Assembly (NCBI RefSeq): GCF_014696675.1
Contig: NZ_JACJQN010000002.1
Location: 1 to 64,000, forward strand
Origin: Phormidium tenue FACHB-1052
Lineage (GTDB): Bacteria > Cyanobacteriota > Cyanobacteriia > Phormidesmidales > Phormidesmidaceae
Direction: 5' to 3'
Length of the DNA stretch: 64,000 bases
The notes beneath the pieces were generated by a model that was not told the origin of the DNA, ran no database searches, and saw only the letters and a program-made list of their open reading frames with translations. Positions 1 through 64,000 of the stretch are shown one piece after another. Numbering within the stretch: position 1 is the stretch's first letter; each line of letters starts with the position of its first letter. The position numbers and the translations under genes are program-made.

Positions 1-221
1 CCATGGAAATGAGGGTCCTAGGCTGAACTACTCAAAGCTTAGCGCTCATAGCCCTAGGCAAGCCTAAGCATTATTGCTCATCGCATAACTGGGATGCGCC
101 CAAAGTATAGGCTAACAGCTATCTGTAGCTTGATTTCTTTACCAAGATTGATCCTGCGGCAAGCAACAACGTCAATGTGGCCTGAAATACTGAAATAAAA
201 AATAACCTATTGAAGGCGATC
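1..221. other. window-edge intergenic stretch
   Basis: No gene, tRNA or convincing terminator was recognised here. It is AT-richer than the coding DNA around it and presumably carries the promoter of the SGNH hydrolase gene. Confidence 0.4.
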
Positions 222-284
222 GTGTCTAAACCTACTTTTCGCAAAGGTATCGTAGTGTACTTAGAACAACTTAAGCGTTCTTGA
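222..284 (+). CDS. possible 20-residue upstream peptide coupled to the SGNH hydrolase gene
   Basis: A GTG codon preceded by an AAGG-like ribosome site opens a 20-codon basic reading frame. Its TGA stop overlaps the ATG of the next gene (TGATG). Such overlaps allow translational coupling, so this could be a leader peptide, but short frames also arise by chance and I recognise no family. Treat it as a candidate only. Confidence 0.2.
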   Translation: MSKPTFRKGIVVYLEQLKRS

Positions 285-1009
285 TGAAGACATTTAAGGC
301 CAGGTTAATGAGTCTAAGCTTTAGTGGTCTGCTGCTTTTGACAGCATGTAATGGCCCCAAGCTCTCCACTAATGACCAACCCGATCGAAACGCTCCCAAT
401 GAGACCATCAAAACGCTGGGCGAAGATGTCAACAACCTGCGCCAGGGTAGCGGAGCGCAGATCATTGCGCTAGGCGATAGCATTACGGCAGGGGCGGGGG
501 TTGGCCTTGGGGCCGCGTACCCAAACCTACTTAGTCAGACCTTAGACCTACCGATTATCAACCGGGGCAGAAGTGGCGACACCACGGAAGCAGCGCTAAA
601 TCGGTTACAGCAAGATGTCATAGAAGCCGACCCTTGGTTGGTCATAGTTGGGCTAGGCGGCAACGACTATCTCAGACAAGTGCCCCCTGCCCAAACTGAA
701 GAAAACCTGCGGCAAATCGTGACCCGCCTTCAGCAGGCCGGAGCTATTGTGGTGATTCTGGGTATGGATGTTAGCCCATTTAATGGCAGCTACAAAGGGC
801 TGTATCAACGCGTGGCAAAGGATACCCATGCCCATCTCATCCCTGGGGTACTAGAAGGGTTAAATGATCCACGCTATTTATACGACGAGATTCATCCCAA
901 TCAGGCAGGGCATGAAATTTTGGCAGAACGCGTTGCTGAAGGGTTACAGCCACTTCTAGACGCTGCTATTCTGCCCGAAAATCTATCCGGCCAGGGGCAG
1001 AATCAGTAA
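284..1009 (+). CDS. SGNH/GDSL-type esterase lipoprotein
   Basis: This is a probable exported esterase or lysophospholipase-like hydrolase of the SGNH fold. The N-terminus has a basic start, a hydrophobic stretch and a lipobox ending LLTAC (Cys22), so membrane anchoring as a lipoprotein is expected. The catalytic blocks are visible: GDSIT with the nucleophile near residue 66, GGND supplying the oxyanion Gly/Asn, and DEIHPN near the C-terminus supplying Asp and His. At about 241 residues it has the usual TesA-like length. The ATG at 284 is preferred to the TTG at 281 directly before it. The substrate cannot be read from the sequence. Confidence 0.85.
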   Translation: MKTFKARLMSLSFSGLLLLTACNGPKLSTNDQPDRNAPNETIKTLGEDVNNLRQGSGAQIIALGDSITAGAGVGLGAAYPNLLSQTLDLPIINRGRSGDTTEAALNRLQQDVIEADPWLVIVGLGGNDYLRQVPPAQTEENLRQIVTRLQQAGAIVVILGMDVSPFNGSYKGLYQRVAKDTHAHLIPGVLEGLNDPRYLYDEIHPNQAGHEILAERVAEGLQPLLDAAILPENLSGQGQNQ

Positions 1010-1034
1010 CTTTTCATGATTGAAACCCGGTTTT

Positions 1035-1571
1035 ATGACTACATTTTCTGAAGCTCTCGCCTTTGGCAAAGTCAGTACTGCTGAAGCTTTAAATATTTTC
1101 GACAACCTCGACACGGTCGATGTCAACGATATGATCGGATCTTGGCAAGGTTTTGGTTTTCCCACCAATCATCCTTTAGATGGGGTTCTAGAGGCCTATC
1201 ATTGGCACGGCAAGCGCTTTGAAACCCCGGAACATGTTCATCCACTGGTTTTTGATACTATGGATGGCAACACAGCTAGCATCAACCCGCTTTGGATATT
1301 GCCGGTTATTGGCTGGCTCGATCGCCTACCCATTCCAAAATTCGAGGCTGTAGGATCGCTCTTTCAGGCCAGCCTTTTTTTGTTTTCTACCGAGCAATCT
1401 AGTGCGCGCCTTCGCTCAACCACCTATCGGGGCAAAAAAACGGCAACGATGATTTACGACAGCCTACCGATCAACGACATCTTTCGCAGGGTGGATGACC
1501 ATACGTTACTAGGCCTGATGGATCTCAAGGGCATGAAATATCCGTTCTTTTTTGTGTTGAGGCGGGAGTAA
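1035..1571 (+). CDS. GXWXG / DUF4334 domain protein
   Basis: This small soluble protein of about 178 residues has an N-terminal GXWXG-type motif (SWQGFGFPTNHPLDG) followed by the W-H-GKRF signature, and a C-terminal DUF4334-like half ending in LMDLKGM and FFVLRRE. The biochemical role of this family is not established. I chose the ATG at 1035 over the in-frame TTG at 1020 because the family normally begins shortly before the GXWXG block. It follows the SGNH hydrolase gene by 25 nt on the same strand and could share its transcript. Confidence 0.8.
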   Translation: MTTFSEALAFGKVSTAEALNIFDNLDTVDVNDMIGSWQGFGFPTNHPLDGVLEAYHWHGKRFETPEHVHPLVFDTMDGNTASINPLWILPVIGWLDRLPIPKFEAVGSLFQASLFLFSTEQSSARLRSTTYRGKKTATMIYDSLPINDIFRRVDDHTLLGLMDLKGMKYPFFFVLRRE

Positions 1572-1645
1572 AAGATCGGATTAAGGCGTTGAAGTTGCAA
1601 AAATTGGTTGATAAAATGAGCCATTCTTTTGCCACGTTTGCCCGT

Positions 1646-2257
1646 CTACCTTCGTTCTTTTGCCCTAACCTTTACCTTCGAGCCCGTTGGGTAAAGCCAA
1701 AACGCTAGACCCTTACTGAGCCACGGCATGACAGGGTAGGTGAGCAAAGCGGAGACAAAAATCACTGAAATGAACAGGCCCAGCAGTGGCGGCAGCCTCC
1801 CTAGCAGCGGCCCCAGCAGTCGATTGGCCAGCAAAATGAGCGGGTAGACGGCCAAAACACCCAGCACCACTTGCTTGTAGTAAGGCGGTGAGGGCAGCGG
1901 TGATGTCATGCCCAGTCGCGCCTGGGGCAGCGTAAACCATAGTTCTAGACCGCTGGAGAGCTGCTGTTGCGATCGCGCTGCAATCAGCCCGTAGGATTGA
2001 TCCATCCAGGCGCGGTAGGTAGGCGATATCAACCAGCGACGCAGGCGATCGTAGCTCTCGAACTTGACAATCACCACATACTCGGGATGAGCGTGGTCGC
2101 GGGGGCGAATGATTTCAACCCCTAAAAAGCCCTCAAACTGCCTCGCATCGCGGTTGATCCCTTTGGTCCAAGCTTCGTAGTCATCAACTTTGCTGGGTTC
2201 AACCACTTCGGAGATCACCAGAGTAACTGGGCCAGATTGTGGCTGAGGCTCTTCCAT
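1646..2257 (-). CDS. antibiotic biosynthesis monooxygenase (ABM) domain membrane protein
   Basis: Residues 10-95 form an ABM/dimeric alpha-beta barrel domain (VTLVISEVVEPSKVDDYEAW, then a FEGFLGVEIIRP segment). The remainder holds two hydrophobic segments, near residues 128-150 and 155-180, that look membrane spanning. ABM domains act on small aromatic or quinone-like molecules or serve only as dimer scaffolds; the fusion to a membrane tail is a recurring cyanobacterial arrangement annotated without a proven function. It ends 74 nt from the convergent DUF4334 gene and lies just downstream of the glycosylhydrolase-like gene, 17 nt away. Confidence 0.75.
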   Translation of the reverse strand: MEEPQPQSGPVTLVISEVVEPSKVDDYEAWTKGINRDARQFEGFLGVEIIRPRDHAHPEYVVIVKFESYDRLRRWLISPTYRAWMDQSYGLIAARSQQQLSSGLELWFTLPQARLGMTSPLPSPPYYKQVVLGVLAVYPLILLANRLLGPLLGRLPPLLGLFISVIFVSALLTYPVMPWLSKGLAFWLYPTGSKVKVRAKERR

Positions 2258-2274
2258 AGATCGCGGCAGGTGGT

Positions 2275-3831
2275 TTACTGGAGCGAACAGAATTTTCTCA
2301 CGCGATCGAACTCAGGGTCTTGCCAGGAGTAGGCAAAGTGGCTCACTGAGGTAATTTCAGGACTCGATCGCCGCAGAGCTTCCATCTGAGTTTCGAGCGC
2401 CGGGCGGTTGTAGGTCGCCTGTCCCCAAATTCCGGCCAGTGCCGGGGTCACTGTGGGGGAGGTGCCGCTGGGTATCATCGTCTGCACCCGGCGGATGCCG
2501 TCTAAAATACAGCCCGTATTGCCGCACACTGCGTAGGCCATCGGGTGCCAGGTCATCCAGGTGGGAAAGCGCTCCCAATATTGCAGCCGTGAGTCATAGC
2601 CGCCGGTACCCACCGTCTGATTCCCCTCCGGGAAAAACACCGCTCCGGCTTCAATACCGCTGCGCTGCACCTGTTCTCCGGCCACTTTCACAAAATCGAC
2701 CACCCCTTGCACCGCGTGGGCCACGCTGAGCTGCCACAGTTCGGCATTTAGTTGGGGGCGCAGACTGGCCGGGGTAGGTGGCTGCTGGCCCACTTGCAGC
2801 GGTGGGGATGGGGTGCGGCTTTGCCACAGCGGCTCTGCCTCATTGGGGTAGAGGTCGCGCACCTCTTGAATGTCGCGATCGACCAGGTGGCCCCGGCTGA
2901 TGTAGCGGCGGATTAGCTCCTGCCCCTGCTGGTTCACCGCCCGACGAAACAGTGCATCGCGCGAAGCCTGACCGTAGATCCACAGGTCATCAACGCTGTC
3001 GGCCACTGAGTTAGCGCCGACACCCCGGGGATAGCGCACATAGTCAAACAGTACGCCGTCGGGCTGTCGCCGCAGGATAGCCCCCATCAAGCGGCTATAG
3101 TCGGCCTGGGCTTGAGCATTGTAGGGATCGACAAAGACCTCGTCAGGGTTGCTAGAGTCTCCAGCTTTGGCATAAGTGTAGGTGGTTTGACCGCGACCGT
3201 TGAGGGCCAGTACCTGCTCGCGATCGCTGCGCAACCCATAGGAATAGCCAAAGTTGAGGGCAAACACCCAGGCATCGACCCGCAGCCCTCGCTGGCGACC
3301 GGTTGCGATCGATTCGGCCAGCAAGTCGCGGCGCTCATAGCCAGGGGCCTGCACCACCGACGGCCACACGGTGGGGTTGTCGCCCTGGGGCAGCAGCACT
3401 TGACCACCGTAGAAGGCCTCCACGTAGACCTCGTTGTAGCCCAGATTGACGATGCGATCGAACAGCGCATCGAGAATGCCGGGTTGCAGATCGCAGGGGT
3501 AAAGGCGCACCCACACCGCCTGGCGCTGGGGCCAAGTGCGACTGCGGCACTGGCGCAGATCCTCGGTGTGCTGGCGCACCATGGCCTGATACTGCTGCTG
3601 GGCTGTGCTATCGCCCTCCAGAGCAGCTTTGCGCAAATTTTCTTTGGCCAGGGCGACCTCTTGGGTGACTTGGCAGTAAGCATTGAGCGCCAGCGCTCGC
3701 TCCATGCTGCTACCCGGCAGCAATCCCAAACTGGCCAGTCCAGCGGCTAGGGCCAAGCTCGGCACCAGCAGTGGTTTAGTCAACCGCTGCATCGAACTAC
3801 GGAGCCTAGCTGTAAAGGAATGACTGGCCAT
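2275..3831 (-). CDS. family 10-like glycosylhydrolase (GHL, TIM-barrel), exported
   Basis: A protein of about 518 residues with an N-terminal hydrophobic export segment, a short helical region and a large TIM-barrel domain. Blocks typical of the bacterial GHL10/DUF4015-like group are visible: NEVYVEAFYGG, VDAWVFALNFGY, then GVLFDYVRYPRG and a late WMTWHPMAY stretch. It probably cleaves or remodels an extracellular polysaccharide. The upstream in-frame extension to 3930 lacks family character and places the signal segment too far inside, so the ATG at 3831 is preferred. The substrate is unknown. Confidence 0.75.
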   Translation of the reverse strand: MASHSFTARLRSSMQRLTKPLLVPSLALAAGLASLGLLPGSSMERALALNAYCQVTQEVALAKENLRKAALEGDSTAQQQYQAMVRQHTEDLRQCRSRTWPQRQAVWVRLYPCDLQPGILDALFDRIVNLGYNEVYVEAFYGGQVLLPQGDNPTVWPSVVQAPGYERRDLLAESIATGRQRGLRVDAWVFALNFGYSYGLRSDREQVLALNGRGQTTYTYAKAGDSSNPDEVFVDPYNAQAQADYSRLMGAILRRQPDGVLFDYVRYPRGVGANSVADSVDDLWIYGQASRDALFRRAVNQQGQELIRRYISRGHLVDRDIQEVRDLYPNEAEPLWQSRTPSPPLQVGQQPPTPASLRPQLNAELWQLSVAHAVQGVVDFVKVAGEQVQRSGIEAGAVFFPEGNQTVGTGGYDSRLQYWERFPTWMTWHPMAYAVCGNTGCILDGIRRVQTMIPSGTSPTVTPALAGIWGQATYNRPALETQMEALRRSSPEITSVSHFAYSWQDPEFDRVRKFCSLQ

Positions 3832-4094
3832 AGGTGCGATGAAGAAGGAGTTGTGCCGAAAGCTAAAGTAGCGTTTAAACCACAAAGTGGCTTGGGGAGT
3901 AGTCAGTTTAGGCAAGGATCCTTTGAACATCCCAAGCCAGGCCTAATACCGAAATTGGCTCAGCTTACCACTAGTTATGGTAGGCAGCCCAGACAGAGAC
4001 ACTAGATTAGTTGACTGAGCAAAAGGTTCCTTGTCGGACTAAACGTCCTCCCGCCAACAACACTTCATCGCCTCCTTGCTCAGGCAACAGCTGT

Positions 4095-4463
4095 TTACTT
4101 TTCTTCCCCCGGAAACCGATCTTCCTCCAGGGGCAGCGCCGTCGAGGGGAAGAGGGTATCAAAATCGAAATCGGGCAGGTTGACCAACAGTGCCTTAAGC
4201 TTCATCCGCTGAATGTAGGGCCAGCCACCATTGACTTCGATATCCCTTAGCAGGGCGTAGAGGTGTTGGCGGTTGTCGGGTAGCGCCTCATAGAAGAGAG
4301 TTTCGCAGATGTCGCGGTGGCACTGCTCTAGGAGCCGCAGCAGGGCCAGCAGATCGGTACTGTTGCCTTTGCGCTCCAGAGCCGCCTGATCGATAAGGTC
4401 AGACAGCTGGCTCAGATCGTGGGGCAAACTGTCGCTGCGATCGCCGGGCGGGTAATCAGTCAT
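4095..4463 (-). CDS. conserved hypothetical protein
   Basis: About 122 residues, helical and acidic, without signal peptide or membrane segment. The C-terminal half, rich in leucine and aromatic residues (LLRLLEQCHRDICETLFYEALP, then WPYIQRMKLKALL), looks like a compact helical domain. I do not recognise a family with a known role. The start is set at ATG 4463, where the sequence becomes hydrophilic; the extension to 4532 gives an unrelated-looking N-terminus. Confidence 0.65.
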   Translation of the reverse strand: MTDYPPGDRSDSLPHDLSQLSDLIDQAALERKGNSTDLLALLRLLEQCHRDICETLFYEALPDNRQHLYALLRDIEVNGGWPYIQRMKLKALLVNLPDFDFDTLFPSTALPLEEDRFPGEEK

Positions 4464-4848
4464 GGCTTTAGCGAAAGATTTTGTTAGATAGCTTAACGTT
4501 AGCGGTTGGGTCGTCAAAACCAGCATCAGCATGGTTAAAGCTCTGAGATAGCCTTAACTCTGAAACCCTTAGCCCAACTGGGTTTACCCCAAGATACCAG
4601 CACCTCGACAGTACCGACCCGATATTCTAGGAAAGAGTCCCAGAGCCATGTAGAATGCTTACTTGAGGCTTTACTGGCTGAGGGCAGGCCCAGCGTTGTT
4701 GCCGGGCTAGCGAGCAAACTTGAGTTGCTTTGTCATGGTTTCGCGCCAGGGCTATCTGGCCAGCGCCGTAGCAGCCCAGAGCCGACGGCTGTCGCATTAT
4801 TTGAGTAGTTTGACAGCGCCTTTTACATACTAAATTTTGAGGTAGACC
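4464..4848. other. intergenic region upstream of psbO
   Basis: This 385-nt stretch separates the divergent hypothetical gene and psbO. It must hold the psbO promoter. A GAGG ribosome site lies about 7 nt before the psbO ATG. I could not identify a -35/-10 pair with proper spacing. Confidence 0.4.
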
Positions 4849-5673
4849 ATGAGGTATCGCGCCCTCTTAGTTGCGTTCTTGGCCATCTGCCTGAGTGTAC
4901 TGACAGCCTGTAGCGAAGCGCCCAGTGCCACCAGTAGTGTGCCGCTAACCTATGACCAAATTCGTAACACTGGCCTGGCCAACAAGTGCCCCCAGCTTTC
5001 AGAAATGACCCGAGGCAGCATTGCCCTCGAAAGTGGCAAAACCTATGAACTCGTAGGCATGTGCATTGAGCCCACGGCCTACTTTGTCAAGGAAGAAGCC
5101 TCCAAGCGCCAAGAGGCGACCTATGTGCCCGGCAAGGTGTTAACACGCTACACCTCGAGCCTAGACCAGGTGCGCGGCGATCTGACCGTAGATTCTGACG
5201 GTAGTCTGCTGTTCTCTGAGACCGGCGGCATGGATTTCCAGGCCATTACCGTTCAGCTTCCCGGTGGCCAGCAAGAGCCCTTCCTGTTTACCGTCAAGGG
5301 TCTGACCGCTAAGTCCCAGCCGGGGCAAAACGCTCTAAACAGCTCCATCGACTTTGAGGGTGACTATTCAGTGCCCTCCTACCGCACCTCTAACTTCCTC
5401 GACCCCAAGGGCCGCGGTCTGGCCACTGGCTATGATAGCGCCGTAGCGCTACCCGGCAGCGGCGACAGCGAAGAGTATGAAAAGGAAAATGTAAAATCCT
5501 TTGACGTCGGTCGGGGGCACATGTCCCTGCGGGTGTCTAAGATCGACAGCGCCACTGGCGAGATTGGCGGCACCTTTGAAGCAGAGCAACCCTCTGATAC
5601 CGACATGGGCACCGCTGAGCCGGTAGACATCAAGGTACAAGGCGTTTTCTACGCTCGCCTTGAAGAAGTCTAA
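4849..5673 (+). CDS. psbO: photosystem II manganese-stabilizing protein PsbO
   Basis: PsbO is the lumenal extrinsic subunit that stabilises the Mn4CaO5 cluster of photosystem II. The 274-residue product has an export signal ending in a lipobox-like LTAC (Cys21), followed by the family signatures LTYDQIRNTGLANKCP, two conserved cysteines (NKC and GMC) expected to form a disulfide, FLDPKGRG and the C-terminal SEQPSDTDMG-like block (here AEQPSDTDMG). It is transcribed alone and is followed by a strong terminator. The lipobox suggests lipid anchoring, as in other filamentous cyanobacterial PsbO proteins, but processing cannot be shown here. Confidence 0.98.
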   Translation: MRYRALLVAFLAICLSVLTACSEAPSATSSVPLTYDQIRNTGLANKCPQLSEMTRGSIALESGKTYELVGMCIEPTAYFVKEEASKRQEATYVPGKVLTRYTSSLDQVRGDLTVDSDGSLLFSETGGMDFQAITVQLPGGQQEPFLFTVKGLTAKSQPGQNALNSSIDFEGDYSVPSYRTSNFLDPKGRGLATGYDSAVALPGSGDSEEYEKENVKSFDVGRGHMSLRVSKIDSATGEIGGTFEAEQPSDTDMGTAEPVDIKVQGVFYARLEEV

Positions 5674-5711
5674 GCTTGTCTTAAGCTAAACCCCTAACAA
5701 TTTCAAAGCTG

Positions 5712-5740
5712 AGGAAGGAGCATAACTCCTTCCTTTTTTA
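5712..5740 (+). terminator. rho-independent terminator of psbO
   Basis: A perfect 9-bp stem (AGGAAGGAG / CTCCTTCCT) with a 5-nt loop is followed directly by a run of T residues, 38 nt after the psbO stop codon. Confidence 0.9.
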
Positions 5741-6162
5741 TTGCCTTGTTTTGTCGCCATACCTTCTCAATGCACGGTCGAGGCATGGTACAGCACCCCA
5801 TAGAGTTACCCACTGGATTGCTGAAGGGATTGCTAAACAGTGATGGGCTCAGGACAAGCCGTTTCTACTCCTAGAGCGAGCTCGGTGCCATTAGGGCGGG
5901 TACCTTAAAAGCTAGTTTGGTTGGGTCGAGAACCGCAGTTTAGCCAAGGCGTACCCTCTCTATCACAAGTGCTAGCAAGTCAAAACAGACCCAAGATTAG
6001 GCGATTTGCGGCGATTGGTGCGTCAGGCGTTGGACGATAGCAACTAAGACTGATCTAGATCACAGCCTCACCTTACTAACGTCACCTGGGGGAAGGGGGG
6101 CTATCACCATGGGCATCGGCCTTTCGAGGGATATTACTTATGTCGCTTGAAATTCCCCCGTT
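5741..6162. other. intergenic stretch, no gene seen
   Basis: About 420 nt without a convincing reading frame, tRNA or repeat. It presumably holds the promoter for the exported hypothetical gene that follows. Confidence 0.4.
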
Positions 6163-6654
6163 ATGGCTGCCCCCACTCTTTCTACCCAAACCGAACTCCT
6201 CACTGGGGGCGATCGCGTCCAGACCAGCCTGCATCGTTTAGCCACCGCTGCCGCCGCCGTGGTCGCGCTCTCGGCCATGGCCGGTGCCGCGTCGGGCAGC
6301 ACCCCCGGCATTCCCAACGGCACCTATCTCTACGGCGAGTCGCCGGTTGCCGACACGGTAGGAGCCGTCTACTTTGTGTTTGAAGCGCAGGAAGGTCGCC
6401 TGAATGGGGCTCTCTATCAGCCCTCGTCGTCCTTTGACTGTGTGCGCGGCACGGTGGGCAATGGTGCCCTTGATCTGGTGATTACCGATGCCTACGACCA
6501 GAGCGAATCGAGCTATTCGGTAGCGATGGTGGCCGACACGAGCATCGCCAGCAGCAGCGGCGGGGCTGGGGTAACTGAGCTAGAGGGCCTATATGCGATC
6601 GCCACCCTCTCTGAGCTAGATCAGCAACTGCTGGCCACCTGTAGCCGCCACTAG
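6163..6654 (+). CDS. exported hypothetical protein
   Basis: A 163-residue protein with an alanine-rich hydrophobic segment at residues 22-46 that looks like a signal peptide or anchor. The mature part begins near STPGIPNGTYLYGESP and contains two cysteines (FDCVRG and LLATC) that could pair outside the cytoplasm. Similar small exported proteins occur in cyanobacteria without an assigned role. The ATG at 6163 is the only start that gives the basic/hydrophobic leader. Confidence 0.65.
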   Translation: MAAPTLSTQTELLTGGDRVQTSLHRLATAAAAVVALSAMAGAASGSTPGIPNGTYLYGESPVADTVGAVYFVFEAQEGRLNGALYQPSSSFDCVRGTVGNGALDLVITDAYDQSESSYSVAMVADTSIASSSGGAGVTELEGLYAIATLSELDQQLLATCSRH

Positions 6655-6747
6655 GGCCAGAGCCAGCTTGTAGAATTAGGCTAAGGGCCAGGCAATCGCT
6701 GAGGAGGATTTGCTCTGGCCTCTTGCGATCGCATGCATCATTAACCG

Positions 6748-6861
6748 ATGCTTAGAGGGGGCAACCCAGTGGTTCAGGCGTTATCTCAGAACATGAGCTT
6801 GCAGGAGCTTTTGACCTGGCTGCCAGAAACCGGGCGCTACGAGCTGCACGTTTGTAGCTGA
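6748..6861 (+). pseudogene. truncated N-terminal remnant of a Uma2-family (DUF820) gene
   Basis: A 37-codon frame reads VVQALSQNMSLQELLTWLPE followed by TGRYEL and then a stop. This resembles the conserved start of Uma2-family putative nucleases, which normally run to about 190 residues. Nothing of the PD-(D/E)XK core follows before the rbc terminator, so it appears to be a decayed fragment. The match rests on about 28 residues only. Confidence 0.5.
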
Positions 6862-6916
6862 CAGCTAACCAGATCATTGAAGCGGGCCAGTAATTATTCG
6901 ACTTGCTTCCAAAAAC

Positions 6917-6952
6917 ACAAAAGGCGGAGAGGGTTTCCTCTCCGCCTTTTGT
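6917..6952 (-). terminator. terminator of the rbcLXS operon
   Basis: A perfect 16-bp stem (arms 6917-6932 and 6937-6952) encloses a GTTT loop, 30 nt downstream of the rbcS stop on the minus strand, followed by T-rich sequence. It can form on both strands and so also insulates the operon from plus-strand transcription. Confidence 0.92.
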
Positions 6953-6982
6953 CTCGTTGTCTAACCCCTTACAGGTCAGACT

Positions 6983-7330
6983 CTAGTAGCGGTAGCCGCT
7001 GCTGGTAGCACCGGGCTTGTGCACGATGAAGCTAGCGATTTGGCACTGCTTGACGTTGTCAAAGCCCACTACGCGAATGTAGCAGTTGGAGTACTCAGAG
7101 CGGCAGGCCTGCACTTCGCTGAGCACTTCTTGGGTAGAAGTGGCGTTGAACAGGGGCAGCTTCCACATAGTCCAGTAGTACTCCTCGGGGTTCGAGGCTT
7201 CGTTGAACTCAATGGCGGGGAAATAGCCCTGCTTGAGAATGTAGGCAATTTGCCGCTCGATCTGAGCATCTGTCAGAGGGGGCAGGTAGGACATCGTTTC
7301 AAAACGACGCTCTTTGGGCAGAGTTTTCAT
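6983..7330 (-). CDS. rbcS: RuBisCO small subunit
   Basis: The 115-residue small subunit of Form IB ribulose-1,5-bisphosphate carboxylase/oxygenase, which caps the octameric large-subunit core inside the carboxysome. The signatures [15 protein letters not shown], the [10 protein letters not shown]-like segment, [13 protein letters not shown] and [14 protein letters not shown] are all present. It is the last gene of rbcL-rbcX-rbcS and is followed by a strong terminator. Length and start agree with the family. Confidence 0.98.
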
Positions 7331-7408
7331 GGTTCCTCGCTGGGTTAACTAGGGTGCGATCGGCTGACGCCGTGTAAATGAAAAAGCAACAGAGTTGAGG
7401 TGAATCGC

Positions 7409-7837
7409 CTACTCAGGGGAGGGGTCAGCGTCAGCCGTAGACTCTTGCGGGACATCAGTATCCTCAACAAATTTTGAATCTACGGTGTGTTCAGCATCTC
7501 CGAGCTGAGTGATGCGTTCTAAATGCTGGCGGCGGTGTTCCATATTGGCCTGCTGAATGCTAATGACCACCATCTCGGGCAAGAACTCGCAGATACCCTC
7601 TGCAATGTGCTGCCGCACGGTCATCACTCGAATCGCCAGGTCTGCACTCTCTTCCAGCAAGGCACTCAGGTAGGCTTCACCATCCTGAAGCGCCTCTTTG
7701 GTCGAGAAGCCGTTGAGCCAATAGGCGCGGGCGGGGTTGGTTTCCTTTAGCTGATTCAGCACCGTTTTTACAGCCTGAAACGTCAGGTAGCTAGTGAGCA
7801 CCTTAGCGGTGTCTTTAGCCGTTTGCTTAAGGTCCAT
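7409..7837 (-). CDS. rbcX: RuBisCO assembly chaperone RbcX
   Basis: RbcX is a homodimeric helical chaperone that binds the C-terminal tail of RbcL and promotes assembly of the large-subunit octamer. The 142-residue product starts MDLKQTAKDTAKVLTSYLT and carries the LTFQAVKTVLNQL, NPARAYWLNGF and LPEMVVISIQQANMEHRR segments typical of the family. The frame is open for 60 codons further upstream, but that part has no family character and the ATG at 7837 gives the standard start. Its place between rbcL and rbcS is the classical cyanobacterial order. Confidence 0.95.
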   Translation of the reverse strand: MDLKQTAKDTAKVLTSYLTFQAVKTVLNQLKETNPARAYWLNGFSTKEALQDGEAYLSALLEESADLAIRVMTVRQHIAEGICEFLPEMVVISIQQANMEHRRQHLERITQLGDAEHTVDSKFVEDTDVPQESTADADPSPE

Positions 7838-8028
7838 CGGTGTCTCTCGAACGATTGACATAGACCCCGCCAGTGGGGCGGTTGGTAGCCCTGATCTAAG
7901 CCCGAATGGGTTGAAGATTCGGTAACTTGTGCAGCATTCCCCAAGTATTTTGGAGCCCTGCAAATCGGTGGACTGACCAACACGCCCTAAACCGTCCCTT
8001 AGCGGGTACCGCAGCACCCGCCAGGCAC

Positions 8029-9459
8029 TTAGATGGTGTCAACGGTGTCGAACTCGAACTTAATTTCCTTCCACAGTTCGCAGGCGGCAGCCAGTTCGGG
8101 AGACCACTTGCAGGCTTCGCGGATGATGTCGCCACCTTCGCGGGCCAGGTCGCGGCCTTCGTTACGGGCCTGAACGCAAGCTTCGAGGGCCACGCGGTTA
8201 GCGGTTGCACCAGGCGCGTTACCCCAGGGGTGGCCCAGAGTACCACCACCAAACTGCAGCACGGAGTCGTCGCCGAAGATTTCCACCAGCGCAGGCATGT
8301 GCCATACGTGGATACCACCGGAGGCTACGGCCATGACGCCGCCCATGGAAGCCCAGTCTTGGGTGAAGTAGATACCGCGAGACTTGTCTTGCTCGATGTA
8401 GTTTTCGCGCAGCAGGTCAACGAAGCCCAGAGTGCCGGCGCGATCGCCCTCCAGTTTGCCCACAACGGTACCGGTGTGGATGTGGTCACCACCGGACATA
8501 CGCAGACACTTGGCCAGCACGCGGAAGTGGATACCGTGGTTCTTCTGGCGGTCAATTACGGCGTGCATGGCGCGGTGAATGTGCAGCAGCACACCGTTAT
8601 CGCGGCACCAGTGAGCCAGGCTGGTATTGGCGGTAAAACCACCGGTCAAGAAGTCGTGCATGATGATGGGCATGTCGAGTTCTTTGGCGTACTCGGCCCG
8701 CTTGATCATCTCTTCGCAGGTGGCGGCGGTGACGTTCAGGTAGTGACCCTTGATCTCGCCGGTTTCAGCCTGGGACTTGTGAATGGCGTCAGCCACAAAC
8801 AGGAAGCGATCGCGCCACCGCTGGAAGGGCTGAGAGTTGATGTTCTCGTCATCCTTGGTGAAGTCGAGACCACCGCGCAGGCACTCGTACACAGCGCGGC
8901 CATAGTTTTTAGCCGACAGACCGAGCTTGGGCTTGATGGTGCAGCCCAGCAGGGGACGACCGTACTTGTTGAGGCGATCGCGCTCTACCTGAATCCCGTG
9001 GGGAGGCCCCTGGAAGGTCTTCAGATAGGCCACAGGAATGCGCAGGTCTTCGAGACGCAGGGCGCGCAGGGCTTTGAAACCAAACACGTTGCCCACCAGG
9101 GAGGTCAGCAGGTTGGTGACTGAGCCTTCCTCAAACAGGTCGAGGGGGTAGGCTACGTAGCAGATGTACTGGTTGTCTTCGCCGGGTACGGGCTCGATGT
9201 CGTAGCAGCGACCCTTGTACCGATCCATGTCGGTCAGCAGGTCGGTCCACACCGTGGTCCAGGTACCAGTGGAAGATTCAGCGGCCACAGCAGCGGCGCA
9301 CTCTTCGGGCGGCACGCCGGGCTGGGGGGTCATCCGGAATGCCGCCAGGATGTCGGTATCCTTGGGCGTGTAGTCCGGAGTGTAGTAGGTCAGTTTGTAG
9401 TCCTTAACCCCGGCGCTGTAGCCAGCTTTTGATTGAGTCGTTGTCTGAGAGTAAGACAT
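8029..9459 (-). CDS. rbcL: RuBisCO large subunit (Form IB)
   Basis: The 476-residue catalytic subunit of RuBisCO, which fixes CO2 onto ribulose-1,5-bisphosphate. The active-site block [16 protein letters not shown] carries the lysine that is carbamylated, and the [20 protein letters not shown] loop-6 region, the [12 protein letters not shown] segment and the [17 protein letters not shown] block are intact. A strong ribosome site (AGGAAGGGAG) sits just before the ATG. It leads the rbcL-rbcX-rbcS operon; no ccm carboxysome shell genes adjoin it in this window. Confidence 0.99.
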
Positions 9460-9871
9460 GTCTCCCTTCCTGTGAATCTAATGAAATCCCTCAAGCGAAC
9501 CTTTACAGCCCAGCCACACACAAATAAGCTTCCTCAGTTAAGGAAGCCCTTTGCTCAGCCTAAGCCCCGGTCAGCCCACGCAAATTTGAGACGAGTAGAA
9601 ATACTAAAGCACCCCTCAAGACGGCTGCCCTTTGAGTGCTTTTAGTATTTTTAATTACCGTATGGTTAGCATACTATCAGCGATCGGATAAGTTTAATTT
9701 TGGAAGATCTGTATACATTCATAACTAAAAACTATGAATCAAAGTGAACCAAGGTGTGGGTTTCTCAAGTTCCTTGAAGCAGGCCTGCTTCTATGCCCCA
9801 ACAGTGCTGGCTGACAAAATCCATCCAGAGACTCCGCTCCCTGAAATTGTCGATATACTGTAACGCTTGAG
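9460..9871. other. divergent regulatory region between rbcL and the propeller gene
   Basis: About 410 nt, AT-rich between 9640 and 9760. It must contain the promoters of the rbc operon (minus) and the propeller gene (plus). The rbcL-proximal part would form a long 5' leader. A large imperfect hairpin is listed separately. A TATACT hexamer at 9854-9859 is a possible -10 for the plus-strand gene, without a clear -35. Confidence 0.5.
9600..9649. promoter_or_regulatory. long imperfect hairpin upstream of rbcL
   Basis: The arms AATACTAAAGCAC (9600-9612) and GTGCTTTTAGTATT (9636-9649) pair with one bulge, and inner segments CTCAAG / CTTTGAG extend the stem. T-rich sequence follows on both sides, more strongly on the plus strand. 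It lies about 140-190 nt before the rbcL start, so it could be a leader attenuator, an RNA-stability element or a bidirectional terminator. Confidence 0.55.
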
Positions 9872-9940
9872 GTGCCCAAACCCTTGATGGGTCATTCATT
9901 AGGGGCTATTGCACGCCACCGCAAACCGTGGGGAGAGATT

Positions 9941-10951
9941 ATGTTAAGCCTGCTGGTTCTATCGTCGCTAATCCTGCCACCAGGGAGTCTTTACTCCCTA
10001 CCCCCTAACCTTCACCCTGCAACCAGCCTAGAACCAACACCCCTTCTCGCCCAAACCCCCATCACCGCCGACTACCGCGTCACCGCCCTCCAGCCCGACT
10101 TTACCGGCGACCTCTGGGTGGGCTCCTGGGCAGGGCTGTCTCGCATTAACCCTGAAACGGGGCAAGTACTGCAACGGGTGAGAATGCCGAGCCGCACCCT
10201 AGAATCTTTAGCCCAAGACCGGGTCGGGCGCATCTGGGTGGGCACCTTTGATGGCCTGGTGCGGGTTGACCCGCGCACTAATGTGATTACTGCCCAAAAC
10301 TTCACCTTGCCCTCCAACCGAGTGTTGTCGCTGTTGGTAGACAGCCGTGGCTTTCTTTGGGCTGGCACCGATCGCGGCCTAGTAATGATCAGCCCCGATC
10401 GCGGCCTGCTGATGACCACCGTACAGGAACTGCCGGGGGTCAGCGCCAATGCCCTTGCCCTCGACGGCAACAACAACCTCTGGGTCGGCACCCTCAGCGG
10501 CCTGGTGCAGATCAACACAGCGAATGCTTTCCCCGTTCGCGAAGTCGGTGATCTACCTGGCGGCGCGGTGCAGTCGCTCACCCTCGGCCCCGAGGGGAAT
10601 TTGTGGGTCGGCACGGCCAGTAGTCTTCTAGTCGTAGACCCGGTGCGGTCTGAACTGGTGCGATCGGTAGGGACAATGCGCGACAAAAACGTGCAGACGG
10701 TCGAGTTTGATCAAGCCGGAAATGTTTGGGTAGGTACCACTACAGGCCTGTTTAAAGTCAAACCCGACAGCGGTGAATTGCTGGGACAGGTACCATCCCT
10801 GCCCTCAGGGCGGATCCTGTCGCTATCGACCAATACAGGCAACAAGATCTGGGTAGGCACCAGCGAAGGGCTGGGCTGGGTCAGCCTGACCACAGGCGAC
10901 GGTACCCCTCACTGGGGCTTAGTGAGCCCTACCGTCGTCCAAACCCGTTAA
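9941..10951 (+). CDS. exported seven-bladed propeller (Reg_prop-like repeats)
   Basis: The protein has an N-terminal signal-like segment and then seven repeats with the signature (L/I/V)W(V/A)G(T/S)xxGL of two-component-regulator propeller blades: LWVGSWAGL, IWVGTFDGL, LWAGTDRGL, LWVGTLSGL, LWVGTASSL, VWVGTTTGL and IWVGTSEGL. Seven blades make one closed propeller. In known sensors such propellers sit in front of a histidine kinase, but here no kinase or output domain follows, so it is a free-standing extracytoplasmic binding domain. The ATG at 9941 with a GGGGAGA site is preferred to the GTG at 9872 or ATG at 9887. Confidence 0.75.
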   Translation: MLSLLVLSSLILPPGSLYSLPPNLHPATSLEPTPLLAQTPITADYRVTALQPDFTGDLWVGSWAGLSRINPETGQVLQRVRMPSRTLESLAQDRVGRIWVGTFDGLVRVDPRTNVITAQNFTLPSNRVLSLLVDSRGFLWAGTDRGLVMISPDRGLLMTTVQELPGVSANALALDGNNNLWVGTLSGLVQINTANAFPVREVGDLPGGAVQSLTLGPEGNLWVGTASSLLVVDPVRSELVRSVGTMRDKNVQTVEFDQAGNVWVGTTTGLFKVKPDSGELLGQVPSLPSGRILSLSTNTGNKIWVGTSEGLGWVSLTTGDGTPHWGLVSPTVVQTR

Positions 10952-11148
10952 GAAGTCTGAAGCCTCCATATCCTGCTGCGCCCTGACAAATCGCTCACTT
11001 ACCAAAAGCCGTTTTGACCAGGCCACTGTGTCTGAGGTATGGCGCTATGGCTAGTTCCAGCGTTCCACAGTTCACGGTTCAAGCTCAAGTTAAGAAAATC
11101 GGGTTAAATTCGACTGAGTTTGACGCAACTTTAGGGCGACCAGCCAAT

Positions 11149-11802
11149 TTAGGATTGAGTAACCGCGTAGACACGCACGGGAAACGTGCCAAAGCTCTGG
11201 ACCTTAACGGGCACAGCGTGGAGCTTAAAGCCTGAGTCGGGAAGACTTTCAAGGTTGCACATATGCTCAACGATGGGAATATCTGCACCTAGCAAGATTG
11301 AATGCACAGGGCGATGGCCATCGCTAGTGTCGTCAATATTGAGCGAGTCAATGCCTACCAGTCGAGCGCCAGCACCTTGGAGCCATTCTGCCGCCGCTGC
11401 GGTTAAAAAGGGATGCCCCTTGAAATACTGAGCTGTCCGCCAGTGCTGAGACCACCCGGTATGTACGAGCACAGCTTTGCCCTGAACCGCTGCCCCTGCG
11501 AACAACTCTGGACCAATCGCCCGTTGCGTTGGGTCAGCCCGGAACAACAGCCCGTCGATGTCTGCGATAGATTCTAGAGGCAGTTCCGATAAATCTTTGC
11601 CGTTAGCGTAGCGATGAAAGGGCGAATCAATGTACGTGCCGGTGTTGGCCGCCATTTCGATTTTGCCAATGTGGAAAGTGGTGCCTTTGGCGTAGTGGGC
11701 CTGCGAGGCTTCCCGGCTGAGAAAATCGCAAATGATGGGGCCAGGAATACCTTCGTAGGTAATCATGCCGTGCTCTACGGTATGGCTCAGATCGATCAGC
11801 AT
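11149..11802 (-). CDS. cyclase-family hydrolase (kynurenine formamidase-like)
   Basis: A 217-residue member of the metal-dependent cyclase/arylformamidase fold. The opening LIDLSHTVEHGMITYEG and the later DGHRPVHSILLG are characteristic. The usual metal motif HxGTHxDxPxH appears here as NTGTYIDSPFH, so the first two histidines are replaced by Asn and Tyr while Asp and the last His remain. That variant recurs in a subgroup of this family. The substrate is unknown; kynurenine formamidase activity should not be assumed. It stands alone on the minus strand. Confidence 0.8.
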   Translation of the reverse strand: MLIDLSHTVEHGMITYEGIPGPIICDFLSREASQAHYAKGTTFHIGKIEMAANTGTYIDSPFHRYANGKDLSELPLESIADIDGLLFRADPTQRAIGPELFAGAAVQGKAVLVHTGWSQHWRTAQYFKGHPFLTAAAAEWLQGAGARLVGIDSLNIDDTSDGHRPVHSILLGADIPIVEHMCNLESLPDSGFKLHAVPVKVQSFGTFPVRVYAVTQS

Positions 11803-11885
11803 TCTCTTTTCTTTGGCAACGGCTATACCAGAATGCTAAACCGAGAGAGCCCTTACCTAACAGCCTCTAGGCCCCAAAATTGGCT

Positions 11886-12422
11886 TCAAAGGCGAGTTTC
11901 TAGGTATTGCCCAATCATAATCTGTTCTCCAGCGCGGGAAATGACCGTTTGGCGGGTGCGGTAGCGCTGGCCAATCAGCCGCAGTTCTTCTTCAAACGAG
12001 GAGTCGTTGTACTGGGTTTTGAGCACCAAGGTACGGCTGTCGGTGAAATGATACTGGGCGGTGACGGGTTTAGAGGTGGCAAAACCGCGATCGCGATACA
12101 ACGTCGTCCCCCGCACCCCAAAGATAGTGTTGCCCGCTACGGGCTTTTTGCCGGTGCCCACGTACTCGCTTTCCCAAGTGACGGTGGTGCCGCAAATCAA
12201 TGGCTTTTGAGGATCGAGCTGGTGCAAGCTAGCCAGTTCCAAGAGCTGATCGGCACCTGCCTCTAGAAACTCAATCGTGATTTGGCTCACTACTTCCTGG
12301 GTTTCGCCGCTTTTGAGGGTGTAGTAGCGCCGCTCCGATCGCCAGTCTCCGGCGGTTTCTTGAAAAAAGGCCTGCACTAAAGGTTCAGCTAAAAGGCGGG
12401 CAACATCAGCGGAGAGGGGCAT
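11886..12422 (-). CDS. phycobiliprotein lyase, CpeS/CpcS family
   Basis: A 178-residue lipocalin-like lyase expected to attach a bilin chromophore to a cysteine of a phycobiliprotein. The start region has the family pattern GDWRSERRYYTL followed by ETQEVVSQITIEFLE; mid-protein segments TVTWESEYVG and FGVRGTTLYRDRGFA lead to a C-terminal RTRQTVISRAGEQIMIGQY strand. The ATG at 12422 is preferred over the extension to 12464. It is divergent from a second family member at 12715, about 290 nt away. Which phycobiliprotein it serves cannot be read from sequence. Confidence 0.8.
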   Translation of the reverse strand: MPLSADVARLLAEPLVQAFFQETAGDWRSERRYYTLKSGETQEVVSQITIEFLEAGADQLLELASLHQLDPQKPLICGTTVTWESEYVGTGKKPVAGNTIFGVRGTTLYRDRGFATSKPVTAQYHFTDSRTLVLKTQYNDSSFEEELRLIGQRYRTRQTVISRAGEQIMIGQYLETRL

Positions 12423-12714
12423 AGTCGACCATCCAGAGAAAGGGCATAGAGCAGAAAAAGTCAATCCATAAATCAGGATTGTTAGACTTCTTAACTTTAG
12501 TTTTTATCATAATCGGCAGGCAAGCGTCCGACAATGACCCAAGTGGGTGATTTTAGCCAGACCTGTGGATGATCCTACGCAGTCTTGCAGGAGATTCTGT
12601 AAGCATTAATACTTAAGTCCAAAGCGTTTCATCGGTAGGCCTGTGAACGGTTGATGAGCACCTCACAAACCCTGTTACCGTTAGTAGGTACGCGCATCCC
12701 TGAGGGCTAACGCA

Positions 12715-13269
12715 ATGGATTTAGCCGACATAACTTACTTCTTCGACTGCTGCATTGGTCAATGGTCGATCGAGCGCACCTATCACTACATTGCCCAGCA
12801 AGAGATCGAGCGATCGCATACCGACTTTCGTGTCGATGCCATCACTCCTGAGCTGCGCCGCAAGGTGCTGGCCGACAACGGCTACGACCCGATTGAGAAT
12901 ATCGACCAGATGCCCGGCTTTCAGCTCGCCTTCCACACCGTCTCCGACAAAGGCGAAGAGGTTTCCCAGGAGCTGCGCGCCCTATTTGTGCCCAAGCAGC
13001 AAACGGGGACTGTGCTAGCGGGAGACTATTTGCGCGATCGCGCCTACGAAGAAGACCGCCCGATCATCTCCACCTTCACCTACGACCAGAGCAACCGCGA
13101 GTTACTCATGACCACCCCCTACACCCGCGTGGTCTCCGTCGATTCCATTCTGCTAGTCAACCCCAACACACGCATTCGCCGCATTCTCAACTACCACCGC
13201 CCCGCTGAGGGAGAGGCCATGGATACCTTGGCGCTGGTCGGGTTTGGCGTGGAGCAAAAGGTGGAGTAG
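12715..13269 (+). CDS. phycobiliprotein lyase, CpeS/CpcU-like
   Basis: A 184-residue second CpeS-family lyase. It opens with DITYFFDCCIGQWSIERTYH and continues with IERSHTDFRV, PGFQLAFHTVSDKGEE and the strand pair LLMTTPYTRVVSVDSI and NPNTRIRRILNYHR. In Synechococcus the lyases CpcS and CpcU work as a heterodimer; this head-to-head pair could be such partners, which is an inference from family and position. No phycobilisome structural genes lie in the window. Confidence 0.8.
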   Translation: MDLADITYFFDCCIGQWSIERTYHYIAQQEIERSHTDFRVDAITPELRRKVLADNGYDPIENIDQMPGFQLAFHTVSDKGEEVSQELRALFVPKQQTGTVLAGDYLRDRAYEEDRPIISTFTYDQSNRELLMTTPYTRVVSVDSILLVNPNTRIRRILNYHRPAEGEAMDTLALVGFGVEQKVE

Positions 13270-13367
13270 GGGGTCAGAGAGCATGCGCTTGCCCTGGATT
13301 GTGAACCCTTTCGCCCTTCAAGAGACAACTTAGGGCTAAGATCGGGAGGCAATTTCCCCCTGCCAGC

Positions 13368-15752
13368 ATGACAGCCTTTTCTACCGCCCCTTTTAGCCCC
13401 GCCGAAATCGCCTCTGAGGGCATCAAGCCCGAGGAGTACGACGACATTGTGCAGCGGTTGGGTCGCCACCCCAACCGCGCCGAACTGGGCATGTTTGGGG
13501 TGATGTGGTCAGAGCACTGCTGCTACAAAAACTCTCGCCCGCTACTCAAGCAGTTCCCCACCGAGGGGCCACGGGTGCTGGTGGGGCCAGGGGAAAACGC
13601 GGGCGTCATCGACGCGGGCGATGGGCTGCGGGTAGCCTTTAAGATCGAATCCCACAACCATCCTTCCGCCGTAGAGCCGTTCCAGGGGGCCGCTACCGGG
13701 GTCGGCGGCATTCTGCGCGATATTTTTACCATGGGGGCGCGCCCGATCGCCGTGCTTAACTCCCTGCGGTTTGGCGATCTGGCAGACAGCCGCACTCGCC
13801 GCCTGTGCCAGGGGGTGGTGTCGGGCATTGCCCACTACGGCAATTGCTTTGGGGTACCTACGGTGGGCGGTGAGGTGTATTTTGACGCCGCCTACAACGG
13901 CAACCCGCTGGTGAATGCGATGGCGATCGGCATCATGGAAACCGACGACATCGTCAAATCTGGGGCGGCGGGCCTGGGTAACCCGGTGGTGTACGTCGGT
14001 TCAACCACCGGGCGCGACGGCATGGGCGGGGCCAGCTTCGCCAGTGCCGAACTGACGGATGAGTCTGAGCAAAATCGTCCTGCCGTGCAGGTGGGCGACC
14101 CTTTTCTTGAAAAATCCTTGGTAGAAGCTTGTTTAGAGGCGTTTAAGACGGGAGCGATCGTCGCCGCCCAAGACATGGGGGCAGCGGGTCTCACCTGTTC
14201 CACCGCCGAGATGGCGGCCAAGGGGGGCGTAGGCATTGAGCTAGATCTCGACCTCATCCCCGTGCGGGAAACCGGCATGGTGCCCTACGAGTATCTGCTG
14301 TCAGAATCCCAGGAGCGCATGCTGTTTGTGGTCGCCAAAGGCCGCGAAGCTGAGGTGATCGAAATCTTTGAGCGCTGGGGTCTCCATGCCGTTGTGGCTG
14401 GCACAGTCATTGCCGATCCCATTGTGCGAATTCTGTTCCAGGGGGATGTCGCTGCCGAAATTCCCGCCCTAGCTCTGTCAGAAAATACCCCCATCTACCA
14501 TCACGACTTGCTGAGCGAACCGCCCGACTATGCTCAAAAAGCCTGGGCCTGGAGTGAAGACAGTTTGCCGCCCTGCTCTGCTGCAGGAATAGTGCTCCCT
14601 AGTTTGGGCGAAACGACCTGGACGGGAGTTCTCCATCGGCTGCTAGGTCAGCCCACGATCGCATCAAAAGCCTGGGTCTATCGCCAGTACGACCACCAGG
14701 TGCAAAACAACACCGTCCGTTACCCCGGCCAGGGGGATGCCGCCGTCATTCGCCTGCGGCCCCAGGAAGCGGTACCCGGCTATCAGCCAGGAGCGGTAAC
14801 GCGGGGTTTGGCCGCCACCGTAGACTGCAACGCCCGCTACGTGTATCTCAACCCCTACGAAGGCGCTAAAGCCGCTGTGGCCGAAGCCGCTCGCAATCTT
14901 AGCTGTGTCGGTGCCCTGCCCCTGGCGGTGACCGACAATCTCAACTTTGGCAGCCCCGAAAAGCCCATTGGCTACTGGCAACTGGCCAACGCCTGCCGGG
15001 GCCTAGCCGATGCCTGCCGTGAGTTTGAGACCCCCGTGACCGGGGGCAATGTCTCGCTCTACAACGAAACCGTAGACAGCCAGGGCAACCCCCAGCCCAT
15101 CTACCCCACCCCCGTGGTTGGCATGGTGGGGCTAATCGACGATTTGAGCCGCACTTGTGGCCAGGGCTGGCAGCAAGAGGGTGACTTGATCTACCTGCTG
15201 GGCGTATTGGTGGAGCAGACAGAAACAGCAGCAACCGACGGCAATCCCCTAGTTACTCTAGGCGGCTCGGAGTACCTGGCGGCAATCTACAGTCAGGCAA
15301 CTGGACGGCCCCCGGCGATCGATATGGCGCTTGAGAAGAAGGTGCAGGCCGCCTGCCGCCACGGTATTGGCCAGGGTTGGGTGCGATCGGCCCATGACAG
15401 CGCCGAGGGCGGGTTGGCCGTCGTATTAGCAGAATCGTGCATTAGCGGGCAGCTTGGAGCCCTGGTGCAACTGCCATTGGCGGCTGATCGGTCTGGCCAG
15501 CGGTGGGATCGGCTGCTGTTTGGGGAAGGGGGTGCCAGAATTGTCGTCTCGGTGAGCCGCGAGCATCAGGCGGATTGGGAGGCTCACCTGAGTTATCACC
15601 TGGCGGGTAACTGGCAATGGCTAGGCACCGTACAGGGTGACACCTTGGTCATTGCCAGTGGAGATGGTCAACCCCTGATTGCTGATGAGGTGAATTCTCT
15701 GGCGTCTACCTGGCACACTGCGATCGAGCAGCGGCTTGCTGGGGAGAGCTAG
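13368..15752 (+). CDS. purL: phosphoribosylformylglycinamidine synthase subunit PurL
   Basis: The large synthetase subunit of the fourth step of purine biosynthesis, converting FGAR to FGAM with ATP and ammonia delivered by PurQ through PurS. The 794-residue length is that of the short (three-protein) PurL. Visible blocks are [35 protein letters not shown], the [15 protein letters not shown] segment and, in the second half, [12 protein letters not shown] and [11 protein letters not shown]. It is followed by purF about 280 nt downstream on the same strand, a pairing common in cyanobacteria. Confidence 0.98.
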
Positions 15753-16033
15753 GGCAGGTTTGGCACTTTTCTTGATTGCCCTACATACAGCCTGATAATC
15801 CTTTCTATATCGGGTTTGCGGAGCCATCTGTGGAGAATGCGGCAGGTGTTATGATCGAGCCTATGTTAAGGGACTATTAAATAAGTCAAGGGAGTTCGGT
15901 AGTTTCTAATACCACTTCGAAATTCCTGCCCCTATGATGAAGCTGGGCTCGCATTGAGGGCAAAATGCGGCAGCCAAGTGTGTTGAGAATTGCTCCTTTG
16001 CCAATTGCGTTCCTAAGCCACCCTGCACCACCA
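15753..16033. other. purL-purF intergenic region
   Basis: About 280 nt. No gene or strong terminator is visible. It may hold a separate purF promoter. Confidence 0.35.
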
Positions 16034-17575
16034 ATGACGTTCCCTTCTAAATCTTTCCTAGACGAGTCCTACGATTCACCCCAGGATCATGTTGCGGATA
16101 CTCGTGCCGAGGCGCTGCCCGATCGCCCTGACAAGCCCGAAGAAGCCTGCGGCATCTTTGGTCTCTATGCCCCCGATGAAGAAGTGGCGCGGCTGGCCTA
16201 TTTTGGTCTCTTTGCCCTACAACACCGGGGCCAAGAGTCGGCGGGCATCGCCACCTTCGACGCCTCTGGCAGCCACTGCTATAAGCACATGGGTTTGGTA
16301 TCCCAAGTATTTGATGACCAAATTCTGCAAGACCTGTCGGGGCACATTGCTGTGGGCCATACGCGCTACTCCACCACTGGGTCTAGCCACGTGTGCAATG
16401 CCCAGCCCGCCATGGTGCCCACCCGCCTGGGTGAGCTGGCCCTGGCCCACAACGGCAATTTGGTCAACGCCGCCGACCTGCGCGAAGAGCTGTTAGACCG
16501 CCACCATGACCTGGTGACCACCACCGATTCAGAAATGATCGCCTTTGCCCTGGCCGAGGCCGTCAACGATGGGGCCGACTGGGTCAGCGCTGCCGAAACC
16601 GCCTTTAACCGCTGCTACGGAGCCTTTAGCCTGGTAATTGGCACGCCCAACGGCATTTTAGGTGCCCGCGACCAGCAAGGCATTCGCCCCCTGGTGCTGG
16701 GGGTGCTGGGCCATGACCTTCCTGAGGTGGGTCAGCCCGCTCACTATGTGCTGGCCTCAGAGACCTGTGCCCTCGACATCATTGGAGCCACCTACGTTCG
16801 CGACATTGAGCCGGGTGAATTGGTGTGGATTACCCCCGATGGCATTATTTCTCGCCAGTGGGCAGAGGCGACCCAGCGCAAGCTCTGCGTGTTCGAGATG
16901 ATCTACTTCTCGCGGCCCGATAGCATTGTCAACGGCGAGAGCCTTTACAGCTACCGTCGCCGCCTGGGCCATCAGCTAGCCAGAGAAGCTCCTGCCGATG
17001 TGGATTTGATTATGGCGGTACCCGACTCTGGGGTGCCAGCGGCGATCGGCTTTTCGCAGCAGTCTCAGATTCCCTACGCGGAGGGGCTGATTAAGAACCG
17101 CTATGTGGGGCGCACCTTTATTCAGCCGACCCAGTCGATGCGGGAGGTGGGCATTCGCATGAAACTAAATCCCCTCAAGGACGTGCTGGAGGGCAAGCGA
17201 ATTTTAATCGTGGATGACTCAATTGTGCGAGGTACCACTAGCCGTAAGATTGTGCAGGCTCTGCGAGATGCGGGTGCGATCGAGGTACATATGCGGATTT
17301 CGTCGCCGCCGGTCACCCACCCCTGTTTTTATGGCATTGATACCGACAACCAAGATCAGCTAATTGCGGCCACCAAGTCTCTAGAGGAGATTGCCGATCA
17401 AATTCAGGTAGATTCCCTAGCTTATCTGAGCTGGGAGGGCATGCTGGCCGCGACGAATCAAGAGCCAGGCAGCTTCTGCTCTGCCTGCTTTACGGGCAAA
17501 TATCCGGTGGAAATTCCTGAACCCTTTAAGCGGGCCAAGCTCAAGTTTGAGGTCAAAGAACCAGTAGCAACCTAA
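16034..17575 (+). CDS. purF: amidophosphoribosyltransferase PurF
   Basis: Catalyses the first committed step of purine synthesis, forming phosphoribosylamine from PRPP and glutamine. A short propeptide precedes the processed nucleophile Cys39 in EEACGIFGLYAP. The glutaminase domain (LQHRGQESAGIA, GHTRYSTTG, LAHNGNLVN) is followed by a phosphoribosyltransferase domain with the PRPP loop RILIVDDSIVRGTT. C-terminal cysteines (FCSACFTGKYP) match the Fe-S-containing type. The ATG at 16034 is preferred to the ORF extension beginning at 15965, since it gives a propeptide of typical size. Confidence 0.97.
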   Translation: MTFPSKSFLDESYDSPQDHVADTRAEALPDRPDKPEEACGIFGLYAPDEEVARLAYFGLFALQHRGQESAGIATFDASGSHCYKHMGLVSQVFDDQILQDLSGHIAVGHTRYSTTGSSHVCNAQPAMVPTRLGELALAHNGNLVNAADLREELLDRHHDLVTTTDSEMIAFALAEAVNDGADWVSAAETAFNRCYGAFSLVIGTPNGILGARDQQGIRPLVLGVLGHDLPEVGQPAHYVLASETCALDIIGATYVRDIEPGELVWITPDGIISRQWAEATQRKLCVFEMIYFSRPDSIVNGESLYSYRRRLGHQLAREAPADVDLIMAVPDSGVPAAIGFSQQSQIPYAEGLIKNRYVGRTFIQPTQSMREVGIRMKLNPLKDVLEGKRILIVDDSIVRGTTSRKIVQALRDAGAIEVHMRISSPPVTHPCFYGIDTDNQDQLIAATKSLEEIADQIQVDSLAYLSWEGMLAATNQEPGSFCSACFTGKYPVEIPEPFKRAKLKFEVKEPVAT

Positions 17576-17582
17576 CGAGGCC

Positions 17583-19049
17583 CTAGCTGACGCATGCCAG
17601 GGTTATGCGCCAATCTTGGCCCTGCTGTTGCACTTTCAAAGAGCGGCATTTGCCCAAAAATTTTGGCAGGCCTTTGGGTTCGCCGATGCGTTTCAGTACG
17701 GCGCTCATGGGTTCTTGGTAGACGTGGGCAAAGTAGGCGGCCAGCACTGAGAGCTGAATTTGGCTATCTGTCTGCCCCGAGGAGAGACGCCACAGGAGGG
17801 TAATCAGAGCTTGTTCTAGGCTGTGGGCATCGGTGATGGGCGGTGGCAAAGCTGCGGCCTCTACTGCCCCCTCGGATTTCAGGGATTCCTCTAACTGGGG
17901 AACGATGAGCGCGACTGCGGGTTCTGGCGGTGGGGATGTGTTGTTCGCGATCGCCTTGAGGGTGACGGCAATCTGCTTGCTGTCGGGTAAGGGGGAAAGG
18001 ACAAAGGCCCTGTGGGATTTGAGAAACTGCCCCAGGGTTTTGTAGCCCGAGTTGGCCTGGAGCGCCTCGCTGGCGGAAAGGTGGTGGCGATCGCGAAACA
18101 GCTTGCCCAGATGGCCCATAGTAATTGGCTGATCAGGATCATCCTGGTGGGCTTGAGCTAGCAGCTGTTTAAGCGATCGCGCCGTTTCAGCGAGGGTGGG
18201 TACCTTCATCACCTGCTGGGCTGATTCAGTTGCTGGGTCATTCCCCTCACCGGAGCCGAAATAAACCTTTTCGGTGGTTTGCTGGGCCAGATTGAGCAAC
18301 TCAAACCAGCCGTCGTGGCGGTGACTAACGCAATAGACACTGACCCCCAGGTTGAGCAGCGCGTAGCCCAGGTGCAGCAGATCCGTATCCGCCGAGCAGA
18401 TAAATACCTCGCGGATCGACGGGTTTTGAAGGGTAACTAGAGACGTGTCTACCGACATTTTGATGTCGGCACTGTTTTTGCCCGAGGGCACATGCACCAT
18501 CTGATAACCCCGGCGGTATAGATCGCGATCGCGGCGACCTAGCCTGCGCCAGTTGCCAAAGGCCAGTCGATGACGAATGGGGTATTGACCCACGGTTTGC
18601 AGAAATGCCTCCAACACCTCGGGCGGGTTCATGTTTTCGGCATCCACCAGCAACAGCCCAACCCAGGGAAGGGGGGAGGGTTTGTCCTGAGTCAGGGGAG
18701 CTGGGGTCTGTTTAGGGATAGCGGAGGAGATTGGGGAGGTGGCGGCGGCGATCGCTAGCTGCTGCACCCGTTGCAAAATCTGGCCGTAGGGCTTAGACCC
18801 CTGAAAGGCCGGGACAAACAGCTTTGCCAAAATCCGCTCGACGGTTGGCACCGAAAGACCGGGCTGTTGCTCCAGCAGCGCCGTCAGCCTGGTGATTTGC
18901 GTTTCTGTAGAGGTCGCCTGCAACCAAGCTCTACTGGCCTCCGTGAGCAGATCCGCCCGCTGCTGCTGCGTTTTTAAAAGCATGGCGTGCAGAAAACGAG
19001 CCATTTTCTCACAGTGCTCTGGGTTAGGCGGCTCAGGGAAATGAGTCAT
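17583..19049 (-). CDS. NYN-domain (PIN-like) RNase with OST-HTH/LOTUS modules
   Basis: A 488-residue protein with three parts. The N-terminal 110 residues are helical. Residues about 128-265 form a NYN domain with the acidic positions of a PIN-like nuclease: LLLVDAENMNP, SADIKMSVD and ICSADTDLLHLGYAL. A LOTUS/OST-HTH module follows (ITMGHLGKLFRDRHHLSASE, then GYKTLGQFLKSH), and a second winged-helix-like module ends the protein. NYN domains cleave RNA and LOTUS domains bind RNA, so a role in RNA turnover is likely. It converges on purF with an 8-nt gap. Confidence 0.85.
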   Translation of the reverse strand: MTHFPEPPNPEHCEKMARFLHAMLLKTQQQRADLLTEASRAWLQATSTETQITRLTALLEQQPGLSVPTVERILAKLFVPAFQGSKPYGQILQRVQQLAIAAATSPISSAIPKQTPAPLTQDKPSPLPWVGLLLVDAENMNPPEVLEAFLQTVGQYPIRHRLAFGNWRRLGRRDRDLYRRGYQMVHVPSGKNSADIKMSVDTSLVTLQNPSIREVFICSADTDLLHLGYALLNLGVSVYCVSHRHDGWFELLNLAQQTTEKVYFGSGEGNDPATESAQQVMKVPTLAETARSLKQLLAQAHQDDPDQPITMGHLGKLFRDRHHLSASEALQANSGYKTLGQFLKSHRAFVLSPLPDSKQIAVTLKAIANNTSPPPEPAVALIVPQLEESLKSEGAVEAAALPPPITDAHSLEQALITLLWRLSSGQTDSQIQLSVLAAYFAHVYQEPMSAVLKRIGEPKGLPKFLGKCRSLKVQQQGQDWRITLACVS

Positions 19050-19136
19050 GCCAGGGGCCTAAACGCTTAATGGCTTAGTTTACACGATGGGAAAATCCAG
19101 CCTTTCTCAAACCATAACGATGGCGGATGCTCAGGT

Positions 19137-19355
19137 TTAGGTCATCCTTTTGGCTCGACATTGCCAGTGGTGGGTTGCGGGGACGCTAACGTAGTCGGCG
19201 ATCGCCTGCTGCATTCTCTGCCGAACGCTAATTGCCTGGGAGGGCCGCGACTCTACCCTAGCGATCGCAGTGAGGCACCACCGGCAAGACAAGCTTTTTG
19301 AGAGCTGACTCCAGCTCCATTGCTCTGCCCGTTCACCGTACAAACTGTGCCACAA
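19137..19355 (-). CDS. possible small protein downstream of NDH-2
   Basis: A 72-codon frame begins with TTG 16 nt after the NDH-2 gene on the same strand. It contains EQWSWSQLSKSLSCRWCL and THHWQCRAKR, with several tryptophans and cysteines, which is more protein-like than a typical shadow frame, but there is no clear ribosome site and I do not recognise a family. It may be a small gene, a remnant, or chance. Confidence 0.3.
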   Translation of the reverse strand: MWHSLYGERAEQWSWSQLSKSLSCRWCLTAIARVESRPSQAISVRQRMQQAIADYVSVPATHHWQCRAKRMT

Positions 19356-19371
19356 CAGTTTCTGAGGTGGT

Positions 19372-20655
19372 CTAAGCGTTAAAACCCAGCCAGTGCTTGA
19401 GTACCCGCCAGCGATGGGCGGGGGTAGGCAGCCGTAGCCAGTAGGCCCAGCGGCGCGACCAACCTCCTAGGCGTCCGGTGATGCATAGCCCAAACCCGCA
19501 GACCACGGCCTCCCCCTGACCCAGGGTAAGCATGTCGCCCAGATGGTTGTAACGAAAGGGTATGAGAGCACGATTGGCGATCAGCGCCAGCACATTAGAG
19601 GCGACCGCAGGGCCTGCCTGGTAAGCGGCCTGGGCTGTAGTGGGAGCGCGATTGAGAAAGGGATATTCATGCTGAATCGGTTCCCGTTTTTGAGATGCCG
19701 CAAGCTTTACGCTTTGGGAACCGCGCCCTGGGGCAGGCATGGCGGCCATGTCCCCCAGCACAAAAACATTGTTGTAGTCGGGCAATTGCAGGGTAGGTAG
19801 CACCTGGCACTGGCCAAACGCAGTTAGCTTGAGGTCATCCCCCAGCCAAGCATGGGGCACTGTACCTACCGTCCATAGGGTAATGTTGGCCTGGCAGTGG
19901 CGGGTTTTCCCCTCGTGGCCAAAGGTTAATCCGCTGGCATCCACCGCTTCGATCGCAGCATCTAAATAGACCTCTACCCCCCGTTTCGCCAGGGCTCGCG
20001 CCGCGGCCCGCTGGATGCGCTGGGGGTACGATCGCAAAATTTCGCCCCGCCGATCGACTAAGGTGATCTGGCCCCGGCTACCGAGGCGATCGCTCAGTTT
20101 GCAGGCCAGCTCGACGCCGCTAGGGCCAGCCCCGGCCACTACTACCCGCACTTGAGGCGATTGTTCAAGGTCATTTAACCGCCGCTCTAGCTGTTCGGCA
20201 TCTTGTAGGGTATTGAACGGCAGGCTATGGGTCTGGCTACCGGGGGTGGCAGGGGGCCGCATTTGGCTACCCAGCGCCACTACCAGGTAATCGTAGGTGA
20301 GAGGTGCGCCGTGGCGCAGGGTGACGCGTTGCTGGGCTAGGTCAATGTGTTCGGCCCAGTCCTGGCGCAGGTCAACGGCAGTGTGTTTGAGCAACTCTCG
20401 GTAGGTAGGGGCGATCTCCCAGGGGGCTAGTTCCTGGGTGAGCAGTTCGTAGAGCAGCGGGGTAAAGTTGAAGCGATCGCGCGGCTCGACTAGGGTGATG
20501 TGGATGGGGTGGGGCGATCGCCGCGATCGCTGGTGCAAAGATAGGGCGCAATACAGCCCCCCAAATCCGCCCCCCAAAATGCAGACTTTTACCGCCCTGG
20601 CTCGGTCAGGGGCAGAGGGATCATCTGAGGCGGCAGTAAATGGCTTTGATGGCAT
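19372..20655 (-). CDS. ndbB: type II NADH dehydrogenase-like FAD oxidoreductase
   Basis: A 427-residue member of the single-subunit NAD(P)H:quinone oxidoreductases, which pass electrons from NAD(P)H to quinone without pumping protons. The FAD Rossmann motif is at the N-terminus (VCILGGGFGGLYCALSL) and the NAD(P) Rossmann motif mid-protein (VVVAGAGPSGVELACKL). A third block, NNVFVLGDMAAMP, contacts FAD. The C-terminal 60 residues are rich in Trp, Arg and hydrophobics, as expected for membrane attachment. The ATG at 20655 gives the Rossmann motif at the usual distance. Assignment to a specific ndb paralogue is uncertain. Confidence 0.85.
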   Translation of the reverse strand: MPSKPFTAASDDPSAPDRARAVKVCILGGGFGGLYCALSLHQRSRRSPHPIHITLVEPRDRFNFTPLLYELLTQELAPWEIAPTYRELLKHTAVDLRQDWAEHIDLAQQRVTLRHGAPLTYDYLVVALGSQMRPPATPGSQTHSLPFNTLQDAEQLERRLNDLEQSPQVRVVVAGAGPSGVELACKLSDRLGSRGQITLVDRRGEILRSYPQRIQRAAARALAKRGVEVYLDAAIEAVDASGLTFGHEGKTRHCQANITLWTVGTVPHAWLGDDLKLTAFGQCQVLPTLQLPDYNNVFVLGDMAAMPAPGRGSQSVKLAASQKREPIQHEYPFLNRAPTTAQAAYQAGPAVASNVLALIANRALIPFRYNHLGDMLTLGQGEAVVCGFGLCITGRLGGWSRRWAYWLRLPTPAHRWRVLKHWLGFNA

Positions 20656-20749
20656 AGCAAGGGAACCGGGGGCTGTGCCAAGGGTGCCCAGCTTACTGCA
20701 CAATAGCGCTAGGTTGGCTTTGCTACTCTCACCGCCTTATCTCTACTCT

Positions 20750-21529
20750 ATGTCTGAGTTTCGCCAGGGTGCTTCATCTGCTATTGACCTCTGGCTGCTC
20801 TCTACCGACTTTGAGACGACAACTCGGCAGGCCCTCAAAGCCTGTTTATCGTCTGCGGAACAGGCTCAGCTAGAGCGCATTCACCGACCCGCTGTTCAGC
20901 GTCAGTTCCTAGCCAGTCGAGGCTGCCTACGCCATCTACTGAGCCGCTACACCGGCCAAGCACCCGCCGCACTTACTTTTGCCTACGGGCCCAAGGGCAA
21001 GCCAGAACTCAGCCCCGACGCCAGTAGCGACGGCGTGGTACCAAAATTTAACCTATCCCACAGTGAGCAACGACTGCTCGTGGCCATTAGCACCGCCGCT
21101 GATGTCAGGGCGATCGGTGTAGATATCGAAGCCCTGCGCCCGGTGAAATGCCTGCCGGGGCTGTGTCGTCGCTACCTCACAGCCGCTGAGGCTAAAACCA
21201 TGCTGGCCCGATCGCATCCCCAGGCTGACCATCATTTTTTGCGCTATTGGACGGGTAAGGAGGCCTGCCTAAAATCCCTGGGCATTGGCATAGCCGACTC
21301 TATGCAGGCCCTAGAGTTGTGCTTAGAGACTCCGCTAACCTCAAGGCCGACGTCGGTAAAAGTGGTGACGGCACCGGGGTTAGACCATCCAGGGCCGCTC
21401 TATCAGTGGCAGCTAGAACCAGGGTATATCGGTGCGATCGCCGTTCAATCTCCCCACCTAGGGTCAGAGCATTTGCGCCTTTGGTCAACGACTCCTGCTG
21501 CCGTCCTAGCCGGGGACTGGTCCAACTAG
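20750..21529 (+). CDS. 4'-phosphopantetheinyl transferase, Sfp/HetI type
   Basis: Transfers the phosphopantetheine arm from CoA to carrier proteins of fatty acid, polyketide or peptide synthases. The 259-residue length and the motifs are those of Sfp-type enzymes: FNLSHSEQRLLVAIS, GVDIEALRPV with the Mg-binding Asp-x-Glu, and RYWTGKEACLKSLGIG. The start is set at ATG 20750, because the longer frame to 20468 overlaps the divergent NDH-2 coding region. It ends 33 nt before the convergent Anbu gene. No PKS or NRPS gene is in the window, so it may serve general acyl-carrier activation. Confidence 0.9.
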   Translation: MSEFRQGASSAIDLWLLSTDFETTTRQALKACLSSAEQAQLERIHRPAVQRQFLASRGCLRHLLSRYTGQAPAALTFAYGPKGKPELSPDASSDGVVPKFNLSHSEQRLLVAISTAADVRAIGVDIEALRPVKCLPGLCRRYLTAAEAKTMLARSHPQADHHFLRYWTGKEACLKSLGIGIADSMQALELCLETPLTSRPTSVKVVTAPGLDHPGPLYQWQLEPGYIGAIAVQSPHLGSEHLRLWSTTPAAVLAGDWSN

Positions 21530-21562
21530 AGCCAACCTCAGATCGACAATCCTCGCTCCTGC

Positions 21563-22339
21563 CTAGGTGTCGCCCGGATCAGGGATCCCTGGAGGCAGGG
21601 GGGCGTCATCGTGGTTCCAAGAGATATCGGGCATACTGAGCGCGGCTTCCCGCAGGGCCACTTCCCAGTGCTTACGCATTTTGATCAGGTAGGGATCCCC
21701 CGCTTGAAACTTTGCCCGGTGGCGAATCTCAAAGCTGTTGGTCTGGTACATGGCCATATGAATCGGCGGCCCCACCGACAAATTCGATCGCATCGTCGAG
21801 TCAATCGACAGCAGCGCGCACTTGGCCACCGCATCGAGGGGCACGTCAAATCCTAAGGTGCGATCGAGGATGGGCTTGCCGTACTTGGTCTCGCCAATCT
21901 GTAAAAACGGTGTCTCAGGGGTGGCCTTGATGCAGTTGCCCTGGCTGTAGATCAAAAATAGCTCTGGCACCTCTCCCTGCACCTGACCGCCCAGCAAAAA
22001 ACTGCATTTAAAGTCAATTTTGTCCTGGGCCAGCCAGGCGCGATCGGCCTCTTGCAGGGCGCGAATTTGATCCCCTAGATAACGAGCTACGTCATAGAGG
22101 CTGTGCAGGCTGTGCAGGTTAGGCGCGCGATCATGCTTAATGTCTTGACTGAGCTGATGCACCACCGCCTGGGTAATCGACAGGTTGCCCGAGGTGCAGA
22201 GCAAAATGACGCGATCGCCCGGCTTCGAGAAATCAAACAGCTTGCGGTACGACGAAATGTAGTCAACCCCAGCATTGGTGCGCGAGTCGGCGGCCAGCAC
22301 CAACCCCTGCTTCACCAAAATGCCCAAACAGTAGGTCAT
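21563..22339 (-). CDS. proteasome-like peptidase Anbu
   Basis: A Ntn-hydrolase related to HslV and proteasome beta subunits. From the ATG at 22339 the protein reads MTYCLGILVKQGLVLAADSR, exposing Thr2 as the expected catalytic nucleophile after Met removal. The segments RTNAGVDYISSYRKLF and TSGNLSITQAVVHQL are hallmarks of the Anbu subgroup. The length of about 258 residues fits. In many bacteria Anbu is clustered with an ATP-grasp, an alpha-E and a transglutaminase-like gene; none of these adjoin it here. The start at 22360 would bury the nucleophile and is rejected. Confidence 0.88.
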   Translation of the reverse strand: MTYCLGILVKQGLVLAADSRTNAGVDYISSYRKLFDFSKPGDRVILLCTSGNLSITQAVVHQLSQDIKHDRAPNLHSLHSLYDVARYLGDQIRALQEADRAWLAQDKIDFKCSFLLGGQVQGEVPELFLIYSQGNCIKATPETPFLQIGETKYGKPILDRTLGFDVPLDAVAKCALLSIDSTMRSNLSVGPPIHMAMYQTNSFEIRHRAKFQAGDPYLIKMRKHWEVALREAALSMPDISWNHDDAPLPPGIPDPGDT

Positions 22340-22407
22340 TGGTCTCCAACGGTACGTCATGGCGGCCCCATACCCCTGGAGTCAGGCCGCCTCAGTCCAT
22401 AAACCGC

Positions 22408-22432
22408 AAAAAAGCGCCGGCTAAACCAGCGC
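22408..22432 (-). terminator. terminator of psbM
   Basis: On the minus strand GCGCTGG pairs with CCGGCGC (one G-U pair) around a TTTAG loop and is followed by six T residues, about 90 nt past the psbM stop. Confidence 0.8.
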
Positions 22433-22521
22433 CCTAAGAATACACCTAATTCCCATAGCCCGACTTGCGGCTCTTAATCCGGCGCAGCAGCGGCCCGGCA
22501 CCACAGCCACCGACCGCGATC

Positions 22522-22632
22522 TTACGATCCGGTCTGCTTGCTAGAGGTTTGGATGTACAGAATTAGCAGAAAAACCGTCGGTACCAGAACAAAGAGAATG
22601 CTGGCTACAAAACCAAGCTTATTGACTTCCAT
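22522..22632 (-). CDS. psbM: photosystem II reaction center protein PsbM
   Basis: A 36-residue single-span membrane subunit at the photosystem II dimer interface. The sequence starts [18 protein letters not shown] and continues with a [13 protein letters not shown] segment, which closely follows the family pattern. It is too short for ordinary ORF calling. It has its own terminator and lies between the Anbu and ferredoxin genes on the minus strand. Confidence 0.95.
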
Positions 22633-22835
22633 CAGTGCTTGCCTCTACTACTCTCAACCCAACAACGTCGCATCAAGCTTCCAACGCTAGCCGTCTCTAT
22701 CCTTGTCAAACCTGCTTTAGCTCGACTCACCAAAGACTCGCTGCGCTAAAAACCCGACGCTTTCAGAATATCACTCTACTCGGTGAGAATGCAGCGCTGC
22801 GCCAAAGCCCCTCAGCCAATGCCAGACGATCAAAG

Positions 22836-23171
22836 CTAGGCGCTCTTGGCTTTAGCTTTAGCTAGGGCCTTGCGATCTGGCTTTGTGGCCACCGAAACCG
22901 GCCCATTCACCATGGCCTGGCAAGCCAAGCGACAGCTTGCAGGCCACTTCTTCAGTTTGCGCTCCTCTACCTGAGTGCGGGGTGAAAGGTTCTCGCCGCC
23001 TGCCACTACATCGACAACGCAGGTGCCGCACTGGCCGTAGCCACCGCAGTTCATCAGCTTGCCGCTAAAGGTATAGATATCAATGCGGTTTTCTAAGGCC
23101 TTAAAACGCAGGTTGGCCCCGTCGGCAACGACAATCTCAGTGCCTTCGTTAACAAACTTAACATTAGCCAT
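22836..23171 (-). CDS. 2Fe-2S ferredoxin-type protein
   Basis: A 111-residue soluble electron carrier. The cluster ligands are in [16 protein letters not shown] and a fourth Cys further on ([11 protein letters not shown]). The C-terminal tail is rich in Ala and Lys. It belongs to the plant-type ferredoxin fold, but differs from photosynthetic PetF in spacing and basic tail, so it is a specialised ferredoxin. A clear AAGGAGA site precedes the ATG at 23171. It is divergent from psbB, a neighbourhood seen in other cyanobacteria; a role in PSII assembly or repair is only inference. Confidence 0.9.
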
Positions 23172-23523
23172 CAAGGGAATCTCCTTAGCGTTCTGCGTCG
23201 TTAGCAGCGGTAAATCAAGCCTTTGGCCGCTAGGCCGAGGTGTTTTTAGGCCACAACCCTGAGCGATCGCCCCCAGCCAAGGCTCAAGCTGGTTGCGAGG
23301 GAATTTGGGACTGGTTACACTTCGTTAAGTAATTTCATTGTTACATCTCATCTGTACCAAATGGTTCCGCATCCAACAATGACATCGCCCCCTCAGGCAA
23401 TGGCGGGATGACGGGGCAATTGGAGCAATACTGAGAGCCTGATTCTGATAGGCTAATCAGTACTGGCATGCTTAAGACAAATCCCAAAACAACATTGTTT
23501 TACCTAGAGGAGGAGCGTAGTCA
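23172..23523. other. divergent promoter region, ferredoxin / psbB
   Basis: About 350 nt of noncoding DNA between two divergent genes. It ends in a strong GAGGAGG ribosome site just before psbB. I found no -35/-10 pair that I would defend. Confidence 0.45.
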
Positions 23524-25056
23524 ATGGGACTACCCTGGTACCGGGTACACACGGTCGTCGTTAACGATCCCGGGCGACTGATTGCTGTACACCTAATGCA
23601 TACGGCCCTGGTAGCTGGCTGGGCCGGCTCGATGGCTCTCTTTGAACTGTCCACCTTTGACCCCAGTGACCCCGTACTCAACCCCATGTGGCGGCAGGGC
23701 ATGTTTGTCCTACCCTTCATGTCTCGTCTGGGCGTAACCCAGTCGTGGGGCGGCTGGAGTGTGACCGGCGCATCTGCCGTCAACCCTGGCTTCTGGTCCT
23801 TTGAAGGTGTGGCTGCAGCTCACATCGTCCTGTCAGGCCTGCTATTTTTAGCTGCCTGCTGGCACTGGGTCTATTGGGATCTAGATCTGTTCCGCGATCC
23901 TCGCACCGGGGAACCGGCGCTGGATCTGCCCAAAATGTTTGGTATTCACCTGTTCCTGTCGGGGCTTCTCTGCTTCGGCTTTGGGGCCTTCCACCTGACC
24001 GGTCTCTGGGGACCTGGTATGTGGGTATCTGACCCCTATGGTCTCACTGGTCATGTGCAGGGGGTGGCTCCCGAATGGGGTTCCGCAGGCTTTAACCCCT
24101 TCAATCCTGGCGGTATTGTGGCTCACCACATTGCCGCAGGGATTGTGGGCATTATCGCTGGCCTGTTCCACCTCACGGTGCGTCCGCCCCAGCGCCTCTA
24201 CAAGGCTCTGCGCATGGGTAACATCGAGACGGTGCTGTCCAGCAGTATCGCAGCGGTGTTTTTTGCAGCCTTTGTGGTGGCAGGCACCATGTGGTATGGC
24301 AGTGCCGCTACCCCCATCGAACTGTTTGGCCCCACCCGCTACCAGTGGGATGGTGACTACTTCAAGCAGGAGATCCAGCGGCGGGTTCAAGCCGATGTCA
24401 ATGCCGGGTCATCCCTGGATGAGGCCTACGCCAGTATTCCTGAGAAACTGGCCTTCTACGACTACGTTGGCAACAGCCCTGCTAAGGGTGGTTTGTTCCG
24501 GGTTGGCCCCATGGTCCAGGGCGATGGTATCGCTGAGGGTTGGTTGGGTCACCCTGTCTTCAAAGACAAGGAAGGCCGTGAGCTATTTGTCCGCCGCCTG
24601 CCCAACTTCTTTGAAACCTTCCCCGTGGTGTTGGTTGACAAAGATGGCGTCGTTCGGGCTGACATTCCCTTCCGTCGGGCTGAATCTAAGTACAGCTTTG
24701 AACAGACTGGTGTAACCGCTACCTTCTATGGTGGTGAGCTAGGTGGTCAAACGATCACTGAGCCAGCCCTGGTGAAGCGCTACGCCCGCAAGGCGCAGCT
24801 GGGTGAACCCTTCGAGTTCGATCGCGAAACCCTCGGCTCTGACGGGGTATTCCGCACCAGCACTCGCGGTTGGTTTACCTATGGTCATGCCGTGTTTGCG
24901 CTGCTGTTCTTCTTTGGTCACATCTGGCACGGGTCTCGTACTCTGTTCCGCGATGTGTTTGCGGGTGTAGACCCCGATCTGTCTCCCGAGCAGGTGGAAT
25001 GGGGTTTCTTCGCGAAGGTGGGAGATACCTCCACTCGTAAAGAAGAAACTGTTTAG
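23524..25056 (+). CDS. psbB: photosystem II chlorophyll-binding protein CP47
   Basis: CP47 is a core antenna subunit of photosystem II that binds chlorophyll a and carries excitation to the reaction center. The 510-residue product has six membrane spans with conserved His ligands (for example [29 protein letters not shown] and [13 protein letters not shown]) and the large lumenal loop between the last two spans. The C-terminus [10 protein letters not shown] is typical. psbT follows about 115 nt downstream and shares the terminator beyond it. Confidence 0.99.
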
Positions 25057-25171
25057 TTTCCCGTGAGCTAAGGTGCCCGGCGGTTGATTTTAGAACGTCA
25101 TCCGTCGGGCACGTTATATCTAATCCCTGTAAACTAAAGATAACCCGGTTGAGATAGGAGCCTTTTTCACC

Positions 25172-25270
25172 ATGGAAGCTGTCGCTTACATCTTCATTTT
25201 TGCCTGCATCATTGGTACCCTGTTCTTTGCGATCGCCTTTCGCGAACCCCCTCGCATTTCTAAGGACTAA
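25172..25270 (+). CDS. psbT: photosystem II reaction center protein PsbT
   Basis: A 32-residue single-span subunit located at the photosystem II dimer interface near CP47 and D1. The sequence begins [20 protein letters not shown] and ends with the basic [10 protein letters not shown] tail, matching the family. It sits downstream of psbB, the conserved psbB-psbT order, and is followed by a strong terminator. It is too short for ordinary ORF calling. Confidence 0.97.
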
Positions 25271-25372
25271 TCCCGGCGACTTAGTCACTTAGACCGATGA
25301 TGGTTTGAGGTTTACGCAAATTTGACAGGACTTTCGACTCATTTCGATTGTTTTCTCACAATTTAATTAATA

Positions 25373-25417
25373 TAGAGGCAAGCCTTTCCGTCCATGGGAA
25401 GGCTTGCCTCTATTTTT
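25373..25417 (+). terminator. terminator of psbB-psbT
   Basis: A long stem (14 perfect pairs, then one G-U and two more pairs; arms 25373-25389 and 25396-25412) with a 6-nt loop is followed by five T residues, about 100 nt after psbT. Confidence 0.93.
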
Positions 25418-25480
25418 CCAGGTTGCAATGACCTTAAGGCATTCTGGCCTGGTCCTTTTTCTCCCATTGGGAGTGTGTCT

Positions 25481-26005
25481 ATGCATTGCCCGTTCTGTCA
25501 GCATCTGAACAATCGAGTCTTAGAGTCGCGATCGGCGGAGGCGGGGCGCAGCATTCGCAGACGCCGGGAATGCCTGCGCTGCGAGCGACGATTCACCACC
25601 TATGAGCGCATTGAGTATGTGCCCGTTACGGTGATCAAACGCAGCGCTGACCGAGAGCTATTTGAACGATCCAAGGTGCTGCGAGGTATCGTGCGGGCCT
25701 GCGAAAAAACCCCGGTGTCGTCTCTGGCAATGGAGGCGATCGTCGATGACATTGAGGCTGAACTTCAGCAGCGGGCTAGCCGAGAGGTGACCAGCGCCGA
25801 AATTGGCGAGATGGTGTTGGCTAAGCTCCAGGCCATGAATGAGGTAGCCTTTGTGCGGTTTGCCTCGGTCTATCGTCAGTTTCAAGGCATTCGCGATTTT
25901 GCCGAAACCCTGAGCCAGCTTCAAGGTGAGCGAGGCGATCGCCCCGGGGGCAATACGGAAAACGGCCAGTCCTCAACCTACGTGATTTCTGCCCAATCTT
26001 TGTAA
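25481..26005 (+). CDS. nrdR: transcriptional regulator NrdR
   Basis: A 174-residue repressor of ribonucleotide reductase genes that senses (d)ATP. The N-terminal zinc ribbon is complete (CPFC and [12 protein letters not shown]), followed by an ATP-cone domain ([20 protein letters not shown] and an [11 protein letters not shown] segment). The start is ATG 25481, since the earlier in-frame ATG at 25394 lies inside the psbT terminator. No nrd gene is in the window. Confidence 0.96.
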
Positions 26006-26227
26006 GCTAGTAGTCTCAGTGAATTTCAACGTCGAACTCAAACCAATCCTGTCGGTGTAGATAACAACACCGCTTATTCAGCTATAATTTTAATCCTGTG
26101 GGTTTATCGGGCTGTCTACGTCGGCACGCTGTTGCGTGGGGGCTGACTGTCACATATCTGAGTTGATTGTTTTGTACGTCTACACGGAAACCGCAGTATT
26201 ACGGAGAAATAATAGGACAACACTAGC

Positions 26228-27205
26228 ATGCTCAATCAGGACGTAAAGGACGCTGACATCGGGTTTACACACGAAGACTTTGCCGCACTTTTAGATAAGT
26301 ACGACTATCACTTCAACCCAGGCGATACGGTTTCTGGTACCGTGTTTAGCCTTGAGCCCAGGGGCGCCCTGATTGATATCGGTGCTAAAACCGCCGCTTA
26401 TCTCCCTATTCAGGAGATGTCGATCAACCGGGTTGATCACCCTGAAGAGGTGTTGCGCTCCAATGAAACCCGCGAGTTCTTTATTCTTACCGACGAAAAC
26501 GAAGACGGTCAGCTGACCCTCTCCATTCGTCGTATTGAGTATATGCGCGCCTGGGAGCGGGTACGCCAGCTCCAGCAGGAAGATGCCACCGTCCGTTCTG
26601 GGGTGTTTGCTACCAACCGAGGTGGTGCTCTGGTGCGCATTGAGGGGTTACGCGGCTTTATCCCCGGTTCTCACATCAGCACCCGCAAGCCTAAGGAAGA
26701 TCTGGTGGGCGAAGACCTACCCCTCAAGTTCTTGGAAGTTGACGAGGAGCGCAACCGGCTTGTGCTCAGTCATCGTCGTGCTCTGGTTGAGCGCAAGATG
26801 AACGGTCTTCAAGTGGGTGAAGTAGTGCTGGGCGCAGTGCGCGGTCTCAAACCTTACGGTGCCTTTATCGATATCGGTGGCGTTAGCGGTTTGCTGCACA
26901 TCTCTGAGATTTCCCACGATCACATCGACACGCCGCACAGCGTGCTCAACGTCAACGACGAAATTAAGGTCATGATCATCGACCTTGATGCTGAGCGAGG
27001 CCGAATTTCTCTCTCGACTAAGCAGCTAGAGCCCGAGCCGGGTGACATGGTCAAGAATCCTGACCTGGTCTACGACAAGGCTGAGGAAATGGCTGCTAAG
27101 TACCGCGAAGCCATGCGTCGTCAGGCTGCTGAGCAAGCTGGCGAGATAATTGACGAACCTGAAGAACAGTATGAAGAAGAGGAAGTAGCCGTGGCTGTGG
27201 ACTAG
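26228..27205 (+). CDS. rpsA: 30S ribosomal protein S1
   Basis: A 325-residue S1 with three S1 RNA-binding repeats: about residues 32-100 (GDTVSGTVFSLEPRGALIDI), 120-185 and 200-270 (GEVVLGAVRGLKPYGAFIDI). This is the shorter S1 typical of cyanobacteria and chloroplasts, not the six-repeat enterobacterial form. The C-terminus is a glutamate-rich tail. It functions in mRNA recruitment to the 30S subunit. About 220 nt of noncoding leader precede it, room for a separate promoter and possibly autoregulation. Confidence 0.97.
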   Translation: MLNQDVKDADIGFTHEDFAALLDKYDYHFNPGDTVSGTVFSLEPRGALIDIGAKTAAYLPIQEMSINRVDHPEEVLRSNETREFFILTDENEDGQLTLSIRRIEYMRAWERVRQLQQEDATVRSGVFATNRGGALVRIEGLRGFIPGSHISTRKPKEDLVGEDLPLKFLEVDEERNRLVLSHRRALVERKMNGLQVGEVVLGAVRGLKPYGAFIDIGGVSGLLHISEISHDHIDTPHSVLNVNDEIKVMIIDLDAERGRISLSTKQLEPEPGDMVKNPDLVYDKAEEMAAKYREAMRRQAAEQAGEIIDEPEEQYEEEEVAVAVD

Positions 27206-27214
27206 GCCCTTCGT

Positions 27215-27577
27215 CTAGTCTAAGCTCTCTCCAAATGCTTCCAGCGCCCGCTCGATGACACTATCGGGCGGGCGCCATCTGTATCTGCTCAGATCAACGC
27301 GACCCCGGTGGTCAAACTCAATGCCTTCGTCCTCTAGCATGGCCCGCTGAATGTAGTCGCTGCCACAGCGCAGAGGCGACTCAGAGACTTCTCCCTTAGC
27401 GTTGATTACCCGTTGCCAGGGTACGTCGTCGGTGGTCATATCAACTCGGTAAAGGGCGTAACCTACCAACCGGGGTTTGCCAACCAGCCCTGCCAGCTCA
27501 GCCACCTGCCCATAGGTGGCAACCCGGCCCCGAGGAATTTGGCGGACTACGGCGTAGATGCGTTCGTAGGTCAGCAT
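27215..27577 (-). CDS. alkyltransferase-like protein (MGMT/ATL family)
   Basis: A 120-residue DNA-binding protein of the MGMT winged-helix domain (VATYGQVAELAGLVGKPRLV). The alkyl-acceptor motif PCHR of active methyltransferases is PWQR here, so Cys is replaced by Trp. This is the diagnostic change of ATL proteins, which bind O6-alkylguanine and route it to nucleotide excision repair rather than repairing it themselves. It starts 4 nt after glgX on the same strand and is probably cotranscribed, with no evident functional link. Confidence 0.9.
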   Translation of the reverse strand: MLTYERIYAVVRQIPRGRVATYGQVAELAGLVGKPRLVGYALYRVDMTTDDVPWQRVINAKGEVSESPLRCGSDYIQRAMLEDEGIEFDHRGRVDLSRYRWRPPDSVIERALEAFGESLD

Positions 27578-27581
27578 AGCC

Positions 27582-29735
27582 TTAGCCCGCCGTGGGTTTG
27601 GAGCTGGTCAGTACGACTAGCGAAAAGTCGGCCACGGCGATCGCTTCTCCGGGTTTGTAAACCCGCCTATCGTTCACAAAGCCAGCGGGCTTTTCAGTGT
27701 TAATCACCATCGACCAAGACGGGTTTCTAAGCAAGGGCGGCACGTAAAAATTTTGAGCATCTGATTGGGCATTAAAAAACAGCAAGAAGCTGTCGTCCTC
27801 TAGCCGCTGCCCCTGAGCTTCAAAGCCCATCAGCTCTTCGCCGTTGAGGAATACCGTAATCGCCTTGGCTGAGCCGCCATACCACTGGTCGTCTGTAATT
27901 TCGCTGCCGTCTGGGTTGTACCAGCCGATATCGTGAACCCCAGAGCCGTGAATGGCTCGACCCTGAAACCAGTGGCGGCGGGCAAAGGACGGGTGGGTTT
28001 GGCGGAGCTGAATCAGCTGGCGAGTAAACGACAGTAGCTCACGGCCTGGGAGGCTCAAATCCCAATCGAACCAAGACAACTCGCTGTCCTGGCAGTAGGT
28101 ATTGTTGTTGCCCTGCTGAGTACGGCCAATTTCATCTCCCCCAAGCAGCATGGGAACCCCTTGGGAGAGGATCAGTGTAGCCAGCAAGTTGCGCTGCTGC
28201 CTGTGGCGCAGGGCCAAAATAGTTGGGTCGTCAGTTTCGCCCTCGACCCCGCAGTTCCAGGATCGGTTATAGCTCTCGCCGTCGCGGTTGTTTTCGTGGT
28301 TGGCCAGGTTGTGCTTCTCGTTGTAACTCACCAAATCCCGCAGGGTAAACCCGTCGTGGCAGGTGATGAAGTTAACGCTGGCGTGGGGACGTTTGCCGTT
28401 GGCCTTATAGAGGTCAGAACTGCCGGTAATTCGAAAGGCAAACTCGCCGAGGCGGCAGTCATGGTCGCGCCAAAAGTCGCGCATAGAATCGCGGTATTTG
28501 CCGTTCCACTCTGACCACAGCAGCGGAAAGTTGCCCACCTGATAGCCCCCTTCCCCTAAGTCCCAGGGTTCAGCGATTAGCTTAATGGTAGACAGCACCG
28601 GATCTTGGTGAATGATGTCGAAGAATGCTGCCAAACTGTCAACTTCGTACAGTTCCCGAGCTAGAGCCGAGGCCAGGTCAAAGCGAAAACCATCGACGTG
28701 CATCTCTAACACCCAGTAGCGCAAGCTATCCATAATCAGCTTGAGCACTTGCGGATGGCGCACGTTGAGAGAGTTGCCGCAGCCAGTGAAGTCCATGTAG
28801 TAGCGGGGGGCGTCTTCGACGAGGCGATAGTAGGCCGCATTGTCGATGCCCCGCAGGCTGATGGTCGGCCCTAGGTGACTACCCTCTCCGGTGTGGTTGT
28901 AGACCACGTCTAAAATGACTTCAATACCGGCCTGGTGCAGCGCTTTGACCATCTGCTTGAACTCGTTGACCTGGCCGCCGTTCTGCCCAGCACTGCTGTA
29001 GCCGCCGTAGGGTGCCAGGTAGCTGAGCGAGTCATAGCCCCAGTAGTTGCGCAGCCCGGTGTCGGCTAGATGCCCTGGATAAGCGTGAAAGTGGTGGACA
29101 GGCAGCAGCTCTACAGCGGTAATTCCCAGGCGGCTGAGGTGGTCAATCACCGCTGGGTGGGCCAGCCCGGCGTAGGTACCCCGCAGCGCTTCTGGTACGT
29201 CGGGGTGGCGCTGGGTGAGCCCTTTAACGTGGGCTTCGTAAATAATAGTGCGATGCCAGGGGATATCAAGGGGGCGATCGCCCTCCCAGTCAAAGCTAGG
29301 ATCAACCACCACAGCCTTGGGCATAAACGGAGCGCTATCTACCTCAGAAAACGACAAATCGAGATTTTCGAGGTCGTTGGTGGCATCTAGGTCATAGCCA
29401 AAAATAGCCGGGTCAAACTGTACATCGCCATCTACGGCCTTAGCGTAGGGATCGATGAGCAGCTTATAGGGATTAAATCGCTGTCCGGCCTTGGGATGAT
29501 GGGGCCCCTGCACCCGAAAGCCATAGCGCTGCCCAGGCCCCACTCCAACTAAATAGCCGTGCCATACGTAATTATCAACCTCAGTCAAAGGGATGCAGGT
29601 TTCCTGGTTAACCGCATCGAATAGGCAGAGGTCAACCCCGGTCGCATTTTCTGAAAACAGGGCGAAGTTGGTGCCTGTGCCATCCCAGGTGGCACCCAGG
29701 GGATAGGGACGACCTGGCCAGACTTGCATTCCCAT
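27582..29735 (-). CDS. glgX: glycogen debranching enzyme GlgX
   Basis: A 717-residue isoamylase-type GH13 enzyme that hydrolyses alpha-1,6 branches of glycogen. The N-terminal CBM48-like domain ([20 protein letters not shown]) precedes the catalytic barrel. The catalytic residues lie in [11 protein letters not shown] (nucleophile Asp), [13 protein letters not shown] (acid Glu) and the [17 protein letters not shown] block (stabilising Asp). The [14 protein letters not shown] block is also conserved. Length and start agree with the family. Confidence 0.96.
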
Positions 29736-30025
29736 GATGAGTGCGGTGTTGCTTAAAGAGTCTAAGGTTTAACGACGCTAAGGCTGATGGTTCTCTGAGG
29801 AAACCCATTGAAACTATTTTGCGGAGCCAATGTGTCGTGCCTATCCCAGGTTAACAGGCTACGGGAATAGGCGTGGTAATGGCAAGAGGGGCGTGGCATT
29901 TCTGGGGCTTATCAAACTTTTATAGTCTTACGGTACTCTGCCAGGAGAGATTGGGTTGTCGATGGCAGTCTGTGTCGAACAATACTAATCGGCTTGATAA
30001 ACCTCATTGATAGGAGTGGTAAGCA

Positions 30026-30793
30026 ATGCCTCTCACAAAACGTTGTGTAGCTGAATTTTTCGGGACGTTGTGGTTAGTACTGGGCGGCTGTGGTAGCGCC
30101 GTGCTAGCCGGTCAGTTTTTAGATAGCAGCGGTGCCTTTAACCTAGGCATCGGCTTCTTAGGTGTTTCGCTGGCCTTTGGTTTGACAGTGCTGACCATGG
30201 CCTACGCCATTGGCCACATCTCAGGGTGTCATCTCAATCCGGCGGTGTCCTTTGGGCTGTGGGCGGGGGGACGGTTCCCCAGCAGCGAACTGCTGCCCTA
30301 CATTGTGGCTCAGGTGTTAGGGGGTATTGTCGGGGCTGGCATTATCTACATCATTGCCACCGGCCAGGCCGGATTTGCAATTGACCCCTCCGTGGGTAAT
30401 CCTTTGGCTACTAATGGTTTTGGAGATCACTCACCCGGTGGGTTTAGCCTGTTGGCCTGCTTCGTGTGCGAAGTGGTGATGACCTTCTTTTTCTTGATGA
30501 TCATCCTGGGAGCTACTGACTTTCGCGCCCCTGTGGGCCTAGCCCCTGTGGCGATTGGCCTGGCGCTGACGCTCATTCACCTGATCAGCATTCCAGTGAC
30601 CAATACTTCTGTGAACCCGGCTCGCAGCACGGGGCCAGCTCTGTTTGTTGGCGGCCCGCTGTTTGCTCAGCTATGGCTATTTTGGGTGGCACCGATTCTG
30701 GGGGCGCTGCTGGCGGGGTGGTTCTATGCCACGTTCTTCTCCGTCGATAGAGAGCCAACGGCTCAGGTTGAAAGCGTCAAGCCAGTCGTCTAG
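30026..30793 (+). CDS. aqpZ: aquaporin Z
   Basis: A 255-residue water channel of the MIP family with six membrane spans. Both pore-lining NPA motifs are present: [17 protein letters not shown] and [16 protein letters not shown], the second with the Arg of the selectivity filter. The start [20 protein letters not shown] is typical of bacterial AqpZ. A GATAGGAG ribosome site lies upstream and a terminator follows, so it is a single-gene unit. Confidence 0.96.
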
Positions 30794-30875
30794 CGCGAAA
30801 CCCCAAACCCTAAGTTGTCAGCTTGCTCTGATGGGTTAGAGTCTAAACTTCATCACTGGAATTGTTGACACAGAT

Positions 30876-30901
30876 TGGGGGAAGCGTTCCCCCAGTTTTT
30901 T
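30876..30901 (+). terminator. terminator of aqpZ
   Basis: An 8-bp stem (TGGGGGAA / TTCCCCCA) with a 3-nt loop is followed by a T tract, about 80 nt after the aqpZ stop. Confidence 0.88.
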
Positions 30902-30913
30902 GTGGTTCAGAGG

Positions 30914-31450
30914 CTAGGGCAACTGATGGCCACAGCTACCGCAAAAACGATCGCTCTGCGCGATCGCAGCCCCACACTGGGTACAAAACTTCTGAGTGTT
31001 AACCGTCGGCATATCCGGCCCGAGGGTCATTTTACCCATACGCAAGGTCATGGGGTTGAGCGACATTTCCATGTTGCCCATCTGCATGGGGGCCATGGGC
31101 GGCATGGGCTGGATGGAAGGCATGGGTGGTATCGAGGCGATCGGAGAATCAGCCTCGGTCGCCTGCATAGGAGTAGCCTGGTCAGCCGCCCAGGCCGTGG
31201 CAGGCGCAACTGCAATCTGCATACCCTGAATTTGCCAAAAAAATGTGCCTTGGGCTGTAACACAGCGTAGGAGCACCCCAGCGCCAACCCTGACGATTTG
31301 AGGTACCTCTGTCCATGGGCCAGTGGGCACCTGAGTGCTGGACTGCTGCTGTTGGCCAGCCTCAGCACTGGCTAGGGTAACAATCGTATTGGGGCCAGGG
31401 TTGTCAAGATATATCTTTTGGCCAGGGCTAAGATCGCAGTGATAGGGCAT
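30914..31450 (-). CDS. zinc-ribbon protein with Met/Pro-rich linker
   Basis: A 178-residue protein with an N-terminal beta-rich domain (residues 1-85), a Met/Pro-rich linker (repeats such as PPMPSIQPMPPMAPMQM) and a C-terminal zinc ribbon (FCTQCGAAIAQSDRFCGSCG) with four cysteines. The family is conserved in cyanobacteria without a known role. The Met-rich linker could be structural or metal-related. It converges on aqpZ across the terminator. Confidence 0.7.
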   Translation of the reverse strand: MPYHCDLSPGQKIYLDNPGPNTIVTLASAEAGQQQQSSTQVPTGPWTEVPQIVRVGAGVLLRCVTAQGTFFWQIQGMQIAVAPATAWAADQATPMQATEADSPIASIPPMPSIQPMPPMAPMQMGNMEMSLNPMTLRMGKMTLGPDMPTVNTQKFCTQCGAAIAQSDRFCGSCGHQLP

Positions 31451-31778
31451 AGTTAACGTTGCTAAGCTAATTATGTTATGAAACTAAAGCGGTTTTGATC
31501 CGTGGACCTAGGCTGTAGGTATGCTAGGACAAGCTACTGACCTCTAGCCGGTTTCTCCAAACTATTTTTGGTTAATCGACTCGGTTTAGAGCTGGTTTAA
31601 GGATCTCCTTGGGGCACTTTGGAAAAACTACGGGCAGGTCAACCTGAGTGTTTTTAGACCCGCCAGCTACAATCGGATAGTCGAATGAGTTCCTTGCCTG
31701 AGGTTGTAACTGATAGTCGTTTGAGGATGACATACCCAAGTCTAGCTAGGTGGGCTGGGGTATGGCGCGATCGCTGCC
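31451..31778. other. divergent intergenic region
   Basis: About 330 nt between the zinc-ribbon gene and the NUDIX gene, presumably containing both promoters. No RNA gene or repeat was recognised. Confidence 0.35.
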
Positions 31779-32252
31779 ATGGCTAAAAAAAGCGCAGGGC
31801 TACTCATGTATCGAACCCAGGATTGCCACCTTGAAGTGCTGTTGGTGCACTCAGGTGGCCCCTACTGGGCCAATCGCCGCTGGCAAGCCTGGACAATTCC
31901 CAAGGGTGAAATCGACCCTGGAGAAGACACCTTTGCAGCCGCCAAACGCGAATTTTTAGAAGAAACGGGTCAAGTCCCGACCGGCAGCTTTCGCCCCCTA
32001 CAGCCGGTACGCCAGGCAGGGGGCAAGCTAGTCTTTGCCTGGGCCTTTGAAGGCAACTTCAACCCTGCAAACCTGAACAGCAATACCTTCGTTCTAGAAT
32101 GGCCACCTAACTCTGGCGTGCTGCGGGAGTTTCCTGAGGTAGACCAAGCCGCCTGGTTTGACCTAGAAGAAGCCAAAAGACGCATCATTAAAGCCCAAGG
32201 CCAGTTTTTAGACGAGCTAGTGCGAGTGCTGGGGCAAGTACCTTTAGGGTGA
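31779..32252 (+). CDS. NUDIX hydrolase
   Basis: A 157-residue hydrolase of nucleoside-diphosphate-linked compounds. The NUDIX box is complete: GEIDPGEDTFAAAKREFLEE followed by TG, matching Gx5Ex7REUxEExGU. The preceding WTIPKGEI and the segment WPPNSGVLREFPEVDQAAWF match the small diadenosine-polyphosphate-type group, but substrate cannot be fixed from sequence. Confidence 0.9.
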   Translation: MAKKSAGLLMYRTQDCHLEVLLVHSGGPYWANRRWQAWTIPKGEIDPGEDTFAAAKREFLEETGQVPTGSFRPLQPVRQAGGKLVFAWAFEGNFNPANLNSNTFVLEWPPNSGVLREFPEVDQAAWFDLEEAKRRIIKAQGQFLDELVRVLGQVPLG

Positions 32253-32276
32253 GTGCTTTTGGATACTTGGCAGACT

Positions 32277-32663
32277 TTAAAGGGTAGACTGCTGCAGAAA
32301 CTGCCGCAGTCGCGCCATCACCAAACTTTGACCTAGATTTAAAGGCAGAGCCGACACTCCCTCCAGTCGCGACTGCACCCACTGATCACCCCAGTACCAT
32401 TCATGGAAACCATCAATTCCGCCACATAGCACCATGTAAAGGCTGTGGTCGTCGACCTGTGTGACATCGTGACGAATTTCAACCGGGCCAAGGTAACTGT
32501 TAAAGCTCAGCCCACTGTAGATCTTGTCAGGCAACCCTTGGCTAAACTGCTGAGGCCAAAGCCATCGGCGAAACTGACTGGGCCGCACCAAGCTGGCCTG
32601 AATATGCTCCTGAGTGGCATTGACTTCGATGCGAAGATGGCTGTGCTGAAATGTGCCTAGCAT
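32277..32663 (-). CDS. conserved hypothetical protein (SRPBCC-like appearance)
   Basis: About 128 residues from the ATG at 32663, where the sequence becomes family-like (MLGTFQHSHLRIEVNATQEH). A beta-rich pattern (YSGLSFNSYLGPVEIRHDV, then SLYMVLCGGIDGFHEWYWGD) and a C-terminal helix suggest a small lipid- or ligand-binding fold. It is conserved in cyanobacteria, but I know no function. It converges on the NUDIX gene. Confidence 0.65.
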   Translation of the reverse strand: MLGTFQHSHLRIEVNATQEHIQASLVRPSQFRRWLWPQQFSQGLPDKIYSGLSFNSYLGPVEIRHDVTQVDDHSLYMVLCGGIDGFHEWYWGDQWVQSRLEGVSALPLNLGQSLVMARLRQFLQQSTL

Positions 32664-32840
32664 AGGGGTGGTGGCCCGCAAACAACACCTCTCAGTATGC
32701 CAAAAGAAAACCAATGGGATATGGCCACCGCTGCGGCAAACACGTTCTCTCCTAGAGGTGGGTAAACTGCCCTAAACCCGCCCTCCCTAAACCTCTTACA
32801 ATAATTAATAAGCAATATTAAGGGAATACTGGGGCAGCTC

Positions 32841-33752
32841 ATGGTAGATCAACTGATTCGGGCTACCGCCGCCGATGGCGGCATAAGGGTGGTAGGCGTC
32901 ATCACCACTAAACTCACTGAGGTGGCCCGGCAGCGCCACAATCTTTCCTACGTAGCTACCGCTGCCCTGGGTCGTACCCTTTCAGCGGGTCTGCTGTTAG
33001 CCTCCAGTATGAAACAACCCCAGGGTCGGGTAAATATTCGCGTGCGGGGAGATGGCCCTCTAGGCGGCATTCTGGTGGATGCCGGTATGGATGGTACTGC
33101 CCGTGGCTATGTAGATAACCCTGCTGTGGAGCTGCCTCCCAATGCCCAGGGCAAACTCGATGTCGGCGGAGCCGTAGGCCGAAACGGCTACGTCTATGTG
33201 GTGCGCGATATGGGCTACGGCTACCCTTACTCCAGCACCGTTGAGTTAGTCTCAGGGGAAATTGGCGACGATCTCACTCACTACCTAGTCAGCTCTGAGC
33301 AAACCCCCTCGGCCCTGATCCTAGGTGTGTTTGTCGGTGCCGATGGGGTGGAGGCAGCTGGGGGTCTACTGCTGCAAATTTTGCCCCGCGCCGCCGAAGA
33401 TAGCGAAATAGTGGACCTGATCGAAAGCCGCCTGGCCGCACTAACGGGCTTTACCCCTCTGCTGCGGGCCAACAAAACGTTGCCTCAGATCTTTGATGAG
33501 CTGGTGGGTGATCTGGGCCTAGAAATTTTGCCTGAAACCCAGATGGTGCAGTTTTCTTGCCCCTGTTCCTTCGATCGCATGCTGGGGGCGCTCAAAATGT
33601 TGGGCGAAGATGAGCTACAAGACATGATTGAAACCGATGACGGGGCCGAAGCAATCTGTCATTTTTGCAATGAGGTCTACCGCACCAACAGCGAGCAGCT
33701 AGCGCAGCTAATCGTGGATCTACGGGAAGATCGTAAGGAGGCGCGGAGTTGA
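32841..33752 (+). CDS. hslO: Hsp33 redox-regulated chaperone
   Basis: A 303-residue holdase activated by oxidation and unfolding. The C-terminal redox switch has the zinc-binding cysteines CPC and CHFC (FSCPCSFDRML and ICHFCNEVY). N-terminal blocks VRGDGPLGGILVDAG and MGYGYPYSSTVELVSGEIG are typical. It is a single gene beside other housekeeping genes. Confidence 0.97.
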   Translation: MVDQLIRATAADGGIRVVGVITTKLTEVARQRHNLSYVATAALGRTLSAGLLLASSMKQPQGRVNIRVRGDGPLGGILVDAGMDGTARGYVDNPAVELPPNAQGKLDVGGAVGRNGYVYVVRDMGYGYPYSSTVELVSGEIGDDLTHYLVSSEQTPSALILGVFVGADGVEAAGGLLLQILPRAAEDSEIVDLIESRLAALTGFTPLLRANKTLPQIFDELVGDLGLEILPETQMVQFSCPCSFDRMLGALKMLGEDELQDMIETDDGAEAICHFCNEVYRTNSEQLAQLIVDLREDRKEARS

Positions 33753-33841
33753 GGGCTTGGGGAGATGAGGAAGATGGGGTGATGAATTCTGTTGTCGGAT
33801 CGATCCCTGCAGGGTTTAGCTTTTCCTCATTGCACCATCTC

Positions 33842-35170
33842 TCATATTTTTTGTTGGCCCATCAATCGCTGATAGGCTAGCGCCAGCGCATCCTCATCAC
33901 CCACGTTGCCGGGAAACAGCACTACCGGCAGATTCGGGAATTGAGGATGATCAGCAGGAGTGCGCACGGCGGAGACACCAGGTAGAATTTGGCCGAGCAG
34001 GCGGGCAGTGCGTAGGGCAAGGCCCGTGCTAAGGGTGTCGTTGGAGGTGATGCCGCCTTTGCTGATCAGGAACCCGATATCGTCGGGCAACCCTTTGACC
34101 ACGTCCATTAGCAGGGAAGAGACTTCGACACCAAAGTCGAGACGGGCTTGAACAGTGTCGAAGGCGAGTTCTTGGCGGCTGGTGTAAACCACAGGCACCT
34201 GGCCGCTGTTGTGGGCTTTGTTTACCTGGTCAAAAATATCTGCCAACACCGCTTTGTGATGGCCTAGCTCCTCGTCTCTGAGCTGTGCCACGTCTACTTC
34301 AATGCCGGTTACGCCAGGTTCCTGTAGTAGCTGCTCAAGCTGCTGGGTGGTCTTTTGTACGTGGGAGCCGACGATGATGGCTCCAGGGCGGCCACCGCGC
34401 ACGTAGGTACGCATGTGACTGGCGTCGATGGGTTGGGGAGGCAGGGCGGCCAGGGCGGTGAGAATGCTGGCGGCGCTGCGAAACAGAAATTTTTTACCCT
34501 GGGCCGCCGCCGCGAGCAAATCCTGGGCAAACTGGTTCAGGTCAGCCTGGGTTTCGCCATCCACAGCGCAGCAGACGTTGTGCTCTAGCCCCATCAGCCG
34601 TTGTAGCGAACCCGTCCGAATATCCTCAAGGGTAAAGCATTCTACGGATGCAGCCGGGATGCGGCCTGAGGTTTTTTCGGCGACGTAGGCGGGTAGATAG
34701 CTGGTGCTGTAGCCAAATACCGAATCTTTGGCGAACTCGGTTTCGTGGACAGGAGTGGGAACGCCATCCACCATGAGGTAGTGAACGCTGTCACGGGTGA
34801 TACGCCCGCCCTCAAAAAAGGCGGGCACCAAGAAGTGGGCGTCGAAGGGGCCGAGTTCCTGAGCGATCGCATCGGTCTCCACCGGGTAGTGCCCCCGCAG
34901 GGTTGAGTCGGAGCGGCTGACCACGAGATAGTCCTGGATGCCTTCAAGGGCGATCGCCTGCTTTAAATTCTGGCAGACCTCGCGAGTCACCTGCTCAGCG
35001 GCGGCGGCAGTGAGGGCGCGGGTGTTGGTCAGCACAAAGAAAATCGGTGAGGCATCACGCAGCCCCTGGCGCAGCGTGTCTACGTCCCACTGCATGAGCA
35101 GCAGACAGCTGTGCACCGTTTGAGAACCGGTGGGGTCGTCGTCTAAAACAATAATCTTGGGCTGAGCCAT
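33842..35170 (-). CDS. four-carbon acid sugar kinase family protein (DUF1537)
   Basis: A 442-residue ATP-dependent kinase of the DUF1537 family, whose characterised members (OtnK, DtnK, PdxK2-like) phosphorylate threonate, erythronate or related acids. The N-terminal domain has VLDDDPTGSQTVHSC and SDSTLRGHYPVETDAI, and the C-terminal domain has FLISKGGITSNDTL and a VLFPGNVGDEDAL block. Normally such kinases are encoded with dehydrogenase and aldolase or isomerase partners; none is here, so the substrate is open. The ATG at 35170 is chosen over the extension to 35197. Confidence 0.88.
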   Translation of the reverse strand: MAQPKIIVLDDDPTGSQTVHSCLLLMQWDVDTLRQGLRDASPIFFVLTNTRALTAAAAEQVTREVCQNLKQAIALEGIQDYLVVSRSDSTLRGHYPVETDAIAQELGPFDAHFLVPAFFEGGRITRDSVHYLMVDGVPTPVHETEFAKDSVFGYSTSYLPAYVAEKTSGRIPAASVECFTLEDIRTGSLQRLMGLEHNVCCAVDGETQADLNQFAQDLLAAAAQGKKFLFRSAASILTALAALPPQPIDASHMRTYVRGGRPGAIIVGSHVQKTTQQLEQLLQEPGVTGIEVDVAQLRDEELGHHKAVLADIFDQVNKAHNSGQVPVVYTSRQELAFDTVQARLDFGVEVSSLLMDVVKGLPDDIGFLISKGGITSNDTLSTGLALRTARLLGQILPGVSAVRTPADHPQFPNLPVVLFPGNVGDEDALALAYQRLMGQQKI

Positions 35171-35242
35171 TGGTGCTGGCCTCGACGGGGTGAACAAAAA
35201 TCACTATCGCCCATGGGGGACGCGTTGGCCAAGGTAGCTCCA

Positions 35243-35283
35243 AAAAAATAGGGTTCCTAGTTATCCTAGGAACCCTATTTTTT
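35243..35283 (-). terminator. bidirectional terminator after tRNA-fMet
   Basis: A perfect 18-bp stem (arms 35243-35260 and 35266-35283) with a TTATC loop is flanked by A and T runs, directly downstream of the tRNA on the minus strand. It functions equally on both strands. Confidence 0.93.
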
Positions 35284-35287
35284 GTTT

Positions 35288-35364
<77 letters not shown>

Positions 35365-35613
35365 GCGGCTTATTCAATATAGCGCTAAATGTTCTCAGAT
35401 AACAATCTATTTTTCTTTTTACATAAACTTTTTTCAAGCGATGGGTCTAAATTCCTTATCCCAGGGTGCTTTGAGCCAACCGAGCGGCTGAGCAAAATCC
35501 ATTCCTAGCCCCTTTAAGCAGAGCCGTGCTGGTTAAGCACGCCTCCCAAAACCCAGTAACCCCAGAGCGACAGGTCGAGGGCCAGCCCGTTTTCAGATGC
35601 GTTCTGATTGCGG

Positions 35614-36576
35614 TCAATACATCATGGGCAGATCGCCGACGACATCGAGCCGGGTAAAATCGCCTACTTTCATATAGGTCTCGGCCAGGGTGTCGGCCAC
35701 TGTGGGGGTGATCCAGCCGAGTTGCCGTAGGGTAAAGATCGCGGTGGCGTACTTGGCCCGCTTCGCGCCATCGATCACCTTAATCGACAGGCCCAACCCT
35801 TCGCCCACCCGGCCAATGCACTGAATGCCCTCAGCCCCCGATTTGCTGACCAAGGCCCCGTGGGTGAGGTTCATTAGCGTGGTGTCAAAGCTGCCGGGGC
35901 CGCCCACCATGTCGGGATGGCTAATCATGGCTCGGACAATGCGCTCCATGTCGAGGTTATTGCCCGAGGAGAGCATGGCAAACAAGGACGCCATCTGGCT
36001 CAGCTGCATGAAGTATGTGGGAGCGCCGCAGTCATCGTGGGCGCAGATAAACTCATCCGAAGGCATGCCCAGCAGCTCTGAGATGCGGGTCAAAATTAGC
36101 TTTTGTACCGGGTGGCTGCGATCGAGATAGGTGGCTAGGGGCCAGTTGCGCTGCTGACAAACGGCCAGCATCCCAGCGTGCTTGCCCGAGCAGTTGTGCT
36201 CAAGGGGGCTTTTTTTGCCTACCGGAGTAGGACAGCGCAGGGCGGTGGGGTCGAGATCGGCCTGCCAGAGAATGTGAAAGGCCTGCCGTGCCTGCTCGAT
36301 GGTGCCCTGGTGAGAGCCGCACATGATGGCTAGATCGCGATCGCCAAGGTTGTAGCGCTCTAACGCGCCGGCTGCGGTCACCGCCAGCGCCTGAAAGGGT
36401 TTGAGGGCAGAGCGCATAAAGGTACCTAGCTCACCGTTGCCCGCCACCGATAGGGTGCGCCCTCGGTTATCGCATACCGCCACGTGGGCCAGATGAGTAG
36501 CCTCGACAATGCCCTCCCGCAGCAGCTGAATTTCTAGCTCTTTAGTTTGGTGGCGGTTAACCCGACTGCTGGTCAT
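35614..36576 (-). CDS. L-asparaginase, Rhizobium etli (ReAV) type
   Basis: A 320-residue asparaginase of the thermolabile ReAV class, unrelated to the bacterial type I/II and Ntn enzymes. The family's key blocks are present: RSALKPFQALAV with the Ser-x-x-Lys pair, HNCSGKHAGML with the second Ser/Lys set, and HDDCGAP with the metal-binding cysteine region. It hydrolyses asparagine to aspartate and ammonia. The ATG at 36576 is chosen because the upstream extension overlaps the next gene. It is the last gene of an rsfS-CGLD27-asparaginase cluster. Confidence 0.88.
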   Translation of the reverse strand: MTSSRVNRHQTKELEIQLLREGIVEATHLAHVAVCDNRGRTLSVAGNGELGTFMRSALKPFQALAVTAAGALERYNLGDRDLAIMCGSHQGTIEQARQAFHILWQADLDPTALRCPTPVGKKSPLEHNCSGKHAGMLAVCQQRNWPLATYLDRSHPVQKLILTRISELLGMPSDEFICAHDDCGAPTYFMQLSQMASLFAMLSSGNNLDMERIVRAMISHPDMVGGPGSFDTTLMNLTHGALVSKSGAEGIQCIGRVGEGLGLSIKVIDGAKRAKYATAIFTLRQLGWITPTVADTLAETYMKVGDFTRLDVVGDLPMMY

Positions 36577-36625
36577 AGGGGACGCTCTGCGGTGGTGTAC
36601 AAGGGTAATGGGGCGGCGATGACCA

Positions 36626-37114
36626 CTATACCAGGGGCCAGACAATCAGCCCCAGGGCAAGCAGCAGCGCCATAACCCCCAGCGTGCGGCGAATGCGCTG
36701 GAGTACGGGCTGCACCTCATAGTCGACGATCAAGCGATCGCGGTTTGAAACCTCTTCGGGCTTCACCCAGAGCTGACCGTCGTACCAGCCCGACTCTTCA
36801 TAGGGCACGGTGGTTTCTCGCAGTCGTCCGCCCACGTGAGCCCACCCCACGTAGAGCTGAAGGAGGGCCAGCACAGGTAGTACTAGAGCCCCCAAGGCTC
36901 CACTGAGGCCAAAGGAAAGGGGATGCTTGGCTGGGTCAAAACTGGCGGCGGCCATAGGCCCAGCCACAACCCAGCCAGCAAACCAAAGAATAGCGACGGG
37001 TTTGAGGTAGGCTGCCAAATCTCGGCTACCCCAGCCGTAAAACCAGGACTCGCGCACATCCTGATATTCGTTAATGGGCTGTTGCTCAGCCGGTACTGGA
37101 CATCGTTGAGTCAT
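36626..37114 (-). CDS. CGLD27 family membrane protein (DUF1230)
   Basis: A 162-residue protein with two hydrophobic segments (about residues 38-58 and 70-92) plus a C-terminal span, and the family signature EYQDVRESWFYGWGSR, followed by GGRLRETTVPYEESGWYDGQ and a WVKPEEVSNRDRL block. CGLD27 is conserved in oxygenic phototrophs; in algae and plants it is linked to iron nutrition and chloroplast function, without a defined activity. The ATG at 37114 is preferred to 37126. Confidence 0.9.
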   Translation of the reverse strand: MTQRCPVPAEQQPINEYQDVRESWFYGWGSRDLAAYLKPVAILWFAGWVVAGPMAAASFDPAKHPLSFGLSGALGALVLPVLALLQLYVGWAHVGGRLRETTVPYEESGWYDGQLWVKPEEVSNRDRLIVDYEVQPVLQRIRRTLGVMALLLALGLIVWPLV

Positions 37115-37242
37115 GGCCACCGACAATACGCAAATCTAGCTATAGCCTAAACGAATTGCCTACCAATAGGAATTGCTGCTTAGGAATTTGTGCTCCAGCA
37201 GACAGTGACCGCGAGGGCAAACAGGCCAATCTTAGCTCAGCT

Positions 37243-37683
37243 TTAGAACTGGGCTGGGCTAAAGTGCTGGCCTGAGGGTTGGTACAAAATTTGGTTGGCA
37301 TGACCCCAAAACGCCTCTAGATCGTAGTAATCTCGGGCCTCGGGCATAAAGATGTGGGCAATAACTTCGCCGTAGTCCATGACAATCCAACTGCCCTCGC
37401 CCTGGCCTTCGACCCGCAAAGGGCGACGGTTGTAATCGGTTTCGAGACTGGCCTCAATGGAGCGGGTAATAGCGCGCACCTGTACGGCTGAAAAGCCAGT
37501 GGCTACCACAAAATAATCAGCTAAGTACGACACATCTCCCACCTGGAGAATGGTGATGTTGCCCGCTTTACGCTCATCGGCGGCAGCCGCAATGGCGTAG
37601 GCCAGATTGAGGGCATCGTCCTCAGTTTGATTCGGCGCAGGGGCATCGGTAGCAGCAGGCTGACGGTGGGAAGACTGGGTCAT
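37243..37683 (-). CDS. rsfS: ribosomal silencing factor RsfS
   Basis: A 146-residue protein of the Iojap/RsfS family that binds uL14 and blocks subunit joining. Signatures are ILQVGDVSYLADYFVVATG, VRAITRSIEASLE and the SWIVMDYGEVIAHIF and YYDLEAFWG blocks. The first ATG of the frame is 37683; the TTG at 37689 is less likely. It heads the cluster with CGLD27 and the asparaginase, a neighbourhood I expect to be conserved in related cyanobacteria. Confidence 0.95.
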   Translation of the reverse strand: MTQSSHRQPAATDAPAPNQTEDDALNLAYAIAAAADERKAGNITILQVGDVSYLADYFVVATGFSAVQVRAITRSIEASLETDYNRRPLRVEGQGEGSWIVMDYGEVIAHIFMPEARDYYDLEAFWGHANQILYQPSGQHFSPAQF

Positions 37684-38002
37684 ACGCAAAGACGTAATGG
37701 GACAATTACGGTGTCTGTGGTTCAGATTGACTGCGCCGATACACCGTAGCTTCTATTGTAGGGGATGACTCTGGGGGGCCGCAGACTGGCTCTCTCCACG
37801 GTCATAATCTGTTATGGAAAGTCTCAGCCCTGCCCGAGGTGGGGCAAAGTTTGAGATCCCAAACGGGGCGCAGCGTATATCATTGATCGTCAATATTTAG
37901 CGGCTGAAAAGTGGCTGCAAAGGCGGGGTGGCGGCTGGTTTCTGCCCCTCAGGCGTGGATACTCTACGGCTCGTCTTTGAACTCTACAGGGGAAGATACA
38001 CC
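37684..38002. other. divergent intergenic region
   Basis: About 320 nt between rsfS and the coiled-coil gene. Apart from an AGGGGAAG ribosome site before 38003 I see no specific element. Confidence 0.35.
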
Positions 38003-40234
38003 ATGCCTCAACTTACGCTAGTTCAGATCGTCGTTGCTGCTTTAACCGGCCTGCTGCTGGCGGTTATCGTGGGGTATTACCTGCGTCAGAGCCGGGTGAA
38101 TGAGCTGACCGAGGCCTTGCAGCAAAGCCAAAAGCGCCAAGAGGAGCTAGAGAGAGAGCACGAGCAGCGGCTGCGCACCGCCACTCAACAGCTGCAAAAA
38201 GATTACGAAGCTCATCTCGCCGAGAAAATGGAGCAATATGAGGATCGGCTTGAGGAGCGGCGTGGACAGCTAGAGTCTGAGTACCGTACTCGCCAGAGCG
38301 TAATGGGCAGTGCCCCCGTGGATGCCGACAGCACCACCGAACAGCGCATTCGCAAACAGTACGAGACCCGTCTTAAAGAAGCAGCCACTAAGATTCAGCA
38401 GGCCTACGAGCAGCACCTGCAAGACAAGCTAGTAGAGGCGCGATCGCAGGCTCAGCAAGACTACGATCAGCGGTTGGCAGAGGCGATCGCCCACTACCAA
38501 GACCAAGAGCAGACTCGCCAGCCCCAGGCCCCTAGCGCGCTTGCCCTGAGTGCCCTAGTGCCAGAGCCGACAGCCACAGCCAGTGTAGATACCTCGGATG
38601 TCGCTGAGATCAAAGCCCGGCTTCAGGCCGAGTATAACCAGCGTCTGGCCCAAATGGAACAAGACTACGAGGCCCGGTTACAAATGGCCCAGGCTGGCGG
38701 CTCGGTGCCCGCTGCGATCGAACCCTCCACCGCAGAGCTAGAACTCAATCTGCGGCGAGAGCTAGAGGAAAGCCTCAGAGCCGAATACGAGCAAAAGCTG
38801 GCCGAGAAGATCGAGCACTACCAGGATGAGCTGACCCAGCGCACCCAAGAGCTTGAGCAGGCCTACGAAGCCCGTCTGCAACTGCAAGTCCCGTCTTTCC
38901 CAGAGCCAACTGCCCCTGTGGCCGATGAGCCAGCCGTTGCTTTAGACATGGCCATGCTTGAAGAAGCTATGCCGCCGGAAGCTGCGATCGCCGACGAAGC
39001 TGCTCTGATCGCCGACAGTGAGATCAGCCTCGATATGAACGAGTTCTCCTCAGCAGGGCTTTCACCGACAGTGGAGGAGGAAGACTCAGCCCTGGCGGCA
39101 ATGCTAGAGAGTGAGACAGACAGCGGTCAAGTTGATGATTGGGGGTTAGAGGCTGACGTTGACACCGACAGTCTCGACGTAGATGCTTTCACGACATCAG
39201 ACCCAGACACTATCTCAGATCTATCTGAACTGAATTTTGATGACGCTGACGAAGTTCCCCCAGAGCCAACCTCGCCAGGGTCAGCAGCAGGAGACTTTGG
39301 CTTGGCTAGCCTCGTAGAGAGTGAAACAGACAGCGGCCAAATTGATGCCTTTGGCCTAGAGTCTGACGTTGACACTGATAGTCTTGACCTCGATGCCCTC
39401 AACGAACCTATCTCAGAATCCAGTTCTGAGTTTGCTGTGGATGAGTTTGCTCTTGAGTCAGCACCGGCATCAGATGAAAGCGATTTCGGCCTGCTCGAAG
39501 ACGAAACATATAGTGGTCAAGCCGATGACCCGGATCTAGACGCCGACTTTAACGCCGACAATCTCGATCTCAATGCCTTACTTAACGAATCTGACTTAGA
39601 ACCCAGCTCCGAATTTGCTGTGGATGAGTTTGCTTTTGAGGCAGCACCGGCATCGGATGAAAGCGATTTCGGCATGGCTAGTCTGCTCGAAGACGAAACA
39701 TATAGTGGTCAAGCCAATGACGCGGATCTAGACGCCGACTTTAACGCCGACAATCTCGATCTCAATGCCTTACTTAACGAACCTGACTCAGAACCCAGCT
39801 CCGAATTTGCTGTGGATGAGTTTGCTTTTGAGGCGGCACCGGCATCGGATGAAAGCGATTTCGGCATGGCTGGTCTGCTTGAAGATGAAACATATAGTAG
39901 TCAAGCCGATGATCTGGGTCTCGACACCGACTTCAACGCCGACAGTCTCGATCTCAATGCCCTGCTCAACGAACCTGTCTCAGAACCCAGTTCCGAGTTT
40001 GCTGTGGATGAGTTTTCCTCTGAGGCAGCTCCATCTGAGTTAGATGACGGGGACTTTGGCTTGAGTGCCTTATTAGAGGGCGAAGCAGACAGCGGTCAAG
40101 AGGATGAATTTAACCTGGATGCCGACTTTAACGCTGACAGCCTCGACCTCGACGCCCTACTCAATCCGCCTGCGCCAAAACCAACTTCTGACGACCTGTT
40201 AGACGATCTCGACGACCTCAGCAGTCTAAGCTAA
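38003..40234 (+). CDS. membrane-anchored coiled-coil protein with acidic tandem repeats
   Basis: A 743-residue protein. Residues 5-27 form one membrane span, residues about 30-310 are a long coiled coil rich in Glu, Gln and Arg with recurring QxYExxL segments, and the rest is highly acidic. The acidic half contains six imperfect tandem repeats of about 61-70 residues from 39092 to the end, with cores DSGQxDxxxLxxDxxxDSLDL and SSEFAVDEF. The topology suggests a membrane-tethered cytoplasmic scaffold. I recognise no named family. The ATG at 38003 with its AGGGGAAG site gives a clean N-terminal span and is preferred to the frame start at 37928. Confidence 0.75.
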   Translation: MPQLTLVQIVVAALTGLLLAVIVGYYLRQSRVNELTEALQQSQKRQEELEREHEQRLRTATQQLQKDYEAHLAEKMEQYEDRLEERRGQLESEYRTRQSVMGSAPVDADSTTEQRIRKQYETRLKEAATKIQQAYEQHLQDKLVEARSQAQQDYDQRLAEAIAHYQDQEQTRQPQAPSALALSALVPEPTATASVDTSDVAEIKARLQAEYNQRLAQMEQDYEARLQMAQAGGSVPAAIEPSTAELELNLRRELEESLRAEYEQKLAEKIEHYQDELTQRTQELEQAYEARLQLQVPSFPEPTAPVADEPAVALDMAMLEEAMPPEAAIADEAALIADSEISLDMNEFSSAGLSPTVEEEDSALAAMLESETDSGQVDDWGLEADVDTDSLDVDAFTTSDPDTISDLSELNFDDADEVPPEPTSPGSAAGDFGLASLVESETDSGQIDAFGLESDVDTDSLDLDALNEPISESSSEFAVDEFALESAPASDESDFGLLEDETYSGQADDPDLDADFNADNLDLNALLNESDLEPSSEFAVDEFAFEAAPASDESDFGMASLLEDETYSGQANDADLDADFNADNLDLNALLNEPDSEPSSEFAVDEFAFEAAPASDESDFGMAGLLEDETYSSQADDLGLDTDFNADSLDLNALLNEPVSEPSSEFAVDEFSSEAAPSELDDGDFGLSALLEGEADSGQEDEFNLDADFNADSLDLDALLNPPAPKPTSDDLLDDLDDLSSLS
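39092..40231 (+). repeat. six in-frame tandem repeats of 171-210 bp
   Basis: The units start at 39092, 39302, 39491, 39674, 39866 and 40061, and all spacings are multiples of three. Units three and four differ at only about five positions over 183 nt, so they duplicated recently. The repeats encode acidic, Ser/Asp-rich segments of the protein at 38003. Confidence 0.9.
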
Positions 40235-40296
40235 TCGTTGCTCTATAACCGCCCAACATTCAGCCGTAAAAATCTTGGTTTTGGCCCAGGTGGGCT

Positions 40297-40728
40297 CTAA
40301 AGCACATTCGGAGTATAGGGCTCAAATTCCTTACAGCTACCCTTTTTGACCGTAATCACTGTCTTGACTCCGCCGCGACGGGTGTAATCGCCAATTACCC
40401 GCAACCCCTGGGGCTGGAGCTCGTTCCACAGGCGATCGGCAATCTGGTTGGCTACATTCTCATGGCTGATGCGCTGATCGCGAAAGCTGTTGATGTAGAG
40501 CTTAAACGCCTTGAGTTCCACCACCCAAGGCCCTGGGCAATAGTCCACCACAATAGTGCCAAAGTCCGGGTAGCCCGATCGCGGGCATAGCGCCGTAAAT
40601 TCTGGGTGCTCTAGGTGAATGGTATAGACATTTTCCGAAGGATTCGGCCATTTCTCGAGCGGGTCTACGCTGGTTTGGAGAATGGCGCGATCGCCGTATT
40701 GAGAGGCTGAAGCTGAAGCAATAGTCAT
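40297..40728 (-). CDS. queF: preQ1 synthase QueF (7-cyano-7-deazaguanine reductase)
   Basis: Reduces preQ0 to preQ1 with NADPH in queuosine synthesis. The 143-residue unimodular form has the catalytic Cys in HPEFTALCPRSGYPDFGT, the substrate-binding ELKAFKLYINSFRDQRISHE segment, and the C-terminal RRGGVKTVITVKKG. No other queuosine gene adjoins it and I did not recognise a preQ1 riboswitch upstream. Confidence 0.96.
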   Translation of the reverse strand: MTIASASASQYGDRAILQTSVDPLEKWPNPSENVYTIHLEHPEFTALCPRSGYPDFGTIVVDYCPGPWVVELKAFKLYINSFRDQRISHENVANQIADRLWNELQPQGLRVIGDYTRRGGVKTVITVKKGSCKEFEPYTPNVL

Positions 40729-41119
40729 GGGCAGCAGAAAATGGGGTAGACAGGATCAGTTCAGGCTGATACAGAGCGGTTGAGACCAGCTTTGCCAACG
40801 CTTAGCATTCCCAAAAAAAAATGCGGCTGCGGCGTAGACTGCCTCCTTGGGTAATGTAGCCTTTTTCAATGTTTCTTAACTAAATTGGCGGCGATCGATC
40901 GCCCTTAGATGGCTCGGCTACGGCAAAAGTTCCCGGTTGGAGCCTTAACCAAAGTTATTCCAATCGCTTAATCAAAACTTCATACTTCTTTCTTAACACC
41001 TTTGGCTGTGCCCCTAACCCTGTGATAAGTTCACCAAGCGTTGGGAGTAGTTTTTTGTAGCACATTTGTAGCACTAAATCCCCATCTGCATTGAAAGACG
41101 CTTTTTCAGGAGAGATATC
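40729..41119. other. divergent intergenic region
   Basis: About 390 nt between queF and the acidic exported protein gene. It presumably contains both promoters. The plus-strand gene is preceded by an AGGAGAG ribosome site. No other element recognised. Confidence 0.4.
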
Positions 41120-41755
41120 ATGACGATTTACCGTAAGCTTGCCCTCGCTGCCGGTAGCCTCACCCTCGCTGGCTTTGCCCTAGGCCTGCCTGCCCATGCC
41201 GAAGATCCCAAGGCCGAAACTGTAACCGAAGGCACTGAAGCCGTTGCCCCTGAGACCGAAGCCGCCGCCCCCACGGTTGACGTCGAAGCCATCGAAGCTG
41301 AACTCGATGCCGAGCGCGAAGCTGGGATCGAAGCCGCCACCCCTGATGCTGCTCCTACGGTTGATGTTGAGGCGATCGAGGCTGAACTTGATGCCGAGCG
41401 GGAAGCTGCGATCGAAGCCGCGACCCCTGACATTCTGACCGAAGAGACTGACCCCGAAACAGTGACTGAAGAAACCACCGTTGACGAAGCTGATTCTGAA
41501 TCGGTGACCGACGAAACCACTGGTGAAGCGGTTGCCCCAGAAGCGGTTGCCGAAGAGACCACCGATACCGCTGACGCTGAAGACCCTGCTGACGTCGAAG
41601 CCACCATCGATGAGGTTGACCCCGAGGCCGCCGTTGAAGAAGTTGCTCCCGAAGTAACCGTCGACAAGACCCCCGACGCAGTTGACGCCTCTGAAGCCGA
41701 AACCAACGACGACGAAGCGGCTAAGCCTGCCGCTGAGGCTGCCCCGGGTAGCTAA
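41120..41755 (+). CDS. exported highly acidic repeat protein
   Basis: A 211-residue protein with a clear signal peptide (cleavage expected after GLPAHA near residue 27) and a mature part composed almost only of Glu, Asp, Ala, Thr, Val and Pro. Two adjacent 27-residue repeats with core APTVDVEAIEAELDAEREA start at 41267 and 41351. The remainder has looser ETTxE/VAPE units. There are no cysteines or known domains; it is likely disordered or extended and could bind cations in the periplasm or cell wall, which is inference only. Confidence 0.7.
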   Translation: MTIYRKLALAAGSLTLAGFALGLPAHAEDPKAETVTEGTEAVAPETEAAAPTVDVEAIEAELDAEREAGIEAATPDAAPTVDVEAIEAELDAEREAAIEAATPDILTEETDPETVTEETTVDEADSESVTDETTGEAVAPEAVAEETTDTADAEDPADVEATIDEVDPEAAVEEVAPEVTVDKTPDAVDASEAETNDDEAAKPAAEAAPGS

Positions 41756-41764
41756 ACGTCTGAG

Positions 41765-43024
41765 CTAGAGCTGCCGCTTGACCCACTCCAGGGCTTCTTC
41801 GCGGCTGCTCACTAGCCCCTCAGCCTGGGCCAGATGAACAGCCTCTAACAGTTCACCAATTTTAGGACCTGGTTTAAGGGCAAGCCCTTGTACCAGGTCT
41901 TTGCCTGTAACCAGGGGTTGGGGATGGGCAACGGGGTCGTTGGGGGTGAGATAGCGCTCCACCAGCGGCAAGATCAAGGCCTCGGGCATGCCGTAGGCCA
42001 GACTCAGCAGGGCAACGCCCCCAAAGCTCGCCCCAGCAGTTCTGAATAGCTGATACTGCTGGCCGGGAGGTAGCAGGGTGTCGCTCTGGTGCTGATGTAG
42101 GTACTGCCAACCCCTGAGAATGCTTAACACCGCCTGCTGCTCGGCACGGCTGTATTTAAGTTTTGCTAGGGTGGTCTCGGCGCTGGCCAGGTCGGGGGGC
42201 AGCAGCTGACTGAGCTTGACCGCCTTAAGCCAGCTACGGTGCAGGCCGGGGGGCGTCTGTTCTTTAACCCAGCTGTGCAGCAAGTACGAAAAATCGGGCC
42301 AGCGTTCGTGGTACTGGGCGGCTAGCTGATCGATAGTAGCTAGGCGGTCTAGATGGATACGATCGACTTCGGGCAGCCAGGTTTGCAGCAGGCCGTCCTG
42401 CCAAGCCAGACTCAGCAGGATAGACCCTTCGGGCTGGCTGAGCAAGCAGTCTAGCTCGCCGCGCACTCGTTCGGCGGCCATGCGCCCCAGGGCTGGAGCC
42501 AGACCGCGAATGGTTTGTTGAGTGGTGGGATCGAGACTAAAGCCCAGCTGAGCGGCCTGGCGGTAAGCCCGCAGCAGGCGCAGAGGGTCGTCTTCGAGGT
42601 TTTCGGCGGCGACCATGCAGAGGGTCTTGCGGGCTAGGTCGGCGCAGCCATCGAGGGGGTCAAGGAGGGTTTCGCTGTGGGGGCTGTAGGCGATCGCATT
42701 AATGGTAAAGTCGCGCCGCTGTAGGTCAGAGTAAATCGTCGGCCCCACCTGCTGGGCAAAGTCAACGGTGGCATGGGGAAACACCACCCGCGCGATCTGA
42801 TGCTCGGTGTCGAGCACCACAAAGCCAGCGCTGTAGTGCTGGGCGATGGATTTTGCGGTGGCGATCGCCCGCTCAGGCAGCACAAAATCGAGGTCTAGAT
42901 AGTCGGCCTGACGATGCAGCAGGGCATCTCTGACACTTCCCCCTACCAGGTAGGCTTGCTGTGGCAGTAGCGACACGCTGAAGGGCCAGGTTTTTGGCGA
43001 AAGCGCCGATTTCTCAGTAGCCAC
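41765..43024 (-). CDS. cca: CCA tRNA nucleotidyltransferase / poly(A) polymerase family
   Basis: A class II nucleotidyltransferase that adds or repairs the CCA end of tRNAs. The catalytic blocks are QAYLVGGSVRDALL with the Gly-rich loop, DLDFVLP with the metal-binding Asp pair, RRDFTINAIAY and EDDPLRLLRAYR. The frame is open to 43186, but the first 54 residues look unrelated to the family, and GTG 43024 puts the family start at the usual distance from the catalytic block. No good ribosome site was seen at either start, so the N-terminus is uncertain. Confidence 0.88.
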   Translation of the reverse strand: MATEKSALSPKTWPFSVSLLPQQAYLVGGSVRDALLHRQADYLDLDFVLPERAIATAKSIAQHYSAGFVVLDTEHQIARVVFPHATVDFAQQVGPTIYSDLQRRDFTINAIAYSPHSETLLDPLDGCADLARKTLCMVAAENLEDDPLRLLRAYRQAAQLGFSLDPTTQQTIRGLAPALGRMAAERVRGELDCLLSQPEGSILLSLAWQDGLLQTWLPEVDRIHLDRLATIDQLAAQYHERWPDFSYLLHSWVKEQTPPGLHRSWLKAVKLSQLLPPDLASAETTLAKLKYSRAEQQAVLSILRGWQYLHQHQSDTLLPPGQQYQLFRTAGASFGGVALLSLAYGMPEALILPLVERYLTPNDPVAHPQPLVTGKDLVQGLALKPGPKIGELLEAVHLAQAEGLVSSREEALEWVKRQL

Positions 43025-43331
43025 TGCAAGGGAGAAGGGTGATAGCGTTGGATTCAATGAACCCTCATTTCTTTCATTACAACAGGGTTTTTTAGTCTTG
43101 ACACCTTGGCCCCGCAGAGAACAGCCGAAAACCCAAGCTGGGTTTTCATTTTGCAACATCTGGGCTGGGCCGCCCGGGACATTCAAAAAACTTGAGCTAG
43201 ACTACCAGAAAACGCATCCCCTTTACGGCAAAAGCCCGTGACTGCCTTGAGAATGACGGCCATTTAGCTGAGGGCTGGCTAGACTGGAGATGTCGGCTTT
43301 GACCTTGCTGTGTTCCTGCCGGGGGCGTGCT

Positions 43332-43580
43332 ATGTGCATTTGTGTAAACTGCCACTACGTCGATCGCTGCACCACCTACCATGCGGTGGAAGAGCTGCAC
43401 GAACAACCTCATTTGACTGATTCCCCCAGCTTTGAGGCCGTCAACCCTACTGTTAACGCCAATCTTCGCGTTGTTGGCGATGTGGTTGAAAAGGAATTTG
43501 ATGTGGTTGGCTGCGAGAGCTTTGCGGAGGAAATGGGCAAGTGGTCTAAACTGCGTCCTGGCGAGCTAGTGCCGACCTAG
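43332..43580 (+). CDS. ycf34: Ycf34 family Fe-S protein
   Basis: An 82-residue protein known from cyanobacteria and algal plastids. Ycf34 of Synechocystis was reported to bind an Fe-S cluster and to influence photosynthetic electron transport. The start MCICVNCHYVDRCTTYHAVE shows the conserved cysteines (positions 2, 4, 7 and 13), and another Cys lies in FDVVGCESF. The ATG at 43332 gives this N-terminus; the frame start at 43290 is rejected. It is 16 nt upstream of the Ser/Thr kinase gene and may be cotranscribed. Confidence 0.92.
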   Translation: MCICVNCHYVDRCTTYHAVEELHEQPHLTDSPSFEAVNPTVNANLRVVGDVVEKEFDVVGCESFAEEMGKWSKLRPGELVPT

Positions 43581-43596
43581 GGAATAGAACCATCCT

Positions 43597-45477
43597 TTGA
43601 CCACCCTTTGCGTCAATCCTGTCTGTCCACAACCGAAGAATGAGGAGACGGCAAGGGTCTGCCAAGGCTGTGGCCAGCCTCTACGGATAGCCGATCGCTA
43701 TCGCTGTCAGCAGTTGCTTGGCCAGGGCGGATTTGGACGTACGTACCTGGCGATGGATGAGAGCACCGATCCGCCAGCCGTTTGCGTGCTCAAGCAAATG
43801 ACCCTGGCAGTGGGCAGCGATCGCGGAGAACGGCGCGATCGCTTTCACCGCGAGGCCGATGGCCTGGCCACCCTAGGCCAGCACCCTCAAATTCCTGCCC
43901 TGCTGGATGTAATTGACAACGCCCAGGGGCAGTTTTTGGTGCAGGAATATATTCCTGGCCGCAACCTCGACCAGCTCATGCAACAGTCCTCCAACCTGGG
44001 TGGTGAAGCTCTAGTACAGCGAGTGCTCTACGAGTTGCTGCCGGTGCTGGTCTACATTCATGACCACCGCGTTATCCACCGCGACATTAAACCCGCCAAT
44101 ATTATTGTGCCTCCGTCGCCGCAACTTTTGGCTCTGGTGGATTTTGGGGCGGCGAAGGCGCTTCGCGCAGCGTTCCCTCCCGGAATCGCAGACCCCGAAC
44201 AGCTCAAGCGCACCGCCACGGTAATTGGCAGCGCCGGGTACGCCGCTCCTGAGCAGGCTTTAGGTAAGGCGGTCTACGCCAGCGACATTTTCAGTCTGGG
44301 GGTGACCTGCCTGCACCTGCTTACCGGGCTGCATCCCTTCGATCTATATTCTGTTAGTGACGATGCCTGGGTGTGGCAGCCCTACGTGACGGCACCCACC
44401 AGCCCAGCCCTGGGGCGCGTGTTGAATCGCATGGTCAGCCGCCGCCTGCAAGAGCGCTATAGCACTGCCCAGGAGGTGCTGGCCGACCTGCGCTGGAGCG
44501 GTCTAGCCCTGGATGCCAGAGCATCGAAATCGCCCCAGGTTTCAACCAAGTCGCTGAATGCCATCCCGGTCTGGGAGCAGCGGTTTGCCCTCAGCCTGCC
44601 GGGGATTGTGGCCAACGGCCTGGCGATGAGTCCGAATGGGCGGGCGATCGCCGCCGCCTGTTCCGACGGCTCTGTGCGCCTGTGGGACTGCACGAATGGA
44701 GAATTGATTCACACCTTTCGCCGATCGCTGGGTCTACTGGGCGTGGGCCATCGCGGCGCGGTCAATGCGGTGGCGTTTACTGCCGCTGGAGATGCGCTCG
44801 TCAGCGGCGGCGAAGACAGTCAGCTAATCTGGTGGCATTTAGACGATTACACGGGCCAGAGATTGCCGGTGTCGGGCTGGCAAATTTCCTCAGTGCTGAT
44901 TGCCCCACCGGACGACACCCTGGCGGTGGGCAGCGGCGACGGGCGCATTCAGCTATGGTCTTTGGCTGAGGGGAATGCGCCAAAGACCCTGGTGCACCAC
45001 CAAGACCAAGTGACGGCGCTGGCGGTGGATGCTGTGGGGAATCTGCTGGTGAGTGGGGGGCGCGATCGCACCATTCGCCTCTGGTCATTGCCCTCGGGGC
45101 GGCTGACTCGCACCCTCACGGCCCCCAAGGCTCCGATCACAGCCCTCGCCTGCCACCCCCAGGATGGTCGCATCGTCAGCGGCGATCGCGAAGGCCATGT
45201 GCAGGTCTGGAGCGCCGAGCATCCCGACCAGGGGCTGGTAATTCACAACGCTTCTGGCCCGATTACAGCGGTGGCGATTAGCCCTAGCGGAGATTGGTTG
45301 GCGATCGGGGCAGACGATGGTCATCTAACCCTAAAAAACCTACAAGGGCTAAGCCAAACTACTCAGCTGCGCCATGCTTGGGGCGTGCGAGCGATCGCTT
45401 TTACCCCCGACAGCCGCATGTTGGTCAGCACTAGCGCCGATCAAACCATTCGCTTTTGGTGCTTTGAAGCAGATTAG
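43597..45477 (+). CDS. Ser/Thr protein kinase with zinc-ribbon N-terminus and WD40 propeller
   Basis: A 626-residue Hanks-type kinase. A four-Cys zinc ribbon (LCVNPVCP and VCQGCGQPL) precedes the kinase domain (residues about 33-300): glycine loop LLGQGGFGRTY, catalytic VIHRDIKPANII and metal-binding LVDFGAAK. Seven WD40 repeats fill residues about 335-626, enough for a closed propeller. No membrane span is seen, so it is a cytoplasmic kinase with a protein-binding propeller. The start is a TTG, supported because it places the first zinc ribbon Cys at the usual distance. The target is unknown. Confidence 0.9.
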   Translation: MTTLCVNPVCPQPKNEETARVCQGCGQPLRIADRYRCQQLLGQGGFGRTYLAMDESTDPPAVCVLKQMTLAVGSDRGERRDRFHREADGLATLGQHPQIPALLDVIDNAQGQFLVQEYIPGRNLDQLMQQSSNLGGEALVQRVLYELLPVLVYIHDHRVIHRDIKPANIIVPPSPQLLALVDFGAAKALRAAFPPGIADPEQLKRTATVIGSAGYAAPEQALGKAVYASDIFSLGVTCLHLLTGLHPFDLYSVSDDAWVWQPYVTAPTSPALGRVLNRMVSRRLQERYSTAQEVLADLRWSGLALDARASKSPQVSTKSLNAIPVWEQRFALSLPGIVANGLAMSPNGRAIAAACSDGSVRLWDCTNGELIHTFRRSLGLLGVGHRGAVNAVAFTAAGDALVSGGEDSQLIWWHLDDYTGQRLPVSGWQISSVLIAPPDDTLAVGSGDGRIQLWSLAEGNAPKTLVHHQDQVTALAVDAVGNLLVSGGRDRTIRLWSLPSGRLTRTLTAPKAPITALACHPQDGRIVSGDREGHVQVWSAEHPDQGLVIHNASGPITAVAISPSGDWLAIGADDGHLTLKNLQGLSQTTQLRHAWGVRAIAFTPDSRMLVSTSADQTIRFWCFEAD

Positions 45478-45542
45478 CTGGGGCGATCGGATTCGCCTCG
45501 GAAATTGGAGGCAGCCAAACTTATTGGGATACGGGTCGGAGG

Positions 45543-45998
45543 CTACTGTCGCGCTGAGGGGGTCTCAGAAAACTGCCGCACGGTGGCGCTAAACCCCGAT
45601 GCTTTGAACTGCTTGAGTTTGAGCGGCTCAGGTTGGTTGGCAGCTACGGAAATCCGCAGTTCAAAGTCGCTCTCGCCGGGGGGAACCTCTGGAATACCGC
45701 CCAATCGCCCTCGGTTTTGCATGACGGGGTTATCGTTGGCGTCAAAAATGCGGCCAAAAATGTCGGCGTCAATGACTGATTTGCCGGTACGGTTGATCGC
45801 TTTACCGGTGATTAAAAAACACTTCGCCTGTTGAATTGAGCCTGCGGCCACCATACCCTCAGCGTAATCGGAGGGGCAGGGGGCATAGCTGAGGTCGCTG
45901 ATCTCAATGGGGGTTAGGGCTTGGGCCGTTAGACCGGCTCCGCTAATGAGCCAAAGGCCCGCGATCAAAAGGGCGGTGAAGATCCCACGTAGTGCCAT
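45543..45998 (-). CDS. exported hypothetical protein
   Basis: About 151 residues with an N-terminal signal segment (IFTALLIAGLWLISGAGLTA). The mature domain includes CPSDYAEGMVAAGSIQQAKC, with two Cys that may pair, and an Ig-like beta pattern (GKAINRTGKSVIDADIFGRI and VPPGESDFELRI) resembling FxLYD-type exported domains. The family is conserved in cyanobacteria without a known role. The ATG at 45998 is chosen over 46025. Confidence 0.65.
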   Translation of the reverse strand: MALRGIFTALLIAGLWLISGAGLTAQALTPIEISDLSYAPCPSDYAEGMVAAGSIQQAKCFLITGKAINRTGKSVIDADIFGRIFDANDNPVMQNRGRLGGIPEVPPGESDFELRISVAANQPEPLKLKQFKASGFSATVRQFSETPSARQ

Positions 45999-46172
45999 AG
46001 GTCGCCTGCTGGTAAGCAAAATCAAGCCCTTATCAGCTTATCGCGATTTGCCCTGGCTGGAGGGCAAGGGTAGTTTGTCCCGGCGCTCGTGCGGGGTTCG
46101 CTCTGAATCTAGTACCGCTACGCGGAGTTCAAAATGCAAAAGTCAAACTAAGCATTTAGGCTCGACAGGCGA

Positions 46173-46478
46173 CTAGGGCAGCCGCTCCGCAACGTAGGCT
46201 TTGGCGTCGCTCAGGCTACAGCCGTTGACCTCTCTGACGCGCTTGACGGCATCGATCAGCCTGCCCTGGCCCAGCAGGTCGCGCACCTGGCGATCGAGGT
46301 CGGTGGCGGGCGGGTTTTGGCAGGAGGGAGAACTAGCCCCATTTTGCGGCGATCGCCCCTGTAAGCCAGCAGGAGCTTTTTGATCCCCGGCTGGGCGAGG
46401 GCGCTGAAGCCACCGGGTCAGCCAGAACGACAGGCCAAAGGCCAGCAGACTCGCCCCAACAAAGACAACAACGACCAT
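46173..46478 (-). CDS. membrane protein with bL12 C-terminal-like domain
   Basis: A 101-residue protein with one N-terminal membrane span (residues 2-22), a Pro-rich linker and a C-terminal segment LIDAVKRVREVNGCSLSDAK that resembles the C-terminal domain of ribosomal protein bL12. Such stand-alone domains occur in many bacteria with unknown function. It is divergent from the large fusion gene at 46616. Confidence 0.75.
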   Translation of the reverse strand: MVVVVFVGASLLAFGLSFWLTRWLQRPRPAGDQKAPAGLQGRSPQNGASSPSCQNPPATDLDRQVRDLLGQGRLIDAVKRVREVNGCSLSDAKAYVAERLP

Positions 46479-46615
46479 GGCAACGCCTAACAGAATGCCT
46501 CTACTCTAGCCGCTGCACGGGGCAACCTTGCTCCTCTGTCGAGTAAAAAATCCTTCCAACCCTCGCCCCAGCGTGTATCCTTTAGCAGATTGTTTACTGA
46601 CCTCTGGGTACCGCC

Positions 46616-49600
46616 ATGAACCAGTTTCCTAAGCCGTCTCTGGCCATGCTGGCGCTGTTCAGCGCCCTGGCTGCGCTGCCGATCAGTGCGCTCCGGTCTG
46701 AGCCTCGGCTGCTGGCTCAGGTGACTCAGAAACCCACACCTACCTTTACCCTGCAACCGAGCGTCCCCGCCGGCACTACCCTCTCGATTGAGGGGTCGTC
46801 GTCGATGGTGGAGATCAACGAGAGCCTAGGCGAAGGCTTTGAGGCTCGCTACCCCGATACCGATGTGGTAGCTGCGACCAGTGGTGACGATCAGGCGCTC
46901 CAGGCACTGCGGGAGGGCGACGTGGACTTAGCGGCTCTGGGGCGATCGCTTAGTGACGCTGAGGAAGATCCGAGCCTGACGTCAATTCCGGTGGCGCGGG
47001 AAAAAATTGCCATCATCGTGGGGCGCGACAACCCGTTCCGAGGTGATTTGACCTTTGATGAGTTTGCCGCCATTTTTCGTGGCGAAATCACCAACTGGTC
47101 GCAGCTAGGTGGCCCCAACGTGCCCCTGAGATTTGTCGATCGCCCCGCCACCAGCTCCACCCGTTTGGCCCTGGCCGACTACGAAATCTTTCAAGCTCAG
47201 CCCTTTGAGACCGGCGACAACGCCGTGCAGGTCAAGGAGGATGACACCGCTACGGTGGTGCGTGAGCTGGGCAACGACGGCATTAGCTATGCGATCGCGT
47301 CTGAAGTGCTAGGGCAAGACGCCGTGCGCCCGGTGAGCCTAGACAGCACCCTACCCGACGACCCCCGCTACCCCTATTCTCAACCGCGCAACTACATCTA
47401 TCAGGGTGAGCCCAGTGTGGCCGTCGAGGCTTTTTTGGGCTTTGCCACCAGCGACGCAGGCCAGTCCGCCGTGGCCGAGGCGCAGCAAACCGCCCGCGCT
47501 AATGTCACCGTAGGGGCCAATAAACTGCCCGGCGGCGTGGCCCTGGCCCCCGATGGCCAATTCATGGTGCGCGGCACTGAAGACGGTCAGCTGCAATGGC
47601 TGGACGCTGACGGCAATCTTACCAAAACGGTAGTAGCCGACGCCCATCGAGGGGCCGTATCGGTTGTAGTGGTTAGCCCCGATGGCCAAACCGTTGTCTC
47701 TAGCGGAGCCGATGGCACCCTGCGCCGGTGGGATCGCAGCGGCAACCCGCTCGGCGAGCCGATCGAAGGGCAGGGTGGCCCAATTTTGGCCCTGGCCATC
47801 AGCCCTGACGGTCAAACCCTGGCCAGTGGCAGCGCCGACGGCACCGTAGAGCGCTGGTCGCTGGCCGATGGTACCCGTGTGGGTGAGCCCATTGCCGCCC
47901 CTGGTGGGCCGGTGCAGGCGCTCCACTATCCGGTGGGTGGGCAAACGCTGATTACGGGCAGCCGCGACGGAAATCTGGGCGTTTGGAATGCGGATGGCAC
48001 TGCTGCGGGCCAAACCGCCAACGCCCACCCCGAGGGCGTGACCACCATCACGAGCAGCCCCGATGGCCAGGTCTTAACGACCACGGGCGGCGACGGCAGC
48101 CTGCGCAACTGGGATCGCGCCACGCTCCAGCCCAGGGGAAATACCATTCAAGCCCATAGTGATGCAGTCAGCGCCGTAGCCTACAGTCCCGATGGCACCA
48201 CGCTAGCCACCACCGGGGCCGACGGTACCCTTCAGCTGTGGTCGCCGGATGGCAGTGAGCAACTAGCGGAACCAGTGCAGCTCGATGAGCCTGCGGCTTC
48301 TCTGGGATATACCCCTGCGGGACTGCTGGTGGTGGGCGGGAGCGATCGCCAGGTTGAACTCCGCAACGACCAGGGCGAACTGGTGTCTGACAGTGCTGGG
48401 GCCAACTCGGGAGACTCCAGCGGCCCCATGGCTGGTTTGGGTGACTTCTGGCAGCGCCTGCAAAACTTGCCTCCCAGCGCCTGGTGGATGCTGGCCGTGA
48501 TTCCGGCCCTGTTTCTGCTGATTGGCATTGCAGGAGCACTGTTCGGCAAAGACCACGACGATGGGGATGAGGATGAGCTAGAGGCCGATGGCGATCGCGG
48601 CCCAGCGTTGGGTCTCATCCCTGGCCCAGATATCGACTTTTCCAAGGTAAGTAGCCAGCCCCCGGCAGATCGGCCAGTGCTTCCCCCAGACCTGCCCGAG
48701 GTAGGTGTTTTGCCCCCCGAAGCCGAACTTGTGCCCAGCGGTGACTACCCGGACGCACAGCCGCCCGGCAAGCTAGAACAGGCGCGCAGGGATCTAGCCG
48801 AGGGCCGCCGCCTGATGCGCGAGGGCCGTTACGACAACGCCCTAATCTATTTCAACCAGGCTGTGGAAGCGACCGAAGTGGAGCGCCGCAAGACTGACGC
48901 TACCGAGACAGCATCTGGAGGCATCAACGCCATTGCGGCCCAGGCCCAGGCCGAACGGGGAACTGCCCTAGCGCTGCTGGGGCAGGCCAACGACGCCATG
49001 GATAGCTTTAACGCCTCGCTACGGCTTGACGCCAGTGTTATCGATGCCTGGATTGGCAAAGGGCGGTTGCTCAATACCATGGCTCGCTATGAAGAATCGG
49101 TCTTCTGCTTTGACACCGCCTTAGAACTTGACCCGACGGCGGTGGCGGCTCATTTGGGCAAGGGGCAAGCGCTCATGGCGATGGGCCGCCAGAGTGAGGG
49201 ACAAGTCTGCCTCGATCGCGCCGCTGCCCTGAGTAGCGACGATTCTACCTGGGCGCTACCTGGGGTGGACGGTGCTTCACCTGAAGCCGGGGTATCGATC
49301 GATCCAGGGTCTTCGGGGATGGGCAGCACTGGGTCTGGAACGGTGGTGCCTGAGTATGCGCCCCCGGTGGACTACGGCTACGACCCCGATGTGCCGATGG
49401 AGCTACAGCAGATGGTACAGGGGCTACCCTCCGCCGATGTGGAAATGGCCGGGACTACGATCGCCAGCAGCTTTGATGTCCCCCCAGACCTAGCGGCAGA
49501 GGCGGCTGATTTGCCCGATCGCGCCGAAGATGCCAGCGCGACTGCCCCAGACCTGGGGTTCACTGCCCCTGAAGTCGTCTCGGGGGGCGATATTCCAGCG

Positions 49601-50320
49601 CCAATTTCTCCCGATGTCATGGCGGTGGAGCCAATGCCAAGCACCCTAGAGGAGGAACTGCTCAGCCAGGTGCATTTAGGAGATACGGCTATGCCTGAGG
49701 TCGAACCCGAAGGGCTGCCAATGGAGGGCAACAGTGCCACCGCCTCAGCAACCATGCCGCCCCTGCGGCCCGCTCCTATGGCGGTGCCGCCGCCAGTGCC
49801 CCTAGAGCCGGGCGACTATGTGCCGCCCCCGGCGGAGATGTCAAATAGCGAAGGTCTATCTGGGCTGGAGGGGCTGCCGCCCGAAATCATGGCGGCGTTG
49901 GCCAGCATTCCGCCCGGCTCGCCCGATAGCTTTGGGGTGGTGCCCACTGGCCCTGAGCCGGTGATAGAAAATGTTGACGACACCGCTACCGCTAGCTGGA
50001 TTCGTCTCTCTATTGACCAGGAGGGAGAACGGTTCTATGCGGTGTGGCAGATCGATGAGGGCGACCGCGCCCAGGCCAAAGCCGACGGCGGCGAAACCAT
50101 GACTCTGCGCCTCTACGATGTCACCGGTCGGGCCACCCAAGCGCCGCTGCCTCCAGCGGTGGTAGAGCAGCGCTGCCGCGACGACTTTGCCCAAGACTGG
50201 TACCTGCCCATTCCCCAGTGGGATCGCATTTATGTCGTAGAGGTGGGTTATTTAAGTGCGGCTGGCGATTGGCTGGCGATCGCCCAGTCGGTTGAGGCAG
50301 CCGCGATTTCTGCCTCCTGA
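46616..50320 (+). CDS. PstS-like / WD40 / TPR / DUF4912 transmembrane fusion protein
   Basis: A 1234-residue protein. A signal segment (residues 1-38) is followed by a PstS-like substrate-binding domain (about 52-295, with SIEGSSSMVEINESLGEGF and PATSSTRLALADYEIF), seven WD40-like repeats (about 300-595), one membrane span near residue 620-645 (WWMLAVIPALFLLIGIAGAL), TPR repeats (about 720-865), a long acidic Pro-rich linker and a DUF4912 domain (about 1120-1230). The layout puts the binding domain and propeller outside and TPR/DUF4912 inside, suggesting a receptor or scaffold. No Pst transport genes are nearby. The ligand and output are unknown. Confidence 0.85.
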   Translation: MNQFPKPSLAMLALFSALAALPISALRSEPRLLAQVTQKPTPTFTLQPSVPAGTTLSIEGSSSMVEINESLGEGFEARYPDTDVVAATSGDDQALQALREGDVDLAALGRSLSDAEEDPSLTSIPVAREKIAIIVGRDNPFRGDLTFDEFAAIFRGEITNWSQLGGPNVPLRFVDRPATSSTRLALADYEIFQAQPFETGDNAVQVKEDDTATVVRELGNDGISYAIASEVLGQDAVRPVSLDSTLPDDPRYPYSQPRNYIYQGEPSVAVEAFLGFATSDAGQSAVAEAQQTARANVTVGANKLPGGVALAPDGQFMVRGTEDGQLQWLDADGNLTKTVVADAHRGAVSVVVVSPDGQTVVSSGADGTLRRWDRSGNPLGEPIEGQGGPILALAISPDGQTLASGSADGTVERWSLADGTRVGEPIAAPGGPVQALHYPVGGQTLITGSRDGNLGVWNADGTAAGQTANAHPEGVTTITSSPDGQVLTTTGGDGSLRNWDRATLQPRGNTIQAHSDAVSAVAYSPDGTTLATTGADGTLQLWSPDGSEQLAEPVQLDEPAASLGYTPAGLLVVGGSDRQVELRNDQGELVSDSAGANSGDSSGPMAGLGDFWQRLQNLPPSAWWMLAVIPALFLLIGIAGALFGKDHDDGDEDELEADGDRGPALGLIPGPDIDFSKVSSQPPADRPVLPPDLPEVGVLPPEAELVPSGDYPDAQPPGKLEQARRDLAEGRRLMREGRYDNALIYFNQAVEATEVERRKTDATETASGGINAIAAQAQAERGTALALLGQANDAMDSFNASLRLDASVIDAWIGKGRLLNTMARYEESVFCFDTALELDPTAVAAHLGKGQALMAMGRQSEGQVCLDRAAALSSDDSTWALPGVDGASPEAGVSIDPGSSGMGSTGSGTVVPEYAPPVDYGYDPDVPMELQQMVQGLPSADVEMAGTTIASSFDVPPDLAAEAADLPDRAEDASATAPDLGFTAPEVVSGGDIPAPISPDVMAVEPMPSTLEEELLSQVHLGDTAMPEVEPEGLPMEGNSATASATMPPLRPAPMAVPPPVPLEPGDYVPPPAEMSNSEGLSGLEGLPPEIMAALASIPPGSPDSFGVVPTGPEPVIENVDDTATASWIRLSIDQEGERFYAVWQIDEGDRAQAKADGGETMTLRLYDVTGRATQAPLPPAVVEQRCRDDFAQDWYLPIPQWDRIYVVEVGYLSAAGDWLAIAQSVEAAAISAS

Positions 50321-50338
50321 CCATTAAAAAAACTCGCC

Positions 50339-50365
50339 AAAAAAGCCCGAGGCGAGGCCTCGGGC
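50339..50365 (-). terminator. terminator of the ferritin-like gene
   Basis: On the minus strand an 8-bp stem GCCCGAGG/CCTCGGGC with a 5-nt loop runs into TTTTTT, about 80 nt past the stop codon of the ferritin-like gene. Confidence 0.82.
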
Positions 50366-50440
50366 CATGGTCAGGAGTGACTTGACGATCTCGACGGTGA
50401 CGATCTCAGGAAAGACTGTCAGATACCATCCTCAGTTGGC

Positions 50441-51142
50441 TCACACCTTGATCACCCACTGTTCGCGGGTGTCGGCGCTGACGAAGGGGGCGGGCACAAA
50501 GGGAATCTCGACCCCCAAGGAAATGAAGGCGGCGCGAATAGTGGTGGCGTGAGCGGCTTCAGCGGCGGCGATGGAGGCTCCGGCAGTGATTAGCTCGGGG
50601 GTTTTGAGCCGAGCAACCTCACCGGCGTAGGCGATCGCGGCATCGGTTTCGAGGGCCAGAGCCAGCTTGGCGATGTTGACATCCGAGTCGAGGCCGCCGT
50701 CGCCCCGCTCCAGGTAGGCCGACAGGTCGTAGCTGTCTTCGGCCATGACGGGGGTGCCGCCCAGATCGCTCACAACCTGGATGAGCAGATCGCGGTGGGC
50801 CATGTGGTCGGCCTGGTTGGCCAGGGCGATCGCCAGCACGGCTTTGCCCACATCGGTGTCGCTCAGACCCCCAGCAGCAGCTCCATAGGCCCAAATGGCC
50901 TGATGCTCGTAGAAGAGTGCTCCATTGAGAATGGCCGCGTCGTTAGCAGCCGCTCTACTGCGAATTCCCCCCATGATGCGGTTCTGCGCACTATGGTTCT
51001 CGGCTTGGGCTGCGCTCTTGGTTAAGGCAGAGAAGCCGAGGGTGCCAACTAGACCCGCGATCGTGCCGCCCAGCATCACCCGACGACGAGAAACCCCTGC
51101 TTTGGGGGAAGCCAGATCGTCAGACATGAAATCGTGATTCAT
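50441..51142 (-). CDS. Tat-exported ferritin-like domain protein
   Basis: A 233-residue protein with a twin-arginine signal (SRRRVMLGGTIAGLVGTLGF) and a four-helix ferritin-like domain. Likely carboxylate and His positions are seen in the pairs LFYEHQAIWAY, DHMAHRDLL, ALALETDAAIAYAGEV and AAAEAAHATTIRAA. Such exported ferritin-like proteins are linked to stress or desiccation in various bacteria, but their chemistry is not established. The ATG at 51142 with an AAGGAT-like site is preferred to 51199. It is divergent from the sigma-factor gene and shares its promoter elements. Confidence 0.82.
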   Translation of the reverse strand: MNHDFMSDDLASPKAGVSRRRVMLGGTIAGLVGTLGFSALTKSAAQAENHSAQNRIMGGIRSRAAANDAAILNGALFYEHQAIWAYGAAAGGLSDTDVGKAVLAIALANQADHMAHRDLLIQVVSDLGGTPVMAEDSYDLSAYLERGDGGLDSDVNIAKLALALETDAAIAYAGEVARLKTPELITAGASIAAAEAAHATTIRAAFISLGVEIPFVPAPFVSADTREQWVIKV

Positions 51143-51199
51143 TGCAGTATCCTTTGCGCTAATGTCGTGGGCAAGCGTAATTGCTATCAGACCCGCCAC

Positions 51200-51227
51200 A
51201 ATACGACTAGCTTTGATCTATGGATGG
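51200..51227 (-). promoter_or_regulatory. candidate ECF promoter of the ferritin-like gene
   Basis: Reading on the minus strand, CCATCC (51227-51222) is followed after 16 nt by CGTATT (51205-51200). Transcription would start about 50 nt before the ferritin-like ATG. The same pair recurs on the plus strand toward the sigma gene. Confidence 0.6.
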
Positions 51228-51304
51228 CCAGTGTTCCCAATTGATGTTTGAGTTCGGCCCATCCATATTGCGTTCTGTATCGGTTTCTCCCCTGGCCATC
51301 CATA
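51219..51304. repeat. nested inverted repeats in the sigma/ferritin divergent region
   Basis: A perfect 13-bp inverted repeat TATGGATGGCCAG (51219-51231) / CTGGCCATCCATA (51292-51304) lies inside an outer perfect 9-bp repeat AATACGACT (51200-51208) / AGTCGTATT (51316-51324). Gaps between inner and outer arms are 10 and 11 nt. This symmetry corresponds to two copies of one promoter facing opposite ways. Confidence 0.9.
51259..51286 (+). promoter_or_regulatory. candidate second ECF promoter toward the sigma gene
   Basis: A third CCATCC (51259-51264) in the segment GGCCCATCCATA is followed after 16 nt by CGGTTT (51281-51286), a weaker match to CGTATT. Start-site spacing would leave a normal leader of about 47 nt before the sigma-factor ATG. 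Confidence 0.4.
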
Positions 51305-51324
51305 ACGGTGGTCTGAGTCGTATT
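51296..51324 (+). promoter_or_regulatory. candidate ECF promoter of the sigma/anti-sigma operon
   Basis: CCATCC (51296-51301), a 17-nt spacer and CGTATT (51319-51324). The predicted start lies very close to the ATG at 51340, leaving almost no leader, so either translation is nearly leaderless or the promoter at 51259 is the main one. Confidence 0.5.
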
Positions 51325-51339
51325 CCTGATGTGTAGTTA

Positions 51340-51927
51340 ATGCCCTCATTGCCGCCCCCCGACCCCCAGATATCCTCTCCAGTGAGCGATCGCGACCTGG
51401 TTACCCGTCTGTGGGCCGGTGATACCACCGCCCTCGCCACCCTCTACGATCGCTATTCGCCGATGGTCTATACCCTGGCCCTCAAAATGCTGTCTAACCC
51501 CGCCGAAGCCGAAGACCTCACCCAAGAGGTGTTCGTCAATTTTTGGCAGCGACGGCAGTACGACGCCAACCGGGGCAGCGTGGGCAGCTATCTGGCTACC
51601 AACACCCGCTCTCGGGCCCTCGATCGCCTGCGGATAAATAGCGGGCGGGCGGTAATTTTGCAGCGGTTTCAGCGCATTAGTGAAGCCTCAGCGCGATCGC
51701 CCAGCCCGGTTGACTACGCCACCCAGCACGAGCAGAACCAGCACCTGCGCGCCGCCCTCGACCAGCTCCCCGCCGCCGAGCGCGAAGTGCTAGAAATCGC
51801 CTACTTTCAAGGCCTCACCCAGGCAGAAATCTCTGCCCAGCTCGGCATTCCTCTAGGCACCATCAAATCTCGCTGTCGCCAAGGCCTCCTGCGCCTGCGC
51901 ACCCTCCTCCAACCCCAGCAAAACTAA
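51340..51927 (+). CDS. ECF-type RNA polymerase sigma factor
   Basis: A 195-residue sigma factor with region 2 (TALATLYDRYSPMVYTLALK, then AEDLTQEVFVNFWQR) and region 4 (LDQLPAAEREVLEIAYFQGL, then EISAQLGIPLGTIKSRCRQG) and no regions 1 or 3. It resembles the SigK-type ECF group that pairs with RskA-like membrane anti-sigma factors. The next gene encodes such an anti-sigma. No ribosome site is obvious before ATG 51340; a GTG at 51382 is an alternative. The -35 motif CCATCC upstream suggests autoregulation. Confidence 0.92.
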   Translation: MPSLPPPDPQISSPVSDRDLVTRLWAGDTTALATLYDRYSPMVYTLALKMLSNPAEAEDLTQEVFVNFWQRRQYDANRGSVGSYLATNTRSRALDRLRINSGRAVILQRFQRISEASARSPSPVDYATQHEQNQHLRAALDQLPAAEREVLEIAYFQGLTQAEISAQLGIPLGTIKSRCRQGLLRLRTLLQPQQN

Positions 51928-51928
51928 G

Positions 51929-51985
51929 CCCTCCCTACCCCCTACTCCCTACCCATCCACTCTCCCACCCCTCACCCTCCCGCCC
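51929..51985. repeat. C-rich tract between sigma and anti-sigma genes
   Basis: Runs of three to five C residues separated by 1-8 nt fill the whole 62-nt gap. The complementary strand has at least five G runs within 51929-51954 and could form a G-quadruplex. The segment 51932-51941 is exactly complementary to 52790-52799 at the other end of the anti-sigma gene. Confidence 0.7.
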
Positions 51986-51989
51986 ACCG

Positions 51990-52796
51990 ATGACCTCCCC
52001 TCCTCTTCCTGAAAATTGGCGATCGCTGCTGGCGGGGTATGTGCTCGACGACCTCACCGCTGAAGAAGCGGCCCAGGTCGAGCAGTGGCTCGAGCAATAT
52101 CCCGAAGTGGCGACTGAACTAGCTGCCCTGCAAGCCACCTGGGGCAGCCTTGCCCTGGGGCCAACGCCGGTAGCACCGCCGCCGGGCCTGCGCGATCGCA
52201 CCCTGGCAGCGGCCCTGGCCGCTGCTGTCCCCGTCGCCGTGCCTGCGGCGGCTGGGCCTGAGCCGACCATTGCGGGAGAGACACTCGTTCCGAGTCAGTT
52301 TCCCAACGCTGCGCCTGCCCCCCGCCGATTTTTATGGGCGCAATTGGGGCTGGTGCTGGGCTGGGCCGCCACCGCCCTGGCCCTGGCCTTTGCCCTGCAA
52401 GAAAACCAGCGTCTGCGCCTCGCCCTGCGCCAAACCGAGGCTGTAGTAGCCAGCTTTAGTCAGCCCGCCAACCGCCTTTACACCCTGGCAGGCACCGAGG
52501 CCGAACCCCAGGCCAACGCCCGCCTGCTGGTCAACCCCGCCGACCAGACCGCACTGATCGTCACCACCGATCTGCCACCTTTGAGTGAGGAGCAAGTCTA
52601 TCGTCTCTGGGCGCTGGCCGACAGCGCCCCCGTGTTTTGCGGAGAATTTAACCCAGCCACCGCTGAAGCCACAAATCAGTGGGCGCTGCCGGATGCTGTG
52701 TGTAGCGATGCTCCAGTGCAGATGTTGATTACGACTGAGCGGGCGGACGATCCACCGATCCCGGCGGGGAATTTGGTGATGCAGAGTGAGGGGTAG
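51990..52796 (+). CDS. membrane anti-sigma factor, RskA-like
   Basis: A 268-residue protein. The N-terminal 50 residues (LLAGYVLDDLTAEEAAQVEQ, then YPEVATELAALQ) form a cytoplasmic sigma-binding helix bundle. One membrane span lies near residues 113-135 (WAQLGLVLGWAATALALAFA). The extracytoplasmic C-terminal half carries the RskA domain pattern: TALIVTTDLPPLSEEQVYRLW and a late ERADDPPIPAGNLVMQS. RskA-type factors hold their ECF sigma at the membrane until proteolysis releases it. It follows the sigma gene by 62 nt. Confidence 0.88.
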   Translation: MTSPPLPENWRSLLAGYVLDDLTAEEAAQVEQWLEQYPEVATELAALQATWGSLALGPTPVAPPPGLRDRTLAAALAAAVPVAVPAAAGPEPTIAGETLVPSQFPNAAPAPRRFLWAQLGLVLGWAATALALAFALQENQRLRLALRQTEAVVASFSQPANRLYTLAGTEAEPQANARLLVNPADQTALIVTTDLPPLSEEQVYRLWALADSAPVFCGEFNPATAEATNQWALPDAVCSDAPVQMLITTERADDPPIPAGNLVMQSEG

Positions 52797-52844
52797 GGAC
52801 TGGAAGGGTGATGGGGAAGGTGGGGGAGTGATGGGGTGATGGGG
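52790..52844 (+). repeat. G-rich tract upstream of the carotenoid oxygenase gene
   Basis: Degenerate GATGGGG-like units. Four runs of at least four G between 52813 and 52844, with loops of 5, 6 and 4 nt, fit the canonical G-quadruplex pattern on the coding strand. It begins in the last codons of the anti-sigma gene. Confidence 0.65.
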
Positions 52845-52908
52845 AGTGGCCCAACCCTTTGGGGCGTCCTGGGTCACAATAGAGCAAGCAATATTTACCG
52901 CTCTACCT

Positions 52909-54351
52909 ATGGCTCCTTTGGCACCGTCGCGATCGCAACCCGCCGCTGCATCCACTACGGCTCTATGGGCGGGGGCGATCGCCCAGCCTGCAACAGAATT
53001 TGCCGTCACCACGCTGTCTGTGCTGGAAGGACAGTTGCCGGATGGGCTGCGGGGCACCCTCTACCGCAACGGCCCAGCCCGGTTTGAGCGGGGCGGCACC
53101 CGAGTCGGCCACTGGTTTGATGGCGATGGGGCAGTGCTGCGGGTGAAGTTTGACGGCGATCGCGCTTTGGGCACCTATCGTTACGTGCGCTCTGCCGGGT
53201 TTATGGAAGAAGAAGAGGCCGAGCAGTGTCTCTATCGGGGCTATGGCACTCTGCCGCCCGTTTCCATTTGGCAGCGGTGGCAGACTCAAATGAAAAATGC
53301 GGCCAATACCTCGGTGCTGGCCCTGCCCGATCGCTTGCTGGCCCTGTGGGAAGGGGGCTTACCTCACCGCTTGAATCTAGAGACCCTAGAGACCGATGGC
53401 CTAGACAATTTGGGGAGCCTCAAGGCCAGCGACACCTTTACGGCCCACCCCAAACGCCACCCCCGCACTGGCCAGATCTTTAGCTTTGGCACCATCCCTG
53501 GGGGCAATGCCACTCTTCAGATTTACCGCTGCAGCGCCGCTGGGGTCGTAGAGCAAACTGGCACGATTCCCCTCTCGGGTATTCCGCTGATTCACGACTT
53601 TGTGCTGGCCGATCGCTACCTGGTGTTTTGCGTATCGCCCGTGCGCCTTAGCCCCTTGCCCGCCCTGTTTGGCCTGTCTAGCTTCAGCGATGCGCTTCAG
53701 TGGCAGCCCCAGCAGGGCACCCAGATTATTGTGGTGGATGCTGACAGTCTGGAGGCGATCGCCCTCAATGACGCAGACCCCTGGTACCAGTGGCACTTTG
53801 GCCACAGCTATTTAGATTTTGATGGCTCGATCGTGTTTGATGTGGTGCGCTACAACGACTTCGCCACCAACCAGTATCTCAAAGAGGTGGCCTCGGGCCA
53901 GACCTCTACCCCCGCCGATGCCCAGCTCTGGCAGTACCGCATCGACCCCAAAACCGGCAAGATTCTCGACCAGCAGTGCTTGATCGATCGCCACTGCGAG
54001 TTTCCGGTGGCGTTTGGCCAGGACGAGACGGCGACCACTTATTTGAATGTGCATCGCACGGTGCCCACCCCGGTAGATGAACTGTTTGGGGCGATCGCCC
54101 GCCTTGACCCTAGAACTGGTCTCACTGTTGCCGATGCCGGAGAGGGCCGCTATCCCTCAGAACCGATCGTCGTTGCGAACCCGGCGAACCCTCAGCAGCC
54201 CTGGGTGCTGACTGTGGTCTACGACGGCAACCAGCACCGCAGCGAACTGTGGGTTTATGAAGGGAATGAGCTTGAGAAGGGACCGATCTGTCGGCTAGGG
54301 CTGCCGGAGGTGGTACCCCACAGTTTTCACGGCACCTGGATGAGTGAGTAA
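52909..54351 (+). CDS. carotenoid oxygenase (apocarotenoid-cleaving dioxygenase family)
   Basis: A 480-residue enzyme of the carotenoid cleavage oxygenase/RPE65 family, a seven-bladed propeller with a non-heme Fe(II) held by four histidines. Candidate ligands lie in TFTAHPKRHP, IPLIHDFVLADRY, NVHRTVPTP and the C-terminal VVPHSFHGTW. The start segment LRGTLYRNGPARFERGGTRV and HWFDGDGAVLRV are hallmarks. The ATG at 52909 is favoured over the GTG at 52846, which lies next to the G-rich tract. It lies 112 nt after the anti-sigma gene on the same strand and may be part of that stress locus. Confidence 0.92.
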   Translation: MAPLAPSRSQPAAASTTALWAGAIAQPATEFAVTTLSVLEGQLPDGLRGTLYRNGPARFERGGTRVGHWFDGDGAVLRVKFDGDRALGTYRYVRSAGFMEEEEAEQCLYRGYGTLPPVSIWQRWQTQMKNAANTSVLALPDRLLALWEGGLPHRLNLETLETDGLDNLGSLKASDTFTAHPKRHPRTGQIFSFGTIPGGNATLQIYRCSAAGVVEQTGTIPLSGIPLIHDFVLADRYLVFCVSPVRLSPLPALFGLSSFSDALQWQPQQGTQIIVVDADSLEAIALNDADPWYQWHFGHSYLDFDGSIVFDVVRYNDFATNQYLKEVASGQTSTPADAQLWQYRIDPKTGKILDQQCLIDRHCEFPVAFGQDETATTYLNVHRTVPTPVDELFGAIARLDPRTGLTVADAGEGRYPSEPIVVANPANPQQPWVLTVVYDGNQHRSELWVYEGNELEKGPICRLGLPEVVPHSFHGTWMSE

Positions 54352-54685
54352 GTATATGGCTGGCCAGTTCGTTTGGAAAGTTAGTGGTCGCTCATGCCCA
54401 AGCCTGGATAGCGCACGACTAAGATAGGCGGCGGCAGACGACTGTGGCAATCCTCCCAAGATCTATCGACTGTCCGATTCATTAAAGATTTTGGTGGAGA
54501 TGGATCGGTTGCCTCATTAGGAGGCTTCATGGTACTGGTCTCTTAAAAGGTGATGGAGCCCTAAAACCTTTATTCGGCAATGGGTTGAGCCAATTGGAGC
54601 CAAAATCCTGACAGCGCTTGTCTAGAGAGGCTTTCCGCCATTTATCTCCTGTTGGCAGACCAGTGCCGAAGCGCACATTCAGGCC
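54352..54685. other. gene-poor stretch
   Basis: About 330 nt without an intact gene. The last 60 nt are open in the frame of the small protein that follows (SAEAHIQAM before its ATG), so they may be a remnant of a longer N-terminus. Confidence 0.4.
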
Positions 54686-54916
54686 ATGCAAGAAAAGCTG
54701 ATGGCCTACAACCGCATGCTGTCGATGGTCGATGGTGCCTACAACGACATGCTGATTGCCGAGCGCAAGCTCATGGATTTTTCTGACCACATGCTCTCCG
54801 GCTTCGGCGTCCGCTACGGCAAAGACAGCTCTGAATACGAAATGGCCGGAGGTCGCCGCAAATCTGACCGCCAAAAGCGGGCTCGCCGCACCGCTAATAC
54901 TGTGAATGTCGCCTAA
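54686..54916 (+). CDS. small basic hypothetical protein, possibly N-terminally truncated
   Basis: A 76-residue protein with an N-terminal helix (LMAYNRMLSMVDGAYNDMLI), a GFGVRYGKDSSEYEMAGG block and a basic C-terminus (RRKSDRQKRARR) that could bind nucleic acid. Small proteins with a YGKDSxEYEMAGG-like block recur in cyanobacteria without known function. Sense codons continue upstream of the ATG, so this may be the C-terminal part of a longer ancestral protein. Confidence 0.55.
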   Translation: MQEKLMAYNRMLSMVDGAYNDMLIAERKLMDFSDHMLSGFGVRYGKDSSEYEMAGGRRKSDRQKRARRTANTVNVA

Positions 54917-54964
54917 ACGCCAGGCAGAACATCAATCAAACACCATTCCAGGGCGGTTTTGTTG

Positions 54965-55002
54965 AGGACGTGGACGGCTTGTTACAGTCATCCACGTCCT
55001 TT
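54965..55002 (+). terminator. possible terminator
   Basis: A 10-bp stem AGGACGTGGA / TCCACGTCCT with a 16-nt loop, followed by only a short T run, after the small hypothetical gene. Confidence 0.4.
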
Positions 55003-55044
55003 CATGTAGGGTGGGCACCGCCCACCACCCCATTTATTCTCTAC

Positions 55045-55320
55045 TTAGAAGCACTCCCCAATTGACTCCTCACTCTCCAGAGCGACACCATTTTTCCAAA
55101 GCTCATATTCGCTAATGTCAACCTCTTCATTCCACACGATTCCGTAGCCTCCTGCCGCAACTTTAAAGCTCTTGAAGAAGGCCGGTTGTTTCAGCGGGGA
55201 AAACATTGGAATACTCAAAAGCTGATGGATATCGTATTTTTTTGACTCTTGATTGGTAAATTCCACTACCAAGGTAAAGTCATCAACTGCTCTAGCTTTA
55301 AGAATTTTGGGATATTTCAT
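55045..55320 (-). CDS. DUF2442 family protein
   Basis: A 91-residue protein with the DUF2442 pattern: KARAVDDFTLVVEFTNQESK, then YDIHQLLSIPMF and a C-terminal IVWNEEVDISEYELWKNGV. It begins 18 nt after a DUF4160 gene. The two families are repeatedly encoded together and are regarded as a candidate toxin-antitoxin-like pair, with DUF2442 as the likely partner protein; this has not been settled biochemically as far as I know. Confidence 0.88.
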   Translation of the reverse strand: MKYPKILKARAVDDFTLVVEFTNQESKKYDIHQLLSIPMFSPLKQPAFFKSFKVAAGGYGIVWNEEVDISEYELWKNGVALESEESIGECF

Positions 55321-55338
55321 AGAATTATTGACCGAAAT

Positions 55339-55587
55339 CTACTTTAGTGGAGGGAGTTTCTGAAATTCTTGAGTATTCCACATCTGTAGCAAATCTCGCT
55401 GATATAACGCTGCCCATTCCAAAACCAATTTCTGGGCTCGATTAGGCAAATCTCCCTCAATGATTTCGAGTGACTCAATACTGACTAGGGCAACATATTC
55501 ACCATAAATGGCATGAAAATGTGGTGGCGGGTGATCGCCAAAAAACACCTTAATGACAATGCCGTAGAACCTCGCGACCTCTGGCAT
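55339..55587 (-). CDS. DUF4160 family protein
   Basis: An 82-residue protein with the DUF4160 core FYGIVIKVFFGDHPPPHFHA and IYGEYVALVSIESLEIIEGD, then LVLEWAALYQRDLLQMW. The His-rich PPPHFHA loop is the family hallmark and looks like a metal or active site. It is the first gene of the pair with DUF2442. Confidence 0.88.
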   Translation of the reverse strand: MPEVARFYGIVIKVFFGDHPPPHFHAIYGEYVALVSIESLEIIEGDLPNRAQKLVLEWAALYQRDLLQMWNTQEFQKLPPLK

Positions 55588-55715
55588 AGCTCTGTTTGCT
55601 GACTATATCGTCGTTTAATTTTATCAAGATAATATGGTTGGTTAGTGCAACCAGGTTTTCAGTCGCAGCTCTCCATTCCCGCACAGGCGGGAGTGCATTC
55701 GTGAGTAATAGGCGG

Positions 55716-56999
55716 CTAACGCGGCGATACCCAAGTACGCAGGACGCGACCGGGTATCTCTTTTCCTAACCAGGGAGTATTGGCAGACAAAGAGCACAGG
55801 ATTGAGGGCGCAACCGTCCAGGTAGTGCTGGGGTCAAACAAAATCATTTCGGCAGTCTGCTGGGGTTGAATGGTTGGCGGCGTTTGGCCCCAGCAGGCAG
55901 CCGGATTTGTGCTCAGCGCCTGCACCAGCGTTAGCGGCGACCAGTCGCCTTGGGTAACGAAGGTATCCCACAAAATCCCCAGGGCCAGCTCCAGGCCGAT
56001 CGCACCGGGGGGCGCAGAGGGAAAGCCCACGGTTTTGTCTTCGTAGGTGTGGGGGGAGTGGTCGATCGCGATCGCATCCACCACCCCCGCCTTCACTCCC
56101 TCAATCAGCGCGGCCTGGTCTTCAGGGTTGCCCAACGGTGGCAACAGGCGCAGGTTGGGGTCGTAGCCACCCAGATCCTTGGCGCTCCACAGCAGGTGCA
56201 TCCAGGTAGTGCTGGCGGTGATGGGCAGGCTGCGCTCCTTGGCCTGGCGCACCAGTTCGACCCCACGCCCGGTCGAAATCCGCATCAGGTGAACGGGGGT
56301 GCCCACCTCGGCGACGCATTCTAGCAGCGCGGCCAGGGCGGCGGTCTCAGAGCTGACCGGGTCGCCCACCAGGCCGTAGATCAGCGAAAACGGGCCTTCG
56401 CGGGCCACGCCGCTGTCTCGCAGGGTGCGATCGCAGCTCCACAGCGCCACTGGCTTACCCAAAGGCCGCAGGTACTGCAAGAGTCTCTGGGTCAAAAGTG
56501 GGTTCTGAATTGCCCGCCCGTCGGCAAAGCCTGCGATCGCCGCCTCAGACAACTCCGCTAGTTCCACCATCTGCTGGCCCTGGGCACCCTGGGTCAGCGC
56601 ACCCCAAGGATACAGGTGAGGCAAGGAGGGATTGGTTTGAGCAAGGGTTGCTCGCCGCCCCAGCAGTTTTTCCACCATCGCCGGATGGTCGATCGCAGGT
56701 TCCGTATCGGGCAAAATACCCAGCCGGGTAAAGCCGCCCGACTGCCCTGCCGCCAGCAGCGACTCCAGGGTTTCCCTCGGCTCGTGGCCCGGCTCCCCCG
56801 AGTGGCTGTAGAGATCGACCAGACCCGGCAGCAAAACCTTTCCCTGGCCCTGAATCATCTCAGCGCTGGCGGGGATGACATTCAGGGATGGGGCGATTTC
56901 TGTCACCACACCATCCTGCACCAGCACATCGGCGACCTGATCCGTCTGGGTCGCCGCATCCAGCACCCGCACCTGCTGAATTAGCTGAATCTCCGTCAC
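55716..56999 (-). CDS. dihydroorotase-like protein with degenerate metal site
   Basis: A 427-residue amidohydrolase-fold protein that aligns along its length with type I dihydroorotase. The normal metal motif DxHxHxREPG reads DLYSHSGEPG, HxxH positions near the middle read LMRIST and TTWMHLL, and only DHSPHT keeps the catalytic Asp/His. Most zinc ligands are thus lost, as in noncatalytic dihydroorotase partners of aspartate transcarbamoylase. It is often annotated pyrC in cyanobacteria, but activity is doubtful. The GTG start overlaps the stop of the histidine phosphatase gene (GTGA). Confidence 0.85.
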   Translation of the reverse strand: MTEIQLIQQVRVLDAATQTDQVADVLVQDGVVTEIAPSLNVIPASAEMIQGQGKVLLPGLVDLYSHSGEPGHEPRETLESLLAAGQSGGFTRLGILPDTEPAIDHPAMVEKLLGRRATLAQTNPSLPHLYPWGALTQGAQGQQMVELAELSEAAIAGFADGRAIQNPLLTQRLLQYLRPLGKPVALWSCDRTLRDSGVAREGPFSLIYGLVGDPVSSETAALAALLECVAEVGTPVHLMRISTGRGVELVRQAKERSLPITASTTWMHLLWSAKDLGGYDPNLRLLPPLGNPEDQAALIEGVKAGVVDAIAIDHSPHTYEDKTVGFPSAPPGAIGLELALGILWDTFVTQGDWSPLTLVQALSTNPAACWGQTPPTIQPQQTAEMILFDPSTTWTVAPSILCSLSANTPWLGKEIPGRVLRTWVSPR

Positions 57000-58357
57000 A
57001 GTGCCCCCGCTGCGGTTTTATCGAGCACGCTGCCCGACAGGTGAATAGTGATATTGGCGGTGACCAGCACCGGGGCGCTGTCAATGCCGTTGGGGTAGTC
57101 GATCACGCTCACCGCCCCATTGCCCTGCTTAAACCGCCAAAACGACTCCGGCCCCATGCCCAGCACGTGGCAGAGCAGCGCCTTATTCACCGCATCGTGG
57201 GCGACGACGAGAATGGTCTGCACGGTGTCGCCGCCGCTGTGGGCTGCGATAATCTCCTTCCAGGCGGCGATCGATCGCACCCACACCTGCTCCAGGTTTT
57301 CGCCCCCCGGCATTTGCACGGTTTCGGGGGCACTCTGCCACTGCTCCAGCATCCCCGGATAGTTGCTCTCGATCTCCGACTCGTAGAGCCCTTCCCATTC
57401 GCCGTGGCTAATCTCTTGCAGCTCGTTCACCGAATGTAGCGTCAGCCCTGGGTGGTGTTGCAGAATAATTTCCGCCGTTTCCTTCGGTCGCGCCATAAAG
57501 CTGGTGTAGGCCGCATCGATCGCCACGGGTTTAAGAAACTCTGCCGCCTTCGCCCCTTGGGCGCGACCGTTGTCGTTGAGGGGCACATCGATCTGACCCT
57601 GAAAGCGGCCCTGGCGGTTCCACTCGGTTTCGCCGTGGCGCACCAGCAGCATACGGGGGCCTTTGTGGCCGCGCCGCATCTCGGGCAGCGGTGCCCCCAT
57701 GTGACTGGTCAGGTTCATGGCTTCGACCTGTACCGGGCTGCCCCAGCCGTCGGCAAAGTTGAGCACGCTGATGTTGCAGTTGGCCTGGTTGAGGTTGTTA
57801 AAGCGCTCTGGCCCCAGGCCAATCGCGGTGCTAATCAGCGCTCGGTTAATGGCGCTGTGGGCCACGATGAGAATAGTCTTGCCCTGGTAAGCTGCCAACA
57901 GCTCTGGCCAAAACCGCGCCGCCTGCTGATACAGCTCGCGAATTGGGTAAAAGTCTGCGATCGCCCCATCGGGCTGGGGCACAGCCATCACCATATTGGC
58001 GGGGTCAGTGCGCCACTGATCAAAGATTTCAGGATGTTGAGCCTCGGCCTCGGTAAAGGGCACACCTTCCCACAGCGGCAGGCTGATTTCTTTGAGGTTG
58101 TCTGAAAACGTCGGTGCCACCAGGTCGGGGATCGCCGTTTTCAGCTCTGCCGTGATGATTTCTGCCGTTTTGCGGGCGCGCTTAAAAGGACTGGCCCACA
58201 CCGCATCAAAGGGAATGCCCACTAGCGCCTGACCCACCTGCCGCGCCTGGGCCTCGCCCGCCGGGGTTAGCTCTGACTCGTCGCAGTGGCCTTGAATACG
58301 CTTTTGCTGATTGTAGGTGCTCTGCCCGTGACGAACGATAATTACGCGGGTTTTCAG
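56996..58357 (-). CDS. two-domain histidine phosphatase, probable CTG start
   Basis: A tandem phosphoglycerate-mutase-fold protein. The C-terminal domain has the catalytic LLVRHGETEWNRQGRFQGQI. The N-terminal domain seems to lack its catalytic block if begun at GTG 58237, but the same frame upstream encodes TRVIIVRHGQSTYNQQKRIQ, the missing block, and a stop codon lies just before it. The only suitable codon is CTG at 58357, with an AGAGGA site before it. The full protein would be 453 residues. It is translationally coupled to the dihydroorotase-like gene. Cyanobacterial relatives act as phosphatases; substrate unknown. Confidence 0.85.
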   Translation of the reverse strand: MKTRVIIVRHGQSTYNQQKRIQGHCDESELTPAGEAQARQVGQALVGIPFDAVWASPFKRARKTAEIITAELKTAIPDLVAPTFSDNLKEISLPLWEGVPFTEAEAQHPEIFDQWRTDPANMVMAVPQPDGAIADFYPIRELYQQAARFWPELLAAYQGKTILIVAHSAINRALISTAIGLGPERFNNLNQANCNISVLNFADGWGSPVQVEAMNLTSHMGAPLPEMRRGHKGPRMLLVRHGETEWNRQGRFQGQIDVPLNDNGRAQGAKAAEFLKPVAIDAAYTSFMARPKETAEIILQHHPGLTLHSVNELQEISHGEWEGLYESEIESNYPGMLEQWQSAPETVQMPGGENLEQVWVRSIAAWKEIIAAHSGGDTVQTILVVAHDAVNKALLCHVLGMGPESFWRFKQGNGAVSVIDYPNGIDSAPVLVTANITIHLSGSVLDKTAAGAL

Positions 58358-58838
58358 GGGTCTGTCCTCTCAAGTTGCTCAACCAACGTCAGATTTTACC
58401 CTGTTGGGGAGCCGTGTCGCAGCCGTGTGGGGCACTGGGCTGGGTATACGGCCAAGGGTAAGCAGTTTGGCGAAGGCGCGATCTCACCTCCATCCACCAC
58501 TAGATACAGGCTCCTACCAATCTGCATCGCACAACCTCGATTCCAAATAGGAGGCTTGCGTAGGGGCAAACGGTGTTTGCCCAGGTTTGGGGTGAGAGCA
58601 AAATCGAGGACAGCGGAACTGATGTCGATCTACTGAGGCTATGAATCAATATGCCGTGTCTCTCGCGTGGGCAAATGCCATTTGCCCCTACCCAAGTTCA
58701 TTCCCATGGCCGCAGCCGCCCTTGATTATTTAACTACCGCATTGGGTAGATGCTGAATAGCCGCGCTCTTGCAAAACTGTTGGGCATAGATCCCAGGTTA
58801 TACCGGCCTGGTGGAACCCAGCTCAGAGCGATAAACCT
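58358..58838. other. intergenic region with inverted GGGGCAAA-type repeats
   Basis: About 480 nt between divergent genes with no real ORF. It contains two copies, in opposite orientation, of a short palindromic element, listed separately. Confidence 0.5.
58560..58694. repeat. pair of inverted palindromic elements
   Basis: The element GTAGGGGCAAACGGTGTTTG (from 58560) recurs inverted as CAAATGCCATTTGCCCCTAC at 58673-58692. Each copy is itself a near palindrome. Similar GGGGCAAA elements are scattered in other cyanobacterial genomes. Only two copies were noticed here. Confidence 0.6.
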
Positions 58839-59798
58839 ATGGTGAAATTTGCTTACCACGCCTCCCACGAGCAGTTTGCCCCCAGCGCGTTGCTAGGCTG
58901 GGCTCAGCAGGCAGAACAGGCAGGCTTTACCGCCGTTACCTGCTCCGACCACTTTCATCCCTGGAGCGAGCGTCAAGGAGAAAGCGGCTTTGCCTGGACT
59001 TGGCTAGGGGCTGCTATGCAGGCGACCTCGGTACCCTTTGGCGTGGTTTGTGCCCCTGGTCAGCGCTACCATCCCGCCATCATTGCCCAGGCGGCAGCGA
59101 CCCTAGGGGAGATGTTTCGCGATCGCTTTTGGGTCGCCCTCGGCAGTGGCCAGGCGATGAATGAAGCGATTACTGGCCAGCCCTGGCCGATCAAAGCCGA
59201 TCGCAATGCCCGACTCAAAGAATGTGTCGATGTGATGCGTGCCCTCTGGGCCGGTGAGACTGTGACCCACCACGGCCTGGTGCGGGTAGAAGAAGCCAAA
59301 CTCTATACCCGTCCGACCAATCCACCCCGCATTATGGGGGCGGCCATAACCCCTAAAACCGCCGAGTGGGTAGGCAGCTGGGCCGATGGCCTGATCACCA
59401 TTTCCCACCCCCATGACAAACTGCGGGAGGTAGTCGAGGCCTTTCGGCGTGGCGGCGGTGAGCACAAGCCGATGAATCTAAAGGTGCAGCTCTCCTACGC
59501 CCCCGATCAAGAAACAGCTCTGCAAGGGGCCTACGACCAGTGGCGCACCAACATTTTTGAAAGCCAAGTGCTGTCTGATTTTAGAGTTCCTAGTCAGTTT
59601 GACGCCGCTGCCACCTTCGTCAAGCCAGACGACATGTACCAGCACGTGCGCGTTTCGGCTGACCCCCAGCAGCACATTGATTGGTTACAAAAGGATATCG
59701 AACTGGGCTTTGAAACCATTTCTTTGCACAACGTCAATCGAGAGCAGCAGCAGTTCATTGAGGTATTTGGCGAAAAGGTACTGCCTTTTCTCAAATAG
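58839..59798 (+). CDS. LLM-class flavin-dependent oxidoreductase (non-F420 type)
   Basis: A 319-residue luciferase-like monooxygenase-fold protein. The N-terminal FAYHASHEQFAPSALLGWAQ, TCSDHFHPWSERQG and the ALGSGQAMNEAITG segment fit the group modelled as probable non-F420 flavinoid oxidoreductases, which appear to have reverted to FMN. The active-site His/Trp positions are intact. It is followed on the same strand, 208 nt later, by a GH13 trehalose-synthase-like gene. The substrate is unknown. Confidence 0.85.
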   Translation: MVKFAYHASHEQFAPSALLGWAQQAEQAGFTAVTCSDHFHPWSERQGESGFAWTWLGAAMQATSVPFGVVCAPGQRYHPAIIAQAAATLGEMFRDRFWVALGSGQAMNEAITGQPWPIKADRNARLKECVDVMRALWAGETVTHHGLVRVEEAKLYTRPTNPPRIMGAAITPKTAEWVGSWADGLITISHPHDKLREVVEAFRRGGGEHKPMNLKVQLSYAPDQETALQGAYDQWRTNIFESQVLSDFRVPSQFDAAATFVKPDDMYQHVRVSADPQQHIDWLQKDIELGFETISLHNVNREQQQFIEVFGEKVLPFLK

Positions 59799-60006
59799 CT
59801 GAGCCGAGGAATTGATCTTGTGCAGGGTGGATCGATTCCCCGAACCTGGTTCTGACCATATCTTACCAAAAGAAAAATTGCATCCAAGAACTAACTTTTA
59901 TGGCAGGTGAAGTCTGAACTAAAACAGTCTAAAGCGTCAGCATTCAAGCCTGCCAGAAATCTTCTTCTATCTTCGTTCTTTTTTTATATACCCATCCAGG
60001 TTTCAT

Positions 60007-61653
60007 ATGCTAGATCTTTGGTACAAAAACGCAGTTCTATACTGTCTTGATGTAGAAACCTACATAGATGGTAATGGCGACGGGGTGGGCGATTTTATCG
60101 GGCTAACCCGGCGTTTAGACTACATAGCTGGCTTGGGAATCACCTGCGTTTGGCTGATGCCCTTTTACCCATCGCCCAACAAAGACAACGGCTACGACGT
60201 GATGGACTACTACACCGTCGATCCTCGGCTGGGTTCGCTGGGCGATTTTGTGGAGTTTGCCCGCCACGCTGGCGAACGGGGTATTCGCATTCTGATCGAC
60301 TTAGTGGTCAACCATACCTCTGACCAGCACCCCTGGTTTCAGGCCGCGATTAAAGACAAAAACTCAAAATATTTTGACTACTATTTTTGGTCAAAGAAAG
60401 AACCCGAAGACATTGATGAAGGTATTGTTTTTCCGGGTTTGCAAAAGTCAACCTGGACTTATCAGCCTGAGGTGGGTGCTTACTACGCCCACAGGTTTTA
60501 CAGTCACCAGGCCGACTTAAACATCACCAACCCTGAGGTCAGAGACGAAATCAAAAAGATGATGGGCTTTTGGCTGGAGCTGGGGGTGTCTGGGTTTCGC
60601 ATTGACGCTGCCCCGTTCTTAATTGAGCTGACCCAGGCTGACAACGTATTTGAACAGGTCGAAGATCCCTTTGTCTATATCGAAGAGCTGCGCGATTTTC
60701 TGTCTTGGCGGCGGGGGGATGCCATTTTGCTGGCTGAGGCCAATGAGTCTTTGGAAAAATTGCCGAAATATTTTGGCGACGGCGATCGCATGCAGATGTT
60801 GTTTAACTTTTGGGGCAACCAACATCTGGTATTAGCCCTCGCTAGAGAATCAGCAGCCCCCCTGGCCCAAGCGTTTAAGGAGTTGCCCCCGTCACCGCCG
60901 GTTGGGCAGTGGGCCAATTTTGTGCGCAACCACGACGAGCTGAGTTTAGACAAACTCTCCTCCGAGGAGCAGGATGAAATTGCGGCGGCCTTTGCCCCCG
61001 ATCGCGACACCATGTGGATCTTCGATCGCGGCATTCGTCGTCGGTTTGCGCCGCTGCTCGACGGCAATCTGCAACGGCTCAAGCTCACCTATAGCCTGCT
61101 CTTCACTCTGCCCGGCACACCCGTGGTCAACTATGGCGAAGAGCTGGGCATGGGCGATGACCTGTCGCTAGAGGAACGCAAGCCCGCCCGCACCCCCATG
61201 CAGTGGTCAAAGGCTCCCAACGGTGGATTTTCTACAGCACCCGCTGACCAGGTGGTGCTGCCGGTAGTTTCCACTGGCGACTACAGCTACAAGCAGCTAA
61301 ACGTCAACACCCAGCAGCGCAACCCCAACTCGCTGCTGAACTGGATGGAGCGAGCGATTCGCCTGCGTAAGGAATGCCCAGAGTTTGGCTGGGGCCAACC
61401 GCAACTGTTAGATACGGGCCACGACAGCGTTTTTGCCCACCGCTGCGAGTGGCAGGGCAAGGCGGTGATCGCAGTGCACAACTTTAGTCAGTCCGACTGC
61501 AAGGCGACGCTAGTGCTGAAGGATGACGTGGGCAAATGCCTGATTGATCTATTTGAAGACCAGCCAGAGAACGTGATTTCAGAGCCTGCCTACGACCTTC
61601 ACCTACCTGGGTATGGCTACCGCTGGTTTCAGGTAGGGCATTCGTCAGATTAA
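60007..61653 (+). CDS. GH13 alpha-amylase family protein, trehalose synthase-like
   Basis: A 548-residue GH13 enzyme. The catalytic residues are in VSGFRIDAAPFLIE (nucleophile Asp), AILLAEANESLEKLP (acid Glu) and WANFVRNHDELSLDKL (stabilising Asp). The opening WYKNAVLYCLDVETYIDGNG, with a GITCVWLMPFYPSPN block, resembles trehalose synthase (TreS), which interconverts maltose and trehalose. The TreS activity is likely but not proven; no maltokinase domain is attached. A compatible-solute role would fit, which is inference. Confidence 0.85.
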   Translation: MLDLWYKNAVLYCLDVETYIDGNGDGVGDFIGLTRRLDYIAGLGITCVWLMPFYPSPNKDNGYDVMDYYTVDPRLGSLGDFVEFARHAGERGIRILIDLVVNHTSDQHPWFQAAIKDKNSKYFDYYFWSKKEPEDIDEGIVFPGLQKSTWTYQPEVGAYYAHRFYSHQADLNITNPEVRDEIKKMMGFWLELGVSGFRIDAAPFLIELTQADNVFEQVEDPFVYIEELRDFLSWRRGDAILLAEANESLEKLPKYFGDGDRMQMLFNFWGNQHLVLALARESAAPLAQAFKELPPSPPVGQWANFVRNHDELSLDKLSSEEQDEIAAAFAPDRDTMWIFDRGIRRRFAPLLDGNLQRLKLTYSLLFTLPGTPVVNYGEELGMGDDLSLEERKPARTPMQWSKAPNGGFSTAPADQVVLPVVSTGDYSYKQLNVNTQQRNPNSLLNWMERAIRLRKECPEFGWGQPQLLDTGHDSVFAHRCEWQGKAVIAVHNFSQSDCKATLVLKDDVGKCLIDLFEDQPENVISEPAYDLHLPGYGYRWFQVGHSSD

Positions 61654-61658
61654 GGAAA

Positions 61659-64000
61659 CTACAACACCAACTGGGCGACGGCCCGAGCGATCGCGTCGGG
61701 TTCGATGGGCTTAGATAGGTGCTGTTGAAAGCCGCTGTCTAAGGCTTTTTGGGCGTCTTCTTCGCGCACGTAGGCGGTGAGGGCGATCGCCGGTACCTGC
61801 CCCCCCTGCTCGGGTGGCAGGGCGCGAATTTGCCGCAGCAGCTCATAGCCATCCATGCCGGGCATGCCGATGTCGCTGACCAACACATGGGGTTGAAAGC
61901 TGGCCAGATTGATAAGCACCTCAGGAGCCGATTCAAGACCGATCACCTCGGCTCCGTATTCGCCCAGCAACAACGTCAGCAAGGCCAGCCCGTCAGGATT
62001 GTCATCCACGGCGATGACCCGCACGCCGGTCAGGTCGATCTGCCCCGACAAAACGGGCATTGCCCGGTGGCTGGGGCGGTGGCTAAGCAGCGGCAAACTC
62101 ACGGTAAACGTCGCCCCTTTGCCCTCGCCGGGGCTGTCGGCGCTGATGGTGCCGCCGTGGGCTTCTGCTAGGTAGCGCACGATCGCCAACCCCAGACCCA
62201 ACCCCCCAAACTGCCGGGTAATCGACGTATCGGCCTGACGAAAGGATTCAAAAATATGGGGCAGAAACTCTGGCCGAATGCCTTGGCCGGTGTCGGTGAC
62301 CTTAAGCTGGGCCCAGTGGTCTACCTGGGCGAGCTGAATCGTGATCTGGCCCTGTTCGGGGGTAAATTTGATGGCGTTGGTGAGCAGGTTCCAAACAATC
62401 TGCTGAATGCGAGCCCCGTCGCCTTGAATCTGCCCAACGTCGGGCAGATCGGTCTCGATGCGAATGGCTTTGGCATCGGCTGCGGCCTGCACGGTTTCGA
62501 TCGCCGCCTCAATCACAAATACCGGATCGACCGAGGCGGGTTCGATCTTGAGCTTGCCGCGCAAAATCTTAGCGATGTCTAAGAGGTCGTCAATGAGCTG
62601 AGTCTGCAACTTGGCGTTGCGCTCAATGGTTTCGAGGGCGCGGGCGGTTTTTTCCGCGTCGAGTTTTTTGGTTTGCAGCAGCTTGGCCCAACCCAAAATT
62701 GGGTTGAGGGGCGACCTCAGCTCGTGGGACAAAATCGCCAAAAACTCGTCTTTGATGCGGTTAGCCCGCTCAGCGGCTTCGCGGGCGGCCTGCTCTTGGC
62801 GCAGCAGCTGTTCGCGGGCGACTTCGGCCTGTTTTTTCTGAGTAATGTCGAGGATGGTGCCGGTAAAGCGCAGGGGGTTGCCATCGCGATCAAAGTAGGT
62901 CTGCCCCTTGGCCCGCACCCACCGTTCTACCCGATCTTGCAGGCCAATCACCCGATATTCCACATCGTAGCTGCCGCCACTTTCCTGGGTGAGCGACTCG
63001 GCGATCACCTGTTTTAGGCGATCGCGATCGTCGGGGTGCAGCCCTTCGTAAAACCGTTCGGGGCTGCTGTCGGCCTCGGGGGGTAGGCCAAAAATGGCTT
63101 TACAGCCTGCGTCCCAAATTAGCTGGTTGGTGATTAGGTTCCAGTCCCAAATGCCCATATTGGCCGACTCGATTGCCATGCGCAGGCAGTCTTCGCTTTC
63201 TTGCAGAGCCATTGCGGCCTGCTGGCGCTCGGTGGCGATTTGAATTCTTTCACTGATGTCAACGGCGGCGCAGGTGATGCCGACAATGGCGTTTTGGTCG
63301 TCGTAAATGGGGTCGACAGTCAGGTCGTAATAGGTAGTTTGCCCATTGGCCGTCACCTTGACCTCCTCGCGCAGGCCGACGCCGGTGGCGATCACCTGAC
63401 GCTTGAGGTAAGTGAGCCGGGCCGCTGTCTCGGGCGAGGCCAAATCTTCGTCGCGCTTGCCAAGCACCTGGTCTTTATTCAGATCGTGGGTGGGGTTGTA
63501 AATCCAGGTGTAGCGCAGGTCAAGATCCTGATTAAAGAGGCTAATTGGCGCACTCTTGAGAGCAACATTGAGCCGTTCGGTGGTCTGTTGCAGAGTCAGC
63601 TCGGCCTGTTTGCGTTCGTCTTCAGCGCGCTTGCGTTCGGTTATGTCAATGTCGATACCTGTCATAGTGAGCGGGATGCCCATAGCGCTATAGAAAACCC
63701 GTCCCAGGCTCAAGATCCAGCACAGTGTGCCATCGGGTCTGATCACCCGTAATTCGATATTGTACTCGGCCTGGTTGTAGACCGCGTCGTGCAGCGCCCG
63801 CTCGACCCGAGGCAAGTCGTCGGGATAAACCATGGCCATGATGGCTTCGTAGCAGTGATCGCCATGATTGGGATCGAGGCCAAATAGGCGCTTGACATTG
63901 TCAGAAAACCGTACCACATTGAGCTGAATATCCCAGTCCCAGCTACCCATGCGGGCTGCGGCCATTGCCAGATTCAGGTGCTCCTGGTGGCGTTGCAGGG
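61659..64000 (-). CDS. multi-PAS hybrid histidine kinase (partial, 5' end outside window)
   Basis: At least 779 residues are visible and the frame stays open to the window edge, so the N-terminus is missing. Three PAS domains are followed by a HisKA domain with the phospho-acceptor His in LAILSHELRSPLNPILGWAK, an HATPase domain (NLLTNAIKFTP, GIRPEFLPHIF, GGLGLGLAIVR) and a C-terminal receiver (VIAVDDNPDG, phospho-Asp in VSDIGMPGMDGYE, conserved Lys in SKPIEP). PAS domains end in DITERKR or DISER linkers typical of PAS/PAC. The ligand and target are unknown. Confidence 0.92.
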   Translation of the reverse strand, partial: LQRHQEHLNLAMAAARMGSWDWDIQLNVVRFSDNVKRLFGLDPNHGDHCYEAIMAMVYPDDLPRVERALHDAVYNQAEYNIELRVIRPDGTLCWILSLGRVFYSAMGIPLTMTGIDIDITERKRAEDERKQAELTLQQTTERLNVALKSAPISLFNQDLDLRYTWIYNPTHDLNKDQVLGKRDEDLASPETAARLTYLKRQVIATGVGLREEVKVTANGQTTYYDLTVDPIYDDQNAIVGITCAAVDISERIQIATERQQAAMALQESEDCLRMAIESANMGIWDWNLITNQLIWDAGCKAIFGLPPEADSSPERFYEGLHPDDRDRLKQVIAESLTQESGGSYDVEYRVIGLQDRVERWVRAKGQTYFDRDGNPLRFTGTILDITQKKQAEVAREQLLRQEQAAREAAERANRIKDEFLAILSHELRSPLNPILGWAKLLQTKKLDAEKTARALETIERNAKLQTQLIDDLLDIAKILRGKLKIEPASVDPVFVIEAAIETVQAAADAKAIRIETDLPDVGQIQGDGARIQQIVWNLLTNAIKFTPEQGQITIQLAQVDHWAQLKVTDTGQGIRPEFLPHIFESFRQADTSITRQFGGLGLGLAIVRYLAEAHGGTISADSPGEGKGATFTVSLPLLSHRPSHRAMPVLSGQIDLTGVRVIAVDDNPDGLALLTLLLGEYGAEVIGLESAPEVLINLASFQPHVLVSDIGMPGMDGYELLRQIRALPPEQGGQVPAIALTAYVREEDAQKALDSGFQQHLSKPIEPDAIARAVAQLVL

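Follow-up and report, generated by a model that had tools for sequence, protein, structure and literature searches.

An ECF sigma/RskA-type pair with a putative autoregulatory promoter, and a conserved promoter core before ferritin-like genes of cyanobacteria

The sigma factor SigK of Mycobacterium, whose anti-sigma factor is RskA, uses CCATCC as its −35 element. We find the same hexamer three times between a sigma/anti-sigma pair and a divergent ferritin-like gene of Phormidium tenue FACHB-1052 (assembly GCF_014696675.1, contig NZ_JACJQN010000002.1, positions 1-64,000; this whole stretch is called the window). This arrangement raises the question of whether the cyanobacterial sigma factor would drive both its own operon and an exported ferritin-like protein, and how widely such a module is kept.

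The divergent region and the proteins encoded around it

Two promoter-like sites in the divergent region face apart, one toward the sigma/anti-sigma pair and the other toward the ferritin-like gene (Table 1). A preliminary description of this DNA had reported three CCATCC motifs, two of them opposed and followed by CGTATT after 16-17 nt. Performing a motif scan of the window, we confirmed this reading by exact coordinates and by an above-chance count: the base composition predicts 0.00008 copies of CCATCC-N15..18-CGTATT in 198 bp on both strands, and two are present. The whole-genome scan proposed in the same description found four sites in 5.82 Mb, two of these in the divergent region. Of the others, one lies within an ORF (L001) and one (L004, spacer 18) some 165 nt before an ORF that reads as glyA-like in translation. 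The lone CCATCC is not enriched in the 64 kb (42 copies vs a shuffle mean of 43.3). At the sigma side, the start codon stands 15 nt after the CGTATT, and the leader would therefore be very short. The middle CCATCC was rejected as a promoter because CGTATT is absent and the hexamer is poorly conserved; in the alignment of seven close species, CCATCC is found in 2/7 and CATCC in 6/7.

Table 1. Features of the locus (window coordinates; promoters are predicted from sequence).
Feature	Position	Strand	Remarks
Ferritin-like gene (PF13668, PF14530)	50441..51142	-	ATG at 51142; N-terminal twin-arginine motif; presumed target
Divergent region	51143..51339		197 bp, between ATGs 51142 (-) and 51340 (+)
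Ferritin-side promoter (predicted)	51200..51227	-	CCATCC 51227-51222, N16, CGTATT 51205-51200
Third CCATCC	51259..51264	+	CGTATT absent downstream; probably no promoter
Sigma-side autoregulatory promoter (predicted)	51296..51324	+	CCATCC 51296-51301, N17, CGTATT 51319-51324
ECF sigma factor	51340..51927	+	PRK12519 subfamily, SigK-like (NCBIfam and PDB relatives)
Anti-sigma factor	51990..52796	+	RskA_C; one hydrophobic span; C217 and C238 invariant
Carotenoid oxygenase (RPE65 family)	52909..54351	+	Pfam PF03055; neighbour, module membership not supported

Judged by sequence, the pair is SigK/RskA-like. The sigma factor scores 230.2 bits against NCBIfam PRK12519 (NF009172; cut-off 222). In a PDB comparison, its closest solved relative is SigK (4nqw, E 1.9e-22) and the second-best is the sigma factor of SigE/ChrR of Rhodobacter (2q1z). 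The earlier label "SigK-like" thus holds as a description and fails as a membership, with 135.4 bits against the NCBIfam SigK model (PRK09646; cut-off 226). The anti-sigma factor scores 50.4 bits against RskA_C (PF10099; cut-off 29.4) and 102.4 against the NCBIfam antisigma model (cut-off 100). Hydropathy alone, rather than a topology program, predicts a single span at residues 119-137 (maximum 1.83), in agreement with the RskA-like C-terminal domain and one membrane span claimed before. The RskA N-terminal domain (PF22618) is not among its Pfam matches at E 0.001. The cysteines C217 and C238 of its outer domain are invariant in 13 aligned sequences.

The likeness to SigK/RskA of Mycobacterium (ECF19) consists of the closest solved sigma factor, RskA_C with a single span, and probably the −35 hexamer. 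The differences are the SigK score below cut-off and the cyanobacterial host. In addition, the presumed target here is a ferritin-like protein, whereas excerpts of PMC7509140 name the MPT70/MPT83 antigens as targets of SigK; they also state autoregulation of SigK/RskA for M. tuberculosis.

The ferritin-like protein scores 77.1 bits against Ferritin_2 (PF13668; cut-off 24.7), and 30/30 aligned homologues match this family at E 0.001. Residues R19 and R20 are at least 90% conserved and stand before a hydrophobic stretch, which suggests a Tat substrate; Pfam TAT_signal matches 1/30 homologues. Invariant in the aligned homologues are E79, H113, H116, E165, E195 and H198, candidate metal ligands. 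Structure prediction gives a confident helical core. It has structural matches to the ferritin fold, most of which show just the common four-helix fold, and one Foldseek match, 2ib0, reaches E < 0.001. The family match, the arginine pair and the motif conservation given below all agree with the earlier proposal of a twin-arginine ferritin-like target behind a mirror-image promoter.

We did not adopt iron storage as the function of this protein, because one member of PF13668, RvFeMP-1 (RvY_06210), is a ferritin-like metabolite phosphatase according to excerpts of PMC11616004. The two proteins are alike in Pfam family, fold match, secretion signal and stress link. In RvFeMP-1, the catalytic Asp135 stands three residues after Glu132, whereas the window's protein has no Asp three residues after E165; the likely counterpart is E165-T-D167-A168, a tentative mapping outside helices 1-2, the part covered by the alignment. 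It also has no IgG-like domain.

Conservation of the promoter sites

Within the genus Nodosilinea, both predicted promoter sites are kept, and they exceed chance. Among 16 sigma loci, the window's own included, the exact CCATCC-N14..20-CGTATT is found on both sides in seven (L005-L010, L013) and on one side in three (L011, L012, L014); the other six (L015-L020) have it on neither side and carry weaker forms. Seven close species show no change in the −10 blocks CTGAGTCGTATT and AATACGACTAGC, and a stretch of the ferritin-like gene's leader is conserved among them as well. The shorter core ATCC-N16/17-CGTA lies upstream of the sigma gene in 15/15 further orthologues (N17 in 12, N16 in 3). A conserved ECF-type promoter thus appears to precede the sigma factor's own operon, as in autoregulated ECFs. 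The two promoters recur in relatives even without an adjacent ferritin gene (L018/L077) and in relatives with a longer gap (L012/L071, L045). The preliminary description had made its case depend on motif conservation in relatives sharing the gene order, and the motifs are conserved there.

ATCC-N16-CGTA also stands upstream of 27/30 relatives' ferritin-like loci (shuffle mean 0.13) and of 63/80 named ferritin-like loci of cyanobacteria (shuffle mean 0.18), two sets that have species in common. These 80 loci come from fewer than 80 genomes, L244 and L254 being on the same contig, and L249 has just 141 nt of upstream sequence. The spacing at these loci is almost exclusively 16. Ten of the 17/80 loci without the N16 core are named Nostoc, Calothrix, Dulcicalothrix or Tolypothrix. 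Within the genus, the ferritin-like gene is present in 14/14 genomes with the sigma factor and in 0/12 without it, mostly as a neighbouring gene. The genome counts were made by hand and ignore kinship, the 25-row subclade on which co-occurrence was scored was picked after the tree was seen, and the assembly of G024 is incomplete (84%, with 6% contamination). One genome (G029) has a ferritin gene with a CGTAC site, yet neither an RskA-type nor a cupin-type ECF was detected there.

Two ECF clades with different inhibitors

The ECF set comprised matches stronger than about E 1e-25, plus L083, and 99 distinct sequences of at least 140 residues, out of 115 ECF matches, entered the tree. Its root serves for drawing only and does not tell the direction or number of sensor exchanges. 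One split (100/100) parts the tree into 71 and 28 sequences. The adjacent inhibitor is RskA-type in 60/71 ECFs and cupin-type in 24/28, with none crossed, and no adjacent inhibitor was found for the remaining 15 of 99. The motif is kept at 16/17 ferritin loci beside RskA-clade ECFs and at 21/22 beside cupin-clade ECFs, four of the latter (L232, L239, L258, L262) being assigned by similarity instead of the tree. The ferritin-like gene thus has neighbours of both inhibitor types and retains its promoter with either sensor. Five genomes, each from a different family, contain both a cupin-clade ECF and the ferritin gene at distant positions, and 4/5 of the best ferritin genes there have the motif. 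For 37/71 ECFs of the window's clade, the 250 nt upstream contain no site, although 20/22 ECFs of one subclade have a site farther away, as described below.

All five cupin-clade inhibitors tested carry Cupin_7 and HxHxxxE. The latter matches the cupin ligands of ChrR (His141, His143 and Glu147 in excerpts of PMC6852236), and both are points of likeness to SigE/ChrR of Rhodobacter (ECF11). Unlike that system, the zinc anti-sigma motif HxxxCxxC occurs in 0/5 of them, and they are therefore named ChrR-like, not ChrR; the window's own inhibitor is not cupin-type. Excerpts of a 2009 review (PMC2758279) describe the cyanobacterial SigG/SapG as an ECF sigma factor with an adjacent interacting protein, a likeness to the window's pair, and call the functions and promoter recognition of SigG, SigH and SigI unclear at that time. 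In the window's genome, L083, which we presume to be SigG, is a different ECF; it shares 31% identity with the window's sigma factor and resembles SigE/SigW models more closely.

We give about even chances to a still broader reading, in which an ECF stress regulon is common to many cyanobacteria. Its core output would be a Tat-exported dinuclear-metal ferritin-like enzyme under ATCC-N16-CGTA. Its input would have been exchanged by evolution, membrane-anchored RskA-type sensing of an exocytoplasmic signal in some lineages vs a ChrR-like cupin (perhaps for singlet oxygen) in others, and the target promoter would have been retained with small adjustments (CCATCC...CGTATT vs GATCCAA...CGTATA). The two clades amount to a natural experiment, since the sensor varies between them and the target promoter does not. 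Sequence comparison here yields a concrete promoter code and a conserved target for a cyanobacterial ECF family, and it offers a little-studied exported ferritin-like family as a testable stress output, with redox or singlet-oxygen stress suggested as signals.

Proposed mechanism, rival readings and extent of the regulon

The comparisons make it likely that the locus forms a small ECF stress module that regulates itself, in which the sigma factor, with its RskA-type anti-sigma factor, drives its own operon and the exported ferritin-like gene. In the cyanobacterial response to which it belongs, the ferritin-like gene with ATCC-N16-CGTA would be the constant core, and the sigma/sensor pair would be RskA-type or ChrR-like cupin-type by lineage. 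From the observed promoter sequences and their conservation, we infer transcription, signal and protein activity as follows. In the resting state, the membrane-anchored anti-sigma factor would keep the sigma factor inactive, as its family suggests. A signal outside the cytoplasm would release it; this signal is possibly redox, because the two outer-domain cysteines are invariant. The freed sigma factor would then direct RNA polymerase to its own operon's promoter (spacer 17) and to that of the Tat-exported, putatively metal-binding ferritin-like protein (spacer 16).

The window's sigma factor is the probable user of these promoters, but a further RskA-type ECF encoded in the genome (L082) uses a similar one. 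In a rival reading, which we regard as unlikely, the promoters are a class common to several ECFs: the window's sigma factor is just one user, and the ferritin-like gene is transcribed also, or mainly, by L082 or a different ECF. In L082's subclade, ATCC-N16-CGTA lies about 0.9 kb or more upstream in 19/22 loci (N17 in one more), mostly before a CHRD-domain gene, and the core is found throughout the ECF family, also at the cupin-linked ferritin genes. However, 18/19 of the N16 sites in that subclade read CGTAC vs CGTATT at the window's sites, and genus genomes with the second ECF but without the window's sigma factor (e.g. G009, G016, G022, G025) are also without the ferritin-like gene. The least probable reading that we weighed takes the conserved blocks for RNA elements or sites of another DNA-binding regulator. 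The partly conserved ferritin leader would suit it, and the promoter reading is a sequence-based one; but the two blocks keep a constant distance (16 nt, or 17 at the sigma side), stand upstream of both divergent genes and recur before related ECFs, all as an ECF promoter would predict.

A broad SigK-type regulon including the carotenoid oxygenase, as first proposed, seems very improbable. The oxygenase adjoins the anti-sigma gene on the same strand in 7/13 genomes with a readable downstream side (three more end at a contig edge), and read-through is possible. Its upstream region, however, has a different conserved block, TCCTGGGTCACAAT, and no CCATCC/CGTATT-type motif, and the gene is absent in 6/13 assessable genomes; it was therefore rejected as a target. 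The strict motif also gave no further conserved, sigma-dependent site in the 26 genus genomes and the four-species comparison, which argues against a wider regulon of the strict motif; the two promoters alone recur in all four species.

Returning to the two-promoter module, genome-wide N16 motif counts are near background. CATCC-N16-CGTATT has 42 sites vs 27 for the reversed control (26 genus genomes), the ferritin site being among the 42 in 11/14 genomes with the sigma factor, and ATCC-N16-CGTATT has 16 vs 17 (four genomes of four species). In the latter genomes, ATCC-N17-CGTATT has 23 sites vs 8. A site before a ribonuclease-J-like ORF was found in 3/4 species but also in G009, which is without the sigma factor, and was dropped; ATCCCCAGAnGACAAAATCAGCGTATT, which recurs in two of the four species inside ORFs, was likewise set aside. 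CATCCATnACnGCnGGnATnCCGTATT, assumed to be coding sequence, and CATCCTGCCAGTGGTGGCTnACGTATT recur in the 26-genome CATCC-N16-CGTATT scan. Loosening the pattern gave at least 151 N16 matches vs 80 controls and 64 N17 matches vs 124 controls in the four genomes, and one shared loose-pattern site precedes the second ECF operon.

Predicted divergent promoters of the ECF locus

The source genome (5.82 Mb, 36 contigs), whose genus corresponds to Nodosilinea, holds four sites in total for the strict motif CCATCC-spacer-CGTATT. Two of them face apart between the ferritin-like gene and the ECF sigma gene, where base composition predicts 0.00008 sites in 198 bp. The promoter motif noticed in the preliminary description is real; CCATCC by itself is not enriched in the window. 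The only other intergenic-looking strict site, CCATCC-N18-CGTATT (L004, 1501-1530, minus strand), has a glyA-like ORF about 165 nt downstream of it. Low-complexity DNA, C-rich and G-rich, occurs in the gaps that follow the sigma gene (51928-51989) and the anti-sigma gene (52797-52850), and a CCATCC at 51953 in one of these gaps has the look of chance.

Genes and promoters of the locus
Feature	Position	Strand	Remark
Ferritin-like protein	50441-51142	-	
Ferritin-side promoter, CCATCC-N16-CGTATT	51227-51200	-	ferritin-like ATG 57 nt further on
Sigma-side promoter, CCATCC-N17-CGTATT	51296-51324	+	ends 15 nt before sigma ATG
ECF sigma	51340-51927	+	
Anti-sigma	51990-52796	+	
Carotenoid oxygenase	52909-54351	+	

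Comparing 16 sigma loci (own included, at least 56% identity), we found the strict motif on both sides in seven, on one side in three and on neither side in six, where weaker forms are present. The relaxed form ATCC-N16/17-CGTA occurs on the sigma side of all 15 orthologues besides the window's (N17 in 12, N16 in three). The motifs are kept in relatives that share the gene order. As for INDEPENDENCE from the neighbourhood, the sigma gene of L018/L077 lacks an adjoining ferritin gene and keeps its own promoter, and L012/L071 has a wider gap between the two genes and keeps both promoters. In the 13 orthologues from the genus, the -10 element precedes the aligned start codon by 15 nt (11 loci), 16 nt (one) or 14 nt (one), which predicts a sigma mRNA leader of just a few nucleotides. 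The spacer is 17 at the sigma promoter in 12 of these 13, as against 16 at the ferritin promoter, an asymmetry that may hold feedback below output. Within the genus, the ferritin leader from promoter to ATG (51143-51199) shows strong conservation, many species having GTTAGCGCAAAGGATA ahead of the start codon, which would reflect a Shine-Dalgarno sequence plus, possibly, an RNA element.

Sequence conservation gives good support for an autoregulated ECF pair whose target would be an exported ferritin-like protein. Unlike this core, the carotenoid oxygenase and the wider SigK regulon proposed with it are not supported as parts of the system. The sigma itself is SigK-like: among solved structures it comes nearest to SigK of Mycobacterium tuberculosis (E 1.9e-22), followed by the ChrR-controlled SigE (3.2e-21). 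It failed the SigK cut-off and passed that of PRK12519. The anti-sigma bears an RskA_C match and one hydrophobic span; its C217 and C238 are invariant across 13 aligned sequences, and a search against solved structures gave no sequence match at E 1.

The ferritin-like protein is 94% identical to that of Nodosilinea sp. FACHB-131. Residues E79, H113, H116, E165, E195 and H198 do not vary in either of two alignments, of 20 and 30 sequences. Structure prediction gives a helical core with good confidence (mean pLDDT 79; most of residues 61-210 at about 90 or above). Rv2844 leads the fold matches (Z 17.7), with RvY_06210 (Z 16.1) within the first ten. RvY_06210, which shares the Pfam family of the window's protein, is described in one study as a dinuclear-metal metabolite phosphatase with higher expression in the anhydrobiotic state (PMC11616004). 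Because of this family member, we favour a metal enzyme or metal-binding protein over iron storage as the role of the putatively exported product. The window also encodes, at 46616-50320, a 1234-aa protein with a phosphate-binding-protein-like domain, WD40 repeats, TPRs and DUF4912, whose gene is a neighbour of the ferritin gene in 11 related loci (L065-L075).

The ferritin promoter across cyanobacteria

A ferritin-like homologue is present in 30 of 57 relatives. The core ATCC-N16-CGTA (N16 core) lies within 300 nt upstream in 27 of 30 loci, the remaining spacers between 8 and 24 add up to four matches, and single-base shuffles give a mean of 0.13 (maximum 2). Among named genomes, 63 of the best 80 (of 109) ferritin loci have it within 350 nt and L263 has N17; every other spacer from 6 to 26 gives at most three, and dinucleotide shuffles average 0.18 (maximum 2). 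The 30- and 80-locus sets have species in common, and their counts are not additive.

The 17 loci of the 80 without the N16 core are L199, L226, L229, L231, L235, L237, L238, L242, L244, L249, L251, L253, L254, L257, L260, L261 and L263. Since ten bear the names Nostoc, Calothrix, Dulcicalothrix or Tolypothrix and one Plectonema, N16 control has perhaps been lost or changed in this group, although L240, a locus labelled Calothrix, and L262, labelled Richelia, do have the core. On a weight-matrix rescan, L199, one mismatch from the core with spacing unchanged, scored 15.0, above the 99% shuffle level of 10.9 (shuffle maximum 15.5), and L253 fell barely under that level at 10.6. A ferritin-like gene 70% identical, with the N16 core, stands on a contig labelled Candidatus Gracilibacteria (L228), probably a binning error.

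Among the genus genomes, the ferritin gene occurs in 14/14 with the sigma and 0/12 without it. Of the 30 ferritin genomes among the 57, 25 hold a window-type ECF (at least 56%) or an ECF of a 25-row cupin subclade, and of the 27 genomes without the gene none does, counted by hand with the subclade picked afterwards. With physically linked pairs removed, the figures are 5/10 and 0/27 (Fisher p 0.0006, kinship not corrected). The five unlinked cases come from five families, and the N16 core stands upstream of four of their five best ferritin genes. Five ferritin genomes lack either ECF kind (G028, G029, G035, G037, G052); the genomes of the cupin-clade ECFs outside the subclade (L162, L165, L167) lack the ferritin gene.

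Two kinds of input module

Of greater interest is what the comparison shows outside the window: two sensor kinds, one target and one promoter signature. A maximum-likelihood tree of 99 ECFs has one split (100/100) of 71 against 28. The larger, first clade takes in orthologues of the window's sigma, whose own copy is not a row. The adjoining inhibitor, typed with profiles built from sequences gathered in this analysis, is RskA-type for 60 of the 71 (not found for 11) and a cupin protein for 24 of the 28 (not found for four), with no crossed pair among the 99. Pfam matches bear this out, with RskA_C in L196, L210 and L205 and a ChrR cupin domain in L241, L227, L264, L209 and L234. These five cupin proteins all carry HxHxxxE, and none carries HxxxCxxC. 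They are probably soluble, because their hydropathy maxima (0.69-1.29) lie below those of 16 RskA-type inhibitors (1.31-2.49).

An ECF lies in the fetched stretch at 39 of the best 80 (of 109) named ferritin loci, 17 of the first clade and 22 of the second. The N16 core is found at 16/17 and 21/22 of these (L263 has N17), and at 26/41 without a nearby ECF. There is a slight difference in consensus: ccATCCA...TCGTATt goes with the first clade and agATCCAA...CGTATac with the second. The core beside both clades indicates that, at sequence level, the sensing pair differs while the target promoter is kept; the tree gives no direction of any exchange. Such a site occurs within 250 nt upstream of 34/71 first-clade ECFs themselves and 0/28 second-clade ones. 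Among the literature matches listed on ECF systems, ferritin-like proteins and cyanobacteria, no title or opening of an abstract describes this module, which does not establish its absence from print.

The second RskA-type ECF locus of the genome (L082, 3419-4893, minus strand) belongs to a 22-locus subclade with the N16 core about 0.9-1.0 kb upstream in 19 loci, N17 at 1.3 kb in one and neither in two. In L082, a gene for a CHRD-domain protein (PF07452) sits between the upstream site and the ECF, and tblastn found this protein in 19/22 loci. With a secreted CHRD-domain gene ahead of it, this second ECF likely belongs to a parallel autoregulated operon. The promoter class would therefore seem common to this ECF family, probably with fine tuning: 18 of the 19 N16 sites here read CGTAC rather than CGTAT. 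Behind the ferritin gene, two cupin-type loci encode possible further members: a DUF4331 protein in one (L264, 5676-6923, plus strand) and an MFS transporter in the other (L241, 5633-6922, plus strand).
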